This document shows positions 1 to 64,000 of a stretch of 64,000 bases of DNA, piece after piece; positions within the stretch are counted from its first letter, which is position 1, and every line of letters starts with the position of its first letter. Below the pieces are notes generated by a model. That model had not been told where the DNA came from. It ran no database searches and worked only from the letters and a program-made list of their open reading frames with translations. The position numbers were made by a program, and so were the translations under genes. Source of the DNA: Desulfobacteraceae bacterium (lineage in GTDB: Bacteria > Desulfobacterota > Desulfobacteria > Desulfobacterales > Desulfosalsimonadaceae); assembly GCA_014237465.1 (NCBI GenBank), contig JABZFM010000026.1, positions 1 to 64,000 on the forward strand, written 5' to 3'.

Positions 1-138
1 TTCGTCGCGTCCGGGTTTTGCCTAAGGCTTCCTCCAGACCTTGCCTCGCGACAACGCCCTTGCCATCGGCTAACGGTTCCGACCACTTCGGCCCGTAGAG
101 GACTTCCACCTCCAAGATTCACGCCATGCCTGGCGCAC
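1..138 (-). mobile_element. Group II intron, 5' end (domain I), truncated by the window edge
   Basis: Read on the minus strand, the sequence starts with GTGCG at 138, the usual 5' end of bacterial group II introns (consensus GUGYG). It continues with GC-rich paired segments typical of domain I, such as GGAGGTGGAAGTCCTCTAC and the later GGAAGCCTTAGGCAAAACCC. The flank is a rho-independent terminator stem and T-run, which is the usual target of class C introns. The intron runs leftward out of the window, so the reverse transcriptase and domains II-VI are not visible. Class C is inferred from the insertion context only. Confidence 0.75.
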
Positions 139-139
139 T

Positions 140-175
140 AAAAATGCCGGGGAAACAAATATATATCCCCGGCAT
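140..175 (-). terminator. Rho-independent terminator, intron target site
   Basis: A 9-bp stem (ATGCCGGGG at 144-152, CCCCGGCAT at 167-175) with a 14-nt AT-rich loop is followed on the minus strand by five T residues. It terminates the leftward transcript of the small gene at 198-506. The group II intron begins one base after the T-run. Confidence 0.85.
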
Positions 176-197
176 CAAAGGTAAAAAAATATATGAA

Positions 198-506
198 CTA
201 TTTTTTAATAAATATTCCACCGATAATAAGTAAAAAAGATCCGACGATAACCATCAACAGCCACAACGGCATGTTCACCACATAATTCGCGCCATCCTGA
301 ATCGGTTCCCACGGGATACTGTCAATCCAGTCAAAATTCTCTTCATGCAGCATATCAAACAGCGTCGTATGATCATTACCACTTTTTTGGATGTTGTAAG
401 TGTTTAAGTTACCGGATTTACCCATAAAATTTCCAAGTTCACGATATGCGTAAAGACAAACACCACCGATCAGAGATGTCATTCCCGCAACATTAATTTT
501 TTTCAT
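198..506 (-). CDS. Small membrane-anchored protein of unknown function
   Basis: A 102-residue product that I do not recognise. An N-terminal segment (residues about 5-20, weakly hydrophobic) is followed by a polar middle part containing FDWIDSIPWEP. A strong C-terminal transmembrane helix (about 80-99) ends in Lys-Lys. The start is the internal ATG at 506 because GGGGAG lies six bases upstream; the longer reading from 530 has no ribosome binding site. It is last on the minus strand before a good terminator, about 90 bp downstream of the succinate dehydrogenase iron-sulfur gene, so it could be co-transcribed with that operon or have its own promoter. Confidence 0.65.
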   Translation of the reverse strand: MKKINVAGMTSLIGGVCLYAYRELGNFMGKSGNLNTYNIQKSGNDHTTLFDMLHEENFDWIDSIPWEPIQDGANYVVNMPLWLLMVIVGSFLLIIGGIFIKK

Positions 507-598
507 GCAATTCTCCCCGTTTATCGACAATTAGAAGAATAGTCTCTATTAAAACTGTTGTATACCACAAATTATATAACAACTTTATTAAAAATTTA

Positions 599-1354
599 TC
601 AAGAAAATTCTGCTTTTAAGAATTCACGATTCAGCCGGGCTATTTCAACAATGGATATGCCTTTGGGACATTCAACTTCACACTCGGTTTCATTGGAACA
701 GTTTCCAAATCCGCATTCATCCATCTGTCTCACCATTGCCTGGACTCGTTTGGCCGCTTCCGGTCTTCCCTGAGGAAGCAATGCAAGGTGGGACACCTTG
801 GCGCTGACAAACAACATGGCAGAGGCATTGGGGCAGGCTGCCACGCAGGCTCCGCATCCGATGCATGCAGCTGCAATGAATGCGGTTTCAGCAACTTCCC
901 CGGCAATGGGCAATGCATTGGCATCCGGTGCACCTCCGGCATTAACGGAAATATACCCGCCGGCCTGGATTATCTTATCCAAAGCGCTTCTGTCGACAAT
1001 TAGATCTTTAATGAGCGGAAATGCTCGTGAACGCCAGGGTTCGATCACAATGGTATCACCATCTGAAAAATGCCGCATATGCAGCTGGCATAAGGTGGTT
1101 TCTTTTTCATGCCCATGGGTCCGGCCATTGACGACAGCCCCGCACATGCCGCAGATGCCTTCCCTGCAGTCATGATCAAATGCGATGGGTTCCTTCCGAT
1201 TTTTAGTCAAATCTTCATTAACCACATCAATCATTTCAAGAAAAGACATATCAACGGAAATATCTTTTGCATGATAAGTTTCTAAACGCCCTTTTTTTTC
1301 ACCGCGGTTCTGGCGCCATACCTTTAATGTTAAATTAATCGTCTTGGATATCAT
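599..1354 (-). CDS. sdhB: Succinate dehydrogenase/fumarate reductase iron-sulfur subunit
   Basis: A 251-residue electron-transfer subunit linking the FAD subunit to the cytochrome b subunit at the membrane. The N-terminal plant-type ferredoxin domain carries the [2Fe-2S] motif [11 protein letters not shown] with a later Cys (TTLCQLH). The C-terminal part has [12 protein letters not shown] ([4Fe-4S]) and the Cys-rich CGFGNC...CEVECP region for the [3Fe-4S] and [4Fe-4S] clusters. The ATG overlaps the end of the flavoprotein gene by four bases (ATGA) and follows GAGGAG, so the two are translationally coupled. Sequence style matches the b558-type (B. subtilis-like) enzymes found in Desulfobacterota. 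Direction of catalysis (succinate oxidation or fumarate reduction) cannot be read from sequence; in propionate oxidation it would oxidise succinate. Confidence 0.93.
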
Positions 1355-3267
1355 TTGTAGCTCCTCTGGGTTAATTCAACATTTTCAAAAGACAGTGACT
1401 CTTTATGAAAATCAGGCTTCTGATCATCACCAGTATATTCCCAGGCAGCGACATGACAAAAATTTTCATCATCTCTTTTGGCTTCATTCTCTTCGGTTTG
1501 AAAAGCGGTATTAAAGTGGCCACCGCATGACTCTTTTCGAGCCAGGGCATCATTAATCATCAGTTCACCAAACTCCAGAAAATCCGCAACACGTCCGGCA
1601 TTTTCAAGGCTTTGATTTAAATCATTACCGGTCCCGGGCACATAGACATTTTCCCAGAATTCATGTCTCAAATCCCTGATCATGGATAAGGCCTTTGATA
1701 AACCTTCTTCGTTTCTTGACATACCGCAATGATCCCAGAGAATCAATCCAAGTTCACGATGAAATTCCGAAACCGTCCGATTACCATTGACTGAGAGCAG
1801 TTTGTTGATTCTCTTTTGAACATCATCAATCCCCTGTTTAAATTCTTTACTGTCTGATACATTGACTTTTGAAAAGGAAGTCTGGGCCAGATACCCGCCG
1901 ATTGTATAGGGAATCACAAAATAACCATCCGCAAGCCCCTGCATAAGCGCACTGGCACCCAGTCGATTGGCGCCATGATCGGAAAAATTGGCTTCTCCAA
2001 GAACAAACAGGCCCGGAATGGTGCTCATCAGGTTATAATCCACCCAAAGCCCGCCCATGGTATAATGGACGGCCGGAAAAATCATCATAGGATTTTTATA
2101 AGGATTATCACCGGTTATTTTTTCATACATTTCAAAAAGATTTCCGTATTTACCGGCAATCACGTTTTCTCCGTCTCGTTTGATGGCATCCGAAAAATCA
2201 AGATACACGGCAAGGCCGGTTTCACCGACCCCTTTTCCCTTGTCGCACTGTTCTTTTGCATTTCGGGACGCTACATCACGCGGTACAAGGTTTCCGAAAC
2301 TGGGATATTTATTTTCCAGAAAATAATCTCTTTCCGATTCCGGAATATCCCTGGGCAGGCGTTTATCCCCTGGTTTTTTGGGTACCCATACCCGGCCGTC
2401 GTTTCGAAGACTTTCACTCATTAAAGTCAGTTTTGACTGAAACGTTCCATGAACCGGAATACATGTGGGATGAATTTGAGTAAAACAGGGATTGGCAAAA
2501 TAAGCGCCTTTTTTATAGGCCCTGAAAGCCGCGGTTACGTTTGACGACATTGCATTGGTGGAAAGATTAAACACATTCCCGTAACCACCAGTTGCAAGAA
2601 CAACGGCATGGGCATCATAGGTTTCAATCTCACCGGTGATCAGATTTCTTACCACGAGTCCCCTGGCCTTTCCGTCTACAAGCACCAGGTCCATCATTTC
2701 CCTGCGGGGAAAGAGTTTAACCATTCCGATTGAGACCTGACGCATGAGTGCACTGTAGGCACCCAGCAATAACTGCTGGCCGGTCTGTCCTTTGGCGTAA
2801 AAAGTTCGGGAAACCTGGGCGCCGCCAAACGACCGATTATCCAGAAATCCACCGTAATCCCGGGCAAAAGGAATCCCTTGTGCAACACAATGGTCAATAA
2901 TATTACAGCTCAGCTGGGCCAGTCGATAGACATTGGCTTCCCTTGCCCTGAAATCACCACCCTTTACCGTATCATAAAACAACCGCCAGACACTGTCTCC
3001 ATCATTGGCGTAATTCTTGGCTGCATTGATGCCACCCTGTGCGGCAATGCTGTGAGCCCTTCGCGGACTATCCTGAATACAGAAATTTTTAACATGGTAC
3101 CCCAGTTCAGCAAGGGTTGCGGCTGCTGAAGCACCTGCCAGTCCGGTACCCACAACAATAATTTCAAATTTTTTTTTATTTGCAGGATTCACCAGTTTTA
3201 AATTAAATCGGTGCTGATCCCATTTTTCAGCCAAAGGCCCTGCTGGAATTTTAGCATCTAATTTCAT
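1351..3267 (-). CDS. sdhA: Succinate dehydrogenase/fumarate reductase flavoprotein subunit
   Basis: A 638-residue catalytic subunit that interconverts succinate and fumarate. The FAD-binding [17 protein letters not shown] motif is near the N-terminus, followed by [12 protein letters not shown], whose His carries covalent FAD in this family. The HPTC substrate-site region and the C-terminal Arg-rich segment are present. The start is chosen at 3267: AAGGA lies six bases upstream and the protein then begins [10 protein letters not shown]. The open frame continues to 3342, but those 25 codons ([12 protein letters not shown]...) are translated from an interspersed repeat and are almost surely not part of the protein. 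Order is sdhC, repeat, sdhA, sdhB. Confidence 0.94.
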
Positions 3268-3284
3268 AAGCATTCCTTGACAAA

Positions 3285-3428
3285 CTCGTAAAAAGTCAGA
3301 CTCCGATGGCAAAGTATAAAAGTTCAAATTTAAGGCGCGCAAATTCTGAGTAATGATTCGTACTTAACGTACTTTGAAGAAACGAAGAATGCAGCGCAAC
3401 GCAAAAGTTGGACTTTTTACAAAGCCAT
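3285..3428 (+). repeat. Interspersed repeat copy 1 (short type), between sdhC and sdhA
   Basis: About 144 bp. The ends are inverted repeats sharing GTAAAAAGTC (CTCGTAAAAAGTC at left, GACTTTTTACAAAGCC at right). The inner part has GATGGCAAAGTATAAAAGTTCAAATT, GGCGCGCAAAT and GAAGAAACGAAGAATGCAGCGCAACGC, shared with copies at 8421, 8889, 32114 and 63076. It is non-coding and lies inside the operon, supplying the sequence just upstream of the sdhA ribosome binding site. Confidence 0.9.
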
Positions 3429-3438
3429 CATTCCTTAA

Positions 3439-4080
3439 TTACATGATAAAACTTACATACACAGGGATAAAACCGAATCCGGCGGCGGCAAGCAGGCTGA
3501 ATATAACTCCCATCCCTTTAATTGCCGGCATATACTTGGGATGATTGGCCCCAAAAGTCTGGAAAAGACTCCAGAAACCATGACTGATGTGAATTGCGAC
3601 AATAATTACAGCGAAAGTATAAAAGATCACGTAAGGTAGCATGGAAAATGTCGCGTCAATCGCCTGGAATACCGTTTGCCGGGAATGATCGATAAAATGG
3701 AAATTTAATAAATGTATCACCACAAAGATTAAGATTAATACACCCGTATACGGCATGGTTGCGGATCCGATGGTGCGCCCGCCGGCATTCTTACTAACCT
3801 GATATCGTACCGGCCGGGCCTGCAGATTCTGCCAGAACAGGATTAAACCGGAGGAGACATGAATGGCAGCAAATGCCAGCAAACCGAGCTCAGCGATGCG
3901 AATCAACGGACCTAAAGCATGAAGGTGTTCAACATATGACAGGAACAGACCTTTCCCGCCATAAAGTGTTAAATTGCCGATTAAATGAATTAACAAAAAC
4001 AGACAAAACCCAAGGCCGGTAAGCGCCATCAGCAACTTCTTACCGATTGAGGACCGAAGCATGTTAAAAAACCAATTCAT
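3439..4080 (-). CDS. sdhC: Succinate dehydrogenase/fumarate reductase cytochrome b558 subunit
   Basis: A 213-residue integral membrane subunit that binds heme and the quinone and anchors the SdhAB heads. Five hydrophobic helices can be traced, and His residues within or near them (for example LIHLIGN, AAIHVSSG, VVIHLLNFHF, AIHISHGFW) are candidate heme ligands. This matches the single-polypeptide b558 family rather than the two-subunit SdhCD type. The ATG at 4080 is preceded by GGAG at eight bases and gives MNWFFNML; the upstream ATG seven codons earlier lacks a better site. It is the first gene of the sdhCAB set, with a repeat between it and sdhA, and lies downstream of sucCD. Confidence 0.9.
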   Translation of the reverse strand: MNWFFNMLRSSIGKKLLMALTGLGFCLFLLIHLIGNLTLYGGKGLFLSYVEHLHALGPLIRIAELGLLAFAAIHVSSGLILFWQNLQARPVRYQVSKNAGGRTIGSATMPYTGVLILIFVVIHLLNFHFIDHSRQTVFQAIDATFSMLPYVIFYTFAVIIVAIHISHGFWSLFQTFGANHPKYMPAIKGMGVIFSLLAAAGFGFIPVYVSFIM

Positions 4081-4173
4081 CACAAATTCTCCAGATGGCA
4101 TAAAAAAATAACTTGTTTGCCATCAGTACAAGCGCAGATTATTTTATTTAAACGAATGCTCTTCATGCAACTA

Positions 4174-5049
4174 TTACGTTGGAAAAATCTCAGCACACAT
4201 TTCACCAATATAGCCCAGATTTTCACAGACATGCACACCGGCATTCTTCAACGCTTCAATTTTAGCCGTCGCAGTTCCGCTGCTGCCGCTGATAATGGCG
4301 CCGGCATGCCCCATACGTCTGCCCGGAGGGGCTGTTATTCCGGCAATAAACCCGATAACCGGTTTGGTTAGATTGGTTTTGATAAATTCCGCAGCATCTT
4401 CTTCTGCATTTCCACCGATTTCGCCGACCATGACAATGCCCTTTGTTTCAGGATCATTTTCAAAAGCCTCCAGGCAGTCAATAAAATTGGTGCCGTTAAT
4501 CGGATCACCGCCGATACCGATGCACGTCGTTTGACCGATCCCCTGGCCGGTAAGTTGAAATACCACTTCATAGGTCAATGTTCCGGACCTGGATACCACA
4601 CCGATGGGGCCTCCTGGTTTGTGTATCTGGGCCGGCATAATACCGATTTTTGCCTGTCCGGGCGTGATAATCCCGGGGCAGTTCGGCCCGATCAGACGTG
4701 AGCCGGAGCCGTTGATCATCTGTTTAACCTTCATCATGTCCAGCACCGGAATCCCTTCGGTAATGGCAATAATTAACTCAATGCCGGCATCTATTGATTC
4801 CATAATCGCATCAGCGGCAAACGGCGGCGGCACAAAAATCATACTGCAGTTGGCTCGGGTTTGGTTCACAGCATCCCGGACACCGTTGAATACCGGGATA
4901 CCGTCCATGTCACTGCCGCCCTTTCCGGGTGTCACACCGGCAACCACATGGGTGCCATAGGATACACATTGACGGGTATGAAACTGACCTTCCTTACCGG
5001 TTATTCCCTGAACAAGCAGTCGGGTATCGGAATTAACGAAAACACTCAT
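4174..5049 (-). CDS. sucD: Succinyl-CoA synthetase alpha subunit
   Basis: A 291-residue ADP/GDP-forming succinate-CoA ligase alpha subunit. The N-terminal CoA-binding Rossmann domain begins [23 protein letters not shown], and the C-terminal ligase domain carries [14 protein letters not shown] with the phosphohistidine. It works as an alpha-beta pair with SucC, converting succinyl-CoA from methylmalonyl-CoA mutase into succinate with substrate-level phosphorylation. Only 41 bp separate it from sucC, and it is followed 93 bp later by sdhC, so the metabolic order of steps is kept in the gene order. Length is normal for the family. Confidence 0.96.
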
Positions 5050-5090
5050 GAGAATAAAACTTCCTTATAGTCAAAAATCTTAGATTAGTG

Positions 5091-6254
5091 TTAAGAAGCC
5101 ACAATTTTGGCCACAATCTCACCGGCGGATTTCATGTCGTTGGCTGTGAAAAGATCCAGGCCGGAATCCGCAAGTATACGTCTTCCCTCTTTGACATTCG
5201 TTCCTTCCATTCTTACAACCAGCGGCACATTGATTTCCGTATTTCTGGCAGCCTCAACAACACCTTTTGCAAGGACATCACAACGAAGAATGCCACCGAA
5301 AATATTGATTAATATGGCTTTTACCTTGTCATCGCTTAAAATGATCTTAAATCCGTTTTCAACCATTTCAGCGGTGGCTCCGCCGCCTACATCCAAAAAA
5401 TTAGCCGGTTCAGCGCCAGCCAGTTTGATAGTATCCATCACTGCCATGGCCAAACCTGCGCCATTAACCATATTTCCGACCGTCCCATCGAGATTTATGT
5501 AATTAAGATTAAATTTTGAGGCCTCTACATCCAAAGGATCTTCTTCTTCAAGATCTCTGAATTCCAGAAGATCTTTATGCCGGAATAAGGCATTGTCATC
5601 AAAATCCATTTTGGCATCTAATGCCAGTACCTTGTTTTCTTTGGTAATGACCAGCGGATTAATCTCAACCAGCGAACAGTCTGTTTCAATAAATAATTGA
5701 TACAGCCGGGTGAGCATTTGTGTAAATTCCTTATTTATCGGAGTTGGAAGGTTTAAACCAAAAGAGACTTTCCGACAGTGAAACGGCTGGATACCGCTTA
5801 AAGGATTGATATGCACTTTTATGATCTTTTCAGGAGATGTCTCAGCGACCTCTTCGATATCCATTCCCCCGGCCTCACTGGCAATCACAAGAATACAGGC
5901 GGTTTCCCTGTCCGGAATAAGGCTCAAATATAATTCTTTATCTATGTTTACACCTTCTTCCACAAGTACCTGTTTAACGACTTTGCCTTCCGGGCCCGTC
6001 TGATGCGTCACCAGGTTCATTCCGATAATAGCTTCCGCATGTTGAGAAACTTCATCAAGAGAATGCGCAAGCTGAACACCGCCGCCCTTCCCGCGTCCGC
6101 CGGCATGAATCTGGGCCTTCACAACTACCGGGAAATGGCCGATTTCTGATGCTATTTGTTTGGCTTTTTCAGAATCAAGCGCCAGCCCCCCACTGGGGGT
6201 CGGCACCTGATATTTTCTGAAAAGTTGTTTTGCCTGGAATTCATGAATTTTCAT
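5091..6254 (-). CDS. sucC: Succinyl-CoA synthetase beta subunit
   Basis: A 387-residue beta subunit with an N-terminal ATP-grasp domain ([36 protein letters not shown]) and a C-terminal flavodoxin-like ligase domain ([16 protein letters not shown]). It binds nucleotide and succinate and pairs with SucD. The start has GGAG eight bases upstream. It lies 30 bp downstream of the biotin-carrying carboxyltransferase gene, which ties succinyl-CoA synthetase to the methylmalonyl-CoA pathway rather than to a separate TCA operon. Confidence 0.96.
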
Positions 6255-6284
6255 ACGTTTTTCTCCAGCCTGAAATTAACTTAA

Positions 6285-8339
6285 CTATCCGATAACACAG
6301 AGCACGTCATTTTTTGAAACTGAATCACCGCTCTTAAAATTAATTGATTTAATCGTACCGCTGACCGGCGCCGGGAGTGAATTTTCCATTTTCATGGCTT
6401 CAAGAACAACGACAGGATCGCCTTTTTCAACCGAATCCCCAACTTCTTTAGCGTAGCTGACAATCATTCCGGGCATAGGCGCTGTAAGTGGCGTCCCATC
6501 CGCATCTGAAACTGCTGGTTTGGGTGCCGGAGCCGGAGTCGAAGGTTTCGGCGCTGGTGCAGACGGCGTCGGAGCAGCAGGAGCAGGCTGTGGTGCCGGA
6601 ACTGTTGCAGCTCTCGGCGCTGCAAATGCTTGCGCTTGAGGCGGCATTGCAGGTGCTGCCGGGGCGACCGGCGGCTGTGCATAAGTAATAACCGGCTGGC
6701 CGCCAGGCTCATCAACACTTACTTCAAAATATTCATCTTCGATAAATACGTTAAAGGTTCTGGTATGCTCACCTTTTGCCGGTGCTTGCCCAGAAGATTT
6801 TTCCACAAGTTTGCCGGCCTTGGCCTTGGCCATGATCTCATCAGCTTTTTTGACATCTTCAAGTGTTCTGGCTTTAAGTGAATCCGGCGGTGTTTCTTTT
6901 CCGTATTTGTACATCAGGAATTTTTTACCGGTCACGGGGTACAGTGTATATAAAACAATATCTTCAAGATCAGTAGTCAGGCCTTTGAGTTCATTTTTGG
7001 ATTTTTCCAGTTCAGGTTCAAGAACTTCTCCAGGCCTGCAGGTGATTGGTTTTGTGCCTCTTTCATACCCTTTCAACGCTTTTTTCTGAAGTTTTGAACT
7101 GATGGGAACCGCTGTTTTTCCGTATAACCCGTAGCACAAATCTTTTACCTGGGCCGTAATCATCTTATAATCTTCATCTTCATCATCAAACAAAACGTTA
7201 TTGACCGTCTGGGTTCCGACGATCTGACTGGTCGGTGTGACCAGCGGAATCTGTCCGAGATCTCTTCTCACCCGGGGCAGCTCGGCAAATACTTCATCGA
7301 TTCGATCCAGGGCATCCATTTCACGCAGTTGATTAACCAGGTTGGAAAGCATTCCGCCCGGAGTTTGATGAAGCAGAACATTAATATCAATAATCGAAAC
7401 CTTTGAGTCATCCAGAAGATGCTTGTATTTGGGAAGGACGTCTTTTTCCAGAACAACATTAATTTCGGCAAGTTTCTTAATATCAAAACCGGTATCCCGG
7501 TTGGTGCCGATTAAAGACATCACCAGCGGTTCAACCGCAGGATGAGATGTCCTATATGCATAACTGGACATACAGGTATCAATGATATCCACACCGGCCT
7601 CAACGGCTTTTAAATGCGTCATGGACGCCATGCCGGAAGTGAAATGACTGTGCAGATGAATAGGGATATCCGTGGTTTCCTTCAAGGCTTTAATCAGCTC
7701 GAATGCGTCATAGGGAGCCATTAACCCGGCCATGTCTTTGATGCAGATACTGTCAGCCTGCATTTTTTCAAGGTCTTTGGCTTTATTAAGATAGTAATCC
7801 AGGTTGTAGACTTCTCCGCCCATGCGGGGCTCGGTCAATGAATAACAGATACACCCCTGAAAATGCTTACCACAGTCTTTTATCGCGGCGACCACTGTTT
7901 CAAAATTCCGGAAGTCGTTCAATGCGTCAAAGGTTCTGAATATATCCATTCCGTTCTCTGCTGCTTTTTCAACAAATGCACGGGCGACATCATCCGCATA
8001 GTTACGGTATCCGACAACATTTTGCCCTCTAAGCAACATGGAAAAAGGTGTTTTCTTAATATAGCGCTTTAAGGTGCGAAGTCTCTGCCATGGATCTTCA
8101 TTTAAAAATCGATGCATCGTATCAAAGGTTGCGCCGCCCCAGACTTCCATACCCCAGAAACCGATTTCATCCATCATTTCGGCAACCGGTATCATGTCTT
8201 CGGTTCGTCCCCGGGTGGCAAAAAGGGACTGGTGCCCGTCGCGAAGTGTCAGATCCTGAATTTTTACCGGATTTTCTGCCTTTGGACGGTTATCATAATC
8301 ATCAATTGACTGCATCTTCACTTTAAAATGATCACTCAT
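6285..8339 (-). CDS. oadA: Biotin-carrying 5S-type carboxyltransferase (oxaloacetate decarboxylase alpha / pyruvate carboxylase B / transcarboxylase 5S-1.3S fusion)
   Basis: A 684-residue protein. The N-terminal TIM-barrel carboxyltransferase domain starts with QDLTLRDGHQSLFATR (metal and substrate site) and includes HLHSHFTSGMA. A PycB/OadA conserved domain follows, then a Pro/Ala-rich linker (about residues 565-620). A C-terminal biotinyl domain carries EAMKMEN with the target Lys about residue 650, 35 residues from the end. It moves CO2 between oxaloacetate/pyruvate and biotin. With the 12S-type gene upstream and no biotin carboxylase in the window, a transcarboxylase (oxaloacetate plus propionyl-CoA giving pyruvate plus methylmalonyl-CoA) is the likely role; an Na+-pump decarboxylase is less likely because no membrane beta subunit is seen. 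The start at 8339 follows GAGGAG. Confidence 0.9.
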   Translation of the reverse strand: MSDHFKVKMQSIDDYDNRPKAENPVKIQDLTLRDGHQSLFATRGRTEDMIPVAEMMDEIGFWGMEVWGGATFDTMHRFLNEDPWQRLRTLKRYIKKTPFSMLLRGQNVVGYRNYADDVARAFVEKAAENGMDIFRTFDALNDFRNFETVVAAIKDCGKHFQGCICYSLTEPRMGGEVYNLDYYLNKAKDLEKMQADSICIKDMAGLMAPYDAFELIKALKETTDIPIHLHSHFTSGMASMTHLKAVEAGVDIIDTCMSSYAYRTSHPAVEPLVMSLIGTNRDTGFDIKKLAEINVVLEKDVLPKYKHLLDDSKVSIIDINVLLHQTPGGMLSNLVNQLREMDALDRIDEVFAELPRVRRDLGQIPLVTPTSQIVGTQTVNNVLFDDEDEDYKMITAQVKDLCYGLYGKTAVPISSKLQKKALKGYERGTKPITCRPGEVLEPELEKSKNELKGLTTDLEDIVLYTLYPVTGKKFLMYKYGKETPPDSLKARTLEDVKKADEIMAKAKAGKLVEKSSGQAPAKGEHTRTFNVFIEDEYFEVSVDEPGGQPVITYAQPPVAPAAPAMPPQAQAFAAPRAATVPAPQPAPAAPTPSAPAPKPSTPAPAPKPAVSDADGTPLTAPMPGMIVSYAKEVGDSVEKGDPVVVLEAMKMENSLPAPVSGTIKSINFKSGDSVSKNDVLCVIG

Positions 8340-8420
8340 TGGAATCTCCTCATTAATATCGTGTGACATATAAATAAATTTTGAACGTCTGAAACGTTAC
8401 AAATTTTTGATTAAATATTG

Positions 8421-8568
8421 ATGGCTTCGTAAAAAGTCCAACTTCTGCGTTGCGCTGCATCTTTCGTTTCTTCAAAGTACGAAAAGTACGAATCATCACT
8501 GACGGATTTGCGCGCCTTGAATTTAAACTTTTATACTTTGCCATCGAAATCTTACTTTTTACGAGTTT
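8421..8568 (+). repeat. Interspersed repeat copy 2 (short type, inverted relative to copy 1)
   Basis: About 148 bp starting ATGGCTTCGTAAAAAGTCC and ending CTTACTTTTTACGAGTTT, in the opposite orientation to the copies at 3285 and 63076. It lies between the 80-residue small subunit gene and the biotin-subunit gene. Any open frames through it (such as one reading [11 protein letters not shown]) are by-products of the repeat. Confidence 0.9.
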
Positions 8569-8613
8569 ATCAATATTGTTTTGTAATAAAAAAATACTTA
8601 AAAGCACTGATGA

Positions 8614-8856
8614 TCAGAATTTTTGTTTTGATCCGTGAAATGCTTTCATTTGCATCATCGACCGCATCTGCATCTGCTGCTGCCGGCCGCTGATGCCCCA
8701 TAAATTCATAACCAGCGGCGCTGGTTCTTTTGTTTCTGCAATTGCAGGCGCCAAACCAGCAACCTGAGACATGGAGAATGCAACCGCCTCCTGCTCTGAT
8801 TTTATATAATTTGCAACTGCTGCTATTACGGCAATTTTCTTTTTTCTATCTGACAT
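8614..8856 (-). CDS. Small carboxyltransferase-associated subunit (MmdE/epsilon-like)
   Basis: An 80-residue protein between the 12S-type and the biotin/5S-type carboxyltransferase genes. It starts MSDRKKKIAVIAAVANYIKS, a short helix with Ala/Val character. The C-terminal segment LWGISGRQQQMQMRSMMQ resembles the W-x-x-x-G-R tails of small accessory subunits of acyl-CoA carboxylases and methylmalonyl-CoA decarboxylases. GAGGAT precedes the ATG. In those enzymes such subunits stabilise the complex. The assignment rests on position and this tail motif. An interspersed repeat lies on each side of the gene, so the three-gene operon has been interrupted twice without loss of its order. Confidence 0.6.
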   Translation of the reverse strand: MSDRKKKIAVIAAVANYIKSEQEAVAFSMSQVAGLAPAIAETKEPAPLVMNLWGISGRQQQMQMRSMMQMKAFHGSKQKF

Positions 8857-8888
8857 ACTATCCTCAATTTATCTTTTGATTAAATAAG

Positions 8889-9044
8889 ATGGCTTTGTAA
8901 AAAATCCAACTTCTGCGTTGCGCTGCATCCTTCGTTTCTTCAAAGTACGAAAAGTACGTATCATCACTGACGGATTTGCGCGCCTTGCCAATTTTATAAG
9001 ATTGGTGAACTTTTATACTTTGCCATCGAAATCTTACCTTTTCA
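8889..9044 (+). repeat. Interspersed repeat copy 3 (long type)
   Basis: About 156 bp starting ATGGCTTTGTAAAAAATCC. It contains the extra 18-bp inverted segment CCAATTTTATAAGATTGG (8988-9005) also present in the copy at 63076 but missing from the short copies. Its right inverted end is degraded (CTTACCTTTTCAAGG). It ends about ten bases from the stop codon of the 12S-type gene. Confidence 0.88.
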
Positions 9045-9054
9045 AGGCCCATTC

Positions 9055-10608
9055 CTAAGCAGGAATATTGCCATGTTTTTTCGGCGGAAGGGTCTGCCGT
9101 TTATTGTACATGATCTCCAGTGCTTCAATTAAGCGCATCCGCGTTTCGCTTGGGACAATAATATCATCTATGTACCCACGGCTTGCGGCACAATATGGAT
9201 TAGAAAAAAGTTCTCGGTATTCATCAATTTTTTCCTGGCGTTTGGCCTTTGGATCATCCGCATTGTTGATCTCTTTGCGATGAATAATGTTTGCCGCACC
9301 GTCTGCACCCATTACTGCAATTTCTGCATTCGGCCAGGCAAAAGCGAAATCCGCGCCCAGATGTTTCGAGGACATGGCAATATATGCCCCGCCATAGTCT
9401 TTACGGACAATGACAAGCAGCTTTGGAACGGTTGCTTCAGAATAACACCATAAAAGTTTTGCACCGTGGCGAATAATCCCTCCCCATTCCTGGTCACTGC
9501 CCGGCATATATCCGGGAACATCGGACAGGGTCAATATAGGGATATTAAAGGCGTCACAGAATCTGATAAATCGTGTGGCCTTATCAGATGCATCAATATC
9601 AAGGCACCCGGCCATTACTTTGGGCTGGTTTGCGATAATGCCAACGGTTTTGCCGTTAAGTCGGGCAAAGCAGACAATAATGTTTTGCGCAAAAAAGGCA
9701 TGGGGTTCAAAAAATTCACCCTTATCAACAATATTGCGGATTACATCTTTCATGTCATAGGACTGGCTCGGATCATCCGGTATAATCGAGTCAAGTTCCG
9801 TCGCAATCCGTTTGGGGTCATCACCGGCAGGCTGAATTGGCGGATCTTCCATATTATTTGACGGCAGAAAAGAAAGCAGGCGCTTAATATTATTGATCGC
9901 ATCTTCATCTGATTCGCAGGCAAAATGCGCCACCCCGCTTTTTTCATTGTGGGTCATCGCGCCACCGAGATCTTCAAAAGTAATGACCTCACCGGTAACC
10001 GATTTAATAACTTCCGGGCCGGTAATGAACATATGGCTGGTATTTTTAACCATAAAAATCCAGTCGGTCATTGCCGGAGAATAAACAGCCCCTCCGGCAG
10101 TCGGACCCATTATCGCGGATATTTGGGGTATCACACCCGAGCAAAGAGAATTCCGATAAAAAATTTCTCCGTAACCGAACAGGGCATCAACGCCTTCCTG
10201 GATCCGGGCCCCGCCGGAATCATTCATGCCGACTACCGGTGCACCGGCCTTATGCGCCATATCCATGATTTTACATATTTTTTTGGCATGCATTTCACCG
10301 AGAGAACCGGCCCTTGATGTAAAATCCTGAGCATATGCGAACACCGGACGGCCGTCAACATCTCCATAACCGGTGACCACACCGTCGGATGGGATTTCGA
10401 TATTTTCCATTCCGAAATTGACGCATCGATGCTTGACAAACATATCCACTTCACGAAACGTTCCGGAATCAAAAAGCACATCCAGCCTTTCTCGTGCCGT
10501 CAGCTTGCCTTTTTCCTTGTGTTTGGCTACATTTTTTTCACCACCATGCAGCAGTGCCTTGCTCTTGAGAGCCTGCAATTCGTTAATTTTATCTGTAACA
10601 CTACCCAT
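9055..10608 (-). CDS. mmdA: Methylmalonyl-CoA carboxyltransferase 12S / propionyl-CoA carboxylase beta subunit
   Basis: A 517-residue crotonase-fold carboxyltransferase. The N-terminal half has KLTARERLDVLFDSGTF and the CoA/carboxybiotin-site stretch NDSGGARIQEGVDALFGYGE with GPTAGGAVYSPA. The C-terminal half has GGAYIAMSSKHLGADFAFAWPNAEIAVMG. It transfers carboxyl from biotin to propionyl-CoA, giving (S)-methylmalonyl-CoA, or works in reverse. No biotin carboxylase gene lies in the window, so the carboxyl donor is probably the oxaloacetate-dependent biotin protein encoded downstream. It lies 109 bp after meaB, with a small subunit gene and repeats downstream. Confidence 0.93.
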   Translation of the reverse strand: MGSVTDKINELQALKSKALLHGGEKNVAKHKEKGKLTARERLDVLFDSGTFREVDMFVKHRCVNFGMENIEIPSDGVVTGYGDVDGRPVFAYAQDFTSRAGSLGEMHAKKICKIMDMAHKAGAPVVGMNDSGGARIQEGVDALFGYGEIFYRNSLCSGVIPQISAIMGPTAGGAVYSPAMTDWIFMVKNTSHMFITGPEVIKSVTGEVITFEDLGGAMTHNEKSGVAHFACESDEDAINNIKRLLSFLPSNNMEDPPIQPAGDDPKRIATELDSIIPDDPSQSYDMKDVIRNIVDKGEFFEPHAFFAQNIIVCFARLNGKTVGIIANQPKVMAGCLDIDASDKATRFIRFCDAFNIPILTLSDVPGYMPGSDQEWGGIIRHGAKLLWCYSEATVPKLLVIVRKDYGGAYIAMSSKHLGADFAFAWPNAEIAVMGADGAANIIHRKEINNADDPKAKRQEKIDEYRELFSNPYCAASRGYIDDIIVPSETRMRLIEALEIMYNKRQTLPPKKHGNIPA

Positions 10609-10717
10609 ATTCCTATCCTTTCATCTCAACATAAACCCAACCATTTCAAGATCGTAAAATTTAAAATAATGTAACAAAAAAAATAATTAATCAAGTATAT
10701 CTGCAATGGGTCTGATT

Positions 10718-11695
10718 TTAATTTTTTAAAGAATTTAACAATTTTTTCACTGCAGCCGTTGGCGTCGATGTCCCTCTTTCGACCGCCCAGGTTAATTCGG
10801 GCAATAATTTTTTAACCTCAGATATTTGATAAAACCAGTCTTTTAAACCTTCTTCCAGTAACGTCAACATCCAGGCAAGGGCCTGCTTTTTTCTTTTTTG
10901 TTCCAGGGCACCGGAGGCAGACAGTTTTTTATGATAATCTAAAACCGTTTTCCATAATTCTTCGATACCGGTCATGTACAGCGCACTGCAGGTCAATACC
11001 GTCGGTGACCAGTCAGTAGTGGCAGGTGAAAACAGATGCATGGCATCCGCGTAAATTTTTTTTGCCTGTAATGCTTTTTCGAGATTATCCCCATCCGCCT
11101 TGTTCACAACAATCGCATCGGCCAGTTCAAGAATGCCCCGTTTGATACCCTGCAGTTCATCGCCGGCCCCGGCAAGCATCAACAGAAGAAAAAAATCCAC
11201 CATGGATGCGACGGATACTTCAGACTGGCCAACCCCAACCGTTTCAACCATAATGACATCGAAACCGGCGGCTTCGCATACAAGAAGCGATTCACGTGTT
11301 TTGCGTGAAACCCCGCCAAGGGTTCCTCCGGAAGGCGATGGACGGATAAATGCGTTTTTCTGGACGGACAATTTTTCCATACGGGTTTTATCACCCATAA
11401 TACTGCCGCCGCTTTGTGTGCTGCTTGGATCAACCGCCAAAATCGCCACCCGGTGTCCGCGTTCAACCAGATTCATTCCAAGACTTTCAATAAATGTACT
11501 CTTGCCGACACCCGGAACTCCGGTAATTCCAAGTCGGACGGCATTGCCGGTAAACGGAAGGAGCTGATCAAGCACTCTTGTTATCAGCTCCTGATGTTTT
11601 GGCAGGGAACTCTCGATCAGGGTAATAGTCTTGGCAAGGGCCTTGCGATTGCCGGAACAAACTCCCTGAACATAATATTCAGGATTGTTTTCCAT
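10718..11695 (-). CDS. meaB: MeaB/ArgK-type G-protein chaperone of methylmalonyl-CoA mutase
   Basis: A 325-residue SIMIBI-class GTPase that protects methylmalonyl-CoA mutase and helps load adenosylcobalamin. The Walker A motif GVPGVGKST (residues 59-67) is followed by DPSSTQSGGSIMGDKTRM, PSPSGGTLGGVSRKTRES, VETVGVGQSEV and the base-specificity motif VVNKAD. The start overlaps the mutase stop by one base (TAATG), which indicates coupled translation. The pairing of mutase and MeaB is standard and supports the mutase assignment. Confidence 0.95.
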   Translation of the reverse strand: MENNPEYYVQGVCSGNRKALAKTITLIESSLPKHQELITRVLDQLLPFTGNAVRLGITGVPGVGKSTFIESLGMNLVERGHRVAILAVDPSSTQSGGSIMGDKTRMEKLSVQKNAFIRPSPSGGTLGGVSRKTRESLLVCEAAGFDVIMVETVGVGQSEVSVASMVDFFLLLMLAGAGDELQGIKRGILELADAIVVNKADGDNLEKALQAKKIYADAMHLFSPATTDWSPTVLTCSALYMTGIEELWKTVLDYHKKLSASGALEQKRKKQALAWMLTLLEEGLKDWFYQISEVKKLLPELTWAVERGTSTPTAAVKKLLNSLKN

Positions 11696-13821
11696 TATCT
11701 GTTTTCCAGCGAATTGAGTACCTGATTAGCGGACTCTGTAATCACACTCCCCGGGCCGAAAATCTTTGCTACACCGGCATCATAGAGGAAATCATAATCA
11801 GTTGGCGGAATAATACCGCCGGCCACCACCAGAACATCATCTCCGCCTTCTTCTTTCAGGGCTGCGATCAGTTCGGGAACCAGAATTTTATGGCCGGCCG
11901 CCAGACTGGATACCCCCACTACGTGAACATCATTTTCAACGGCCATGCGCGCGGCCTCAACAGGCGTCTGAAACATGGGACTGATGTCTACATCAAAACC
12001 AAAATCTGCAAAAGCGGTGGCTACCACCTTGCTTCCCCTGTCATGTCCGTCCTGGCCCATTTTTGTGACCAGAATTCTTGGTCTCCGCCCTTCTTTTTCA
12101 GTAAATTCATCTGTCCGTTTGCGAAGAGATACAATAATTTCATTATCCCGATATTCGGATGCATAAATACCGGAAATGCACTGAGTAGTGGCAACATAAC
12201 GGTCAAAAACTTTTTCCATGGCATCGGATATTTCTCCCACCGTCGCCCGTGCACGGACGGCTTCAATGCTGACTTCAAGCAAATTCCCACCGGTTTCCGC
12301 ACATTTTGTAATGGCGGCAAGGACTTTTCCAACCGCATCATTGTCTCTTTTTTCTTTAATTTCTTTGAGCATGGCCACCTGTTGATCACGAACTTCAGAC
12401 GTTATTTCACGGACTTTTATCGGCGCTTCATCTTCTACCAGGTATTTATTGACACCGACAATCACATCTTTTCCCTGATCAATCCTTGCCTGACGGCGGG
12501 CTGACGACTCTTCGATCCTCATTTTCGGCATACCGGAAACGATTGCTTTTGCCATGCCGCCCAGTTCATCAACTTCATTGATTATCTTGCGTGCTTTTTC
12601 AATAATCGAATGGGTCAGCGACTCAACATAATACGATCCGCCAAGCGGATCAACCACACGGGTGACCTGGGACTCCTCCTGAACAATGATCTGAGTGTTT
12701 CTGGCCACCCTAGCGGATATGTCGGTCGGCAAACTGACCGCTTCATCAAATGAATTGGTATGCAGGGACTGTGTGCCGCCTAAAACAGCTGCGAGACACT
12801 CAAGCGTGGTTCGAATGATATTGTTATAAGGATCCTGCTGTGTCAGACTCCAGCCGGATGTCTGGCAATGGGTTCGAAGCATCAGCGACTTTGGATTTTT
12901 TGGGTTAAACTGCTTCATCAGGTCCGCCCACAAAAATCGGGCCGCCCTGAGCATGGCAATTTCCATAAAAAAATTCATGCCGATACCAAAGAAAAAGGAC
13001 AAGCGCGGGGCAAAGTCATCAATATCAAGTCCGGCGTTTAACGCGGCTTTTACATATTCAATGCCATCGGCAATGGTAAATGCGGTCTGGAGAACCGAAT
13101 CCGCACCAGCCTCCATCATATGATAACCGCTGATACTTACCGTGTTGTACTTGGGCATATTTTTTGAGCAGTACCCGATAATATCTGAAACAATCCGCAT
13201 GGACGGTTCCGGGGGATATATGTATGTATTGCGCGTCAGGTATTCTTTTAAAATATCGTTCTGAATCGTTCCCATCAGTTTATCCTGGGAAACGCCCTGC
13301 TCTTCAGCTGCAACAATGTAACCGGCAAGAACCGGCAAGACAGCGCCGTTCATTGTCATGGAAACCGACATTTTATCCAAAGGGATTCCGTTAAATAATA
13401 TCTTCATATCCTCAACAGAATCCACAGGGACCCCGGCTTTTCCAACATCCCCAATCACTCGGGGGTGATCGGAATCATATCCGCGATGGGTGGGCAAATC
13501 AAAAGCCACGGACAACCCCTTTTGCCCGGCCGCAAGATTTTTTCTGTAAAATTGATTTGATTCCTTTGCCGTTGAAAAACCGGCATACTGACGGATGGTC
13601 CAGGGCCTGTTCGTATACATAGTCGCTCGTACACCCCGAACAAAGGGATCAACTCCCGGAAAAATATTGACAAATTCGAGGTTCTCAAGGTCTTCTGCAG
13701 TATACAAGGGTTTTATGTCGATTTCTTCAGGGGTCGGTTTTGTCAGGTCCTCTACCGGGGTACCCCTTAATTCTTTTTCCGCCATTTTTTGCCAGTTAAG
13801 AATATTCGCATGATCTGCCAT
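11695..13821 (-). CDS. mcm: Methylmalonyl-CoA mutase, full-length single chain
   Basis: A 708-residue adenosylcobalamin enzyme that converts (R)-methylmalonyl-CoA to succinyl-CoA. The N-terminal TIM barrel binds the substrate ([34 protein letters not shown]). The C-terminal B12 domain has the D-x-H-x-x-G signature at 591-596 (DGHDRG), with the lower-ligand His at 593, plus [11 protein letters not shown] and GG later. Large and small domains are on one chain of the usual length. The ATG at 13821 is preferred to the one two codons earlier because AAGGAG then lies at seven bases. The gene follows the epimerase directly and overlaps meaB. Confidence 0.96.
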
Positions 13822-13845
13822 ATCCATGCTCCTTTTTAAAATAAT

Positions 13846-14247
13846 TTAACGTTCACATAATTCCACCAACACCCCGCTGGTTGCTTTGGGATGCAGAAAT
13901 GCGATTTTAGCGCCGCCGGCACCGATACGCGGCGTTTCATCAATCAACCGAATCCCTTTTTGTTTCAGTTCCGCCAAGGCACTTTCAATACTTTCAACGC
14001 GAAAAGCGATATGCTGGATTCCTTCGCCTTTTTTTTCAATAAATTTAGCTATCGGACCATCCGGCGCTGTGGATTCCAGTAGCTCAACTTCACTTTCGCC
14101 GACCGGAAAAAAGGCGGTTTTAACTTTTTGTGCTTCAACTGTTTCCGCCCCTTCAAAGTCTAATCCAAGAACATCCGACCAGAAATTTTTCCCATTATCA
14201 ATGCTGTTAACGGCAACACCGATATGATCAATTTTAAGAATTTTCAT
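13846..14247 (-). CDS. mce: Methylmalonyl-CoA epimerase
   Basis: A 133-residue vicinal-oxygen-chelate (glyoxalase-fold) protein with two beta-alpha-beta-beta-beta modules. It starts [18 protein letters not shown] and has [15 protein letters not shown] and [15 protein letters not shown]; the His and Glu residues of these segments are the usual metal ligands. It interconverts the S and R forms of methylmalonyl-CoA so the mutase can use the carboxylation product. AAGGAG lies six bases before the ATG. It is the first enzyme gene of the block, 24 bp before the mutase and 105 bp after the TetR gene, so the operon promoter may lie in that gap. Confidence 0.94.
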
Positions 14248-14352
14248 ACTGTACTCCTTTGCATCATCTGTCTAAAAATATAATACATTTAAATTTTGAC
14301 GATAGATTCTAAAATACATTCTTGAATTCAAATAACAGTTGAAAAAAATGTA

Positions 14353-15009
14353 TTATTCTTTCTTAACAATCCCATCAAACAGGATTTCACATAAATTATC
14401 TGCCAGCACATCATTATCAATCGTGCGTTCAAATATAATTGCAGGCAGACAGTAATGTTCAATCGATCCCAGGATAAATTGCCGGATACTGAAAGGCGTT
14501 ATATCATCTCGTATCGAACCGGTTTTAACCCCCTCTTCGATTATCTTCAGTAAAAGACCGGCATACTGTTTAACGATCTGATAGGTTTCACTTTCAAAAT
14601 ACCCCGGAAAACTTCGGACTTCAAGAAGTAAAATTCTTGAAAAAACCCGGTCCTGATCATAATAATGGATCGAGGCCCACACAAATTTCCTTATTTTGTT
14701 AATCGCCCCTTTGATACCTTTTAAATCAAATTTAAGATTGGAATAAAAAACATTCATATATTCAGCCAAAACCGCATGAAGCAAGCCTCTTTTGTCATCA
14801 AAATGCCTGTATATCAAAGCCTCATTGACTTCGGCCACACGGGAAATCTCGGCAGTGGTAATTGAATTAAAATCTTTGTCTTTAAGAAGCAACTTCAATG
14901 CATTGGCTATCTTGATACGGCTGGGGGGCGCAGACATCTTGGCCGGGTTTTGCCGAAGGGATTTATTTTTTGAATTTTTATCCATATTATTAAAATTTTC
15001 TTTTTTCAT
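14353..15009 (-). CDS. TetR-family regulator at the head of the methylmalonyl-CoA block
   Basis: A 218-residue protein. A basic, unstructured N-terminus (about 25 residues) precedes a TetR helix-turn-helix (ITTAEISRVAEVNEALIYRHFDDKRGLL). A larger helical ligand domain follows. It is transcribed in the same direction as the epimerase-mutase operon and lies directly before it, so it is a good candidate regulator of that operon and of itself; the ligand is unknown, an acyl-CoA being plausible. No clear ribosome site precedes the ATG at 15009; a second ATG eight codons downstream is a possible alternative. Confidence 0.85.
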   Translation of the reverse strand: MKKENFNNMDKNSKNKSLRQNPAKMSAPPSRIKIANALKLLLKDKDFNSITTAEISRVAEVNEALIYRHFDDKRGLLHAVLAEYMNVFYSNLKFDLKGIKGAINKIRKFVWASIHYYDQDRVFSRILLLEVRSFPGYFESETYQIVKQYAGLLLKIIEEGVKTGSIRDDITPFSIRQFILGSIEHYCLPAIIFERTIDNDVLADNLCEILFDGIVKKE

Positions 15010-15011
15010 GT

Positions 15012-15032
15012 AAGTATGTATTACTTATACTT
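15012..15032. promoter_or_regulatory. Candidate TetR operator
   Basis: A 21-bp inverted repeat with arms AAGTAT (15012-15017) and ATACTT (15027-15032) lies immediately upstream of the TetR start codon. Size and position fit an autoregulatory TetR operator. No functional evidence is available from sequence alone. Confidence 0.45.
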
Positions 15033-15520
15033 AAAAATATGTCAATATATTTTTAAAAATTTTATTTAATATACTGATATATTGTAATTTAAAAACTTTA
15101 TTAAAATTTCTATAATGTAAGCTTTGCTTACTTTATCAGAAAAATACATTGAAATGGATTTTTTAAGGACTGAAGACAATTGGAGTTGGGATGGTTTTAT
15201 CAGACTATAACTTAATCTGGTTATCCACTTCGCTCAAGTAGGGTGCGTTTTACGCACCGGGGGAAAGCTTAAACTTCACTGAATATGGTGCATAGAATGC
15301 ACCCTACCTTTCAGCGATGTGCAATTTTTCTAACCAACTTAACCGAACCGGATATGCACGACTTGAGGAGCATAGTGTGCTATGTGACTAAAGTCGTAAC
15401 GACGCAGACGCGAAAAATGGCAAGCAAGATGTGTCAGTTCAGAGTTGACACGACACTTATTCACCCCCAAATAAATTAAGGGGTCTTAAAGGGTAAATTG
15501 TTATTTTTAAACCAGAAAAA
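15033..15520. other. Intergenic region without a supported gene
   Basis: 488 bp between the TetR start and the GspE-type gene end. It holds the REP-like element, a short hairpin GTGTCA/TGACAC near 15431-15453, and a GC-richer stretch at 15330-15450 that looks like a relic or repeat. A 64-codon open frame at 15285-15479 begins inside the REP element and has no ribosome site, so it is not called. Confidence 0.6.
15236..15309. repeat. REP-like double hairpin
   Basis: Two small hairpins, GGTGCGT/ACGCACC (15242-15258) and GGTGCAT/ATGCACC (15287-15303), are enclosed by an outer inverted pair GTAGGGTGC (15238-15246) and GCACCCTAC (15299-15307). The GTAGGGTGC(G) head is typical of REP elements mobilised by RAYT transposases in many bacteria. 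No RAYT gene is present in the window. Confidence 0.7.
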
Positions 15521-17845
15521 TTATTTAATGCAGACTTTCCGCACCTCAATAAGATCCGTATGCCCTTCAAAGATTTTTTCAATACCGTCCTGCTTAAGCG
15601 TGGTCATTCCTTCGGAAATCGCATGGTCCCGGATCTCAGCCATAGTGGCCCTGGTTTGGATCATTTCCTTGATTTTATCCGTACCTATTAATAGTTCATG
15701 AATACCCATTCGGCCACGATATCCGGTATTATTACACACATCACACCCTTCCGGCTTGTACAAAGTCAAATCACTTGTATAGGGAATATTTAAATTAGTT
15801 TTAAATAATTCCGGTCCATATTCTCGGACCAGTTCATCATATTCGGATTTTGTGGGATGAACAGATTTTTTGCAGTTTTTGCATAATGTTCGCACGAGAC
15901 GTTGTGCCATTACGGCCAGTAGCGCATCGGCGAAATTAAAAGGGTCCATACCCATATCCAGAAGGCGGGTGATACTTTCAGGGGCGCTGTTTGTATGCAA
16001 TGTGGAAAAAACAAGGTGACCGGTTAATGACGCTTCAATACCCATCTGGGTGGTTTCACGATCACGCATTTCACCGACCATGATGACATCAGGGTCAGCT
16101 CGCAGAAACGCCCGCATGGCGGTTGCAAAGTCAAAACCAATCTTGGGATGGACCTGAACCTGCCTTAACCCTTTTTGTGTTATTTCAACCGGGTCTTCAG
16201 CGGTCCATATTTTGGTTTCGACTTTATTAATATATGATAATGCGGAATGCAACGTCGTTGTTTTACCGGACCCTGTTGGGCCGCAGGCAAATATCAGACC
16301 GTAAGGCTTGGAAATGGCGCTGACAAAATTTTCATAATTCCGCTCGGAAAATCCCATTTTATTGAGTGGAATGGGTTCCCCGGCAGCAAGAATTCTCATA
16401 ACGACGTCCTCACTCCCCCCCTGGGTCGGAACCGTTGCCACACGAAGTTCAATATCTTTACCACCGTACTTTTTAAAATTAATTTTTCCGTCCTGGGGTT
16501 TTCGGCGTTCGGCAATATCCAGATCCGACATGATTTTTATCCGGGATACAACCGCATTTTTAAAGCTGAAAGGGATCGTCTGATAAAGGTTACAGGCACC
16601 ATCCACCCTTATGCGAACCTGGGTATTTTGCTTGCCCGGATACGGTTCCAGGTGAATATCAGAAGCACCGCGAGCATAGGCATCTAAAATAATTTTGTTT
16701 ACCAGTTGAACAACGGCACTGCTTTCTTCGGATACTCCGGCGGTTTCTTCTTCAATTTCCTCATCTTCACTTTGAAGCTGAGATAGTATGTCGTCAATTG
16801 ATGATAGTTCTTGTTCATCGGTGGTAAACAGATTAATTATCTTGATGATGTCATCTTTTAATGCATATGCCAGCTTGATTTTGCGTCCTGAAAAAAGGGA
16901 TCTCACTTCATCCACACGCTGTATATCTTCCGGATTGTCAATCGCGATAACGATTTCATCCTTTTCCGTACGAATCGGCACCCATACATTATTTTTCATA
17001 AATCCGACTTTAAGGCCTCTGAGCAGTTCTCCGGGTATGGGAAGATTTTCGTTAAACTGGATTAAAGGCATATCATAATAACGGCTGAGAGCCTCCACGA
17101 TATCTTTTTGGGAAATTTTCAAATCATCAATTAAGACATTTACAATAGGGATTTTCTTATCACGAGAACTCGCAATGGCTCGATTCAGCTCCTTTTGCGT
17201 TAAAATATGATTTTGAAGCAGGTAATCAAATTTACTCTTCCGACTGGTGGCCATTTTTTTCTGTTTATACAGCGCAATCCCCATAATGTTTGCCAATTCG
17301 GTTACATTTTCTTCATCATTCTTGATAAAGGGTCCGCCACTTTTCCGGTTGATCAACTGAATTGCACCAAGGACAAAGGATTTAAAAACGATCGGAACAA
17401 CCAGGACCTGTTGGGTACGAAAACCGGTTTTTTTGTCCCAGCTTTTGTTAAATTTCAATTCATCATCAATCTTTGCCAGTTCGGATGCATCATAGACGTT
17501 TTTGACATTTATCAGCTTCTGATGAGCGGCGGCATAACCTGCGATACTGGTATTTGATATGGGCACCCGGATCTCTGAAACTTCATTACCGGATTTGAAC
17601 CTTGAAACCAGTTCACGTCTAACGCCATCAACATAGTAGATGGTGATGCGTTCAGCATTGACCAGTTCGACGATATCATCTTTTAAATCAATCAGGATTT
17701 CATCAAGGTTCAAAGCAGCATAAATCGAATTTGATATTTCCTGAAGTTTGGTACGGTATTCGACTTCTGATTTTAAATTCTGAATATCCTGAACACCGTT
17801 TGCGCTCTTTGATTTAGAAGTTTTTATACTGGTACTTGAGGGCAT
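15521..17845 (-). CDS. GAF-domain GspE/PilB-type secretion ATPase
   Basis: A 774-residue protein. After a short polar leader comes a coiled segment and a GAF domain (about residues 35-215; LDEILIDLKDDIVELVNAERITIYYVD). A GspE N-terminal domain follows (KFDYLLQNHILTQKELNRAI), then the ATPase: Walker A GPTGSGKTTT (Lys about 528), Asp/His boxes (GEMRDRETTQMGIEASLTGHLVFSTLHTN) and the zinc motif LCKNC...CDVCNNTGYRGR. Such ATPases drive type IV pilus or type II secretion assembly; the fused GAF suggests small-ligand control. No pilin, PilC or PilQ genes are nearby, so the partner machine is unknown. The ATG at 17845 has GGAGG at five bases; the upstream ATG at 17893 lacks this. Confidence 0.88.
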   Translation of the reverse strand: MPSSTSIKTSKSKSANGVQDIQNLKSEVEYRTKLQEISNSIYAALNLDEILIDLKDDIVELVNAERITIYYVDGVRRELVSRFKSGNEVSEIRVPISNTSIAGYAAAHQKLINVKNVYDASELAKIDDELKFNKSWDKKTGFRTQQVLVVPIVFKSFVLGAIQLINRKSGGPFIKNDEENVTELANIMGIALYKQKKMATSRKSKFDYLLQNHILTQKELNRAIASSRDKKIPIVNVLIDDLKISQKDIVEALSRYYDMPLIQFNENLPIPGELLRGLKVGFMKNNVWVPIRTEKDEIVIAIDNPEDIQRVDEVRSLFSGRKIKLAYALKDDIIKIINLFTTDEQELSSIDDILSQLQSEDEEIEEETAGVSEESSAVVQLVNKIILDAYARGASDIHLEPYPGKQNTQVRIRVDGACNLYQTIPFSFKNAVVSRIKIMSDLDIAERRKPQDGKINFKKYGGKDIELRVATVPTQGGSEDVVMRILAAGEPIPLNKMGFSERNYENFVSAISKPYGLIFACGPTGSGKTTTLHSALSYINKVETKIWTAEDPVEITQKGLRQVQVHPKIGFDFATAMRAFLRADPDVIMVGEMRDRETTQMGIEASLTGHLVFSTLHTNSAPESITRLLDMGMDPFNFADALLAVMAQRLVRTLCKNCKKSVHPTKSEYDELVREYGPELFKTNLNIPYTSDLTLYKPEGCDVCNNTGYRGRMGIHELLIGTDKIKEMIQTRATMAEIRDHAISEGMTTLKQDGIEKIFEGHTDLIEVRKVCIK

Positions 17846-17963
17846 ATTATCCTCCAAAAATGCTTTAGTTAAATGGCCGTGAGATGTGTGCAAAGGTTAT
17901 CCTGTTTCCTGATGAACACCTTATCATGCCATTGCTTTCACATATGAATATGAAATTTTAACA

Positions 17964-18185
17964 CTATTTTTTGAATGGCCAGTAATTCTGAATTTTTTTA
18001 ATTCCGCCGCCAATCAAAATGACGGAGATAAGATAAAAACTGAAACGGAAAAAATATAAACCGGAATTAAACTCAACAGTATCGGACATTTTCTCAATCA
18101 CTACAGGGACTCGGAAAAAGACACCAACTCCCATTAGAATCAGGGCAATCCCCCATATTAATTGAACCTTATTTTTATTATCCAT
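17964..18185 (-). CDS. Small two-helix membrane protein, unknown
   Basis: A 73-residue protein with hydrophobic stretches at about residues 8-28 and 45-62 and charged ends (MDNKNK and FKK). I do not recognise a family. It lies between the ABC-F gene and the GAF-GspE ATPase, same strand, with no clear ribosome binding site. Its amino-acid pattern is that of a genuine inner-membrane protein. Confidence 0.5.
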   Translation of the reverse strand: MDNKNKVQLIWGIALILMGVGVFFRVPVVIEKMSDTVEFNSGLYFFRFSFYLISVILIGGGIKKIQNYWPFKK

Positions 18186-18319
18186 TTTTAATTCATACAG
18201 TTTACAAGGATTAAAAAATTAAAGGTGTTCATCCCGCAAACAACGCGACACAGAAATTTTATTTAATAATTAATTTATAGCCCTAATAAATAAGGGTGTC
18301 AACTTGGATTCTTTTGGAT

Positions 18320-20185
18320 TCAGTGCTCCATTTCATCGAGTTCAAGCAGTTTCAGGTCAACTGCCGAACGTTTCGCTTCAACAGACACAGATAACACTTC
18401 AAATTCCTCAAAGTCCCGGTCAATCTTAATCTGGCACTGATATATCTTTGGGGACAAATCGGTAATTAACCTGCCATCGTTTTTTTCAGTTGCTGACTGC
18501 ATTTTTTCATGCAGTTCCTGCAAATAGTTTTCATTTGCGTCAATGATTTTTTCCAGTTCGTCAATTCTTATTTCAAGGGGTTTTAAGACTTTGCTGCGCT
18601 CAGCGATGATTGCCGATCGGAGCCTCCGGATTTCCTTTTTATTGAGTTTCTCCGGTTGATCGGAATCCGTCTCCTTTTTGACGGATAAATCAGTTTCAAT
18701 TTCATCTCCCCACCCCTCCACATCAAGAAACTGCTGATAATCTCCTTCAAAAATCGAAATACCGTCATTCTTAAAAACAATCAGACGGTCGGCAATGACA
18801 TGAAGAAACATTTCATTATGCGTAATCATAACGACGGCCCCGTCAAATTGATCAATGGCTGAAAGCAGCGCATCGCTTGATTCCATATCAAAATGATTGG
18901 ATGGTTCGTCCAGCAATAGCAGGTTAATAGGCATGCATAGCAATTTACCCAGCATTACGCGGCTTTTTTCACCACCGGATAAAACGCCGATTTTTTTTAA
19001 TGCCGAATCCCCTTCGAACAGCATCGCGCCGCAGATATTACGAGCGACCTGCCGGTCAATATCCGGGCTTGTATACAATATTTCTTCTTCTATTGTTTTT
19101 TCGTCTTCCAAGGTTTTTATATTCGTCTGCTCGAAATATCCTGAAGTGACTTCCGAATGATAGTCAATTTGTCCACTTTCCGGCGTCAGCACCCCGCCGA
19201 GCAGCTTTAAAAATGTTGTTTTACCGGCACCATTTCTACCGATCACACAGATCCGGTCTTTAGGTCCGATTGTCAGATTAAGATCAGAAAACAATTTACG
19301 AGAAGAATCATATCCAAAGCTGAGCCCTTTGATGGAGGAAAGGATTTTACCGTTAAATGGTTTGCTGCGAAATGAAAAATCAAGGCTTTTAAATTTTTCC
19401 AGTTTCTCCTGCCGAGTTAATTTGCTGAGCGTTTTAACCCGGGATTGAACAAGACCGGCAAGTCTTGCTTTTGCCCGGAACCGGGTAACGAATTCTTCAA
19501 TTTCCCTGCGGCGCTTATCTTCGTTAATCCTTGTCTTTTCATGGATTTCTTCTTCCTGGGCAATCTGCAGATAGTATTTTTCAGTGTTTCCTGTAATTTT
19601 ACGGACTTTTTTCCGGTGAATACCTAAGATATGTGTTACCAGAGAATCCATAAATCCACGATCATGAGTAATAATAAATACTTCACGGGGCCATTGCTTT
19701 AAAAAACCTTTGATCCATCGAATCGATGTAATATCAAGATAATTTGTCGGTTCGTCCAATAACAAGAGGTCCGGTTCTGTGAGCAGTTCTTTTGTTAAAT
19801 TCAGACGAACCTGAAATCCGCCGGACAGATCTTTAGGGGAACGTTTTAAATCTTCTTCAGAAAATCCAAGGCCGGCAAGAATTTTTTCAACTTTCCAGTA
19901 ATGCGATGCCGCGTCTTCGGGCAGGCCTTTGATTCCTTCTTCAAATACCGTATTCTCCGTAAAATTGATTTCCTGTTTCACATAACCGATACGGTAATTT
20001 TTCGGAATGGCTATATTACCGGAGTCTGCTTCCTCCTGACCGGAAAGTATCCTGAAAAGCGTTGTTTTACCATGTCCGTTGCGACCGACAAGGCCGACAC
20101 GTTCCCGGCGATTGATTTTAAAGCTGGCGTTATGGAATAAAACGCTGCCCCCGAAACTTTTTGATAGGCTATCAACACTGATCAT
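18320..20185 (-). CDS. ABC-F family ATPase (Uup/YheS-like ribosome-associated)
   Basis: A 621-residue soluble protein with two ABC nucleotide-binding domains and no membrane segments. The first Walker A is GRNGHGKTTL with signature LSGGF; the second is GRNGAGKTTFL with signature LSGGEKSRV. A charged linker separates them (residues about 190-260). A long C-terminal coiled coil (about 510-621) is present. ABC-F proteins act on the ribosome E site in translation factor or antibiotic-protection roles. The exact subclass is not assignable by eye; the coiled-coil tail is like Uup or YheS. Upstream is the sigma-54 regulator. Confidence 0.9.
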   Translation of the reverse strand: MISVDSLSKSFGGSVLFHNASFKINRRERVGLVGRNGHGKTTLFRILSGQEEADSGNIAIPKNYRIGYVKQEINFTENTVFEEGIKGLPEDAASHYWKVEKILAGLGFSEEDLKRSPKDLSGGFQVRLNLTKELLTEPDLLLLDEPTNYLDITSIRWIKGFLKQWPREVFIITHDRGFMDSLVTHILGIHRKKVRKITGNTEKYYLQIAQEEEIHEKTRINEDKRRREIEEFVTRFRAKARLAGLVQSRVKTLSKLTRQEKLEKFKSLDFSFRSKPFNGKILSSIKGLSFGYDSSRKLFSDLNLTIGPKDRICVIGRNGAGKTTFLKLLGGVLTPESGQIDYHSEVTSGYFEQTNIKTLEDEKTIEEEILYTSPDIDRQVARNICGAMLFEGDSALKKIGVLSGGEKSRVMLGKLLCMPINLLLLDEPSNHFDMESSDALLSAIDQFDGAVVMITHNEMFLHVIADRLIVFKNDGISIFEGDYQQFLDVEGWGDEIETDLSVKKETDSDQPEKLNKKEIRRLRSAIIAERSKVLKPLEIRIDELEKIIDANENYLQELHEKMQSATEKNDGRLITDLSPKIYQCQIKIDRDFEEFEVLSVSVEAKRSAVDLKLLELDEMEH

Positions 20186-20242
20186 AATTTAACGATTTAA
20201 AAAAATTGAAAAGAAACATAAAGGAATGATGATTATGCTGGC

Positions 20243-21658
20243 TTATTCGGAAGATTTATCAACCCCCAGTTTGCTGCAACGATACCGAAACGATCGTAAA
20301 CTGATATCGAGCAAATCTGAGGCATTGTTTTTATTGCCCCTGGCGCATTTCAATGCTTTATCAACATATGCACGTTCTATCTCTTCAAGAATATTGTCCA
20401 GGGATACGCCATTTTCAACATCATCAATATCATACCGTTGGTTTTCAACACCCTCTATCCACCGTCGTTTATGAATTGACAATGACAAACTGTCCGGGAG
20501 GATAATATTTGTATTAGATAACGCCACACTTCGTTCGATTAGATTTTCCAATTCACGAATATTGCCTGGAAAATTATACTTTTGCAGCAGATCAACTGCG
20601 TAAGAAGAAATTTTGGTAATTTCCTTACCGGATTCACGGGAATATTTATCCAGAAAATGTTGTGCCAATGCCCTCAGATCTCCTTTGCGATCGCGAAGGG
20701 GGGGAACCTTAATCTCAACAACATTAATCCGGTAAAACAGGTCTTCACGGAAGTTCCCGGCTATCACCTCTTCTTCAAGTTTTTTGTTTGTCGCAGAGAC
20801 AATACGGATATCAACCGCAATATCTTCATTGGTACCAACCGGTTTAAAGACCCTTTCCTGAACAACCCGAAGCAGTTTAACCTGCATTGTCGGGCTCAGT
20901 TCTCCGATTTCATCTAAAAACACAGTGCCGCTGTTTGCAACCTCGAAAAGCCCTTTTTTGTCCTGGGAAGCACCGGTAAAAGCCCCTTTCCTGTACCCGA
21001 AGATTTCGCTTTCAATAAGGGTTTCCGGAATACTGCCGCAATTAATAACAATAAACGGTTTGTCCCTGCGGTCACTTTCGCGATGGATGGAAAGGGCAAT
21101 CAACTCTTTTCCGGTGCCGCTTTCACCCGTTATCAAAACATTTGTTTTTGTTGGGGCAATCTGTTTTATCAGCTCATAAATATGCTGCATCCGAGGACTG
21201 TTGCCGACAAGCGAACCAAAATGCTGATTTTTTTTAAGCTCAACATCCAAACTTTTCTTTTCATCGAACAACGTTCGCAAATCAAGCGCTTTGGCGATGG
21301 TCTGTTTGAGTTCTTTATTATCAAACGGCTTGGGCAGATAATCATATGCCCCATCGTTCATTGCTTCAACCGCATTTTCAGCAGTTGCATAAGCGGAAAT
21401 CATGATAACAATTGTATTGGGATTAACGGTTTTCGCCTTTCTCAAAACATCCAGCCCGCTGATATCGCCAAGGCGGATATCACAAAGAATAAGATCGTAA
21501 AAATTTTTTCCGATCTTTTTATTTGCCATCCTGCCATTTTCAGCACAAGAAACTTGATAGCCTTCCTTGGCAAGCATCAGTTCAAGGAATTCCCTCATAC
21601 TGAGTTCATCATCAACAATGAGTATATGTGGCAATTTTTGATTCATAGATCCATTCAA
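20243..21658 (-). CDS. Sigma-54-dependent response regulator (NtrC/AtoC type)
   Basis: A 471-residue regulator. The receiver domain is at about 8-125 with the phosphoacceptor Asp in LILCDIRLGD. The central AAA+ domain has Walker A GESGTGKE, the sigma-54-contacting GAFTGA and Walker B GTVFLDEIGEL. A Fis-type helix-turn-helix forms the C-terminus (NNASDLLDISLRSFRYRCSKLG). It activates sigma-54 promoters when phosphorylated. No histidine kinase lies beside it; rpoN is in the same window at 30692. It resembles PilR/NtrC regulators, but no target is visible. Confidence 0.92.
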   Translation of the reverse strand: MNGSMNQKLPHILIVDDELSMREFLELMLAKEGYQVSCAENGRMANKKIGKNFYDLILCDIRLGDISGLDVLRKAKTVNPNTIVIMISAYATAENAVEAMNDGAYDYLPKPFDNKELKQTIAKALDLRTLFDEKKSLDVELKKNQHFGSLVGNSPRMQHIYELIKQIAPTKTNVLITGESGTGKELIALSIHRESDRRDKPFIVINCGSIPETLIESEIFGYRKGAFTGASQDKKGLFEVANSGTVFLDEIGELSPTMQVKLLRVVQERVFKPVGTNEDIAVDIRIVSATNKKLEEEVIAGNFREDLFYRINVVEIKVPPLRDRKGDLRALAQHFLDKYSRESGKEITKISSYAVDLLQKYNFPGNIRELENLIERSVALSNTNIILPDSLSLSIHKRRWIEGVENQRYDIDDVENGVSLDNILEEIERAYVDKALKCARGNKNNASDLLDISLRSFRYRCSKLGVDKSSE

Positions 21659-21676
21659 ATTATTAGCTATATGAGA

Positions 21677-22960
21677 TTATTTACTCTCAAAAACAACCCG
21701 GCCGTTGACAATGGCATAAACCGCCATTCCTTTAAACTCCCATCCATTAAAAGGAGAATTTTTACTTTTAGAAAATCCTTTTTCAACGTCATAAGTATGA
21801 GACATGGTCGGGTTAATAATGGTCAGATCAGCCGGCGCCCCGACAGATATATCCCTGGATAGTCCGATTATTTTTGACGGATTTTTAGACATTTTACAGA
21901 TCAGCGTCTCAAAAGTAATGACCCCTTCCTCAACCAGTTTCAGTCCCAGAGACAATGAAGTCTCAAGGCCGATGATGCCGTTTGCAGCCCTATCAAATTC
22001 CACTTCCTTTTCCAAAACCGAATGCGGGGCATGATCAGTGGCAATCACATCTATGGTCCCATCTGCAAGGCCTTTGCGAATTTCGTCTCTGTCCACGATT
22101 GATCTAAGCGGCGGGTTCATTTTTGCGTTGGTATTATATTTTCTGACCGCTTCATCCGTCAGAGTGAAATAATGCGGGGCCGTTTCCGCAGTCACCGGGA
22201 CGCCTCTTGATTTGGCATCGCGTATGGCATGCACCGACTCTTTTGTGCTGACATGGGCAATGTGAACCGGAGTGCCGGTTAATTCGCACAAGGCAATGTC
22301 CCGCATGACCATTATACTTTCAGAGGCATTTGGAATGCCGGCAAGACCCATCCGTGTGGCCATAAGCCCTTCATTCATGGCACCCGCGGAAAGATTCGGG
22401 TCTTCGCAATGTGAAATGACTTTCAACCCTACGCCTTTTGCATATTCCAGGGATCTTCTCATGAGCTGTGAATCTGATACCGGCAAGCCGTCATCTGAAA
22501 CAGCGACGGCCCCGGCTTCTTTCAATTCACCATATTCACTGAGCTCGAGACCTTTAAGTCCCCGGCTGATTGACGCGACCGGATACACCTTTACCGAATG
22601 AAATTGACCGGCAGTTTTGATTATATATTCGGTTACCTGGCGATTATCATTTACGGGATTGGTGTTCGGCATGCAGCAGACAGCGGTAAAACCTCCGGCT
22701 GCGGCCGCATGGATACCGGTTTCAATGGATTCCTTATATTCCTGACCGGGATCCCGCAGGTGAACATGCATGTCAATGAGGCCCGGAACGACAAAACAAC
22801 CGCCGGCATCTATAATCCGTGTAACTTGAGTATCGTTATCAGGTAAATCGGATTCAAACTTCTTCAAATCCGTAATAATGCCGTCATCAATTTTAATATC
22901 AGTAACCACGTCAATGTTGCCAGGGTCAAGAACATGCCCGCCTTTAATGATCAGCCGCAT
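21677..22960 (-). CDS. pyrC: Dihydroorotase
   Basis: A 427-residue class I dihydroorotase that cyclises carbamoyl-aspartate in pyrimidine synthesis. The metal-binding signature [15 protein letters not shown] is near residue 60, and the catalytic Asp lies in ATDHAPH. The start is placed at 22960, where GGAGGAG lies six bases upstream; the frame opens further upstream but overlaps pyrB more. It overlaps the pyrB end by 17 bases, so the two are co-translated, as usual for pyrBC pairs in this phylum. Confidence 0.95.
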
Positions 22961-23882
22961 TGCGCACTCCTCCTGCAAGCAAATATAAAAGCGCCATACG
23001 TAAAGCAACACCGTTCGTCACCTGGTTTAGAATGACTGAATTTATGTGATCAGCGACATCCGGTGTGATTTCAACTCCCCTGTTCAGCGGCCCGGGATGC
23101 ATAATCAGGGCATCCGGTTTTGCTTTTTTTATTCTTGCCATGTTCAGTCCATACCTTATTGCGTATTCACGCTCACTCGGAAATAAATAGTTTCGCTGTC
23201 TTTCCTTTTGAATTCGAAGCACCATAATGACGTCAACCCCGTCGATGGCTTCTTCAAAATCATATGTGACATCAGCACCGAGAGATTCAATCCCTTTGGG
23301 AATCATTGTCGGAGGACCCGCCAGCCTGACTTTAGCGCCCATTTTCCGAAAACCCACAATATTGGATCGGGCCACTCTGCTGTGTGCAATATCACCGACA
23401 ATGGCAATACGAAGGCCGTGTAATTCTTTCTTGTGTTCTCTTACAGTCATCATATCAAGTAATGCCTGGGTCGGATGGGCATGCATGCCATCGCCGGCAT
23501 TAATAATGGGGGTAGAAATTTTTTGGGACAATAAGTAAGGCGTGCCGGCTGAAGAATGACGCATCACAACCACATCCGGATTCATTGATTCCAGGTTCCG
23601 GGCCGTGTCAATCAGTGTCTCCCCTTTAACCAGGCTGCTGGTGGATGCTGATATGGAAATTGAATCTGCAGACAGTCTTTTAGCGGCAATGTCGAATGAT
23701 AGCCGTGTCCGTGTACTCGGCTCATGAAAAAACAGTATCACAGTTTTTCCCCTGAGAGTCGGGACTTTTTTTATCGACCGTTGAGAAATTTCTTTAAGAC
23801 CGTCCGCCGTATCTAAAACAGACTTTATTTCATCAACCGTAAGGGATTCAATATCAAGAATATCTTTTCTGTTCCACGTCAT
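22944..23882 (-). CDS. pyrB: Aspartate carbamoyltransferase catalytic subunit
   Basis: A 312-residue enzyme making carbamoyl-aspartate. The carbamoyl-phosphate motif [13 protein letters not shown] and the downstream [13 protein letters not shown] and [10 protein letters not shown] motifs are present. It is immediately followed by pyrC in an overlapping arrangement. No pyrI regulatory gene and no clear attenuator are seen in the 23-bp gap to lepB. Length is typical. Confidence 0.96.
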
Positions 23883-23905
23883 GATACGATTGCCCTATTT
23901 TAACA

Positions 23906-24559
23906 TTATTTTAACATTGACCCGATTCGTCCCCACCTGACACCGAAATTATCACTATCCCAGGACCAGTATATGATAAATGCCTTGCCTTTGATGGACC
24001 GCTGCTCCACAAAACCCCAGAATCGGCTGTCATAACTGTTATCACGATTATCACCCATTACGAAATATGAATCAGCGGGGACTGTCACCGGTCCAAAATT
24101 ATCTCGATGGTTGATCTGCCCGGATAAAATCCGAGAGTCAGTATGTACGCCGAAATCATGGATAATGGGAACATTGTTAACATAAACTTTTTTATTTATG
24201 ATTTCAATAATATCACCGGGTGCACCGATTACCCGCTTAATAAAATCTTTACCGGGATCCTCTGGATATCTAAAAACAATGATATCCCCGTGGTCGGGAT
24301 TATTGAATGAAATGATCTTTTTACCGATATATGGAACCTTGACGCCATATATAAATTTATTAACTAAAATATGATCACCGATCTGCAATGTTGGTTTCAT
24401 TGACCCGGAAGGAATTTTAAAGGCCTGGACCACAAATGTACGAATAAAAAGCGCTAAAATTATCGCTATAACAATCGCTTCGACATTTTCCCTGAGTTTA
24501 CTTTTTGTTTTTATATCTTTTTTTGATGCTATCTTATTGACAGCTGCTTTTGTGTTCAA
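23906..24559 (-). CDS. lepB: Signal peptidase I
   Basis: A 217-residue membrane-anchored serine protease that removes signal peptides from exported proteins. A basic N-terminal stretch precedes one transmembrane helix (AIVIAIILALFIRTFVV). The catalytic Ser is in IPSGSM, the Lys in FIKRVIGAPGD, and the conserved MGDNRDNSYDSRFWG follows. The first codon is TTG at 24559, with GAGG about ten bases upstream; no ATG is available before the helix. It lies just upstream of pyrB with only 23 bp between. Confidence 0.95.
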   Translation of the reverse strand: MNTKAAVNKIASKKDIKTKSKLRENVEAIVIAIILALFIRTFVVQAFKIPSGSMKPTLQIGDHILVNKFIYGVKVPYIGKKIISFNNPDHGDIIVFRYPEDPGKDFIKRVIGAPGDIIEIINKKVYVNNVPIIHDFGVHTDSRILSGQINHRDNFGPVTVPADSYFVMGDNRDNSYDSRFWGFVEQRSIKGKAFIIYWSWDSDNFGVRWGRIGSMLK

Positions 24560-24603
24560 ACCGGTTATGCCTCATCTGTAATATAATTAAAAAGCGTAAT
24601 TTA

Positions 24604-25773
24604 TCATTTCGTTGGCAGGGTAAACTGCGGTTCTCCAAGTAAAAACTTTTGACTTTGAATCCAGTCCTTTAAAATTTCAGCAATCTCCCGGGCTTTGGCG
24701 ACACTTGAAAGGGGCACAGTTGGAACGTCTTTGCCGTTGAAAACAATGGCGCCTGATTTTAATTCATCATAGGTTGCAAATCCATAATTTTTATTGATTC
24801 CATTGGGATAATCATTGCCATAATCAACGATCTGAACTTCAATATCCTTGTCTGTGACAGCCGTGAACTGTGCCATCTCCTCATTTAAAATAGGAATCGG
24901 CACGCCCATTCCGACGGCAAGCGAAATACCGTACCCGCGGAGACTGACGCCGACAATCCACTCGGGTTTCATCTGTTTAAGGTCACCCATCACCCACATA
25001 GTCCCTGCCGGTGTTTTGGGTATACCTTTTTCATTTCTTTCGGCGGACGGATTATGTTGTGTTCCGTGCCAGGTAACATAACCCTCACCACCGCCCAGAA
25101 AAATCCGGGTACCAAGCCCGATGGTTTTATAATAGGGATCATTAAAAAGCGGACTGAGCTGTCCCGAGGTGGAATAATTGGCATTGCCCACCTTGGGTTT
25201 CAACGTTCCCATATACGTATAAATGGTCTTATTGGAAAAATTAACGGCACAATTATAATTCTGATATCCGTTGCGTGGATTGCAGAGTGTGGCCTGGCGC
25301 AAATCAGAAAGCCGGATATCTTTTTCAATTCCCCGATTCGGATAGCAGGATGTACCATACCCGGCGGCTTTCAGGTGGACTGCCTTTCCGGCAATAAGAT
25401 CATGAATCACATGCCCGCCGCCGTAATTAAACTCACCCGGCCAGACCTTATTTAAAGGATCTTCAAGGCAGGCTTCAGTCGCACCGATATAACAGTCAAC
25501 AGCTGCCAGCCCGGCATATGCCGGCACGTTATTCAGCCAGACTTGGGAAGCTCTGATGGTGGGAACAGATTGCCCGAAATTAATAAATGCACCTGATGAA
25601 CACATAGGGGCAAAGGTGGCTGTGGTGACCACATCCACAGTTTCTGCCGCTTTGACCGGACCTTTTTCTTTTACGATATCAACAATCTCATCCGCAGTTA
25701 CAACGACCACTTCTCCGGACCGAATTTTATCATTTATTTCTTTATATGTTTTATTTACCTTAAATTTTGACAT
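24604..25773 (-). CDS. DUF39 homocysteine-biosynthesis protein
   Basis: A 389-residue member of the DUF39 family (N-terminus YKEINDKIRSGEVVVVTADEIVDIV; TATFAPMCSSGAFINFG). In methanogens and sulfate reducers this family, with a NIL-domain ferredoxin, makes homocysteine from aspartate semialdehyde and sulfide. The matching NIL-ferredoxin is in this window at 49657. Conserved Cys residues (CSSG, DCYIG, SCYPNRG, TLCNPRNGYQNYNC) are candidates for persulfide chemistry. It is a single gene between lepB and the M23 peptidase, same strand. The function is family knowledge; the pairing with 49657 is inferred. Confidence 0.88.
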   Translation of the reverse strand: MSKFKVNKTYKEINDKIRSGEVVVVTADEIVDIVKEKGPVKAAETVDVVTTATFAPMCSSGAFINFGQSVPTIRASQVWLNNVPAYAGLAAVDCYIGATEACLEDPLNKVWPGEFNYGGGHVIHDLIAGKAVHLKAAGYGTSCYPNRGIEKDIRLSDLRQATLCNPRNGYQNYNCAVNFSNKTIYTYMGTLKPKVGNANYSTSGQLSPLFNDPYYKTIGLGTRIFLGGGEGYVTWHGTQHNPSAERNEKGIPKTPAGTMWVMGDLKQMKPEWIVGVSLRGYGISLAVGMGVPIPILNEEMAQFTAVTDKDIEVQIVDYGNDYPNGINKNYGFATYDELKSGAIVFNGKDVPTVPLSSVAKAREIAEILKDWIQSQKFLLGEPQFTLPTK

Positions 25774-25799
25774 TTATAATTGCTTCTCCAAATTTTATA

Positions 25800-27191
25800 T
25801 CATTGCACCATGAATTGAACAGTCTCGAGCTTATTGATAATATTGTTGTTTATCCATGATGAATCCCACCATTCAACAGGGTTTACAAAAACATGATCAA
25901 CAAACATTCCAAAATGCAGATGATCTCCACCGGCCAAACCGCTGGTTCCCGTGTAACCGATGATATCCCCTTTTGCAACCAAATCACCGTCATTAACTAC
26001 CATGCGACTGAGATGGGCATATATGCTCATCAAACCGAAGCCATGATCAATACAAACAAGATTACCGTAGATACCGACGTAACCGGCAAACACAACCTTT
26101 CCCCGGTTGGCTGCGGGGATTTCGGCATGCTTAACGGATGCCAGATCGATACCCATATGGACTGCATTGCTTATAACATTTCCATGGTATTTGTAAACAC
26201 GATGGTCTGCAAAATTAGCCCTTCTGGCTGAATTGGGCAGGCGTCCAAATGCATCTTTCCATAATATCTGATTTTCAGTTTTTTGACCATTTTCCAGTAT
26301 CGTATGATTATTTTTTTTCCGCAGTTCACTGTTAATAAAAATAAATTTGTCTTCAGCAGATTTGTCAGAAGGAAACCCGTCGTCAGCTTGGAATTCCGGA
26401 AGTTTCCAATTTAAAAAATTGTCCGAAATATTAATCGAATCCGTCTTAAATTTTTTATTGCGAATATGATGATAAAACCCGTTTCGCGTGCTGTTACCCG
26501 CAAGGTCAAGCGCTTTTACAAAAAAATCGGTTTTGGTGTTATAGTCAAACGGGATCGCAAAAAAAGCCAGATAAATATCATTGTCTTCATAATATCCGGA
26601 ATAGCCGGGGAAAAAATCCTCACCGACAAAAACCCCGCTTTGAGTACATTGTTCAGATAATTTATAAATCACCAGGCCCGAGCCGCCCATGGCAACATTA
26701 TGTTGATTGCTTAGAATTGACACGACCGGTGGTTTTGTATCAAATATGATTTCCTTTTCCATGTATGTTTGATTACCATTCCACCAGTCCCGCCAGGAAT
26801 GGTCCCAGGCTGCGATTCTTAATTTTGCGGGGCCATCTGAAATATTCATTTTTTTTGCATTTACATCAAGCTTGATGGACGCATGGACCATCGTCCCTTT
26901 CTGTAAAAATCCCCGGGTATTATATTCATTATCCAAAAGAACCGTTTCTTTACTGTTTTGTAACAGACTAATCCAAAGTTTTTTTATACCACTTTTTTGA
27001 TCATCGGCATATCCGGTTATTTCAAAATTTGCAGGGACAACATTAGACAACAGGTTTAGATCAATTATGGGTTTCTCACCTTCTAATTTTGTATATAAAA
27101 GCCAGGTAGAAGGTATTAAAACCAATAAACAAAAGACTATAAGTAACCATTTCCTAAGCCTCTTCCCCTTGTCTTGCCTTTTAAACATCAT
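25800..27191 (-). CDS. M23-family zinc peptidase, membrane-anchored
   Basis: A 463-residue periplasmic peptidoglycan hydrolase or scaffold. A basic N-terminus and one signal-anchor helix (LLIVFCLLVLIPSTWLLY) precede a large beta-rich region. The C-terminal LytM domain has HMGIDLASV (first ligands), GNLVCIDHGFG and the H-x-H pair HLHFG. All expected zinc residues are present, so catalysis is likely. The start at 27191 is chosen because GAGGAG lies seven bases upstream; a second ATG follows immediately. Divergent from kdsA, which starts about 240 bp away. Confidence 0.9.
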   Translation of the reverse strand: MMFKRQDKGKRLRKWLLIVFCLLVLIPSTWLLYTKLEGEKPIIDLNLLSNVVPANFEITGYADDQKSGIKKLWISLLQNSKETVLLDNEYNTRGFLQKGTMVHASIKLDVNAKKMNISDGPAKLRIAAWDHSWRDWWNGNQTYMEKEIIFDTKPPVVSILSNQHNVAMGGSGLVIYKLSEQCTQSGVFVGEDFFPGYSGYYEDNDIYLAFFAIPFDYNTKTDFFVKALDLAGNSTRNGFYHHIRNKKFKTDSINISDNFLNWKLPEFQADDGFPSDKSAEDKFIFINSELRKKNNHTILENGQKTENQILWKDAFGRLPNSARRANFADHRVYKYHGNVISNAVHMGIDLASVKHAEIPAANRGKVVFAGYVGIYGNLVCIDHGFGLMSIYAHLSRMVVNDGDLVAKGDIIGYTGTSGLAGGDHLHFGMFVDHVFVNPVEWWDSSWINNNIINKLETVQFMVQ

Positions 27192-27429
27192 ACAGGTGCT
27201 CCTCATACTTCGTCCGCTGGATAAATTGATAATATTTAACAAGTATAACCGCTATTAGCAAGGCCTTATTTTCGTAACTTGACTTTTCAAAACACGCAAG
27301 GTAACAGGTGCATTAACTTTAAATTAAAATTTAAAAAAGAAATAATTTCGGCACAAACATGATATTTAAATTGCCATATCTTGATCAAATTTATTTCAAT
27401 GTCATCATATCCGTATCAGAGGAGATATC

Positions 27430-28248
27430 ATGGTTAACCCCGTACTGATTAAAAATGTCCGTATCGGCCGCCCTGAACCATTTGTCCTTATTTCCGGCCC
27501 ATGTGTGATTGAAAGTGAACAAACAACTTACGACATCGCAGCCAAGCTAAAAAAACTGACTGACGGGCTCAATATCCCTTTTATCTTTAAAGCATCATAT
27601 GATAAGGCCAACAGGACCTCGATAGATTCATTCCGGGGACCCGGAATTGAAAAAGGCCTTGAGGTTCTGACTTGTATTCGCAAGGATCTGGGAGTTCCGG
27701 TTATTTCAGACGTTCATCAGGTAAGTGAAGTTGAAATGGCCGCTCAATCATTGGATGTTATCCAGATTCCGGCCTTCTTGTGCCGGCAGACAGACCTGCT
27801 GGTTGAAGCAGCAAACACCGGTAAACCGATTAATGTAAAAAAAGGACAGTTCTTAGCTCCCTGGGACATGAAAAATGTGGTAAATAAAATATTATCGGCC
27901 GGCAATCAAAAAATCATTCTGACGGACCGGGGGGTTTCGTTTGGATACAATAACCTGGTGACCGATTTCCGGTGTATCAAAATAATGCATGAAACAGGGT
28001 TCCCTGTGATTTATGATGCCACCCACAGTGTTCAACTGCCCGGCGGGGCGGGTACGGCTTCAGCAGGTCAGCGGGAATTTATTCCATTGCTGGCCCGTGC
28101 AGCCATTGCAGCAGGTGCTGACGGTTTGTTTGTTGAAACCCATCAAGACCCTGAAAAAGCGCTTTCCGACGGTCCGAATGCCATGAGACTTGACGACATG
28201 GAAGATCTTCTGGTGCAATTAAAGACGATTGAAGCCGCATTAACTTAA
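27430..28248 (+). CDS. kdsA: 3-deoxy-D-manno-octulosonate 8-phosphate synthase
   Basis: A 272-residue enzyme joining phosphoenolpyruvate and arabinose 5-phosphate to make KDO-8-phosphate for LPS core. The GPCVIESE, KASYDKANRTS, GRGVSFGYNN-like (DRGVSFGYNNLV) and DATHSVQLPGG motifs match the family. GAGGAG precedes the ATG at five bases. It leads a plus-strand run of LPS genes (kdsA-kdsC-lptC-lptA-lptB), which shows the cell has an outer membrane. Confidence 0.96.
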   Translation: MVNPVLIKNVRIGRPEPFVLISGPCVIESEQTTYDIAAKLKKLTDGLNIPFIFKASYDKANRTSIDSFRGPGIEKGLEVLTCIRKDLGVPVISDVHQVSEVEMAAQSLDVIQIPAFLCRQTDLLVEAANTGKPINVKKGQFLAPWDMKNVVNKILSAGNQKIILTDRGVSFGYNNLVTDFRCIKIMHETGFPVIYDATHSVQLPGGAGTASAGQREFIPLLARAAIAAGADGLFVETHQDPEKALSDGPNAMRLDDMEDLLVQLKTIEAALT

Positions 28249-28323
28249 ATCGATTACAGAGTCTGGAATTTAATTATTAATATCAGACATTTATTAATAT
28301 TTATGAATATTTTACATTAAACA

Positions 28324-28839
28324 ATGAATGGTTCAAAATTAGAATACATAAAACTGCTGTTACTGGATGTTGACGGAGTACTGACCAGCGGTCATATCAT
28401 TTATTCCGGAGCAGATATTGAAACAAAAATGTTCAATGTGAAGGACGGACTGGGCATCAGGTTATTACAGTCCGCCGGAATAGATGTCGGTATTATTACC
28501 GGGAGGACTTCCAAGGCGCTTTTAATCCGTTGCGGAGACCTCGGTATTACGATGATTTACGACGGAATCAAGTCTAAAGGCGACATTTTTGATACAATTT
28601 TATCTGCAACACATCTTCAGGCACATGAGGTCGCTTTTGTCGGTGATGACCTGCCGGACATTTCTCTTATGAAAAAAGTAGGTATAAGCATCGCAGTTGG
28701 TGATGCCCATGATGCGGTAAAAAAAAATGCAGACATTACAACCCGTCGAAACGGTGGTGAAGGCGCTGTAAGAGAAGTATGCGAAATGATCCTTGATGCA
28801 AAAAATCTGCTTGAAAAGATAATAGAAAATTGCATATAA
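28324..28839 (+). CDS. kdsC: KDO-8-phosphate phosphatase (HAD type)
   Basis: A 171-residue HAD-superfamily phosphatase. The nucleophile motif LLLDVDGVLTSG is near residue 15, followed by IITGRTSKAL and the C-terminal GDDLPDISLMKKVG motif, where Mg is bound. It removes phosphate from KDO-8-P. It has no cap domain, as in the family. It overlaps the next gene lptC by ten bases. No strong ribosome site is visible before the ATG. Confidence 0.93.
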   Translation: MNGSKLEYIKLLLLDVDGVLTSGHIIYSGADIETKMFNVKDGLGIRLLQSAGIDVGIITGRTSKALLIRCGDLGITMIYDGIKSKGDIFDTILSATHLQAHEVAFVGDDLPDISLMKKVGISIAVGDAHDAVKKNADITTRRNGGEGAVREVCEMILDAKNLLEKIIENCI

Positions 28840-29411
28840 AACTAAAAAACAACACCCGAACAATCAATTTTTTAATCATAGGATTTATTATATTACTTAT
28901 CGGAGGTATTATAGTTATTTTTGTCAGGCATCGATTAATTCAGAAAAAAAACGATCCTCCCACCCCTCCGGAAAAAACAGAAGCCACCCTTACCATAAAA
29001 AATTTTCATCATGTTGCTACAGAGAATGGAATTAAAAAATGGGCACTTAAAGCAGCTTCAGCCCGCTTGTATTCTCAGAAAAACATTGTCAAATTAAATG
29101 ACATTTCAGTCATTTTTTTTATGCATGACAACCAAAACATCACCTTAATAGCAAATAAAGGCGAATTAAATTCCGAAACAAATGATATGACCCTTAGTGG
29201 CAGCATTGTTGCTGATATGTCGCCATATACCCTTGCAACCGAAAACTTGAATTATGAACACCGGTTGCGTATAATACATACAAATGAACCTGTAATAATT
29301 ACCGGGGACTCTATGATGCTGAAAGCGGATACCATGACTTATGGTATCGACACGGAAAGTATTAAATGCGATGGAAATGTGGAAGGATCCTTCATTGGGG
29401 ATATTAAATAA
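28830..29411 (+). CDS. lptC: LPS export system protein LptC
   Basis: A 193-residue inner-membrane protein with one N-terminal helix (NFLIIGFIILLIGGIIVIFV) and a periplasmic beta-jellyroll part (ATLTIKNFHHVATENGIKKWALKA). It links the ABC transporter LptBFG to the LptA bridge. The start codon is TTG at 28830, because the frame has no ATG before the helix. The start overlaps kdsC by ten bases. Identity rests on the helix plus OstA-like strand pattern and its place between kdsC and lptA/lptB. Confidence 0.85.
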   Translation: MHIKLKNNTRTINFLIIGFIILLIGGIIVIFVRHRLIQKKNDPPTPPEKTEATLTIKNFHHVATENGIKKWALKAASARLYSQKNIVKLNDISVIFFMHDNQNITLIANKGELNSETNDMTLSGSIVADMSPYTLATENLNYEHRLRIIHTNEPVIITGDSMMLKADTMTYGIDTESIKCDGNVEGSFIGDIK

Positions 29412-29967
29412 ATATCTAACAATCAATATTACCGCTTTATTGATGTTTTTTGGGGTAATATCTGTATTATTGTTTTCGGCAACAGGCTTTTCACAAAATT
29501 TTGATACGCCAAATTCCAAACAGGATTTAAAGAAGCTTCACATTACAGCAGACAGCCTGGTTGCCAGTCAAAATAACCAGCATATTATTTTCTCAGGCCA
29601 TGTTATTGCGTTATATGAATTAACGACTATCATGTCAGACAAACTGCAAGTGTATTACAGCGATCATGTCGATAAAGAACAGTTAAATAACGCAAGCGTT
29701 AAAAAAATTATTGCCTCCGGAAATGTACAAATCGAGCTTGAAGGTAAAACCGCCAAATGCGATCAGGCCGTATATCTTACATCAACAAATTCACTGACTC
29801 TGACTGGCGAGGAGACCCGTCTGCAAAGTGAAAATAGTTATATCACAGGTAACAAAATAATAATTTATCAAAATACCGGTCAGATTATCGTTGATGGGAG
29901 TGATGATAAAAGAGTCAATGCGGTATTTCAACCGGAAGAAAAAAATTCAATTACCAATCTAAAATGA
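29395..29967 (+). CDS. lptA: LPS transport periplasmic bridge protein LptA
   Basis: A roughly 190-residue exported protein with an N-terminal signal-like helix (ITALLMFFGVISVLLFSATGFSQ) and an OstA-type repeated strand region (LHITADSLVASQNNQHIIFSGHV; VQIELEGKTAKCDQAVYL). It carries LPS across the periplasm between LptC and the outer-membrane LptDE. I choose a TTG start at 29395 with AAGGA at seven bases; in-frame ATGs at 29341, 29371 and 29377 would overlap lptC by 35-71 bases. It overlaps lptB by four bases (ATGA). Confidence 0.85.
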   Translation: MGILNKYLTINITALLMFFGVISVLLFSATGFSQNFDTPNSKQDLKKLHITADSLVASQNNQHIIFSGHVIALYELTTIMSDKLQVYYSDHVDKEQLNNASVKKIIASGNVQIELEGKTAKCDQAVYLTSTNSLTLTGEETRLQSENSYITGNKIIIYQNTGQIIVDGSDDKRVNAVFQPEEKNSITNLK

Positions 29968-30686
29968 CGACACTGGCTTTAAAAAATCTTGTAAAAATAT
30001 ATAATGACCGCCGGGTGGTTAATGATGTAAATCTTGAAATCAACAGCGGTGAAGTTGTTGGCCTTCTGGGTCCCAATGGCGCCGGCAAAACAACCACTTT
30101 TTACATGTCCGTTGGGTTGATAAAACCTGATGGCGGAAGCGTGTACCTTGATTCTGAAGAGATTACTGATTATCCTATGTATAAAAGAGCAAGAAAAGGG
30201 GTCGGCTATTTACCGCAGGAACCGTCGATTTTTAAAAAACTCACGGTAAAAGATAATTTAATGGCAATACTGGAATCATTACCCATATCTAAACAAGAAC
30301 AGAATATTAAAGCGGACAGGCTCTTAGACGAACTGGGAATAAAACGGCTTTCCACCCAAAAAGCGGCTGTTCTTTCCGGCGGCGAAAGAAGACGGCTTGA
30401 GATTACGCGAGCTCTTGCGACCGACCCATCATTTATTCTTCTTGATGAACCGTTTGCAGGAGTTGATCCCCTGGCAGTCATTGATATTCAAACGATTATT
30501 AATCATCTTGCCAAACGTAACATCGGTGTCATGATATCAGACCATAACGTCCGAGAGACACTCGGTGTTTGCGACAGGGCCTATATCTTAAGTAAAGGAC
30601 AGGTCGTTGAATCCGGTTCACCTGAAAAAATCGCATCCAGCCCGACAGCCCGTGAAATTTATTTAGGATCTGAATTTAAATTATAA
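29964..30686 (+). CDS. lptB: LPS export ABC transporter ATPase LptB
   Basis: A 240-residue ABC ATPase with Walker A GPNGAGKTTT, signature LSGGERRRLEITRALA, Walker B FILLDEPFAGVDPLAV and switch His in ISDHNVRET. It powers extraction of LPS from the inner membrane with LptF and LptG, which are not in the window. The ATG overlaps the lptA stop. It is followed six bases later by rpoN, a linkage conserved in many Gram-negative bacteria. Confidence 0.96.
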   Translation: MTTLALKNLVKIYNDRRVVNDVNLEINSGEVVGLLGPNGAGKTTTFYMSVGLIKPDGGSVYLDSEEITDYPMYKRARKGVGYLPQEPSIFKKLTVKDNLMAILESLPISKQEQNIKADRLLDELGIKRLSTQKAAVLSGGERRRLEITRALATDPSFILLDEPFAGVDPLAVIDIQTIINHLAKRNIGVMISDHNVRETLGVCDRAYILSKGQVVESGSPEKIASSPTAREIYLGSEFKL

Positions 30687-30691
30687 AAAAT

Positions 30692-32113
30692 ATGGCTATT
30701 GAATTACACCAAACGCTTCGACTTCAACAACAGTTGGTTATGACGCCTCAGCTTCAGATGGCGATTAAACTTCTGCAGCTTTCAAAACTTGAACTGGTGG
30801 AAATGATACAGCAGGAGATTGAAACCAACCCGACACTGGAGGATTCTCGGGAAATTTCCACTGATGAAGATATTGATAGAAGCGATAGTGAGCCCTTAAG
30901 AACAAAGGAAGTCTCAATCGATGAAAAATTTGACAATTACCTGGACTGGCATCACTATATTGACGAATTTAATTCCACCGGTAAAATTCATTTTGAAAGT
31001 GAAAGAAAAGAAGCGCCGGACCTTGAGGCGTTCACAACAAACAAAACGTCGCTTGCCGATCATCTCCGCTGGCAGCTTTTGATGACGCAGCCTTCCCCTG
31101 AAGATGAAGAAATCGGCAGCCAGATCATTGGAAATATAAACAAGGATGGTTATTTAGACATTTCAGTCGAAGATATCGCTGAGATCAGCAATTATTCACC
31201 AGAAAAGATTCGCCAGGTTTTGTCACTGATTCAGTCATTTGATCCGCCGGGTGTTTGTGCAGCAGACCTCAAGGAATGCCTGTTACTGCAGACCAGACAT
31301 TTAGCGATTGAAAATCCACTGATTAATGACATTATCCGCTTTCATATTAAAGAGCTTGAAACCAAACGATATAAAGTTATTGCCAAATCATTGAAAACCG
31401 ATATCAACAGCGTGATATCTGCGGTTCAGTTTATCAAAACCCTTGACCCAAAACCGGGTGACAAATTTAATGACGACCATCTTATCTATATCACACCGGA
31501 TGTCTATGTTCATAAAGAAGGAGATGATTATTTAATTTTGTTAAATGATGATGATATGCCAAAACTGCATATTAATTCGTATTATAAAAAAGCTATTCGC
31601 CGGGGTGAAAAAATTGCTGACGAAACAAAGGCCTATTTAAAAGACCGGCTTCGTTCGGCTGAATGGCTGATAAAAAGTATTCATCATCGCCGTAAAACCA
31701 TATATAATGTCATGGAAAGCATTATTAAATTTCAGCGGGACTTTTTTGATCATGGCATTGACCATCTTAAACCAATGGTGCTCCGGGATGTTGCAGATGA
31801 TATTGAAATGCACGAATCCACCATCAGCCGGGTAACCAACAACAAATATGCGTATACCCCCCAGGGAATTTTTGAATTAAAATTCTTTTTTAACAGCTCC
31901 ATTAACTGTTCAAACGGCGGCTCTATAGCATCAGCGAGTGTTCAGGAAAAAATAAGAAAACTCATTGAAAGTGAAAACCATAAAAAACCTTACAGTGATA
32001 AAAAAATTACGGAAGTTTTAGAAGCGTCTGATATTCACATTGCCAGACGCACTGTCGCAAAATACAGGGAAATGATGGGGATTCTACCTTCGAGTAAACG
32101 TAAACAATTTTGA
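30692..32113 (+). CDS. rpoN: RNA polymerase sigma-54 factor
   Basis: A 473-residue sigma factor. Region I is Gln/Leu-rich (LHQTLRLQQQLVMTPQLQMAIKLLQLSKLEL), the core-binding region follows (EEIGSQIIGNINKDGYLDISVEDIA), and the C-terminus has the helix-turn-helix and the RpoN box (IARRTVAKYREMMGI). It directs RNA polymerase to -24/-12 promoters with activators such as the regulator at 20243. The stop codon touches the left end of an interspersed repeat that separates it from hpf. Confidence 0.96.
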   Translation: MAIELHQTLRLQQQLVMTPQLQMAIKLLQLSKLELVEMIQQEIETNPTLEDSREISTDEDIDRSDSEPLRTKEVSIDEKFDNYLDWHHYIDEFNSTGKIHFESERKEAPDLEAFTTNKTSLADHLRWQLLMTQPSPEDEEIGSQIIGNINKDGYLDISVEDIAEISNYSPEKIRQVLSLIQSFDPPGVCAADLKECLLLQTRHLAIENPLINDIIRFHIKELETKRYKVIAKSLKTDINSVISAVQFIKTLDPKPGDKFNDDHLIYITPDVYVHKEGDDYLILLNDDDMPKLHINSYYKKAIRRGEKIADETKAYLKDRLRSAEWLIKSIHHRRKTIYNVMESIIKFQRDFFDHGIDHLKPMVLRDVADDIEMHESTISRVTNNKYAYTPQGIFELKFFFNSSINCSNGGSIASASVQEKIRKLIESENHKKPYSDKKITEVLEASDIHIARRTVAKYREMMGILPSSKRKQF

Positions 32114-32256
32114 CGGCTTCGTAAAAAGCCCAAATTCTGTGTTGCGCTGCATCCTTTGCTGCTTCATAGTACGCTAAGTACGAATCATTGCTCAGGATTT
32201 GCGCGCCTTGAATTTGAACTTTTATACTTTGCCGTCGAAATCTAACTTTTAACGGG
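32114..32256 (+). repeat. Interspersed repeat copy 4 (short type), between rpoN and hpf
   Basis: About 143 bp starting CGGCTTCGTAAAAAGCCC and ending CTAACTTTTAACGGG, with the shared inner parts (GTGTTGCGCTGCATCC, GGATTTGCGCGCC, ACTTTGCCGTCGAAATC). It is somewhat more diverged than copies 2 and 3 (for example TGCTGCTTCATAGTACGC). It lies in the normally tight rpoN-hpf junction and directly abuts the rpoN stop codon. Confidence 0.9.
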
Positions 32257-32284
32257 ACTATCGATTTTTAAGGAGGATTAATTT

Positions 32285-32830
32285 ATGCAGATATCTGTAA
32301 CATTTAAAAACTTAGACCCCTCCGATCACTTGAAGTCTTATGTGCAAAACAAACTCAACAAACTGGATAAACTGCTCGACAACCCTGCTGAAGCCAATGT
32401 AGTTCTTTCTGTTGAAAAGATTCGCCATATTGCAGAAATCAAAATAATCGGCGACAGGCTGAGTATTAATTGCCGCGAAAAAACCAGCGATATGTATTCA
32501 TCCATTGATATGGCGCTGGATAAACTCGAAAAACAAATCAAAAAAAACAAGCAAAAAATCAGGAATCACCGCCAGGGTACGCGATCCGAGCTCAAGGGAA
32601 GAGAGACATTACCTGAAGAGATATCATCAAGCTCTGTGGATGAAAGCAGTGAACCTCAAATCAGGGTACAAAATATTGATTTCAAGCCCATGGACGTTGA
32701 AGAAGCAAGCATGCAGATGGACCTGGTTCCGGATAATTTTATTGTATTTACAAATTCAAGAACCAATAGAGTCAATGTGCTTTACCGAAGAAAAGACGGC
32801 GATCTCGGATTAATTCAGCCACGAAGCTAA
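32285..32830 (+). CDS. hpf: Long-form ribosome hibernation promoting factor
   Basis: A 181-residue protein. The N-terminal S30AE domain (MQISVTFKNLDPSDHLKSYVQNKL) binds the 30S decoding region; a charged linker (about 95-125) leads to a C-terminal dimerisation domain (IVFTNSRTNRVNVLYRRKDGDLGLI). The long form makes 100S dimers by itself. AAGGAGG precedes the ATG. The rpoN-hpf-ptsN-rapZ order is the classical rpoN-linked arrangement. Confidence 0.95.
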   Translation: MQISVTFKNLDPSDHLKSYVQNKLNKLDKLLDNPAEANVVLSVEKIRHIAEIKIIGDRLSINCREKTSDMYSSIDMALDKLEKQIKKNKQKIRNHRQGTRSELKGRETLPEEISSSSVDESSEPQIRVQNIDFKPMDVEEASMQMDLVPDNFIVFTNSRTNRVNVLYRRKDGDLGLIQPRS

Positions 32831-32856
32831 CCTTAAATTTTAACGAACACCTTAAA

Positions 32857-33315
32857 ATGAAAATACTTGATTTTCTTGACCCAAAAACGATTATTACCGA
32901 ACTGAAAGCAACCGATAAAAAAGGTGTCCTCGAAGAACTGACGCTTCCGGTGTCGGAAATCACACAAATCGAACACAAGGAACTTGTCCGGGTACTGATT
33001 GAACGTGAACATCTCGGCAGTACCGGTATTGGAAACGGTATCGGAATTCCTCACGGCAAATTAAAAAACCTCCCGTCATTGATTTTAGGCGTTGGTTTGA
33101 GCCGTAAGGGGGTAAGCTTTGATGCGATGGACAAAAAGCCTACGCATATATTCTTTTTGCTGTTAAGCCCTGACAACTCGACGGATCTTCACCTAAAACT
33201 CCTTGCACGAATATCAAAAATTTTAAAAGAGGCATCTTTTAAAGACAAAATTTTATACGCATCGGATAAAGATGAGGTCCTTCGATTAATACAAGGCATT
33301 GACGAAGAATTTTAA
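32857..33315 (+). CDS. ptsN: PTS IIA-like nitrogen-regulatory protein
   Basis: A 152-residue EIIA-Ntr protein. The phosphorylatable His is His66 in GIGNGIGIPHGKLKNL. It is the last phospho-acceptor of the regulatory PTS-Ntr chain and controls potassium, phosphate or nitrogen responses in other bacteria. No membrane IIB/IIC parts are nearby, which supports a regulatory role. Its neighbours hpf, rapZ and a mannose-type EIIA fit the rpoN block. Confidence 0.93.
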   Translation: MKILDFLDPKTIITELKATDKKGVLEELTLPVSEITQIEHKELVRVLIEREHLGSTGIGNGIGIPHGKLKNLPSLILGVGLSRKGVSFDAMDKKPTHIFFLLLSPDNSTDLHLKLLARISKILKEASFKDKILYASDKDEVLRLIQGIDEEF

Positions 33316-33394
33316 TAGGCCATGTTTCCGATTCAATAGAGAAATCAAAGCCGTATAAAAATCGGTCACTCAGACATCTTCATAATTATTAGTA

Positions 33395-34264
33395 ATGACA
33401 AGTTATAAAATAATCATTATCTCAGGGCTTTCCGGATCCGGCAAGAGTACGGCGATTGCGGCACTTGAAGACACGGGTTTTTACTGCGTCGATAATATGC
33501 CGGTTGAACTGCTTCCTAAATTTCTCGAACTCCCCATGCACAGCGATACTGAAATTAAGGGTCTTGCATTTGTTATGGATATCCGGGAAAAGGGTTTTCT
33601 GAATTCATGGCCGGCTGTTTTTGAAGATCTTCGTCAAAAAGATCATCATTTTGAAATCCTGTTTCTTGAGGCCGAAGAAACCGTCTTGTTAAAACGGTTC
33701 AGTCAAACCAGAAGACAGCATCCGTTGGTTCGTGATAAATCTCTTCTTGAGGGAATCCGTGAAGAAAAAAAATTACTGGACCCTTTGAAAGAAGCGGCCT
33801 CGAGAATTATCGACACATCAAACTGCAATATTCATGATTTGAAATCAATTATTTTTAATTTAGCACAAAGCACTGTTGAAGCCTTGGCGATGCGCATTAA
33901 AATAATGTCGTTTGGGTTCAAACATGGTATTCCCCATGATACAGACCTGATTATTGATGTGCGATTCCTGGCCAATCCTTATTTTATCCCGGAACTCAAA
34001 AAATATGACGGTAAAAACGAAAAAGTTAAAAATTATGTTTTAACTAATCAGACAACTCATACATTTTTATTGAAATTTAATGATCTTCTTGATTTTTTAA
34101 TCCCGTTGTATGAAAAGGAAGGAAAATCATATTTAACGATTGCTGTTGGTTGCACGGGCGGTCAGCATCGTTCGGTTGTTATTGGTGAAACGATTTACAA
34201 TCATATCAATAAACCCGGTCGGCCGGTGGATATTAACCATCGGGATATTGATATCAAAATTTAA
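33395..34264 (+). CDS. rapZ: RapZ-family P-loop nucleotide-binding protein
   Basis: A 289-residue protein. Walker A is GLSGSGKST (residues 11-19); the N-terminal kinase-like domain is followed by the conserved C-terminal part (SFGFKHGIPHDTDLIIDVRFLANPYF; VGCTGGQHRSVVI). In enterobacteria RapZ is an RNA-binding adaptor for cell-envelope amino-sugar control; in other phyla its role is less defined. All family motifs are intact. It lies 79 bp after ptsN and 14 bp before the EIIA gene. Confidence 0.94.
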   Translation: MTSYKIIIISGLSGSGKSTAIAALEDTGFYCVDNMPVELLPKFLELPMHSDTEIKGLAFVMDIREKGFLNSWPAVFEDLRQKDHHFEILFLEAEETVLLKRFSQTRRQHPLVRDKSLLEGIREEKKLLDPLKEAASRIIDTSNCNIHDLKSIIFNLAQSTVEALAMRIKIMSFGFKHGIPHDTDLIIDVRFLANPYFIPELKKYDGKNEKVKNYVLTNQTTHTFLLKFNDLLDFLIPLYEKEGKSYLTIAVGCTGGQHRSVVIGETIYNHINKPGRPVDINHRDIDIKI

Positions 34265-34278
34265 AGTCAGGATTTTTT

Positions 34279-34695
34279 ATGGTTGGCATAGTCATTGTTA
34301 CACACGGGCAACTTGGAGAGGCACTGGTTGAAACCTCTGAAATAATATTCAGCTCAAAGCATGAATCAACTATATCCGTATCAATTAATTTGACTGAAAA
34401 TGTCGAAAAATTAAAAAAAAAAATAAACACTGCAATTAAATCCGTTGATTCCAACAAGGGAATTCTCATTTTAACAGACATGTTTGGCGGCACGCCTTCG
34501 AATTTAAGCTACTCCTTTCTTGAAGAAGGACGAATCGAAGTTATTTCCGGCGTAAACCTGCCGGTTCTTCTCAAGGCAATCAATCTTCGAAAAAAAGATA
34601 TGGATCTGCACCAAATGGCCAAAACCATCGAAACTTACGGTAAGAAAAGCATTTCCCTGGCAAGCGGTATTTTAAAAGGGGAAAAAAGAAGTTGA
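34279..34695 (+). CDS. Mannose-type PTS EIIA domain protein
   Basis: A 138-residue single-domain EIIA. It begins MVGIVIVTHGQLGEAL with the phosphoacceptor His9, and LTDMFGGTPSNLSYSFL is the second conserved motif. In Desulfobacterota such stand-alone EIIA proteins follow rapZ and are thought to be regulatory, since no sugar permease genes are present here. HPr and enzyme I genes usually found close by are not in this window; a GNAT acetyltransferase and gap follow. Confidence 0.9.
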   Translation: MVGIVIVTHGQLGEALVETSEIIFSSKHESTISVSINLTENVEKLKKKINTAIKSVDSNKGILILTDMFGGTPSNLSYSFLEEGRIEVISGVNLPVLLKAINLRKKDMDLHQMAKTIETYGKKSISLASGILKGEKRS

Positions 34696-34698
34696 CAG

Positions 34699-35169
34699 AT
34701 GTCAGATTTAATCATTGACACAATGTCGGAAAAAGATATAGATCCTGTATTATCAATCGAACAGGCGTCATTTAAACATCCTTGGAGCAGAATATCTTTT
34801 TTAAACGAACTTTCAAATAAATTTTCACATAGTTTTGTTTTAAAGCTTGAAAATTCTTTTGAAACATATCAAATTATCGCATACCTTTGTTTTCGTTTAT
34901 TTACCGATGAAATTCACATATTAAAAATCGCTGTCAACCCAGAGCAACGACGCAAAGGAATTGCTTTTAAATTTTTAAAGCACTGCCTGGGCACTTTCTG
35001 TGGGCAGAAAATTAAGTCGGCAACCCTTGACGTCAGACAGTCAAATACTGCCGGCATTGGACTTTATAAAAAAATCGGTTTTGACATTAAAGCGCAAATA
35101 CCGAATTATTATTCAGATACACGCGAGGATGTAATCCTCATGCGGAAAAACTTTTTAAAGGAGGTATAA
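34699..35169 (+). CDS. rimI: Ribosomal protein S18-alanine N-acetyltransferase-like GNAT
   Basis: A 156-residue GNAT acetyltransferase. The acetyl-CoA loop is VNPEQRRKGIAFKFLKHCL (Q/R-x-x-G-x-A) and the later SNTAGIGLYKKIGFDI segment matches RimI proteins. It is expected to acetylate the N-terminal Ala of ribosomal protein S18. It ends one base before the gap start codon, and the AAAGGAG used by gap lies within its last codons, so the two are probably co-transcribed. Confidence 0.85.
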   Translation: MSDLIIDTMSEKDIDPVLSIEQASFKHPWSRISFLNELSNKFSHSFVLKLENSFETYQIIAYLCFRLFTDEIHILKIAVNPEQRRKGIAFKFLKHCLGTFCGQKIKSATLDVRQSNTAGIGLYKKIGFDIKAQIPNYYSDTREDVILMRKNFLKEV

Positions 35170-36174
35170 ATGGCTATCAAGATAGCAATCAATGGACTGG
35201 GAAGAATCGGAAGGCTTGTGTTCCGCGCAGCGATAAAGCGTTCTGATATTGAGATCGTTGCAGTGAATGATTTAATGGATCCTGAATCCATAGCGCACCT
35301 GCTGATCTATGACTCAGTTCATGAAAAACTGGACATCCAAATTACACCCAAAGAAAATGCAATCGAAATTAGTGGGAAATCCATTGCTGTTTTTTCTGAA
35401 AGAGATCCTGCAAACCTTCCCTGGAAAAAATTTAATGTTGATATTGCAGCGGAATGCACCGGTCTTTTCCGGGACAAAGAGAGTGCTGCCAAGCATTTAT
35501 CCGCCGGCGCCAAAAAAGTGATCATCTCTGCTCCGGCCAAAGACCCGGACATTACCATCGTTATGGGTGTTAATTCTGATCAGTACAATGCTGACAACCA
35601 TCACATCATATCTAATGCATCCTGCACCACAAACTGTCTGGCGCCCATCGCCAAAGTGCTGAACGATGAATTCGCTATTATCTGCGGTTTGATGACGACC
35701 GTTCATTCATATACCGGCGACCAGCGGTTACTGGATGCGCCTCACAAAGACCTGCGCCGCGCAAGATCTGCCTGCCTGTCGATGATTCCGACCACAACAG
35801 GCGCTGCCAAAGCGGTGGGCCTGGTTCTGCCGGAGTTGAACGGAAAACTAAACGGACTCTCCATTCGTGTACCCACCCCGAATGTATCTGTTGTCGACCT
35901 GGTGGTCACAATTCAAAAGACCGGCGTGGATGCCGAAGATATAAATGCCGCCCTGAAAAATGCTTCTGAAACTTCGCTTTCCGGCATTCTCGGATACAGT
36001 GACCTGCCGCTTGTCTCCAGCGACTTTAACGGATGTCCCCTCTCTTCTATTGTTGATGCGCCAACTACATACGCCATTGAAAACATGGTGAAAGTATTAT
36101 CCTGGTACGATAATGAAGCCGGGTATTCCGCTAGAATGGTTGACCTGGCAGAAATGATCGGAAAGCGGCTTTAA
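35170..36174 (+). CDS. gap: Glyceraldehyde-3-phosphate dehydrogenase
   Basis: A 334-residue NAD-linked dehydrogenase. The N-terminal Rossmann fold is INGLGRIGRLVFR, and the catalytic Cys152 lies in SNASCTTNCLAP with the partner His in TVHSYTGDQ. It starts directly after rimI with AAAGGAGG upstream. It is followed by a strong terminator and then tpiA, so glycolysis/gluconeogenesis genes are adjacent though possibly separate transcripts. Confidence 0.97.
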   Translation: MAIKIAINGLGRIGRLVFRAAIKRSDIEIVAVNDLMDPESIAHLLIYDSVHEKLDIQITPKENAIEISGKSIAVFSERDPANLPWKKFNVDIAAECTGLFRDKESAAKHLSAGAKKVIISAPAKDPDITIVMGVNSDQYNADNHHIISNASCTTNCLAPIAKVLNDEFAIICGLMTTVHSYTGDQRLLDAPHKDLRRARSACLSMIPTTTGAAKAVGLVLPELNGKLNGLSIRVPTPNVSVVDLVVTIQKTGVDAEDINAALKNASETSLSGILGYSDLPLVSSDFNGCPLSSIVDAPTTYAIENMVKVLSWYDNEAGYSARMVDLAEMIGKRL

Positions 36175-36182
36175 GTTAATCC

Positions 36183-36228
36183 GCCAGAGACCGTTGCCGT
36201 TTGTATAATCGGTCTCTGGCTGTTTTTT
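36183..36228 (+). terminator. Rho-independent terminator after gap
   Basis: An 11-bp perfect stem (GCCAGAGACCG at 36183-36193, CGGTCTCTGGC at 36210-36220) with a 16-nt loop is followed by TGTTTTTT. It separates the gap transcript from tpiA, which has its own AAGGAG ribosome site. Confidence 0.92.
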
Positions 36229-36256
36229 CAACTTTTCAATCCAAGGAGCTTTCTAT

Positions 36257-37012
36257 ATGGAATATCGCATCCCATTGATCGCGGGCAACTGGAAAATGTT
36301 TAAAACTGGTAATGAAGCAGTGGATGCAGCAACTCAACTGGTAAAACTGGTATCTGATATTGAAAACGTCGATATTGTGATTGCACCGCCATATACATCG
36401 CTTGCGGTTGTATCGGAGGTTATCCGGGACACCCGGATTGATCTCAGCGCCCAGGACTTATACTGGGAAAAAGAAGGTGCCTACACAGGTCAAATCTCTG
36501 CTTCAATGCTGATATCTGCCGGATGTCAATATGTTATCATTGGTCACTCGGAACGCCGGCAGCTTTTTGGTGAAACAAATGATACCGTCAATAATAAAAT
36601 CAAGGCTGCCAGTGCTTCCGGGCTCATTCCCATTCTCTGTGTGGGTGAAACAGAAACACAAAGAGATGAGAAAAAAACATTTTCAGTGCTTGACAAACAG
36701 ATGGAAAAAGGGTTAGAAGGTCTAACTTTAGATGAGCACCATTCTCTCGTTATTGCATATGAACCGGTCTGGGCAATTGGTACCGGAAAATCAGCGACAC
36801 CTGACCAGGTTCAGGAAGTTCATGCATTTTTGAGAGACCTGGTTGAAAAAAGATTTGGAAATATGCTTGCAAAAGCTACCCGGATTCTGTATGGAGGTAG
36901 CGTCAAACCGGATAATGTGTCCGAGTTGATGACCTTGCCGGATGTTGACGGTGCCCTTGTGGGAGGCGCCAGTTTACAGCCGGATTCATTTAGTAAAATT
37001 ATTCATTTTTAA
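36257..37012 (+). CDS. tpiA: Triosephosphate isomerase
   Basis: A 251-residue TIM-barrel enzyme. The catalytic residues are in GNWKM (Lys), [10 protein letters not shown] (His) and [12 protein letters not shown] (Glu); the phosphate-gripping GGSV and GGAS loops are at the C-terminus. It interconverts the triose phosphates. The AAGGAG ribosome site lies after the gap terminator; secG follows 23 bp later. Confidence 0.97.
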
Positions 37013-37035
37013 TATTAATCAATTAATAGAGACTT

Positions 37036-37467
37036 ATGACTGCATTAATAATAACAATACACGTAATTGTCTGTATTGCCCTCATTCTCATTGTACTTTT
37101 GCAAACCGGCAAAGGTGCTGATATGGGAGCTGTTTTCGGTGGTGCAGGCAGTCAGGCCCTTTTCGGGAACACTGGCGCCGCAACATTTCTTGGCAAAATG
37201 ACGACTGTGGCAGCGGTTGTTTTTATGATCACTTCGTTAACCCTTGCCTATATATCAAAAAGCGGCGGCAAATCAGTTGTATCTGATATTAAGCCGGCAA
37301 CTCAACAGACGCAACCTGCTGTACCGGCCCAACCTTCTCCGATGCCTGAGCCGAGTGAGGCTGAACAAAACGCTACGACTCCGGATCAGACTCCATCAGA
37401 AGTTATGCCAACGGAACCAGCGCCGCTTCCTGAAGATGCAGCAGAAACACCACTGTCTTCAGAATAA
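37036..37467 (+). CDS. secG: Protein translocase subunit SecG
   Basis: A 143-residue membrane protein. Two helices (ITIHVIVCIALILIVLLQ and TVAAVVFMITSLTLAYI) enclose the conserved loop GKGADMGAVFGGAGSQALFGNTG. It is part of the SecYEG channel. The C-terminal 55 residues are a Pro/Gln/Glu-rich low-complexity tail that is longer than in E. coli. The tpiA-secG-tRNA-Leu order is common in bacteria. Confidence 0.93.
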   Translation: MTALIITIHVIVCIALILIVLLQTGKGADMGAVFGGAGSQALFGNTGAATFLGKMTTVAAVVFMITSLTLAYISKSGGKSVVSDIKPATQQTQPAVPAQPSPMPEPSEAEQNATTPDQTPSEVMPTEPAPLPEDAAETPLSSE

Positions 37468-37479
37468 CAAACTGTTACT

Positions 37480-37566
37480 GCCGAAGTGGTGAAATTTGGT
37501 AGACACGCTATCTTGAGGGGGTAGTGGGTTACGCCCGTGCCGGTTCAAATCCGGCCTTCGGCACCA
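37480..37566 (+). tRNA. tRNA-Leu (anticodon GAG), CCA encoded
   Basis: The acceptor stem pairs GCCGAAG (37480-37486) with CTTCGGC (37556-37562), followed by discriminator A and an encoded CCA. The D-loop contains TTGGTAGACAC, the anticodon loop is TTGAGGG (GAG) with stem CTATC/GGTAG, and a long variable arm typical of class II tRNAs precedes the TPsiC arm GCCGGTTCAAATCCGGC. It lies just after secG and is followed by a terminator. Confidence 0.95.
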
Positions 37567-37576
37567 TATATTCACG

Positions 37577-37608
37577 AAAGCCGCGATCTTCAATGATCGC
37601 GGCTTTTT
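37577..37608 (+). terminator. Rho-independent terminator after tRNA-Leu
   Basis: A 12-bp perfect stem (AAAGCCGCGATC and GATCGCGGCTTT) with a six-base loop and a following T-run. It ends the tRNA (and probably tpiA-secG) transcript. Confidence 0.93.
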
Positions 37609-37805
37609 ATTTCTTGATGAACAGTTACCGTTTAACACAGCACTTATTATCTGCTTTTTCAAAAAGGCTATTTATTCTGATGCAACCCAATTCAAAACAA
37701 GTCTCCTGCCCTGTTTTATATTGGAAAAAGTCTTTGGTGCATAACACTGGGATTAATTGTTTATGGTTATATAAGACAGCCCTCAAATGAAGTGCGTAGG
37801 AATGT

Positions 37806-38963
37806 ATGTTTAAGTTTTTAAAAAACACCGTAAAGACCCAGTCGCAAATCCTTTCAATCAAAGCCATCCTGAGTATGATTCATGCGGTTGAACGTGTAGT
37901 GAACAAGGACGCGCTTAACCTCACGGGGATGACGCCACACACTGTCATATACGAAGATGACCTTCTATCTGTTTTGCATTACCACCCCTTAGAAGAGGAT
38001 GAAATCAAAATAGGAGAAGAATATTTTCCAGTTTCCAGACAATTGCATAAAACTCCGCTGGTATACATACCACCGCTACTGGCGCCTGGATTCGCCTTTG
38101 ACCTGTTCCCGGAACGGAGCCTGGCCCGGTATTTTTTAGCCAAAGGGTTTGATGTGTACCTTGTTGATTTCGGCACCCCCACCAAAAGTCACGCACACCT
38201 GTCATTTGAGGACTATATCCTCAACTGGATGCCAGCATCAATGGAAGCTATTCGCTCCGAAAGCGGGGCAAAAAAATTGTCACTTTATGGATACTGCATG
38301 GGCGGCCTGTTCTGCCTTCTTTACACAGCCATCTTCCAGGATTCCGACATTCGCAATATGGTGACGGTTGCCAGCCCAATTGACACCCACCAAATGGGAG
38401 TTGCCGGAAAAGCTTTGTCTCTGGTCGCAGTACCTGCCCATAAGCTCGCCCGCAGAATTAATTTCAGCCTGCGGGATATCAAACCTGAACACCTGCATGT
38501 GCCCGGTCTGCTCGGAACCATCGGTTTTCATGTGATCAACCCGTTGGGTGTGCTCAAAAGTTACTGGGATCTTCTGCTCAATCTCTGGGACCGGGACTAT
38601 GTGACGGCCCATGAAAGCCTCGGGCACTGGATTAATAACCTGCTGGATTATCCGGGGGCCACGGTTCAGGAAATCGTCATACAGATGGCGCTGGCCAACA
38701 AGCTGGCCCGCAAGGGGGAGATGACTATCGGCGGCAGACGAGCAAAATTAAAAGGCATCAACTGCTCCCTGCTTTCTTTTGCCGGAGAAAAAGATGAAAT
38801 CGTACAGTTTGAGTCTGCCCGTAAAATTATGGATGTAGTGTCGTCTCAAGACAAATCGTTTCAGGTGGTGCCCGGTGGACATGTCGGACTGATCATCGGT
38901 GAAAAAGCGCCGCAAAACCTCTGGAAGTCCAGTGCTGACTGGCTTGCACGCCGGTCGGGTTAA
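37806..38963 (+). CDS. Class III PhaC-like alpha/beta hydrolase (polyhydroxyalkanoate synthase family)
   Basis: A 385-residue protein of the PHA synthase family. The lipase-box-like GYCMGG holds the nucleophile Cys164, with later FAGEKDEIV (Asp) and GGHVGL (His) forming the triad. YIPPLLAPGFAFDLFPERSLARYFLAKGFDVYLVDFG is the typical N-terminal motif region. Length fits class III PhaC (with PhaE), but no PhaE is nearby, and many Desulfobacterota carry such stand-alone homologues of uncertain function. AGGA lies five bases before the ATG. Confidence 0.82.
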   Translation: MFKFLKNTVKTQSQILSIKAILSMIHAVERVVNKDALNLTGMTPHTVIYEDDLLSVLHYHPLEEDEIKIGEEYFPVSRQLHKTPLVYIPPLLAPGFAFDLFPERSLARYFLAKGFDVYLVDFGTPTKSHAHLSFEDYILNWMPASMEAIRSESGAKKLSLYGYCMGGLFCLLYTAIFQDSDIRNMVTVASPIDTHQMGVAGKALSLVAVPAHKLARRINFSLRDIKPEHLHVPGLLGTIGFHVINPLGVLKSYWDLLLNLWDRDYVTAHESLGHWINNLLDYPGATVQEIVIQMALANKLARKGEMTIGGRRAKLKGINCSLLSFAGEKDEIVQFESARKIMDVVSSQDKSFQVVPGGHVGLIIGEKAPQNLWKSSADWLARRSG

Positions 38964-39177
38964 GACAAGATCAGATATTTATATCCCGCCCGACCCCACA
39001 GAAAAATCGCAAATTGGGGAAATCGTATTTTGATTTTGCAGATATTACTTCTTCTATTGTAAATTGTAATCAAATTGCAATAAAGGAATACGGAGAGGGA
39101 TATATATTCATCGGATTTCCATTAAAAAGCGTGCCACAGGGCGACGGACTCAAAACAAACAGGAGGGTTATTGCGTG

Positions 39178-39261
39178 ATGATTGCCAGGAAAGATTTGAT
39201 AAACCTCAACAGCAGAGATTTTTTCCCTTGCCATTTTTCATCTGCGTTATATAAACTCTAA
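39178..39261 (+). other. Possible short leader ORF (27 codons)
   Basis: An ATG at 39178 follows AGGAGG by about ten bases and opens a 27-codon frame (MIARKDLINLNSRDFF...) that ends 18 bases before the next small ORF. The rest of the 38964-39279 stretch shows no gene. The strong ribosome site is the only support. Confidence 0.25.
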
Positions 39262-39279
39262 ATAAAAGAAAAAAACGAT

Positions 39280-39459
39280 ATGTTTATCAAAATTCAAAAG
39301 ACTTTAAAAAAAATCAAATTTTATACGGTCAATCTTCCCTTAATATTAATGACCATCCCTATTGGTTTTATCTTTGAGTACATTATCACTTTTCCGTTTA
39401 TTGTTTTCTGTACGCTTGACAGTCTGGGACAAGAAAAAAAAACAAAAACAAATAGGTAG
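39280..39459 (+). CDS. Possible small membrane protein (59 aa)
   Basis: A 59-codon frame with a basic N-terminus (MFIKIQKTLKKIKFY), a hydrophobic stretch of about 25 residues (LPLILMTIPIGFIFEYIITF) and a basic C-terminus (QEKKTKTNR). This is the classic layout of a small single-span membrane protein. No clear ribosome site precedes it. It is convergent with the PilZ gene, whose stop lies 12 bp away. I do not recognise a family. Confidence 0.4.
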   Translation: MFIKIQKTLKKIKFYTVNLPLILMTIPIGFIFEYIITFPFIVFCTLDSLGQEKKTKTNR

Positions 39460-39470
39460 AAAACTCTTCC

Positions 39471-39851
39471 TTAAACACCCGTCAGCTTGTATTTTGTTTC
39501 TTCGTCCAGTTTATTCATTTTGCCAATAATACATTTCTGCAGTTTGTTCAAATCAATGTTGGTAAATCGAATGCCAATTCCCCCTTTAGATATATGAACG
39601 GTTTCACCGGTTGCCTGAATCGTCAGCCCGGGTGATTTTGATTCCGGATCAAAACTAATGATAATATCAGCCTGTGACGGGATCGGCACAATTTCATCAG
39701 TTTCGATAAAGAAACCGTTTGACCCGAGATTCTGCACGTTTCCCGTGATTTTAATACGACTTCTTGAACTGCCGCCATATGATTCCGCAACCTTGATTGT
39801 CGCCTTTGTGTCCGGCCATACCTGGCTTCTGGTATTTTTTCGTTTATTCAT
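39471..39851 (-). CDS. PilZ-domain protein
   Basis: A 126-residue single-domain protein. The NVQNLGSNGFFIET segment matches the PilZ (D/N)x(S/G)xxG core, and RIKITGN precedes it. PilZ domains sense cyclic di-GMP; the N-terminal Arg pair is only partly conserved here (SRSRIK), so ligand binding is uncertain. It is downstream of the glutaredoxin gene on the same strand (43 bp gap) and may belong to that operon. Confidence 0.75.
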   Translation of the reverse strand: MNKRKNTRSQVWPDTKATIKVAESYGGSSRSRIKITGNVQNLGSNGFFIETDEIVPIPSQADIIISFDPESKSPGLTIQATGETVHISKGGIGIRFTNIDLNKLQKCIIGKMNKLDEETKYKLTGV

Positions 39852-39894
39852 TTAAATCCAATATCCCCTGAAATATTCTGATAACATCAATTAT

Positions 39895-40158
39895 TCAATT
39901 ATTCAGCCCTAACAGTGAATCCAATTTTCCGTTTTGATCTAAACTGCTTAAATCATCATATCCGCCAACATGAAAATTCTCAATAAAAATTTGCGGAATG
40001 GTTCTCATTCCGTCGCTTCTTTTCACGGATTCCGCGATCAATTCCGGATTCCCGTCAACAACCAACTCATTAAATTGAAGGCCTTTACTTTTCAACAGCG
40101 CTTTTGCACGAATACAGTACGGGCAGGAAGCGGAGGTATAAACATCAATATTAATCAT
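39895..40158 (-). CDS. grxC: Glutaredoxin
   Basis: An 87-residue thioredoxin-fold protein with the active site SCPYC near residue 12 and the conserved TIPQIFIENFHVGGYDDL segment (cis-Pro and GG-D loop). It reduces disulfides or mixed disulfides of low-molecular-weight thiols. GAGGAG lies seven bases before the ATG. It is 18 bp downstream of a glutamate-cysteine-ligase-like gene, suggesting a shared thiol. Confidence 0.92.
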   Translation of the reverse strand: MINIDVYTSASCPYCIRAKALLKSKGLQFNELVVDGNPELIAESVKRSDGMRTIPQIFIENFHVGGYDDLSSLDQNGKLDSLLGLNN

Positions 40159-40176
40159 AAAATGACTCCTCTTAAA

Positions 40177-41094
40177 TTACATATTTTCAAACAGATAAAC
40201 AAACCGTTTCCATCTAATTTTAAATTGGGCCAGGGGCATGCTGTCCAGAGTTCTCATTTCGAGTGTCGGGCCCTTAAGATTAAATCTTACATCAGTGAAT
40301 AACGTTGTCATATGATATAAAAATTTTTTAAATGATTGATCCGCTGAATTGACAAAAGCAATATCTTCTCCTAACACATCCGCATTAAGCGCAAAATGAA
40401 TCAGCCTTTTGATGAGTTCTTCGGAAGATTCCAGATGCGCAAAACAGCATGGCGGCCGGCCGCAACGGGACGAGTCGGTATGGTTCCAGATGTCCCTCCG
40501 TTCCCGGGACATTTTAAACTCATCCGTGGTTGACAGCTTACACAAAAAATTAAACAAGGGAAGAATTTCATTAATATTGGAAATGCCCACGTGCAGATGA
40601 ATGGACGCTGTTCCTTTCATCATTTCAAGACCCCGAGTGTCAATTTCAGCTAACCGATTATGCAGTTTGACATACCGGTTAGAAATAAGACACAGGGGCG
40701 CTTGTGCGCGACCCGGCATATAATCTGTTCCAATATATTCAATATCCAGATGATCCCTAATTGTTTTGTTTGACTGGTCTATAAACGCCAGCAGGGAATC
40801 AAACAGCTGGTCATCGTCTCTTAGCAGCGGCGGGCTGCAGTATTCAATCTGTCCGCCCGGTTCAAACGCCACCCGGAATCCATTGTCTGCCAGATACTCA
40901 TTTCCATCCAAGGAGAAACCGGTTTCAAGCAGCAATTGGGAGACTGCAGTCATATCATGCATCGACAAGGAACGGGTGGGCAGAAATTCATATTCAAACC
41001 CGTAACTTCTCAGCCCCTTCCCCTTAATTTCAGATAAAACATCAATATATCGTTGTGTAAACTGTTTTACCAGTATATCGAGTTTGTCAGTCAC
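40177..41094 (-). CDS. Glutamate-cysteine ligase (GCS2)-like enzyme
   Basis: A 305-residue carboxylate-amine ligase of the GCS2 family (GshA plant type, EgtA). Motifs: GFEYEF near residue 30, EPGGQIEYCSPP (metal and glutamate site), NRYVKLHN, MMKGTASIHLHVGI, RRDIWNHTDSSRCG and the C-terminal LEMRTLDSMPLAQF. It probably makes a gamma-glutamyl thiol such as gamma-glutamylcysteine. It is about 130 residues shorter than typical GshA2/EgtA, and no gshB is in the window. It sits between asnB (10 bp upstream) and glutaredoxin, so the three look like one functional unit. Substrate is inferred, not shown. Confidence 0.75.
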   Translation of the reverse strand: MTDKLDILVKQFTQRYIDVLSEIKGKGLRSYGFEYEFLPTRSLSMHDMTAVSQLLLETGFSLDGNEYLADNGFRVAFEPGGQIEYCSPPLLRDDDQLFDSLLAFIDQSNKTIRDHLDIEYIGTDYMPGRAQAPLCLISNRYVKLHNRLAEIDTRGLEMMKGTASIHLHVGISNINEILPLFNFLCKLSTTDEFKMSRERRDIWNHTDSSRCGRPPCCFAHLESSEELIKRLIHFALNADVLGEDIAFVNSADQSFKKFLYHMTTLFTDVRFNLKGPTLEMRTLDSMPLAQFKIRWKRFVYLFENM

Positions 41095-41104
41095 TTTTTA
41101 TATA

Positions 41105-43012
41105 CTACCTGTAGAAATTAAAAGAACAGGAAAAAAATTCCTGATACCATAATGTGAATATGATTATTGAAAATACCTGATCCGCGACAGAGACCAGTGT
41201 TTCCGGGCCGATGCCGTGGGTTGTTATTTGTCCCGCAAGGGACCAGGCATACTCGGGATCAAGTATCCCCTGCCGGCGGATTATATCTCCAAAAAGGATC
41301 TCCTGTAAAAAATCCGGCAATTTATCAGGGGCAGCCAACCAGTCAGCAATGGGGATGGTAAAGGGTTGTTTGCGGCGATACGCTGTTTCATGATCCAATA
41401 TACTGTATTTCAAATATGAATGGCTGCAGATGTATTTTTCTCTGACTGATTCAAGATCCACTTTCAGATTAACCGGTAACATGGCGGCAAACTCGGCCAG
41501 CCGGTAATCCAGCAACGGTGTCCGTGCTTCTAAGGAATGCCGCATGGACAAACGATCCAGCCTTAAAATAACGTAATCCGGTAACCTGAATCGTGTTTCA
41601 AATGCAATGGCCTGGTTGACCGGATCTTCATTTCCTTTCAGAAAAGGAGGGGCATCTTCAGAAAATAAATCTAACGGCGGTTTCTGACCGGTCAATTTCA
41701 ATATTTCATCTGACGCGAACAATGCTTCGTTCTGAATATATCGGCTCGCAGGATCGTTTTTTCTTTGAACAAGATACGCATTCAGTTCCGGAAAAAGATG
41801 CAGTAACTCATTCTGCTTCTTTTCTGAAAGGCTCATGAATTGGGATGCGGCACTTTCAATCATGAATTTACGGTAACCGGCGAAAATTTCATCTGCTCCT
41901 TCCCCGGTTAAAACAACTTTTACCTGCTTTGCCGCCATTTCGCAGACCATATCCGTAGGCAGTAATGTGCCCAATGAAACCGGTTCTTCCAGAGACTTTA
42001 CAATTTCCGGTAAATATTTAAGATGATTTTTCCGGCAGACCGCTGAATTTAATTTTGCTGAATTAAATTTATCCGGATTGCCTGTTAAAAAATTCTTCAC
42101 ATTTGCCAGTTCATTATACTTTTCTTCTTCAAAAGCGATGGAAAACAGACGAAGCGCAGGCTGCTGCATTGCAGCCTGAGCAGATACCGCCGAAGAATCG
42201 ATGCCGCCACTGATCAGGGATCCGACCTCTACATCCGATCTTAAACGGATTTTAACTGAATCTGAAAACAAATCATAAAAGCGGTCCGCTGCATCATCAA
42301 TGATTATATCATGATTGACCGCATCAAGGCGGTAGTCCCAGTACCTTTTAACCTGATATTTTCCGCTTATTAAATCATATTCAAGAAATGAACCCGGCGG
42401 AACTCTCCTGATACCTTTAAACAACGTTTCACTTCCCGGAATATATCGATATGTAAAATAAGTCGCCAAACGATGAGAATTCATTTCAGGACAAATATTG
42501 CCGCCTGCTAACAGCGGTTTAATTTCAGAAGAAAAAAGAAAATCATTTTTATTTATTAAGTAATAAAGCGGCTTAATGCCGAACCGGTCGCGAAACAAAA
42601 ATAAGCGGCTTTGTCTTGGATCAAATATGGCGCCAGCATACATTCCATTCAAATATGACAGAAAATCGATTCCTTTTATTCGATACAAATGCAACGCGAC
42701 TTCAACATCCCCTTTTGAAACAAAAGGTTCTGCTTTTACCATTTCTTTGAGTTCGATAAAGTTATAAATCTGACCGTTACATATTATTAACGTATCGTCT
42801 AGTCCGCATTGTATCGGCTGCATCCCGGTTTCAAGATCAAGAATCGACAAACGAACAAAACCCAAGCCGACTGTTTTGCCGCAGACTGAATAAACCACCT
42901 TTTTTCGGTCATCCGGACCGCGATGCTGCAGAATTCCATTCATTTGATCAACACGTCGGCTGATCTCATGAAATGTTAGATCAGGTGATATCATTCCATT
43001 AACACCGCACAT
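41105..43012 (-). CDS. asnB: Asparagine synthetase (glutamine-hydrolysing)
   Basis: A 635-residue protein. The N-terminal Ntn glutaminase domain starts MCGVNGMI, where Cys2 is the nucleophile, and continues with LQHRGPDD and CNGQIYN. The C-terminal synthetase has the pyrophosphatase loop SLISGGIDSSAVSA and GEGADEIFAGYRKF. It makes Asn from Asp, Gln and ATP, but enzymes of this class also amidate other carboxylates. The next genes are a GCL-like ligase (10 bp away) and a glutaredoxin, which hints at a product beyond ordinary Asn. Confidence 0.88.
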   Translation of the reverse strand: MCGVNGMISPDLTFHEISRRVDQMNGILQHRGPDDRKKVVYSVCGKTVGLGFVRLSILDLETGMQPIQCGLDDTLIICNGQIYNFIELKEMVKAEPFVSKGDVEVALHLYRIKGIDFLSYLNGMYAGAIFDPRQSRLFLFRDRFGIKPLYYLINKNDFLFSSEIKPLLAGGNICPEMNSHRLATYFTYRYIPGSETLFKGIRRVPPGSFLEYDLISGKYQVKRYWDYRLDAVNHDIIIDDAADRFYDLFSDSVKIRLRSDVEVGSLISGGIDSSAVSAQAAMQQPALRLFSIAFEEEKYNELANVKNFLTGNPDKFNSAKLNSAVCRKNHLKYLPEIVKSLEEPVSLGTLLPTDMVCEMAAKQVKVVLTGEGADEIFAGYRKFMIESAASQFMSLSEKKQNELLHLFPELNAYLVQRKNDPASRYIQNEALFASDEILKLTGQKPPLDLFSEDAPPFLKGNEDPVNQAIAFETRFRLPDYVILRLDRLSMRHSLEARTPLLDYRLAEFAAMLPVNLKVDLESVREKYICSHSYLKYSILDHETAYRRKQPFTIPIADWLAAPDKLPDFLQEILFGDIIRRQGILDPEYAWSLAGQITTHGIGPETLVSVADQVFSIIIFTLWYQEFFSCSFNFYR

Positions 43013-43385
43013 CGACGAATATTACCTTAGAATATGAATGATTAAGAATTTAAAAAAATTTTGTTATGTATAAAAATATATCGCCAAAGTCAGTTAATTT
43101 CAAAAACTTATTTTATTTGGAACTTTAAAAAATTTTATGTTACTAATTTATGATAAATTATTATGTTACATTGTCAATTCATCATTCTGTGTTTTGCCCA
43201 AAACAATAAATATCGATTAACATTCTGATATTTTAATCTATGTTAACGACATATAAAATATAATTTATCAATTAAATTTATTTATAATGCGTTGTAATTT
43301 TGACATATACCCGGAAAATCAACATCACTTTTTTTTCCGTATCCCTTCGGAGAAAAGGGATAAAAATAATTCAAAAATTATTTTC
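43013..43385. other. AT-rich intergenic region
   Basis: A very AT-rich stretch between divergent asnB and the CULT gene. Several TATAAT-like hexamers are present but AT content makes them unreliable. No hairpin, RNA or gene is supported. The frame of the CULT gene is open from 43287, but that part encodes no recognisable domain. Confidence 0.5.
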
Positions 43386-43733
43386 ATGGAGAAAGATCAA
43401 AATAAAAAAAATACCTTTAAAAAAGAGTTTGTTTTATGCAGGGCCTGCAAGCATAAAATAACAACACATCAGGAAATAATAAGTGTCAATGGCTCTCACC
43501 AGCATACATTTGCCAACCCAAACGGTGTCATATTTGATATCGGGTGCTACAAAACAGCACCTGGATGTATAAATACCGGGCCATTTACTGACGAATTTTC
43601 ATGGTTTAAAGGCTACATGTGGCGGGTTTCAATATGCGCGTCATGCCTTGCGCACCTGGGTTGGCTGTTTCTTTCAGCCAAAAATGATCTTTTTAGCGGT
43701 TTAATCATAGATCGACTCATTGATTCCAATTAA
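43386..43733 (+). CDS. Single-domain CULT (cereblon-type) protein
   Basis: A 115-residue protein if started at the ATG at 43386 (the frame opens at 43287, giving 148). It matches the CULT domain, the thalidomide-binding part of cereblon. Zinc ligands are Cys18-x-x-Cys21 and Cys84-x-x-Cys87. The aromatic cage is Trp73, Trp79 and Trp93, with the same 6- and 14-residue spacings as human Trp380, 386 and 400; ANPNG, EFSWFKGY and HLGWLF motifs match too. No signal peptide. The natural ligand of bacterial CULT proteins is unsettled; cyclic-imide-ended peptides from damaged proteins are a candidate. No ribosome site decides between the two starts. Confidence 0.88.
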   Translation: MEKDQNKKNTFKKEFVLCRACKHKITTHQEIISVNGSHQHTFANPNGVIFDIGCYKTAPGCINTGPFTDEFSWFKGYMWRVSICASCLAHLGWLFLSAKNDLFSGLIIDRLIDSN

Positions 43734-44012
43734 TTTTTTATTGTGATCGATGCCGCAAAAAACCATAAAAGGCATATTTTTATATATAATTTTTAAATGT
43801 GAATAAACAATTAATTTTTTATACTATTCAACCAAATCTAAACATATATTTATTGACAACTAATCATATTTTTAATATATAAAAATAACATATATTATTT
43901 AATTCTGCTCGGCGTTACAACACATATGTATAAATAACCTAATAATATATAACAATTAAAACTCAATCACCGGGTAAATTATTGTATAAATCAAAGAAAT
44001 AATGAGGACAAC

Positions 44013-44894
44013 ATGCCATACAAACTGATCGGTACGTTAATTGCTTTGTTTTTTTATGGATGTACACTAAATTTCTCCACAATAATTTTAACCCCCGGTC
44101 TTGCCGATGCTCAAATGTCAGAGCTTTCAGAAATTCAGAATGGTATCTTTTATCTTTCACACAAAAATATGGGGATCACCTCAGAAACTTTTAAAACAGA
44201 TAAATATATTGATTATGATCAGGCTGAATATTTTAGCTTAGCTTCAAAACCAAAAGTCTATACACCGGCAGACGACAATTATCCGTTTACCCTTGTCGAT
44301 CATTACATATTGGATTCAGATTTGGCAATCGAATATAAATATAACTCCATATTGTGTAGCGCCTATCCGCCAAAAGCATACTTAAGCCGGCACAATATTT
44401 CTATTGCAGATTACACAGACCAAGCATCCCCGCCAGCTGTATATATGACAACCATAGAAGCGACAGAACCTTTCCGCGGGGAAGATGTTAAAGCTGTTGT
44501 CTGGATAATTAATAATTACGAATACCATCAAAGTGAACATATTATTGATCATGATTTTCAAAACGGTCCCTATGAAAATATGGCTAACTGTGGCATTGAC
44601 GCTTACTTAATTGATACTACTATTCGTGTATCAAGTGGAATGATAGCTGTTTGGGTGCACCATAGCCCGCCATTTCCATACTGCCCCCCTCCAGTTAAAC
44701 CTTGCATAGATTGCCTCCCAGAAAGCTATTGCCCCAAACCTGTATTTGCGCAAGTAAAATGGATATCACCAGATGCATGGAATTGCCGGAAACCGACTCC
44801 CAGACCCAAAAGTAATTGTGTGATTTATCCCCCCTCCCCTGAAACTGAATCAACTCCTAACGCCAACCCTAATAGATGCATTACGTGCAAATGA
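44013..44894 (+). CDS. Secreted Cys/Pro-rich protein of unknown function
   Basis: A 293-residue protein. An N-terminal signal peptide (LIGTLIALFFYGCTLNFSTIIL, possible cleavage after ADA) is followed by a mixed Tyr- and Asp-rich domain. The C-terminal 80 residues are rich in Cys and Pro (PYCPPPVKPCIDCLPE, RCITCK). I do not recognise the family. GAGG lies before the ATG. A disulfide-bonded periplasmic or surface role is likely from the signal peptide and Cys content. It lies about 280 bp downstream of the CULT gene, same strand, with no evidence for co-transcription. Confidence 0.65.
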   Translation: MPYKLIGTLIALFFYGCTLNFSTIILTPGLADAQMSELSEIQNGIFYLSHKNMGITSETFKTDKYIDYDQAEYFSLASKPKVYTPADDNYPFTLVDHYILDSDLAIEYKYNSILCSAYPPKAYLSRHNISIADYTDQASPPAVYMTTIEATEPFRGEDVKAVVWIINNYEYHQSEHIIDHDFQNGPYENMANCGIDAYLIDTTIRVSSGMIAVWVHHSPPFPYCPPPVKPCIDCLPESYCPKPVFAQVKWISPDAWNCRKPTPRPKSNCVIYPPSPETESTPNANPNRCITCK

Positions 44895-45199
44895 TCTAAT
44901 GTTGTAAGGAAATTTAAAAAAACAATTTTAAAAATATTGTTTAGATTACTATGAACCCGTCAGTGACTGGCATTGAAAAATAGAGCCGTCGATGTTGACT
45001 ATATCTGATATTGACTGACATCAGGATAAGAAACATTGGCGGGACTTTAGAGACGACCTTTATGGTTCAAAGTGATATGATTAATTTATCTTGACTTTAT
45101 ATTTTTTAAAATTTATATTTATCAGATTTTATTTTTTAAAAGTTATATTTTTTATTAATATTACAGCAGATAACAACGACTGGAAAGAATTTATTTACA
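44895..45199. other. Intergenic region with an AT-rich direct repeat
   Basis: 305 bp before the EF-G gene. Most is unremarkable; at 45097-45120 and 45127-45150 a 24-bp AT-rich segment (ATTTTTTAAAA core) is repeated with a 30-bp period. It may be part of the EF-G promoter region but no clear -35/-10 pair can be defended. Confidence 0.4.
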
Positions 45200-47287
45200 A
45201 TGAACACCTTAATGCAAAAAGTAAGAAATATTGGGATAAGTGCCCATATTGATTCAGGAAAAACAACCTTAACAGAACGATTCCTGTATTTAACAAAAAA
45301 AATTCACCGGATTCATGAAGTTAGAGGCAAAGACGGCGTCGGTGCCACAATGGATTCCATGGAACTGGAAAAAGAACGCGGAATTACAATCGCTTCTGCG
45401 GCAACTTACTGCCAGTGGAAAAATCATGAAATAAATATCATTGATACGCCGGGCCACGTTGATTTTACAATCGAAGTCGAACGGGCATTACGGGTTCTGG
45501 ATGGCGCGATTCTGGTCCTCTGTTCAGTGGGCGGGGTACAATCCCAATCCATAACCGTTGACCAGCAAATGAAACGATATCAGGTGCCATGCATTGCGTT
45601 CATCAATAAATGCGACAGAAGCGGCGCCGATCCGTTCCGGGTTATCGATCAGCTGAGAGAAAAACTGAACCATAATGCCGTTGCCGTACAGATCCCCATT
45701 GGCCTTGAAGCGGATTTAGATGGAATCATAGATTTAATCTCGATGAAAGCTGTTTATTTTGATGGAGAATTCGGCGATATTATTCGAATAGAAGAAATTC
45801 CGGATTCTTTGATGGAAAACGCCATTGAAAAACGTGAAGAACTTGTAGATGCAGCTTCTATTTTTTCGGATGAATTGACGGAAGCGGTGATCGAAGAAAC
45901 AGAAATACCAGATAAATTTCTTATCGACGCAATACGCCAGGGAACCATTCAGCGAGAACTGACACCTGTTGTTATGGGATCTGCATATAAAAACAAAGGG
46001 ATTCAGCTGGTATTGGACGCTGCAAATGAGTTTTTACCATCGCCAGTGGAAGTTGACAATGAAGCATTAAATTTAGACGATAATGAAGAACCCCTTCCCC
46101 TTACCGGTAAAAAAGAAGACCCGCTCGTTGCCCTTGCTTTTAAACTCGAAGATGGCCAGTTCGGCCAATTAACTTATATTCGGGTCTATCAGGGAGAATT
46201 AAAAAAAGGCGACACGTGTAGTAATGTCCGTACAGGTAAAAAAATCAAGATCGGCAGAATTGTAAGAATGCACTCGGATCAAATGGAAGATGTTGAAAAA
46301 ATTGAGGCAGGATATATCAGCGCACTTTTTGGTGTAGATTGTGTTTCCGGAGACACCTTTGCCGCTTCCGGCTTAAATGTTTCAATGACTTCCATGCACA
46401 TCCCGGAGCCTGTTATCTCCCTGTCAATCAAGGCCAAGGACAATGCATCCGAAACCAGCATGGCCAAAGCGCTCAACCGGTTTACGAAAGAAGACCCGAC
46501 ATTTAACACCTTCATCAGCAAAGAAACCGGTGAAACAATTATTTCAGGAATGGGCGAACTTCATCTTGAAGTATACGTTGAACGAATGAAGCGAGAGTAC
46601 AAAACGGATATTATCACCGGAGAACCAAGTGTCGCCTACAGGGAAACAATTACAAGCAACACATCCTTTGATTATATCCACAAAAAGCAGACCGGTGGCG
46701 CCGGGCAATACGGACGTATTGCCGGTTTCATGGAGCCCGTTGCAGATGATGATTTTGTGTTTGAAAATAAGATCACCGGCGGATCGATCCCTACGCAATA
46801 CATCTCGTCATGTGAAAAAGGGTTTGTTTCCTGCCTTGAGAAAGGTCCCTGGCTGAAATACCCGGTTACCGGTGTCAAAATCGTTATCAATGACGGCGCT
46901 TCGCATTCAGTGGATTCCTCAGAAATGGCTTTCCGGGCTGCTGCTCGCGGTGCTTTTCTACAGGCTTATTTCAAGGCCCGACCGGTTCTGCAGGAACCGA
47001 TTATGAAAGTGGTGATTGAAACCCCTGCAGAATTTCAGGGAAATGTTATGGGATCATTAAATCAGCGACGCGGAATGATCATCGGATCCCATGACGTGGG
47101 ACAAGTTACGGCTATTGAAGCCCAGGTCCCTTTATCCGAAATGTTCGGATATTCAACAACCTTAAGATCAATGACCCAGGGAAAAGCCCAGTTTACAATG
47201 GAATTTTCCACCTATAAGCAAGTTCCTAAAAGCGTATTAGAGATAATTGAAAAAAAAACTGAAAAAAAAACTAGAACCGGGACGTAA
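45200..47287 (+). CDS. fusA: Elongation factor G, mitochondrial-type (spdEFG1-like)
   Basis: A 695-residue translational GTPase. P-loop AHIDSGKTT, switch [11 protein letters not shown] and INKCD are all present. The N-terminal block [52 protein letters not shown] and [19 protein letters not shown] is the hallmark of mitochondrial EF-G1 and its bacterial relatives in spirochaetes, planctomycetes and Desulfobacterota, not of canonical EF-G. It should catalyse translocation on the ribosome. It is a stand-alone gene, not in the str operon, so a canonical EF-G may exist elsewhere in the genome. Confidence 0.93.
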
Positions 47288-47358
47288 TTCTTAAATTAAC
47301 AAAACCCGCGACCGTTATTTAATTTTTCCATGCTAAATATAGATATAAGGACTAATAA

Positions 47359-48069
47359 ATGTTGAAGAAACAACTTATCTTAAGAGATCCATTAAGTTTC
47401 TTAGGATATGAAACTGATGAAACAGAAAAAAAAGGCAATTTTGGGGCCGTCACATCCCGAGCCGGTGTCGGTAAAACTGCATTTCTGGTACAAATTGCCA
47501 TAAGCAGTCTGCTTAAAGATAAAAATGTCCTTCATATCAGCATACAGGATCCGGTTGACAAGGTAAACTTGTGGTACAAAGAATTATTTTTAAACCTTAC
47601 TCAGAATCATGATGCCAAACAGTCCAAGCAATTATGGGAAGCACTGCTGGCCAAGCGTTTCATTATGACTTTTGAAACAGAAAGTTTTGATTTTTCAAAA
47701 TTAATTTCCAGAATTGATGAACTTCGCACCCAAGACATTTTTGTCCCGCAATTAATCATCTTAGATGGTCTCTCTCTGGACAGCTCCATGCAGCCGGAGC
47801 TTAATCAATTAAAAGAATATGCAGTCAAAAACAACTTTACCATATGGTTTTCCGTGCGCACTCACAGACATCAGTCAGATGATCCGGTAAGCATGCTCAG
47901 ACAGTTAGGTGGGAAAGACAATAATCTGTTCAACATGATCATACAATTACTGCCGCATAAGGATAAAATCCAGGTAAAACGACTTTCCATAGACCGGGAA
48001 ATGAATGAACGGCCCCCGCTTTTAATTGATCCATCAACAATGATGATCAAGGAAACCACAGATAAATAA
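47359..48069 (+). CDS. P-loop ATPase of unknown function
   Basis: A 236-residue soluble protein. Walker A is SRAGVGKTAF (residues about 33-42), Walker B-like LIILDGLSLDSS follows, and the central part is helical. The fold resembles RecA/DnaB/RadA-type ATPases (ATP grasp on a sheet with KDKNVLHISIQDPVDKV), but no DNA-binding domain is visible. AGGA lies seven bases before the ATG. It lies 71 bp after EF-G and may be co-transcribed with it. Role unknown. Confidence 0.7.
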   Translation: MLKKQLILRDPLSFLGYETDETEKKGNFGAVTSRAGVGKTAFLVQIAISSLLKDKNVLHISIQDPVDKVNLWYKELFLNLTQNHDAKQSKQLWEALLAKRFIMTFETESFDFSKLISRIDELRTQDIFVPQLIILDGLSLDSSMQPELNQLKEYAVKNNFTIWFSVRTHRHQSDDPVSMLRQLGGKDNNLFNMIIQLLPHKDKIQVKRLSIDREMNERPPLLIDPSTMMIKETTDK

Positions 48070-48350
48070 TACGGTTCAGATTAAACATTCCGGAATTTTT
48101 TTTCAAAAGATCATCCCGTAAAAAGCATATTTTCGAAATATTAAAGCCTCAAAAAAGACATCGATCCTAACATATTTTTAAATTTTCGGAATCAGTGCTT
48201 CAAATAAATAATCTATAGAAATTAAATTCATTGTAATTTCATTAAAACAATGATAATTGATGAAAATATGATTAAAATTAGAATGATTTAACTATATTTT
48301 TCTGGGATTGGCATACCGTATTAAACTTCAACAAAGGAGAGCGAGATAAA

Positions 48351-49397
48351 ATGGGCCGGCAAAAAGCAATGTTTTTATTGGCATCAATATTCTTCTTACT
48401 GGTTCTTGCATTGCCAGGATACTGCAGCGAGAAACCGACTTGTGCCGTATTATTATTTCATCCTGACATGGCTTCTTCAAATATTTATGAAAGTCAGATG
48501 ATATCAAGCCGCTATGCTGAATTATTAGACCGCCTGGATATGTTTGATGTCATTGATTACAAAAAAATTGACGAAATACTAATAAATAAAAACGTCCTTG
48601 ATCTGGAAAAAACCTGTACAGATCTGGGATGCGCATTAAAAATCGGAAATAAGATAGGGGTTGATTTTTTAATATACGGTATCATAGGAAATGTCGGCAA
48701 CTTATATTCACTGGATACGACCCTTGTCAATATTGCCGGTGGTAATGAAACGCAACATGCTGTTTACGACTTTGAAGGAACTCAGGAAGAATTCGCAAAA
48801 AATGCACCGGCTGAAAATATGAAATCCCTTTTTGGGATTCAGGAAATTCCTGAAAAAGAAATCATCCCTGTAACAGCTGCTGCTGTTACTGCCGGTGAAC
48901 TGAAGCAAGAAGAGACTCAGGTGGTAGAGGATGCGCCAGTTGCACCGGCACATGAAGAACTGAAAGACTTCAGAGTCGCAATCAGAGGTGGTATTGCTTT
49001 TGACTTTGATAATCTCGAACCTGGTGCAGGGATAGAATTAAAATTTAAAAAACTTTCCTTTGCATTCTTAGCCAATGGTGACGGATTTGCGACAGGATTG
49101 TCATATTACCTTCATCAAGAAGGCAACTCTCCATTTTTCTCAGTTGTAGGATCATATTATGACACTAAAAACAAATATGGTATAAAAGAAATCGGCCGCA
49201 TTTACGGAATATTGCTCGGATATCGAGTCACTTTTGATAGTTTTATGGAAGCGGATATGGCTAAAAACATCGATACTCGCATCGGTCTCGGAGCAGGTTA
49301 TGTCAACTGGGATGAACGGGGGGGAACACCATATACAAGTGCAAGTGATGAAGAATTCATACCTCTTTTTGAGGTTACCCTTGGTTACACATTTTAA
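48351..49397 (+). CDS. Exported CsgG-like N-domain fused to an outer-membrane beta-barrel
   Basis: A 348-residue protein. Signal peptide LLASIFFLLVLALPGYC is followed by a CsgG/TolB-N-like alpha/beta domain (about 28-150: AVLLFHPDMA, RYAELLDRLDMFDVIDYKKIDEIL, TCTDLGCALKIGNKIGVDFLIYGIIGNVG). A short Ala/Glu/Val linker (about 165-205) leads to about 140 residues of alternating hydrophobic strands ending in LGYTF with a C-terminal Phe, as outer-membrane beta-barrels do. Length of the barrel part suggests eight strands. CsgG-like domains sit in outer-membrane secretion or envelope-sensing complexes; this fusion is unusual and its function is unknown. AAGGAGAG precedes the ATG. Confidence 0.7.
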   Translation: MGRQKAMFLLASIFFLLVLALPGYCSEKPTCAVLLFHPDMASSNIYESQMISSRYAELLDRLDMFDVIDYKKIDEILINKNVLDLEKTCTDLGCALKIGNKIGVDFLIYGIIGNVGNLYSLDTTLVNIAGGNETQHAVYDFEGTQEEFAKNAPAENMKSLFGIQEIPEKEIIPVTAAAVTAGELKQEETQVVEDAPVAPAHEELKDFRVAIRGGIAFDFDNLEPGAGIELKFKKLSFAFLANGDGFATGLSYYLHQEGNSPFFSVVGSYYDTKNKYGIKEIGRIYGILLGYRVTFDSFMEADMAKNIDTRIGLGAGYVNWDERGGTPYTSASDEEFIPLFEVTLGYTF

Positions 49398-49437
49398 TAT
49401 GACTGTTTAATTCTTTCACATATAAGAACTCAATCAT

Positions 49438-49471
49438 AAACGCGGGTGCTTAAAAGCCCCGCGTTTTTTTT
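49438..49471 (+). terminator. Rho-independent terminator
   Basis: Stem AAACGCGGG (49438-49446) with CCCGCGTTT (49458-49466) and a T-run of about eight. It ends the transcript of the CsgG-like/beta-barrel gene. Confidence 0.92.
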
Positions 49472-49656
49472 CGATTTTTTTTTCATTTCAATTTTTGAAT
49501 CACATAAATCTAATTTTTTGTTCTATATTTTTGGAACTTGGTATTGACATATCTTATCCAAATTTTATACTGATTTTTCTTATGAAAAAAATTTCCTAAG
49601 TAAACAATTAATTGGCAACGATTAATATTTCCATTATGTGAACCAGGAGGTTAAAT

Positions 49657-50085
49657 TTGTATTCAAAGCTTCTGATACTTCACTTTCCGGGCCGGGAAGT
49701 CGAAAAACCTGTGGTCTGCCACTTGACCAAGTATTATGACCTTACTTTTAATATACTGAAAGCAACCATCCTTCCCCGAAAAGAAGGCATTATGGTTCTG
49801 GAGCTTTCAGGATCCAAAAAAAACTTTAAAAAAGCCGTTCAATACCTTAAAGATCAGGGAGTAATTGTTAAGAACGCGTCTCAGGAAATAACCCGTGACG
49901 AAGACAAATGTATTCACTGCGGGGCATGCACCGCAGTATGTCCGACAGGTGCCCTGGCCATCAGCCGCCCGGATATGTATGTACGGTTTGACAAGACAAA
50001 ATGCAGTGTATGCGAACTTTGTATTGCCACTTGTCTTACCCGGGCCATGAAAGCAGAACCCACCACTGAAACCCTCTTTGAATGA
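49657..50085 (+). CDS. NIL-domain ferredoxin (homocysteine synthesis partner)
   Basis: A 142-residue protein. The N-terminal NIL domain (YSKLLILHFPGREVEKP; GIMVLELSGSKKNFKKAVQYL) is fused to a two-cluster ferredoxin with CIHCGACTAVCPTGAL and CSVCELCIATCLTRA. This domain pair is the partner of DUF39 proteins in sulfide-to-homocysteine conversion; the DUF39 gene is at 24604. The start is TTG at 49657, seven bases after a perfect AGGAGG; no ATG fits. The stop overlaps the next gene (mnmA) by four bases, so the two are translationally coupled, an unexpected partner that suggests shared sulfur chemistry. Confidence 0.9.
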   Translation: MYSKLLILHFPGREVEKPVVCHLTKYYDLTFNILKATILPRKEGIMVLELSGSKKNFKKAVQYLKDQGVIVKNASQEITRDEDKCIHCGACTAVCPTGALAISRPDMYVRFDKTKCSVCELCIATCLTRAMKAEPTTETLFE

Positions 50086-51191
50086 AGCCGAAAATTGCCG
50101 TTGCCATAAGCGGTGGTGTTGATTCCCTGGTCGCTGCCTTTATATTAAAAAAAAAGTATGAGAATATTGTTGGTCTGCATTTTCTTAACGGCTATGAACC
50201 GGCACCCTTTCAGCCATCTGAATCGCCATCTGAATCATTTGAAAGATCAGACCAGTCCATCATCAGCATTTATGAACCGCCCGATGCGCATCCAATTACG
50301 CACATCGCAAATCAGCTTAATATTCCGATAAAACTGGTTGATTGCCGGTATCATTTTCAAAAATATGTGGTCGATTATTTTGTTCAGAGTTATCGTAAAG
50401 GCTTGACCCCAAACCCTTGTATAATATGCAATCCATTAATCAAATTCGGAATTGTTTTTGATTTAGCAAAACATCTTGGGGCATCGTATTTTGCAACCGG
50501 TCATTACGCCGGAATTATTGAGAAAGCGGATGATCAATATTTTTTAACAAAAGGCAGGGATTCCCAAAAGGACCAATCATACTTTCTCGCTTTCCTGTCC
50601 CGGAAAGTACTTCCGTTTATCCGCTTTCCTCTCGGCAACATGACAAAACAGCAAGTTATTGAAATGGCCGTCTTAAATGGGCTTACTCCTGTTTTGACAA
50701 AAGAAAGCCAGGATGTATGTTTTATTCATAATAACGATTATGCATATTTTCTTACGTCTCAAGACAGGTTTGTGGCATCACCCGGCCTGATTACAGACAG
50801 TGACGGCAGAAGGATTGGGGCGCATCAAGGACTTCATAAATTTACCATCGGCCAGCGACGCGGCATTAACTGTCCGGCGAGTGAGCCCTATTATGTTTTA
50901 AAAATTGACATGGAACAAAATCGATTGATTGTGGGATTTAAAAAAGATTTATACAAAACCGGTCTTAAAATTAAAAACATAAACTGGTTTATTCCAAAAC
51001 CTAAATCCAACTTAGATATTTTTGTAAAAATCCGATATCGTCATCAAGCAACAGAAGCTGTCCTGATCCCCCAAAATGAAGATTCAGCAAAAATATATTT
51101 CAAAAAACCGCAACCGGCTGTAACACCGGGCCAGGGAGCCGTTTGTTATATCGGCGATGAAGTGATTGCAGGTGGCTGGATTCATGAATAA
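50082..51191 (+). CDS. mnmA: tRNA 2-thiouridine synthase (MnmA)
   Basis: A 369-residue PP-loop enzyme (AISGGVDS) that thiolates U34 of Lys, Glu and Gln tRNAs. The catalytic Cys pair is in NPCIICN and SQDVCFI; GHYAG, KDQSYFL and FTIGQRRG motifs are intact. A polar insert of about 25 residues (around 40-65, Pro/Ser/Glu-rich) follows the PP-loop, where E. coli MnmA has a short segment. It overlaps the NIL-ferredoxin gene by four bases and the mtaB start by eight bases, making a three-gene tRNA/sulfur operon. Confidence 0.92.
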   Translation: MKPKIAVAISGGVDSLVAAFILKKKYENIVGLHFLNGYEPAPFQPSESPSESFERSDQSIISIYEPPDAHPITHIANQLNIPIKLVDCRYHFQKYVVDYFVQSYRKGLTPNPCIICNPLIKFGIVFDLAKHLGASYFATGHYAGIIEKADDQYFLTKGRDSQKDQSYFLAFLSRKVLPFIRFPLGNMTKQQVIEMAVLNGLTPVLTKESQDVCFIHNNDYAYFLTSQDRFVASPGLITDSDGRRIGAHQGLHKFTIGQRRGINCPASEPYYVLKIDMEQNRLIVGFKKDLYKTGLKIKNINWFIPKPKSNLDIFVKIRYRHQATEAVLIPQNEDSAKIYFKKPQPAVTPGQGAVCYIGDEVIAGGWIHE

Positions 51192-52521
51192 AAAAAATAA
51201 AAAACAACTAAAGGTTTGCCTAACCACCCTTGGCTGCAAAGTGAACCAGTTTGAATCAGAATCCATTTATGCCGAATTGCACAAAAGCAGCTCTCAGAAT
51301 TCTATTGAGATTGATTCTGACGTATGCATTATCAATACCTGTACTGTCACTCAAAAAGCTTCCATGCAGTCAAGACAAGCGATTCGAAAGGCAATACGTG
51401 ACAATCCCAATGCAATTATACTGGCAACAGGCTGCTATGCCCAGTCCGAACCCCTTGAACTGAAAAAAATTAAAGGGCTTGATTATATCATCGGAAATTC
51501 CGATAAACATCGTATTGCCCAAATATTCAATTCATCGGATAATCCAAAGAAGAATTCTGCGCCTGTGATTGTTCATCGGGACATTCGCAACGAAAAATGT
51601 ATGAACGGAATTACCACGCCGCTCATCGGAAACAGAACCCGCCCATTTATTAAAGTTCAGGATGGTTGTGATAACTTTTGTTCATACTGTATTGTTCCAT
51701 ACACCCGAGGCCCCAGCCGAAGCCTTCCTTCTGACGAAGTCATAAGTACGATTAGCGCCCTGCCGGCTCTTAAAACCAAAGAAATTGTTTTAACCGGAAT
51801 TCACCTGGGGAGATACGGACGCGACCTTTCACCCCCCACTACCCTTTTAAACCTGCTCATCCGAATTCAAAAAGCAGAAATTGTGAGCCGGATCAGATTA
51901 TCTTCACTGGAACCTGGAGAACTCACCGATGACCTATTAAAATTTACTGCAAATTCCGGAATTATCTGCCGTCATTTCCATATTCCACTACAAAGTGGAG
52001 ATAAAACCATTTTAAAAAAAATGAACAGACCGTACGATCCTGCTCTGTTTGAAAGATTAATTAAACAAATTCATCGGACAATTCCGGATGCAGCCATCGG
52101 TGTCGATGTAATGGTCGGGTTTCCCGGTGAAACCGATGAAGCCTTTCGCAATACTTTTTCACTATTAAAGTCACTGCCGATCACTTATCTCCATGTGTTT
52201 CCTTTTTCTTCACGACCGGGCACGAAAGCAAGCAACTATCCCAACCAGGTGGATCCACAAACCATTAAGAAAAGACGCAATCAAATTTTAGAACTGGGCC
52301 ATGGTAAAAAAACAGCCTTTTATACTCAAAGGGTCGGCCAGACCCTTGATGTTCTTATCGAAGGAAAAAGAGAATCAGCCTCAGGACAATTAACCGGAGT
52401 CAGCTCAAATTATGTGAGGGTCCTGATAGACGGAGATGACAGCCTTAAAAACAGAATAATACCGTGCTGCATCAAAAAAGTTTTAAGCAAGAATGCAGTT
52501 CTGGGTGAATATATGACATGA
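51184..52521 (+). CDS. mtaB: tRNA t6A methylthiotransferase MtaB
   Basis: A 445-residue radical-SAM enzyme that adds methylthio to t6A37 of tRNA. The N-terminal UPF0004 domain starts LTTLGCKVNQFESE, with Cys in TCTVTQKA and TGCYAQSEP; the radical-SAM triad is CDNFCSYC; a C-terminal TRAM domain follows (TLDVLIEGKRES). The start at 51184 lies inside the mnmA end; the longer reading from 51166 adds six codons with no ribosome site. Confidence 0.95.
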   Translation: MNKKNKKQLKVCLTTLGCKVNQFESESIYAELHKSSSQNSIEIDSDVCIINTCTVTQKASMQSRQAIRKAIRDNPNAIILATGCYAQSEPLELKKIKGLDYIIGNSDKHRIAQIFNSSDNPKKNSAPVIVHRDIRNEKCMNGITTPLIGNRTRPFIKVQDGCDNFCSYCIVPYTRGPSRSLPSDEVISTISALPALKTKEIVLTGIHLGRYGRDLSPPTTLLNLLIRIQKAEIVSRIRLSSLEPGELTDDLLKFTANSGIICRHFHIPLQSGDKTILKKMNRPYDPALFERLIKQIHRTIPDAAIGVDVMVGFPGETDEAFRNTFSLLKSLPITYLHVFPFSSRPGTKASNYPNQVDPQTIKKRRNQILELGHGKKTAFYTQRVGQTLDVLIEGKRESASGQLTGVSSNYVRVLIDGDDSLKNRIIPCCIKKVLSKNAVLGEYMT

Positions 52522-52613
52522 TTGACGTACGCACACAGATGTAATATATAAAACTACTCAATCTTTTGCCAATCCCTTTTAAAATTTAACAAAACAAGTC
52601 AACGAGGACCAAA

Positions 52614-53036
52614 ATGAAACGTGAGGAACAAAAGAATACTGTCATGTATACCATTTCCGAGCTTGCAGATGAATTGGATATCAGCACCCGGGCGATCCGT
52701 TTTTATGAAGAAAAAGGCCTGATTTTACCAAAACGGACAAAAGGGAACCACAGAGTCTATAACAAAAGGGATCGCGCCAGATTAAAACTGATATTAAGAG
52801 GGAAAAGGCTGGGGTATTCCCTGGAAGAAATCTCTGAGATGATAGGGTTGGCAAACTTTAACATGGAAGAAGAACAGCAGCTGAAAAAAACTTTTACGTA
52901 CGGGAAAAAAAAATTAATAGAAATCAATGAACGGATGCAGGAGTTGCAAATCCTAAAAGAAGATCTTCTGGCGATACAACAAAAAATATCAAACCGGATG
53001 GAAGAGCTTAAAATCAAGAATTCATGTTTAACTTAA
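52614..53036 (+). CDS. MerR-family regulator
   Basis: A 140-residue regulator with an N-terminal winged helix (YTISELADELDISTRAIRFYEEKGLI) and a long C-terminal dimer helix (residues about 85-135). No metal-binding Cys cluster is visible. GAGG lies before the ATG. It is 23 bp upstream of an enoyl-CoA hydratase gene and resembles the MerR regulators of acyl-CoA/fatty-acid degradation genes, so regulation of the nearby acyl-CoA genes is likely. Confidence 0.87.
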   Translation: MKREEQKNTVMYTISELADELDISTRAIRFYEEKGLILPKRTKGNHRVYNKRDRARLKLILRGKRLGYSLEEISEMIGLANFNMEEEQQLKKTFTYGKKKLIEINERMQELQILKEDLLAIQQKISNRMEELKIKNSCLT

Positions 53037-53059
53037 GATAAAATTTTGGAGATAATTTA

Positions 53060-53782
53060 ATGTCGATTATTGAATGGGAAAAAGATGAAACAGTTGCCAT
53101 TATCAAATTAAATAACGGAGAAAACAGGCAGAACTTAGAATTTGCTCAAACATTAAGCCGTATTCTGGATAAAATTATAGAGGATAAAAGTATAACCGCT
53201 GCCGTTATAACTTCCACAGACCCAAAATGCTGGTCGCTTGGTGTTGATATTGACTGGCTCGGCAAGCAGTTTCAGGAACAAAGCTTAGATAACATAAAAA
53301 ATTTTATGTATGAAATGAATAATGTCTTTAAAAAACTTCTTTTATTACCAATCCCTGTCATAGCTGCCATCAACGGCCATGCGTTTGGCAACGGAGCAAT
53401 TTTATCCTGCGCCTGTGATTTCAGGTTTATGAAATCAGATCGCGGGTATTTCTGCTTTCCTGAAGTCGACTTAGGGATCCCTTTTCTCCCGGGGATGATT
53501 GCCTTTGTTAAAAAAGCGATTCCGGGATATAAGTTTAATGAACTTAAACTTACCGGTAAAAAAGCCGGGGCAGCCGAACTTGCCGAAAGTCACGTCATTG
53601 AAAAAGCATGTGCCGATGCTGATGAACTATTAAACAAATCAATTTCGTTTGCACGGGCATTTAATAAAAAAAGAGGGATATTTAAAGAACATAAAAAAAG
53701 AATGCACAAACAGATTATTCAGGTGATTGATACAGAAGATAAAGAGTTCATTGAACCTATATTTCTGATGGTTCAGGATTAA
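53060..53782 (+). CDS. Enoyl-CoA hydratase/isomerase family protein
   Basis: A 240-residue crotonase-fold protein. The oxyanion-hole segments are CWSLGVDIDWL and GHAFGNGAILSCACDFRFM, and FPEVDLGIPF has the second acidic residue. Only one of the two catalytic Glu positions typical of hydratases is clearly present (the first is in the AFGNGAI loop, with no Glu), which fits an isomerase (plant/peroxisomal ECI-like) rather than a true hydratase. GGAG precedes the ATG; it likely shares a transcript with the MerR gene. Confidence 0.85.
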   Translation: MSIIEWEKDETVAIIKLNNGENRQNLEFAQTLSRILDKIIEDKSITAAVITSTDPKCWSLGVDIDWLGKQFQEQSLDNIKNFMYEMNNVFKKLLLLPIPVIAAINGHAFGNGAILSCACDFRFMKSDRGYFCFPEVDLGIPFLPGMIAFVKKAIPGYKFNELKLTGKKAGAAELAESHVIEKACADADELLNKSISFARAFNKKRGIFKEHKKRMHKQIIQVIDTEDKEFIEPIFLMVQD

Positions 53783-53810
53783 TAACCACTAAAAAAATAT
53801 CGGAAAAAAA

Positions 53811-53850
53811 AAGGGCGCTTAGTCAAATCGACAAGCGCCCTATTTTATTT
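53811..53850. terminator. Bidirectional terminator between convergent genes
   Basis: Stem GGGCGCTT (53813-53820) and AAGCGCCC (53833-53840) with T-rich sequence on the right and A-rich sequence on the left, so it can end both the plus-strand enoyl-CoA isomerase and the minus-strand TetR transcript. Confidence 0.85.
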
Positions 53851-53876
53851 ATGAGATACTGCAGTCAAGCACCGGA

Positions 53877-54494
53877 TTAAGTAAATGCGGTTATATTGAA
53901 AAATTTGAGGGTCTCTTTTGCGGCCTTGATATATTCTTCCCGCTCCATTTTCATCATGGGGCGGAAAAAATTTTCACCGGAAACAAAATTGTGTATCGCG
54001 TTCATAATCGATAAGACTTTCATCTTGGCATCCGCCGGGACATTCTTCCGGTCTTCGGCCAGCCCCATGGAATAGGCGATATCCGATATATATTCGGGCA
54101 CCTTGAAGTCCAGGATATTGCCGTGACGCGTTTTTGTAAAATACCGGAACAGGGTCAGGTTAGAGATTTCCGGATGTTCAAACAAATAATCCGCCATCTT
54201 ATCAATTGCAATACGAATCCTTTCAGCAAGCGGCCTGCCTTTGATAATTTTTTCAACCTCTATCAATTTCTGACGCATGCCTTCGGTGATGTCCATTACA
54301 ACCGCCTCATACAGATCACCCTTTTCTCCCCAGTGATAATACAGGGTGGATATATCAATTTCGACAGCTTTTGCAATCATCCGGGTGGTAGTTCCATGAA
54401 AACCATACTCACCGAATATTTTCCGGGCGGCTGTAAGAATTTTTGCTTTCATCGAGTCCGGATTCTGCTTTGCTTTCTCAAGTGATGATGCCAT
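53877..54494 (-). CDS. TetR-family regulator near acyl-CoA genes
   Basis: A 205-residue TetR protein. The helix-turn-helix is YGFHGTTTRMIAKAVEIDISTLYYHWGEKGDLYEAV. The C-terminal domain is helical. GAGG lies eight bases before the ATG. It is transcribed with the CoA-transferase gene (54575) upstream, 80 bp apart, and faces the fusion-gene operon across the IS, so it may control acyl-CoA degradation. Confidence 0.88.
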   Translation of the reverse strand: MASSLEKAKQNPDSMKAKILTAARKIFGEYGFHGTTTRMIAKAVEIDISTLYYHWGEKGDLYEAVVMDITEGMRQKLIEVEKIIKGRPLAERIRIAIDKMADYLFEHPEISNLTLFRYFTKTRHGNILDFKVPEYISDIAYSMGLAEDRKNVPADAKMKVLSIMNAIHNFVSGENFFRPMMKMEREEYIKAAKETLKFFNITAFT

Positions 54495-54574
54495 TAATTT
54501 TGCCTCGCAATTTAATCATATTCCAAAATTTTAAAATTCAAATAAAATCAATTTCTTTACCCTGAGGATGATGG

Positions 54575-55723
54575 CTAAATAACCCCCTGCTTCTCAAATT
54601 CATTTATTTTCTCATCCGAATAACCAAATTCTTTGAGAACTGTATTTGTATTTTCTCCAAACGCCGGCGGTATCGTTCGCACGGATCCCGGCGTGTCGCT
54701 TAACTTCACCGGGACACCTAAAAATTTCACCATTTTTCCGTTTGAATCCTTTAAATCCACGACCATCTCTCTCTCTTTAAACAAAGGGGCTTCCATTGCC
54801 TCATCAAGACTTCTGACCGGCCCCCAGCAGATATCAAGTCCATCAAGTTCTTTACACCATTTATCAAGAGTCTTTTGCTTAAACTTTTGTTTTACAAAAT
54901 TTATAATTTCAATTCGTTTGACATCATCATACTGCAAGGCAATATATTCCGGTTTATCAAAATAATTACACAGATTCTTCCAAAATCTGTTCTCTACCGC
55001 ACCAATAGATAAGTAGCGTTTATCCGCTGTCTCATATGTATTGTAACAGGCATACCGGTGGGACAAAAACGAATCAGAACGATTCACCGGCAGACCGATG
55101 AACTGCTTTAAGCTCAACACCAAAGAAAGTAAACTCATGGATCCGTCGGTCATGGATATGTCGATATATTGCCCCTTACCGGTTTGTTCCCTGGCGTACA
55201 AAGCTATCAAAATGCCGATTGCGGCATTCATCCCCCCACCCGCCAGGTCCGCAATCTGGATTCCCGGAATCGATGGAGGACGGTCCTTTTCACCAATCAG
55301 GTCTAAAACTCCTGCCACACTCAAATAATTCACATCATGTCCGGCTTCATCTCTATACGGACCGGTCTGCCCGTAACCGGAAATGGAACAGTAAATAATT
55401 TTTGGATTTATTTTTGAAACCGACTCATAATCTACCCCTAAACGCTTGGTAACACCCGGACGAAATCCTTCAAGAATAATATCCGCCTTTTCGGCCATAT
55501 TAAAAAAAATTTCCCGGCCTTTATCTGATTTCAGGTTTAACGTGATATGTTCTTTATTTCGTAACACGGTAAAATTACCCCCCGCTTCACCAGCATATCG
55601 CTTATCTTCAATTGCGATAACCCTTGCACCATGATCTGCCAGAATCATTGAGCAAAAAGGCCCCGGCAATAATCGGGACAAATCCAGTACCGTCAATCCG
55701 TTTAATGCGCCATTTTTATTCAT
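54575..55723 (-). CDS. CaiB/BaiF CoA-transferase family, alpha-methylacyl-CoA racemase-like
   Basis: A 382-residue family III CoA-transferase fold protein. The N-terminus is GLTVLDLSRLLPGPFCSMILADHGARVIAIED. The stretch GPYRDEAGHDVNYLSVAGVLDLIG with His-Asp, followed by GIQIADLAGGGM, is typical of alpha-methylacyl-CoA racemases (His126/Asp156 pair in the mycobacterial enzyme) rather than of CoA-transferases. A racemase would change the 2-methyl configuration so branched acyl-CoAs can enter beta-oxidation. GGAG precedes the ATG. It lies before the TetR gene, divergent from the fusion operon. Confidence 0.82.
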   Translation of the reverse strand: MNKNGALNGLTVLDLSRLLPGPFCSMILADHGARVIAIEDKRYAGEAGGNFTVLRNKEHITLNLKSDKGREIFFNMAEKADIILEGFRPGVTKRLGVDYESVSKINPKIIYCSISGYGQTGPYRDEAGHDVNYLSVAGVLDLIGEKDRPPSIPGIQIADLAGGGMNAAIGILIALYAREQTGKGQYIDISMTDGSMSLLSLVLSLKQFIGLPVNRSDSFLSHRYACYNTYETADKRYLSIGAVENRFWKNLCNYFDKPEYIALQYDDVKRIEIINFVKQKFKQKTLDKWCKELDGLDICWGPVRSLDEAMEAPLFKEREMVVDLKDSNGKMVKFLGVPVKLSDTPGSVRTIPPAFGENTNTVLKEFGYSDEKINEFEKQGVI

Positions 55724-55922
55724 ACCGTCTCCATAAGCAATTCATAGTTCTGTCAAATTTGTTTTGTATTTTTTCTTTTAACTGCTTTAATTACAGTAGG
55801 TTATTGAAAAACCTATTCTCTCCCTATTTTTTTATGAGTTAAGCGTTTAAAATGTATGCGAACCTAATGTTTGTGAATGCTCTCGTCTAAAAAAACAGAC
55901 AACAAAAAAAGGCTCGCATACA

Positions 55923-57389
55923 ATGAATCATTCCTTAATAAAAATTGTTAAATGGTTTTGCCGTCGACTAAATTTTAATGAACTTGCTTCTGCAGTGGTC
56001 ATTTTCCATGAGGTCCTGAGCGGTTCAAGGAGTGACATCCCTCTCAAACCCAATGAAAAACCGCCTCACTATCGAGAATTCCGTATTGATACCCTTTCGC
56101 CTTTACCCACCTCAGTAAAAGATACTGCAGACACGGTCCCTGACTGGAAAAAACTTAAAACTGATAAAGAACTTAAAACCGGAAAAATAATTACGCCGAT
56201 TCAATTTCGAAATGGCAAAAAGCCGCCAATTGGTTGTAAGTGCAGCCACTGTAATGCACCCAGACAATATCTGTATGTGAATAATGGCAAAATACAATCC
56301 CAGGTAAAATGTAAAATTTGTGGGAAAACAAGTCCTACCCACGGCAATAAACGAAAACCAAAGGCAAAGTACCGGTGCCCCTACTGCTCAAGCGCTCTTT
56401 TCAAATGGAAAGAAAGTCAGCAAAGTACGATTTTCAAGTGCCCGAGTTATTCTTGTGGACACTATCTGCGTAATAAAATGATTCTTACAGACGAAGAAAA
56501 AACCATGCGAAGCCTGCAAAAATATAACCCTAATTTTAAACTTCACTATCAATACAGGGAATATCACATCTCTGCCGATGATCTGAAATCAGCACGACCG
56601 GTCTCAAATACAAAAGTCGACTTGTGTAAAATCCATCATAGCTACCACACATTAGGACTTGTCCTGACTTTTACAATAAACCTCGGACTCAGCTCCAGGA
56701 CGACCAGAGATGCCCTGAAAGGTATTTTCGATATCTCCCTTTCTCATCAGACCATCATCAATTACATTAATTCCTCAGCCAGCTATTTATCCACTTTCAT
56801 TGATGACAACTGCCCCATCCCCCAAAGTACATGCTCTGCAGATGAAACATACATCATTGTTGATGGTAACTGGACATATACCTGGTTTATTATCGATTCC
56901 AAAACCAGGGCTATTTGCGGATATAATCTGTCTCAACATCGAGGTATGCAACCGGCACTGGCGCTTTTATACAATTGCTTTGGAAAGCCTAATGAACTCG
57001 CAACACATCCGGATCTGATTACAGACGGCAATCCCTCTTACGATGCGGCTGTTATGGCGTATAATGATTTGATTAAAAACGATGATAGCAAGCTGATAAA
57101 ACGCACTGTTATCGGCTTAAAGAATTTAGATGAAGAAAGCCGCGAATACCGAAGTTTTAAACAGCTTGTTGAACGGCTGAATCGAACCTATAAATATCAC
57201 ACCAGGCCAAGAGCAGGGTTTAAAACATTTGATGGTGCCGTAGCCCTTACAACGCTATTTATCGCATACTATAATTTCATGAGGCCACATAGCACATTAA
57301 AATCCACGCCGGTATCTTTGGACTCACTTCGCGAATCTCATCTCATGCCGGAGAAGTGGGTTACCCTAATCGAGCAAGCGGCAGCTTGA
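55923..57389 (+). CDS. DDE transposase with N-terminal zinc ribbons
   Basis: A 488-residue transposase. Two zinc-ribbon-like motifs (CKCSHC...CKIC at about 100-130 and CPYC...C at about 150-180) precede a DDE catalytic core: first Asp in SADETYIIVDG, second in LITDGNPSYDA, and Glu in LVERLNRTYKYHTRPR. The core resembles IS6-family/integrase-like DDE enzymes, but the long N-terminal zinc region and length of 488 are unlike IS26 types. The frame is complete with no frameshift, so it is probably functional. Confidence 0.85.
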   Translation: MNHSLIKIVKWFCRRLNFNELASAVVIFHEVLSGSRSDIPLKPNEKPPHYREFRIDTLSPLPTSVKDTADTVPDWKKLKTDKELKTGKIITPIQFRNGKKPPIGCKCSHCNAPRQYLYVNNGKIQSQVKCKICGKTSPTHGNKRKPKAKYRCPYCSSALFKWKESQQSTIFKCPSYSCGHYLRNKMILTDEEKTMRSLQKYNPNFKLHYQYREYHISADDLKSARPVSNTKVDLCKIHHSYHTLGLVLTFTINLGLSSRTTRDALKGIFDISLSHQTIINYINSSASYLSTFIDDNCPIPQSTCSADETYIIVDGNWTYTWFIIDSKTRAICGYNLSQHRGMQPALALLYNCFGKPNELATHPDLITDGNPSYDAAVMAYNDLIKNDDSKLIKRTVIGLKNLDEESREYRSFKQLVERLNRTYKYHTRPRAGFKTFDGAVALTTLFIAYYNFMRPHSTLKSTPVSLDSLRESHLMPEKWVTLIEQAAA

Positions 57390-57466
57390 ACTCTCAAATC
57401 AGATTGTCAAAGAACAAAAATTAAAAGCATTTAAAGTAAAATTAAACCCGTTCGTTATGGCGACGA

Positions 57467-57534
57467 GCAAAAAAAGCATTCTGTGCGAGAATGGGCCCCT
57501 TTTCGCTCGTCGGAGCACAGAATGCTTTTTTTGC
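57467..57534 (+). terminator. Long perfect hairpin at the 3' end of the insertion sequence
   Basis: A 20-bp perfect inverted repeat (57467-57486 and 57515-57534) with a 28-base loop; the stem carries A7 on the left and T7 on the right, so it can act as a bidirectional terminator. The loop itself holds an imperfect GCGA...TCGC pairing. It could also protect the IS from outside transcription. Confidence 0.75.
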
Positions 57535-57594
57535 GCTCCTGCATTTAGCATCACACTTTCATAATAAAATCACTTTTCATAAAAATTTTGACAG

Positions 57595-58096
57595 TTCCCA
57601 ATTCATGTTAAATCGTTTATCGAAAAATTAAATAGATATGAAATCATCAATAATATGATCAGAGATTCAATATATATCAAACCCCAATCCTCAATCAAAC
57701 GATTGATTCCATCAAATGTTTGAAACACTATTATAATTTTCGCTCGTACAAGTCAATATCGTTTTTATGATTCATGATGTATCAACATACAGAAACAGTG
57801 TGTCAGAGATTAACCTTTTAAAATTACATAGTTTAATAAAGATTTAAAAAAAATAAAAAAACTTTTGACAGCCATAAAAAAAGAGCCTATGATTTCCCCA
57901 TCATTTGTTGGAATAAATTGATTAGGAAAATAGGTGAATAAAATGCATCATTATTATTAACATGATAGCAATATTAACATTATTCTCGATCCCAGCTCCC
58001 TATCCTTTCAGAACTCAGGATAAAACTGAAATTTATCTTGAAGCAAATATCGAATCCATCTCAAACCTTAAATTATTAGACAAGGAGGAGTAAAAA
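57595..58096. other. Intergenic region upstream of the fusion operon
   Basis: About 500 AT-rich bp between the IS and the first fusion gene. It must hold the promoter of that gene, if not in the IS. A possible -35/-10 pair cannot be defended by eye. The only clear site is AAGGAGGAG before the 58097 start codon. Confidence 0.45.
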
Positions 58097-60205
58097 ATGG
58101 CGCTTAACCTGGATGCAGTCGGGAAGAAGCTCGGCCCGGTTTCCAAAGATTACAACTGGAAAGATGTCGTGTTATATGCTTTGGGGGTGGGAGCCGGTTT
58201 TTCGGATCTTGACTATTGTTATGAAAAAAATTTAAAGGTAATCCCTAGCTTTTCGATTGCCTCAATTTTCGAGTTCCTGTCCCATTACGCTGCAAATTCC
58301 GACATCAATCTTGCCGGGATTCTTCACGGTGAGCAGGATCTCATCTTTCATAATCCGATACCCACTGAAGGCACCCTGATCACCGAAGGTAAAATCACCC
58401 ATATGTATGACAAGGGTGAGAAAGGTGCCCTGGTGATCGGTGAAAGTGACACATTCCATTCTAACGGGAAAAAACTTTTTACAAGTATAGTAACCATCTT
58501 CAGCCGTCTGGATGGTGGTTTTAACGGCGAAAAAGCACCCAAGGAAACCTTTGAATATCCGGACAAAAAACCAGACTTTGAGATAGATGCCTCCCCTACT
58601 TTAGATCAGCCGCTTATTTATAGACTTTCCGGCGATGTGTTTGCCCTGCATGTTGATTCGGAATTTGCAAAAATGGCCGGATTTGAAAAGCCGATCATGC
58701 ATGGATTGTGCACTTATGGGTATTCATGCAGAGCGCTCATTCAAAGCCTGACACCCGGCGAACCGGAAAAAGTGCGTCGCTTAAAATGCAGATTTTCAAA
58801 ACCCATATATCCGGGCGATCCAATTAAAACGCAGATATGGAAAATAGAAGATAACAAAGCCGTCTGGAAAACCATCAATGCCAAGACCGGTGAAGAAGTC
58901 ATCACAAACGGGATTTTTGAATTCGGAGACATTCCAAAAGATGAAATCCGTTTTGATGACCAGGTAGCCATTATCACTGGTGCCGGCGGTGGCCTGGGTC
59001 GAATTTACGCCTTGGAACTCGCAAAACGCGGAGCAAAAGTCGTTGTCAACGATCTGGGCGGTGCGAGGGACGGATCAGGAGAAGGATCTGCGACACCGGC
59101 ACAAAAAGTGGTCGATGAAATCAAGGCCCTTGGCGGTGAAGCAGTTGCAAACTATGACAGCGTTTCAACCCCTGATGGCGGTGAAAATATTGTCAAGGCA
59201 GCTCTCGATGCCTATGGAACAGTTGATATCCTGATTAATAACGCCGGCATTTTGCGGGACAAAAGTTTTATCAAAATGGAACCGGAAAACTGGCAGACCG
59301 TATTGGATGTTCATCTTACCGGTGCCTACAATGTCACAAAGCCCGCTTTCAAGGTTATGCGCGAAAAAGGCTACGGCAGAATTGTGATGACCACATCTGC
59401 TGCCGGTCTATACGGCAACTTCGGACAAACCAATTACTCATCAGCAAAAATGGGATTGGCCGGATTAATGAATACCCTGAAACTGGAAGGAAAAAAATAT
59501 AATATCAAGGTGAATACCGTAGCGCCCATAGCTGCATCACGCCTTACGGAAGATATTCTGCCCCCGGAACTGTTTGAAAAAATGAAACCGGAATTCGTAT
59601 CCCCTCTTGTCATGTATTTATGCTCCCAGGAATGTGACGCAAACGGCAATATTTACAATGCGGGCATGGGTTTCTTTAACCGTGCTGCAGTTGTTACCGG
59701 CTCCGGTACAACCATCGGTGATGGCGTAAATCCACCGGAAATCGAAGATGTGGTCGATAATTTTGATGCCATTGCTTCATTGAAAAACGGGAAAGTATAT
59801 TTTGAATTAAACGAACAGGTGGGTGATGCCATGAACGCATTTACCGCTCCGGCGCAACCGACCACCTCTTCCGATGAACAAAAAATTTCTTCCGTGTCTG
59901 CGATTTTTGAAGCCATGCCGAATGCGTTTAATGCGGAAGCAGCCAAGGATGTGGATGTTACCTTCCAGTATCATATTTCAGGTGACGGCGGTGGTGACTG
60001 GAACTGTATTATTAAAAACGGATCATGCACAATCGATTCCGGAACACATGAAAAGCCGACCTGTACGCTGAAAATTGCGGACACGGACTTTGTGGATATG
60101 ATTAACGGGGTTCTGCCGGCCATGCAGGCGTATACATCCGGTAAATTAAAAATCGAGGGAGACATCATGAAATCCCAGCTCATTGAAAAACTGTTTAAAT
60201 TATGA
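58097..60205 (+). CDS. Multifunctional beta-oxidation enzyme (hydratase 2 - SDR dehydrogenase - SCP2)
   Basis: A 702-residue fusion. Residues 1-285 are a double-hotdog MaoC-like hydratase 2 with the segment LSGDVFALHVDSEFAKMAGF and PIMHGLCTYG. Asp180 and His185 of the catalytic D-x-N-P-L-H motif are kept but Asn is Phe182 (D-V-F-A-L-H). Residues 287-590 are a 3-hydroxyacyl-CoA dehydrogenase SDR with TGAGGGLG (294-301), NNAG and the catalytic S-Y-K (YSSAK). Residues about 595-702 are a SCP2 lipid-binding domain. The composition is that of peroxisomal MFE-2 but the order differs (in MFE-2 the SDR comes first). It should hydrate enoyl-CoA and oxidise the 3-hydroxy product. AAGGAGGAG precedes the ATG. 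Confidence 0.9.
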   Translation: MALNLDAVGKKLGPVSKDYNWKDVVLYALGVGAGFSDLDYCYEKNLKVIPSFSIASIFEFLSHYAANSDINLAGILHGEQDLIFHNPIPTEGTLITEGKITHMYDKGEKGALVIGESDTFHSNGKKLFTSIVTIFSRLDGGFNGEKAPKETFEYPDKKPDFEIDASPTLDQPLIYRLSGDVFALHVDSEFAKMAGFEKPIMHGLCTYGYSCRALIQSLTPGEPEKVRRLKCRFSKPIYPGDPIKTQIWKIEDNKAVWKTINAKTGEEVITNGIFEFGDIPKDEIRFDDQVAIITGAGGGLGRIYALELAKRGAKVVVNDLGGARDGSGEGSATPAQKVVDEIKALGGEAVANYDSVSTPDGGENIVKAALDAYGTVDILINNAGILRDKSFIKMEPENWQTVLDVHLTGAYNVTKPAFKVMREKGYGRIVMTTSAAGLYGNFGQTNYSSAKMGLAGLMNTLKLEGKKYNIKVNTVAPIAASRLTEDILPPELFEKMKPEFVSPLVMYLCSQECDANGNIYNAGMGFFNRAAVVTGSGTTIGDGVNPPEIEDVVDNFDAIASLKNGKVYFELNEQVGDAMNAFTAPAQPTTSSDEQKISSVSAIFEAMPNAFNAEAAKDVDVTFQYHISGDGGGDWNCIIKNGSCTIDSGTHEKPTCTLKIADTDFVDMINGVLPAMQAYTSGKLKIEGDIMKSQLIEKLFKL

Positions 60206-60206
60206 A

Positions 60207-60283
60207 GAAGGTAGAAGGCTGAAGGTAGAAGGTGGAAGGATTTATCTGAATATAAATTAATTTTTCCCTTCAGGCTTCAGCCT
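60207..60283. repeat. Short tandem repeat and hairpin between fusion genes
   Basis: Five copies of a 7-bp unit (GAAGGTA, GAAGGCT, GAAGGTA, GAAGGTG, GAAGGA) run from 60207 to 60240. The pair AGGCTGAAG (60216-60224) and CTTCAGCCT (60275-60283) can form a hairpin. It lies in the 122-bp gap between the two fusion genes; no gene is present. Confidence 0.7.
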
Positions 60284-60327
60284 AACAACCTGAAGATATT
60301 TGACCACAAACATAGAGGAGAAAAAAA

Positions 60328-63063
60328 ATGATTGGAATAACATCTTACGGTGCGTATATCCCCCGCTTAAGATTAAATCGTATGGCGATATTTCAAAGTA
60401 TGGGATGGTTCGCCCCCGCGATAATCATGGTGGCGCAAGGCGAACGTTCCATGTGCTACTGGGATGAAGACGCCGTCACCATGGCAGTTGCCGCATCACG
60501 GGATTGCCTTAAAGGCATGGACAAAACAAATATTGAAGGCCTGTTTCTTGCCTCCACTACGTTGCCTTTTGCCGACAGACAAAATGCAGGCATTGTCTCA
60601 ACAGCTTTGAATTTAAAAAACGATATCGTGACTTCTGATTTTACATCATCCCAGAAAGCGGGAACAAACGCCCTATTGACCGCAATCGAATCGGTTAAAG
60701 GCGGCGACAGGAAGAACATACTGGTGACGGCTGCCGACAAACGAGAAACCAAACCGGCATATTTTTATGAGATGTGGTTTGGTGACGGCGCTGCTTCATT
60801 AATGATCGGAGACCAGGATGTCGTCGCAGAGTACAAAGGCTCATATTCGGTATCATATGATTTTGTTGATCATTACCGGGGGGCGTTTAAAAAATACGAC
60901 TACACCTGGGAGGAACGCTGGGTTCGTGATGAGGGATATTCAAAAATTATTCCTGAAGCGATTAACGGTCTTTTACAAAAGCTCAACATCACCATGGAAG
61001 ATGTGGATAAAGTGGTTTATCCATGTTTTTTTAAAGCAGAACACAAAAAAATTGCTAAAAAACTGGGGGCATCTCCTGATAAAGTCATTGATAACCTTCA
61101 TGAAGTTTGCGGAGAAACGGGCGCCGCCCATTGTCTGTTAATGATGACTGCCGCATTAGACAATGCTAAACCCGGCGATAAAATCCTCATGGCCAGTTTC
61201 GGGCAGGGATGCAGTGCTTTTCTTTTTGAAGTTACGGAAAACATCAATAAACTGGAGCATCGAAATAAATTCCAAAAAACACTGGATAATAAGGAAACCA
61301 CAGACAATTATTTAAAATTTCTAAAATTCAGGGGATTAATTCATCCGGAAATGGGGATTCGCGCAGAAGCGGAAACCCAGACCGCAGTGACGACCCTGTG
61401 GCGAAGACGAAAAATGCTTCTTGGCCTTGTTGGCGGTAAATGCAAAGAATGCGGGACCGCGCAATTTCCAAAAAACGAGGTCTGTGTTAATCCGGAATGC
61501 GTGGCCAAACACAGCCAGGAGGAATATGAATTTGCCGATATTCCGGCCAAAGTCAAAACATTTACCGGAGACCTGCTGGCAGTTTCCGTTGATCCGCCCC
61601 ACAAATACGGAATGGTTCAGTTTGAAGGCGGTGGCCGGTTCATGGCTGATTATACAGACTGCACCCTGGAAGAGTTAAAGGTCGGACTGCCGGTGCAAAT
61701 GGTTTTTCGAAAACGGAATGATGATGAAGAAGAACGCGGATTTGTCAACTATTTCTGGAAAGCAGTGCCGGTTCCAGGCGCCTTAGAAGAAATGAATAAA
61801 ATTAATTACAACGACCGCGTTGCCATCGTGACCGGTGCAGGTGGCGGTTTGGGGCGGGTTTACGCTCTGGAACTTGCCCGGCGAGGAGCAAGCGTGGTGA
61901 TTAATGATCTCGGAGGCGCCAGGGACGGGTCTGGTGAAGGCTCCAGTTCTCCGGCAGACATTGTCGTTAAAGAGATACAGGAATTCGGCGGTAAAGCAGT
62001 GGCTAATTATGATAATGTTGCCACAGCAGAAGGCGGTGAAAACATCGTAAAAACAGCATTGGATGCCTTCGGCCGGGTGGATATCGTCATCAATAACGCC
62101 GGTATTTTACGGGACAAGAGTTTTATCAAGATGGAACCGGAAAACTGGGCCGCAGTTCAGGCCGTTCATTTAAATGGTGCGTATCATGTCACCAAACCTG
62201 CATTCAAGGTTATGAGAGAAAACGGGTTCGGCCGTATTATTATGACCACATCTGCCGCCGGTTTGTATGGAAATTTTGGACAAACCAACTATTCATCCGC
62301 CAAAATGGCGCTTGTTGGCCTGATGAACACATTAAAGCTGGAAGGCGCAAAATATAATATTAAAGTTAACACCATCGCCCCGCTGGCCGGATCACGGCTG
62401 ACCGAAGACATCATGCCGCCGGATTTGTTTGAAAAATTGAAACCCGAATTTGTTTCTCCTATCGTATTATATCTTTGCAGCGAAGAGTGTGCTGAAACCG
62501 GTAAAATTTTCAATGCCGGCATGGGATATTTTAACCGAGCCGCAGTAGTGACAAATTCAGGCGTTCAACTGGGTGACGCGGACAATCCGCCCACACCGGA
62601 ACAGATCATTGAAAACATCGATAAGATCAATGATATGGAAGGCGCTAAAGAATATAATGACTTAAATTCCGCCATGTTTGACTTAATGTCTCCGCCCGCC
62701 TCGGATGCGACAAAGGACGACAATGGTGACGGACCTTCCGGCGATTTAAATGTTTCTGATGTTTTTGATAAAATGCCGGATGCATTCAATCCGGATGCAG
62801 CAAAAGGCGTTGATGTCACATTCCAGTATAATATATCCGGAAAAGCAGGCGGTGAATGGATTGTAACAGTTAAGGACGGTACATGCAAAATTGAACCCGG
62901 AAAAGCAGACAAACCCACCTGTGCGTTAAACATAGGTGATGCAGACTTTATCGATATGATTTCCGGAAAACTGGATCCAATGAAAGCGTTTACATCCGGC
63001 AAGCTGACCATTGATGGTGATGTAATGAAATCCCAGCTTATTGGAAAACTGTTTAAGATGTAA
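60328..63063 (+). CDS. Four-domain fusion: HMG-CoA-synthase-like, DUF35 (zinc/OB), SDR dehydrogenase, SCP2
   Basis: A 911-residue protein. Residues 1-340 are a thiolase-fold HMG-CoA-synthase-like domain (MIGITSYGAYIPRLRL...). The archaeal catalytic motifs are altered: Glu position is Thr77 (ASTTLP), the nucleophile Cys position is Gln109 (SSQKAGT), and no FHxP His motif is seen near 231-240. Residues about 355-485 are DUF35 with zinc Cys372, 375, 386 and 391 and an OB-fold. Residues 494-790 are an SDR (TGAGGGLG, YSSAK) nearly identical in motifs to that of the 58097 protein, and about 800-911 is SCP2. Genome neighbours and DUF35 suggest it acts with the next thiolase. AGAGGAG precedes the ATG. 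Confidence 0.88.
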   Translation: MIGITSYGAYIPRLRLNRMAIFQSMGWFAPAIIMVAQGERSMCYWDEDAVTMAVAASRDCLKGMDKTNIEGLFLASTTLPFADRQNAGIVSTALNLKNDIVTSDFTSSQKAGTNALLTAIESVKGGDRKNILVTAADKRETKPAYFYEMWFGDGAASLMIGDQDVVAEYKGSYSVSYDFVDHYRGAFKKYDYTWEERWVRDEGYSKIIPEAINGLLQKLNITMEDVDKVVYPCFFKAEHKKIAKKLGASPDKVIDNLHEVCGETGAAHCLLMMTAALDNAKPGDKILMASFGQGCSAFLFEVTENINKLEHRNKFQKTLDNKETTDNYLKFLKFRGLIHPEMGIRAEAETQTAVTTLWRRRKMLLGLVGGKCKECGTAQFPKNEVCVNPECVAKHSQEEYEFADIPAKVKTFTGDLLAVSVDPPHKYGMVQFEGGGRFMADYTDCTLEELKVGLPVQMVFRKRNDDEEERGFVNYFWKAVPVPGALEEMNKINYNDRVAIVTGAGGGLGRVYALELARRGASVVINDLGGARDGSGEGSSSPADIVVKEIQEFGGKAVANYDNVATAEGGENIVKTALDAFGRVDIVINNAGILRDKSFIKMEPENWAAVQAVHLNGAYHVTKPAFKVMRENGFGRIIMTTSAAGLYGNFGQTNYSSAKMALVGLMNTLKLEGAKYNIKVNTIAPLAGSRLTEDIMPPDLFEKLKPEFVSPIVLYLCSEECAETGKIFNAGMGYFNRAAVVTNSGVQLGDADNPPTPEQIIENIDKINDMEGAKEYNDLNSAMFDLMSPPASDATKDDNGDGPSGDLNVSDVFDKMPDAFNPDAAKGVDVTFQYNISGKAGGEWIVTVKDGTCKIEPGKADKPTCALNIGDADFIDMISGKLDPMKAFTSGKLTIDGDVMKSQLIGKLFKM

Positions 63064-63075
63064 TAAAATTTATAC

Positions 63076-63235
63076 ACTCGTAAAAAGTCAGATTTCGATG
63101 GCAAAGTATAAAAGTTCACCAATCTTATAAAATTGGCAAGGCGCACAAATCCTGAGTGATGATTTGTACTTTTCGTACTTTGAAGAAACGAAGGATGCAG
63201 CGCAACGCAGAAGTTGAACTTTTTACGAAGCCATC
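63076..63235 (+). repeat. Interspersed repeat copy 5 (long type), before the thiolase gene
   Basis: About 160 bp from ACTCGTAAAAAGTCAG to CTTTTTACGAAGCCATC, in the same orientation as copy 1. It contains the 18-bp CCAATCTTATAAAATTGG segment shared with copy 3. It lies between the four-domain fusion and the thiolase, 13 bp after the fusion stop codon. Confidence 0.92.
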
Positions 63236-63270
63236 AAAATTGATTGCCATTATAAATAGGAGGATTAATC

Positions 63271-64000
63271 ATGGCTACAGGAATAAAGGATAAGGTTGCA
63301 ATCATCGGTATGGGATGCACCAAATTCGGCGAACGCTGGGATGTGGGCGCTGAAGAACTGATGCTCGAGGGTTATGAAGAATGCCTGGCGGACGCCGGAA
63401 TTGAACAAAATGATATTGATGCCGCATGGTTTGGCACCTGTATGGATGAGGTTAATGTGGGTAAAACCGCCATGCCCCTTTCCACGACACTTCGGCTCCC
63501 CATGATTCCGGTAACCCGTGTGGAAAACTATTGCGCCAGCGGGACTGAAGCATTTAGAGGCGCCTGTTATGCGGTTGCATCCGGCGCTTACGATATTTGC
63601 CTGGCACTGGGCGTGGAGAAATTGAAAGATACCGGTTATGGCGGATTGCCCGGGGCAGGCTCAAACGCCGGTACCCTTCTCTGGCAATGGTGGCCGAACC
63701 TGACCGCACCGGGCTCTTTTGCACAGCTTGCAAGCGCATATGCCGCAAAATATAAAGTAAAAGACGAAGATTTGAAGCGGGCCATCGCGCACATCTCGGC
63801 AAAAAGCCATGCGAACGGCGTATTGAACCCCAAAGCCCATCTTCAAAAGAAAATCACTGAAGATCAGATAATGGCCTCGCCGATTATTGCTCACCCGCTG
63901 GGTTTGTTTGACTGCTGCGGTGTCAGTGACGGATCGGCATGTGCCATCATCACCACACCGGAAATCGCTAAAAAAATGGGTAAAAAGGATTTTATATCCG
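63271..64000 (+). CDS. SCPx-type thiolase, truncated by the window end
   Basis: A partial thiolase-fold protein (243 complete codons). It starts MATGIKDKVAIIGMGCTKFGERW, with AGGAGG seven bases upstream of the ATG. The nucleophile Cys88 is in VENYCASGTEAFRGACYAVASGAYD, and ALGVEKLKDTGYGG, NGVLNPKAHLQKKIT and DGSACAIIT follow, as in SCPx and DUF35-associated thiolases. The C-terminal His/Cys motifs lie outside the window. It should cleave the 3-ketoacyl-CoA produced by the upstream fusions. A zinc OB-fold (DUF35) partner is expected for this class and is supplied in the upstream fusion. Confidence 0.9.
   Translation, partial: MATGIKDKVAIIGMGCTKFGERWDVGAEELMLEGYEECLADAGIEQNDIDAAWFGTCMDEVNVGKTAMPLSTTLRLPMIPVTRVENYCASGTEAFRGACYAVASGAYDICLALGVEKLKDTGYGGLPGAGSNAGTLLWQWWPNLTAPGSFAQLASAYAAKYKVKDEDLKRAIAHISAKSHANGVLNPKAHLQKKITEDQIMASPIIAHPLGLFDCCGVSDGSACAIITTPEIAKKMGKKDFIS

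Follow-up and report, generated by a model that had tools for sequence, protein, structure and literature searches.

A probable thiolase dock made of an HMG-CoA synthase-like domain lacking its catalytic residues, fused to DUF35, SDR and SCP2 domains, in a Desulfobacteraceae bacterium

The window, a stretch of 64,000 nucleotides of Desulfobacteraceae DNA, encodes a four-domain protein in which a dead HMG-CoA synthase (HMGS)/DUF35 dock probably joins a 3-hydroxyacyl-CoA dehydrogenase and a lipid carrier to a thiolase in beta-oxidation. The HMGS-like domain would be a catalytically dead scaffold, a pseudoenzyme, and together with the DUF35 part it would dock the thiolase of the next gene, in the manner of the archaeal HMGS/DUF35 pair and of PhlA/PhlB in PhlABC. 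The remaining domains would contribute an active 3-hydroxyacyl-CoA dehydrogenase of the SDR type and an SCP2 acyl carrier. The final two steps of beta-oxidation, namely conversion of 3-hydroxyacyl-CoA into 3-ketoacyl-CoA followed by thiolysis, would take place in one assembly, supplied by the hydratase-2/SDR/SCP2 enzyme of the preceding gene. We favour this reading because of the PhlABC and archaeal precedents, the kept thiolase gene with its catalytic residues, the zinc cysteines and a confident model of residues 1-480. As far as the sequences go, the Cys, Glu and His of HMGS are lost, the catalytic residues of the SDR and of the thiolase as well as the zinc cysteines are intact, and the gene order is kept. 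A physical complex, its stoichiometry, the hand-over between its parts, the breakdown direction, the stereochemistry and the substrate class are what we infer.

The open reading frame lies at 60328-63063 on the plus strand, as do all features of the fusion described here, and translates to 911 amino acids. Residues 1-338 (60328..61341) form an HMGS/KAS III-like domain without catalytic residues, as judged from Pfam/NCBIfam, alignment and fold. It is followed by a DUF35 part consisting of a zinc ribbon and an OB fold (Pfam, about residues 355-479, 61390..61764), in which the zf-ChsH2 match covers residues 367-391 and the OB_ChsH2_C match residues 420-461 (Pfam/NCBIfam). Its zinc ligands Cys372, Cys375, Cys386 and Cys391 are invariant in 88 aligned sequences, and by sequence comparison this part matches 6esq_E and PhlB. 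The SDR domain spans about residues 493-790 (61804..62697), with the Pfam/NCBIfam match at residues 497-685, and presumably resembles the dehydrogenase of peroxisomal MFE-2. Among 89 distinct fusions its Rossmann glycines (Gly503, 507 and 509) are present in all, and Ser642, Tyr655 and Lys659 are kept in the 87 that are readable, so that by its residues it should be an active SDR dehydrogenase. The chain ends with an SCP2 lipid-carrier domain at residues 821-910 (62788..63057, Pfam PF02036). The region 53000-64000 gave no match to Rfam at the gathering threshold.

The AlphaFold2 model of residues 1-480 is confident (pLDDT 93.1, pTM 0.93), while the full-length model of the 911 residues is weak (pLDDT 62.9). 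The shorter model has the HMGS fold, with a Z of 48.6 and an rmsd of 1.6 against 334 residues of 6esq_I (28% identity) and a Z of 46.5 to the PhlA structure 5mg5_A. By sequence as well as by fold the domain comes closest to PhlA, to the HMGS-like subunit of MucABC and to archaeal HMGS. The alignment with 6esq_I places Gln109 (CAG, 60652..60654, within S-Q-K-A-G-T) opposite the nucleophilic Cys, Thr77 (60556..60558) opposite the general-acid Glu and Pro232 (61021..61023) opposite the catalytic His; in the predicted model Gln109 sits in the turn preceding helix 111-125. The original prediction of an HMGS-like/DUF35/SDR/SCP2 fusion with Gln109 was thus borne out by Pfam/NCBIfam, the translation and this alignment, as were the replacement of Glu by Thr77 and the missing His motif. 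The catalytic Cys, Glu and His by which an HMG-CoA synthase is recognised are absent. The scores for an archaeal-type HMG-CoA synthase are also below the curated cut-offs, with 216.3 against 244 bits for NF003274 and 156.8 against 353.35 bits for TIGR00748.

To compare these positions among relatives, identical sequences were merged (15 dropped); the comparison covered 134 other distinct HMGS-like domains, although the pooled relatives may include the same organisms twice. They comprise 69 of the order HMGS-DUF35-SDR-SCP2, 19 HMGS-DUF35-SDR and 46 HMGS-DUF35, the last two classes containing some cut sequences. In those 19 of the 88 other fusions no SCP2 is visible, in some owing to a contig end, and five of the 46 HMGS-DUF35 relatives stop at the end of the stretch. 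Since 46 such relatives exist without SDR, the fusion is dispensable for the pairing, a point against the proposed dock. Residue 109 can be read in 87 of the other fusions, domain L015 being set aside for an N at this residue, and is Gln in 63, Leu in 19, Ile in two and Met, Glu and Val in one each. The 46 HMGS-DUF35 domains have Leu in 24, Gln in nine, Ile in seven, Met in three and Ser, Thr and Ala in one each. The position equivalent to Thr77 is Thr in 88/88 other fusions, that of Pro232 is Pro in 87/88, and the Asn site of the GN motif (263) is Glu or Asp in 88/88. Of the two residues proposed for a check in orthologues, Thr77 is therefore kept throughout the other fusions and Gln109 is not invariant.

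Cys orthologues, which had been named as a possible refutation, were looked for and not found: Cys occurs at residue 109 in none of the 133 readable domains. Two peptide patterns gave the 80 named loci, which are the best of 581, and since these patterns were taken from the fusion family itself, that scan is blind to ordinary Cys-bearing HMGS. A less biased check was a search of 192 genomes of the class with NF003274, in which three matches exceeded the cut-off of the model. Thirty fetched loci were examined, the window's own and other repeats among them, and none of their HMGS-like domains has Cys at 109; the three above the cut-off all have Val. A sequencing error at 60652-60654, the other possible refutation, is very unlikely because kin have the same Gln. 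The family of the window includes 29 fusion genomes, of which 20 sequences entered the residue tally with the window's own excluded; Gln109 is constant in all 19 readable same-genus and same-family fusions, and the twentieth reads N. A quick tree with 134 rows, in which the window is present twice, requires six changes between Gln and non-Gln. From the sequences, the pattern at residue 109 is that of a site freed from catalysis yet stable inside clades. A special role for Gln in the clade of the window is possible, since it is constant there.

The gene following the fusion (63271..64000, plus strand) encodes a thiolase of 400 amino acids that continues beyond the end of the window. It scores 711 bits to PRK06157 at a cut-off of 403 and carries Cys88, His296, Cys298 and His346. 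A thiolase frame is found at most 400 nt downstream in 74 of the 89 distinct fusions, the window included, and 11 lack the room for one; such distances were measured between open frames and not between start codons. For three of the remaining four (L104, L126, L149) the locus does contain a thiolase frame that the distance rule missed, and in the locus of L102 a thiolase frame was looked for and none was seen. Cys88 is kept in 74/74 thiolases, and His296, Cys298 and His346 wherever the residue is present (69, 68 and 68 sequences). Features of PhlA-like inactive subunits that are also found here are an HMGS-like fold without Cys and Glu, a DUF35, in this case in the same chain, and a Cys-bearing thiolase encoded by the next gene.

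The gene preceding the fusion (58097..60205, plus strand) encodes a 702-residue protein of MFE-2 type with hydratase 2/MaoC, SDR and SCP2 domains (Pfam). Over their SDR-SCP2 parts this protein and the fusion share 67% identity. In 76/89 distinct fusions an SDR-bearing gene lies at most 500 nt upstream and eight lack the room, while in the loci of the remaining five (L023, L116, L123, L133, L136) a hydratase-2/SDR frame is present. In a tree of 56 SDR domains the two SDR types do not form two clean clades, and six changes between them are seen, at least five of which are forced by starred branches. A single old duplication behind the two types was considered as well and is not borne out by this tree, the clades being mixed.

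The original prediction suggested a decarboxylase or a purely structural role. As a decarboxylase of the KSQ type the domain would use Gln109 to steady the carbonyl of the thioester during the release of CO2 from a malonyl- or beta-keto-type substrate. The place of Gln at the nucleophile position in the turn before helix 111-125, its presence in most of the fusions and the E. coli FabH C112Q structure (9ka5) among the fold matches are in line with this. KSQ enzymes require their His residues, however, and here Pro replaces the catalytic His and Glu or Asp the Asn in nearly all or all fusions. Moreover, 24 of the 87 readable fusions have Leu, Ile, Met, Val or Glu at 109, and in the HMGS-DUF35 class Leu is more frequent there than any other residue. 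We reject the decarboxylase, which is very improbable, because residue 109 varies among proteins of one architecture and because the His is lost; the structural alternative is supported by the loss of the catalytic residues and the precedent of PhlA. It is also unlikely that the HMGS-like domain has acquired a new active site from other conserved residues, for example Cys233, Glu263, His258 or His268. Cys233 adjoins the position of the lost His, Glu or Asp 263 stands in place of the Asn of the GN motif, and Cys233, His258 and His268 are identical in 89/89 fusions. Cys233 occurs in 43/46 HMGS-DUF35 domains too, but His258 is found in only 19 and His268 in 29 of these 46.

Two further readings concern the reaction of the complex as a whole. 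A biosynthetic C-acyltransferase comparable to PhlABC or MucABC would agree with the close matches, in sequence and in fold, to PhlA and the MucABC subunit. The neighbouring hydratase, SDR, SCP2, acyl-CoA dehydrogenase, acyl-CoA ligase and CaiB-family proteins nevertheless fit a breakdown pathway, and the thiolase is closer to PRK06157, 7yvy and 6esq_A than to PhlC, so that we regard a biosynthetic function as quite improbable. That the thiolase-fold partner is a retro-aldolase of the Sal/Ltp2 type finds a parallel in steroid side-chain breakdown, where the DUF35-tethered thiolase-fold enzymes are aldolases (PMC12329534). There is, we think, very little chance of this here: the partner has Cys88 throughout and the HDC and GHP motifs wherever the residue is present, whereas Sal has a YDCY motif, and the SDR in the same chain would supply just the keto substrate that a thiolase requires.

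Kinship to the archaeal thiolase/HMGS/DUF35 complex, as originally suggested, is supported by the sequence and fold matches to 6esq, the nearest structure, which has the same three folds. The archaeal complex differs in that its HMGS has Cys114 and Glu82 (as cited in PMC6392133), acts in the mevalonate pathway and is without SDR or SCP2. PhlABC from Pseudomonas (5m3k, 5mg5) likewise has an HMGS-like subunit without Cys and Glu, a DUF35 partner and an active thiolase-fold subunit, but it consists of separate subunits, catalyses a biosynthetic C-acylation, has Gly at the site and lacks SDR and SCP2. PMC6392133 gives Gly115 and Cys83 at the places of Cys and Glu in PhlA and reports that substrate contacts and acyl transfer involve residues of PhlC only, PhlB serving as the link between the PhlA and PhlC dimers; it describes the archaeal complex with the same layout. 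MucABC of Streptococcus macacae (9vbo, 9vbt) also has an HMGS-like subunit without Cys, with a Glu of 9vbo_A opposite Gln109, but its subunits are separate and it is biosynthetic, C-3 acetylation being proposed in PMC10161427.

Shy/Sal and ChsH1-ChsH2/Ltp2 offer a parallel to the proposed dock, since there a DUF35 fused to the enzyme of the step before tethers a thiolase-fold enzyme; those systems pair a hydratase with an aldolase instead of a dehydrogenase with a thiolase and have no HMGS-like domain (PMC12329534). The same paper reports no significant channelling for Shy/Sal, an added enzyme having captured 93% of the product, so that closeness alone does not imply transfer. The benzoylsuccinyl-CoA thiolase BbsAB (7pxp) of anaerobic degraders has a related thiolase subunit (136 bits) and a zinc subunit of the DUF35 type. 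To our knowledge it is without an HMGS-like domain or a fused SDR/SCP2. Peroxisomal MFE-2 and SCPx share the activities hydratase 2, SDR, SCP2 and SCP2-type thiolase. They have another domain order and pairing, and we know of no DUF35 or HMGS-like domain in them.

The claim that no protein of this form is described holds for the four-domain form itself but not for its elements. A structure paper of 2010 (PMC2954200) already mentions fusions of DUF35 homologues with domains of the thiolase superfamily and with SDR-related, SCP2 and hot-dog domains, and terms PhlA inactive; the four-domain order is absent from its relevant section. Our searches of mostly open-access literature found no paper on the four-domain protein. 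Within the literature searched, the exact protein and its operon are undescribed, while DUF35-SDR/SCP2 fusions and an inactive PhlA are known.

Upstream on the minus strand the window encodes a TetR-family regulator (53877..54494, Pfam) and a CaiB/BaiF-family protein (54575..55723), which is possibly an alpha-methylacyl-CoA racemase according to its PDB match and motif (His129, Asp159). Among PDB entries the latter scores 212 bits to alpha-methylacyl-CoA racemases and at most 180 to a CoA-transferase, although its top NCBIfam match is a CoA-transferase model, at 200.6 bits and a cut-off of 700. The His within GHDxN and the Asp after it, which we take to be the racemase residues, are kept in this protein and in 14/14 linked homologues. 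Of the 56 fusion loci of at least 9 kb, 33 have a member of the acyl-CoA dehydrogenase family nearby, 29 one of the TetR family beside the operon and 14 one of the CaiB family; for the first two, one representative was named by Pfam. Racemase, hydratase 2, SDR, SCP2 and SCP2-type thiolase are the peroxisomal set for 2-methyl-branched acyl-CoAs. The substrates may perhaps belong to this class, which is a lead rather than a proof. A link to hydrocarbons was looked for in nine PFL-like matches of the same genome, and the two that were scanned, over the matched part, stayed below every NCBIfam cut-off.

Among the matches listed, and counting those that span the HMGS-like and SDR parts, the fusion is present in 52 of 146 genomes, its own included, namely in 29/36 of the same family and 23/110 others of the order. 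The matches listed for the 146 genomes reach down to scores far below those of the fusions, and two of the 52 have one internal stop codon. Carriers among the best 80 of 581 loci include Desulfosarcina alkanivorans, D. widdelii, Syntrophales and Desulfomonile, while Chloroflexi and Nitrospirae MAGs (L155, L158) in the same set have HMGS-DUF35 only; the frames of L145 (Chloroflexi) and L134 (Phycisphaerales) break off where the contig or locus ends.

It is conceivable, and we put it forward tentatively, that the three genes for the hydratase-2/SDR/SCP2 protein, the fusion and the thiolase encode one peroxisome-like beta-oxidation assembly of anaerobic bacteria. The thiolase and the dead HMGS domain might then have a common acyl-CoA cavity, and branched acyl-CoAs might be passed between sites by the SCP2 arms. 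If so, it would be an analogue of the trifunctional enzyme made of unrelated parts. Because the enzyme of the preceding step belongs to the dock, the fusion is a natural test of acyl-CoA channelling by DUF35-tethered assemblies. The dock built on an inactive HMGS would reach beyond the antibiotic biosynthesis of PhlABC and MucABC to an apparent beta-oxidation module, which looks common in sulfate-reducing and related bacteria. Members of the family that are named HMG-CoA synthase in databases probably produce no HMG-CoA.

The SDR-SCP2 halves of the two adjoining operon genes, at 58941-60198 in the hydratase 2/MaoC-SDR-SCP2 gene and at 61796-63056 in the HMGS-like/DUF35/SDR/SCP2 fusion gene, are diverged duplicates, which share 67% and 71% DNA identity in two stretches. 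Copies may have been homogenised or swapped, because a tree of 56 SDR domains requires six changes between the hydratase-2-gene type and the fusion-gene type.

A DDE transposase gene (55923-57389), which matches PF13610, separates the racemase-like gene from the operon. In four other loci (L082-L085) no scored gene upstream of the operon lies nearer to it than the racemase-like gene. A MITE-like repeat, about 179 nt long (63066-63244), fills the gap that separates the fusion gene from the thiolase gene, and further copies of the repeat are found in the window at 3277-3450, 8414-8577, 8879-9042 and 32095-32268. In the organism's own genome 40 places were scored for this repeat out of 280 candidates, and the likeness of its ends was assessed by eye.

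A second stretch of the same genome, at about 27-63 kb of contig C46, contains matches to a glycyl radical enzyme, thiolases, SCP2 and DUF35.

Three HMGS-DUF35 proteins from other loci (L159, L160 and L161) pass the NCBIfam HMG-CoA synthase model with 303-318 bits against a cut-off of 244, yet each carries Val at the position of the catalytic Cys. The model can therefore give its name to proteins that are probably inactive.
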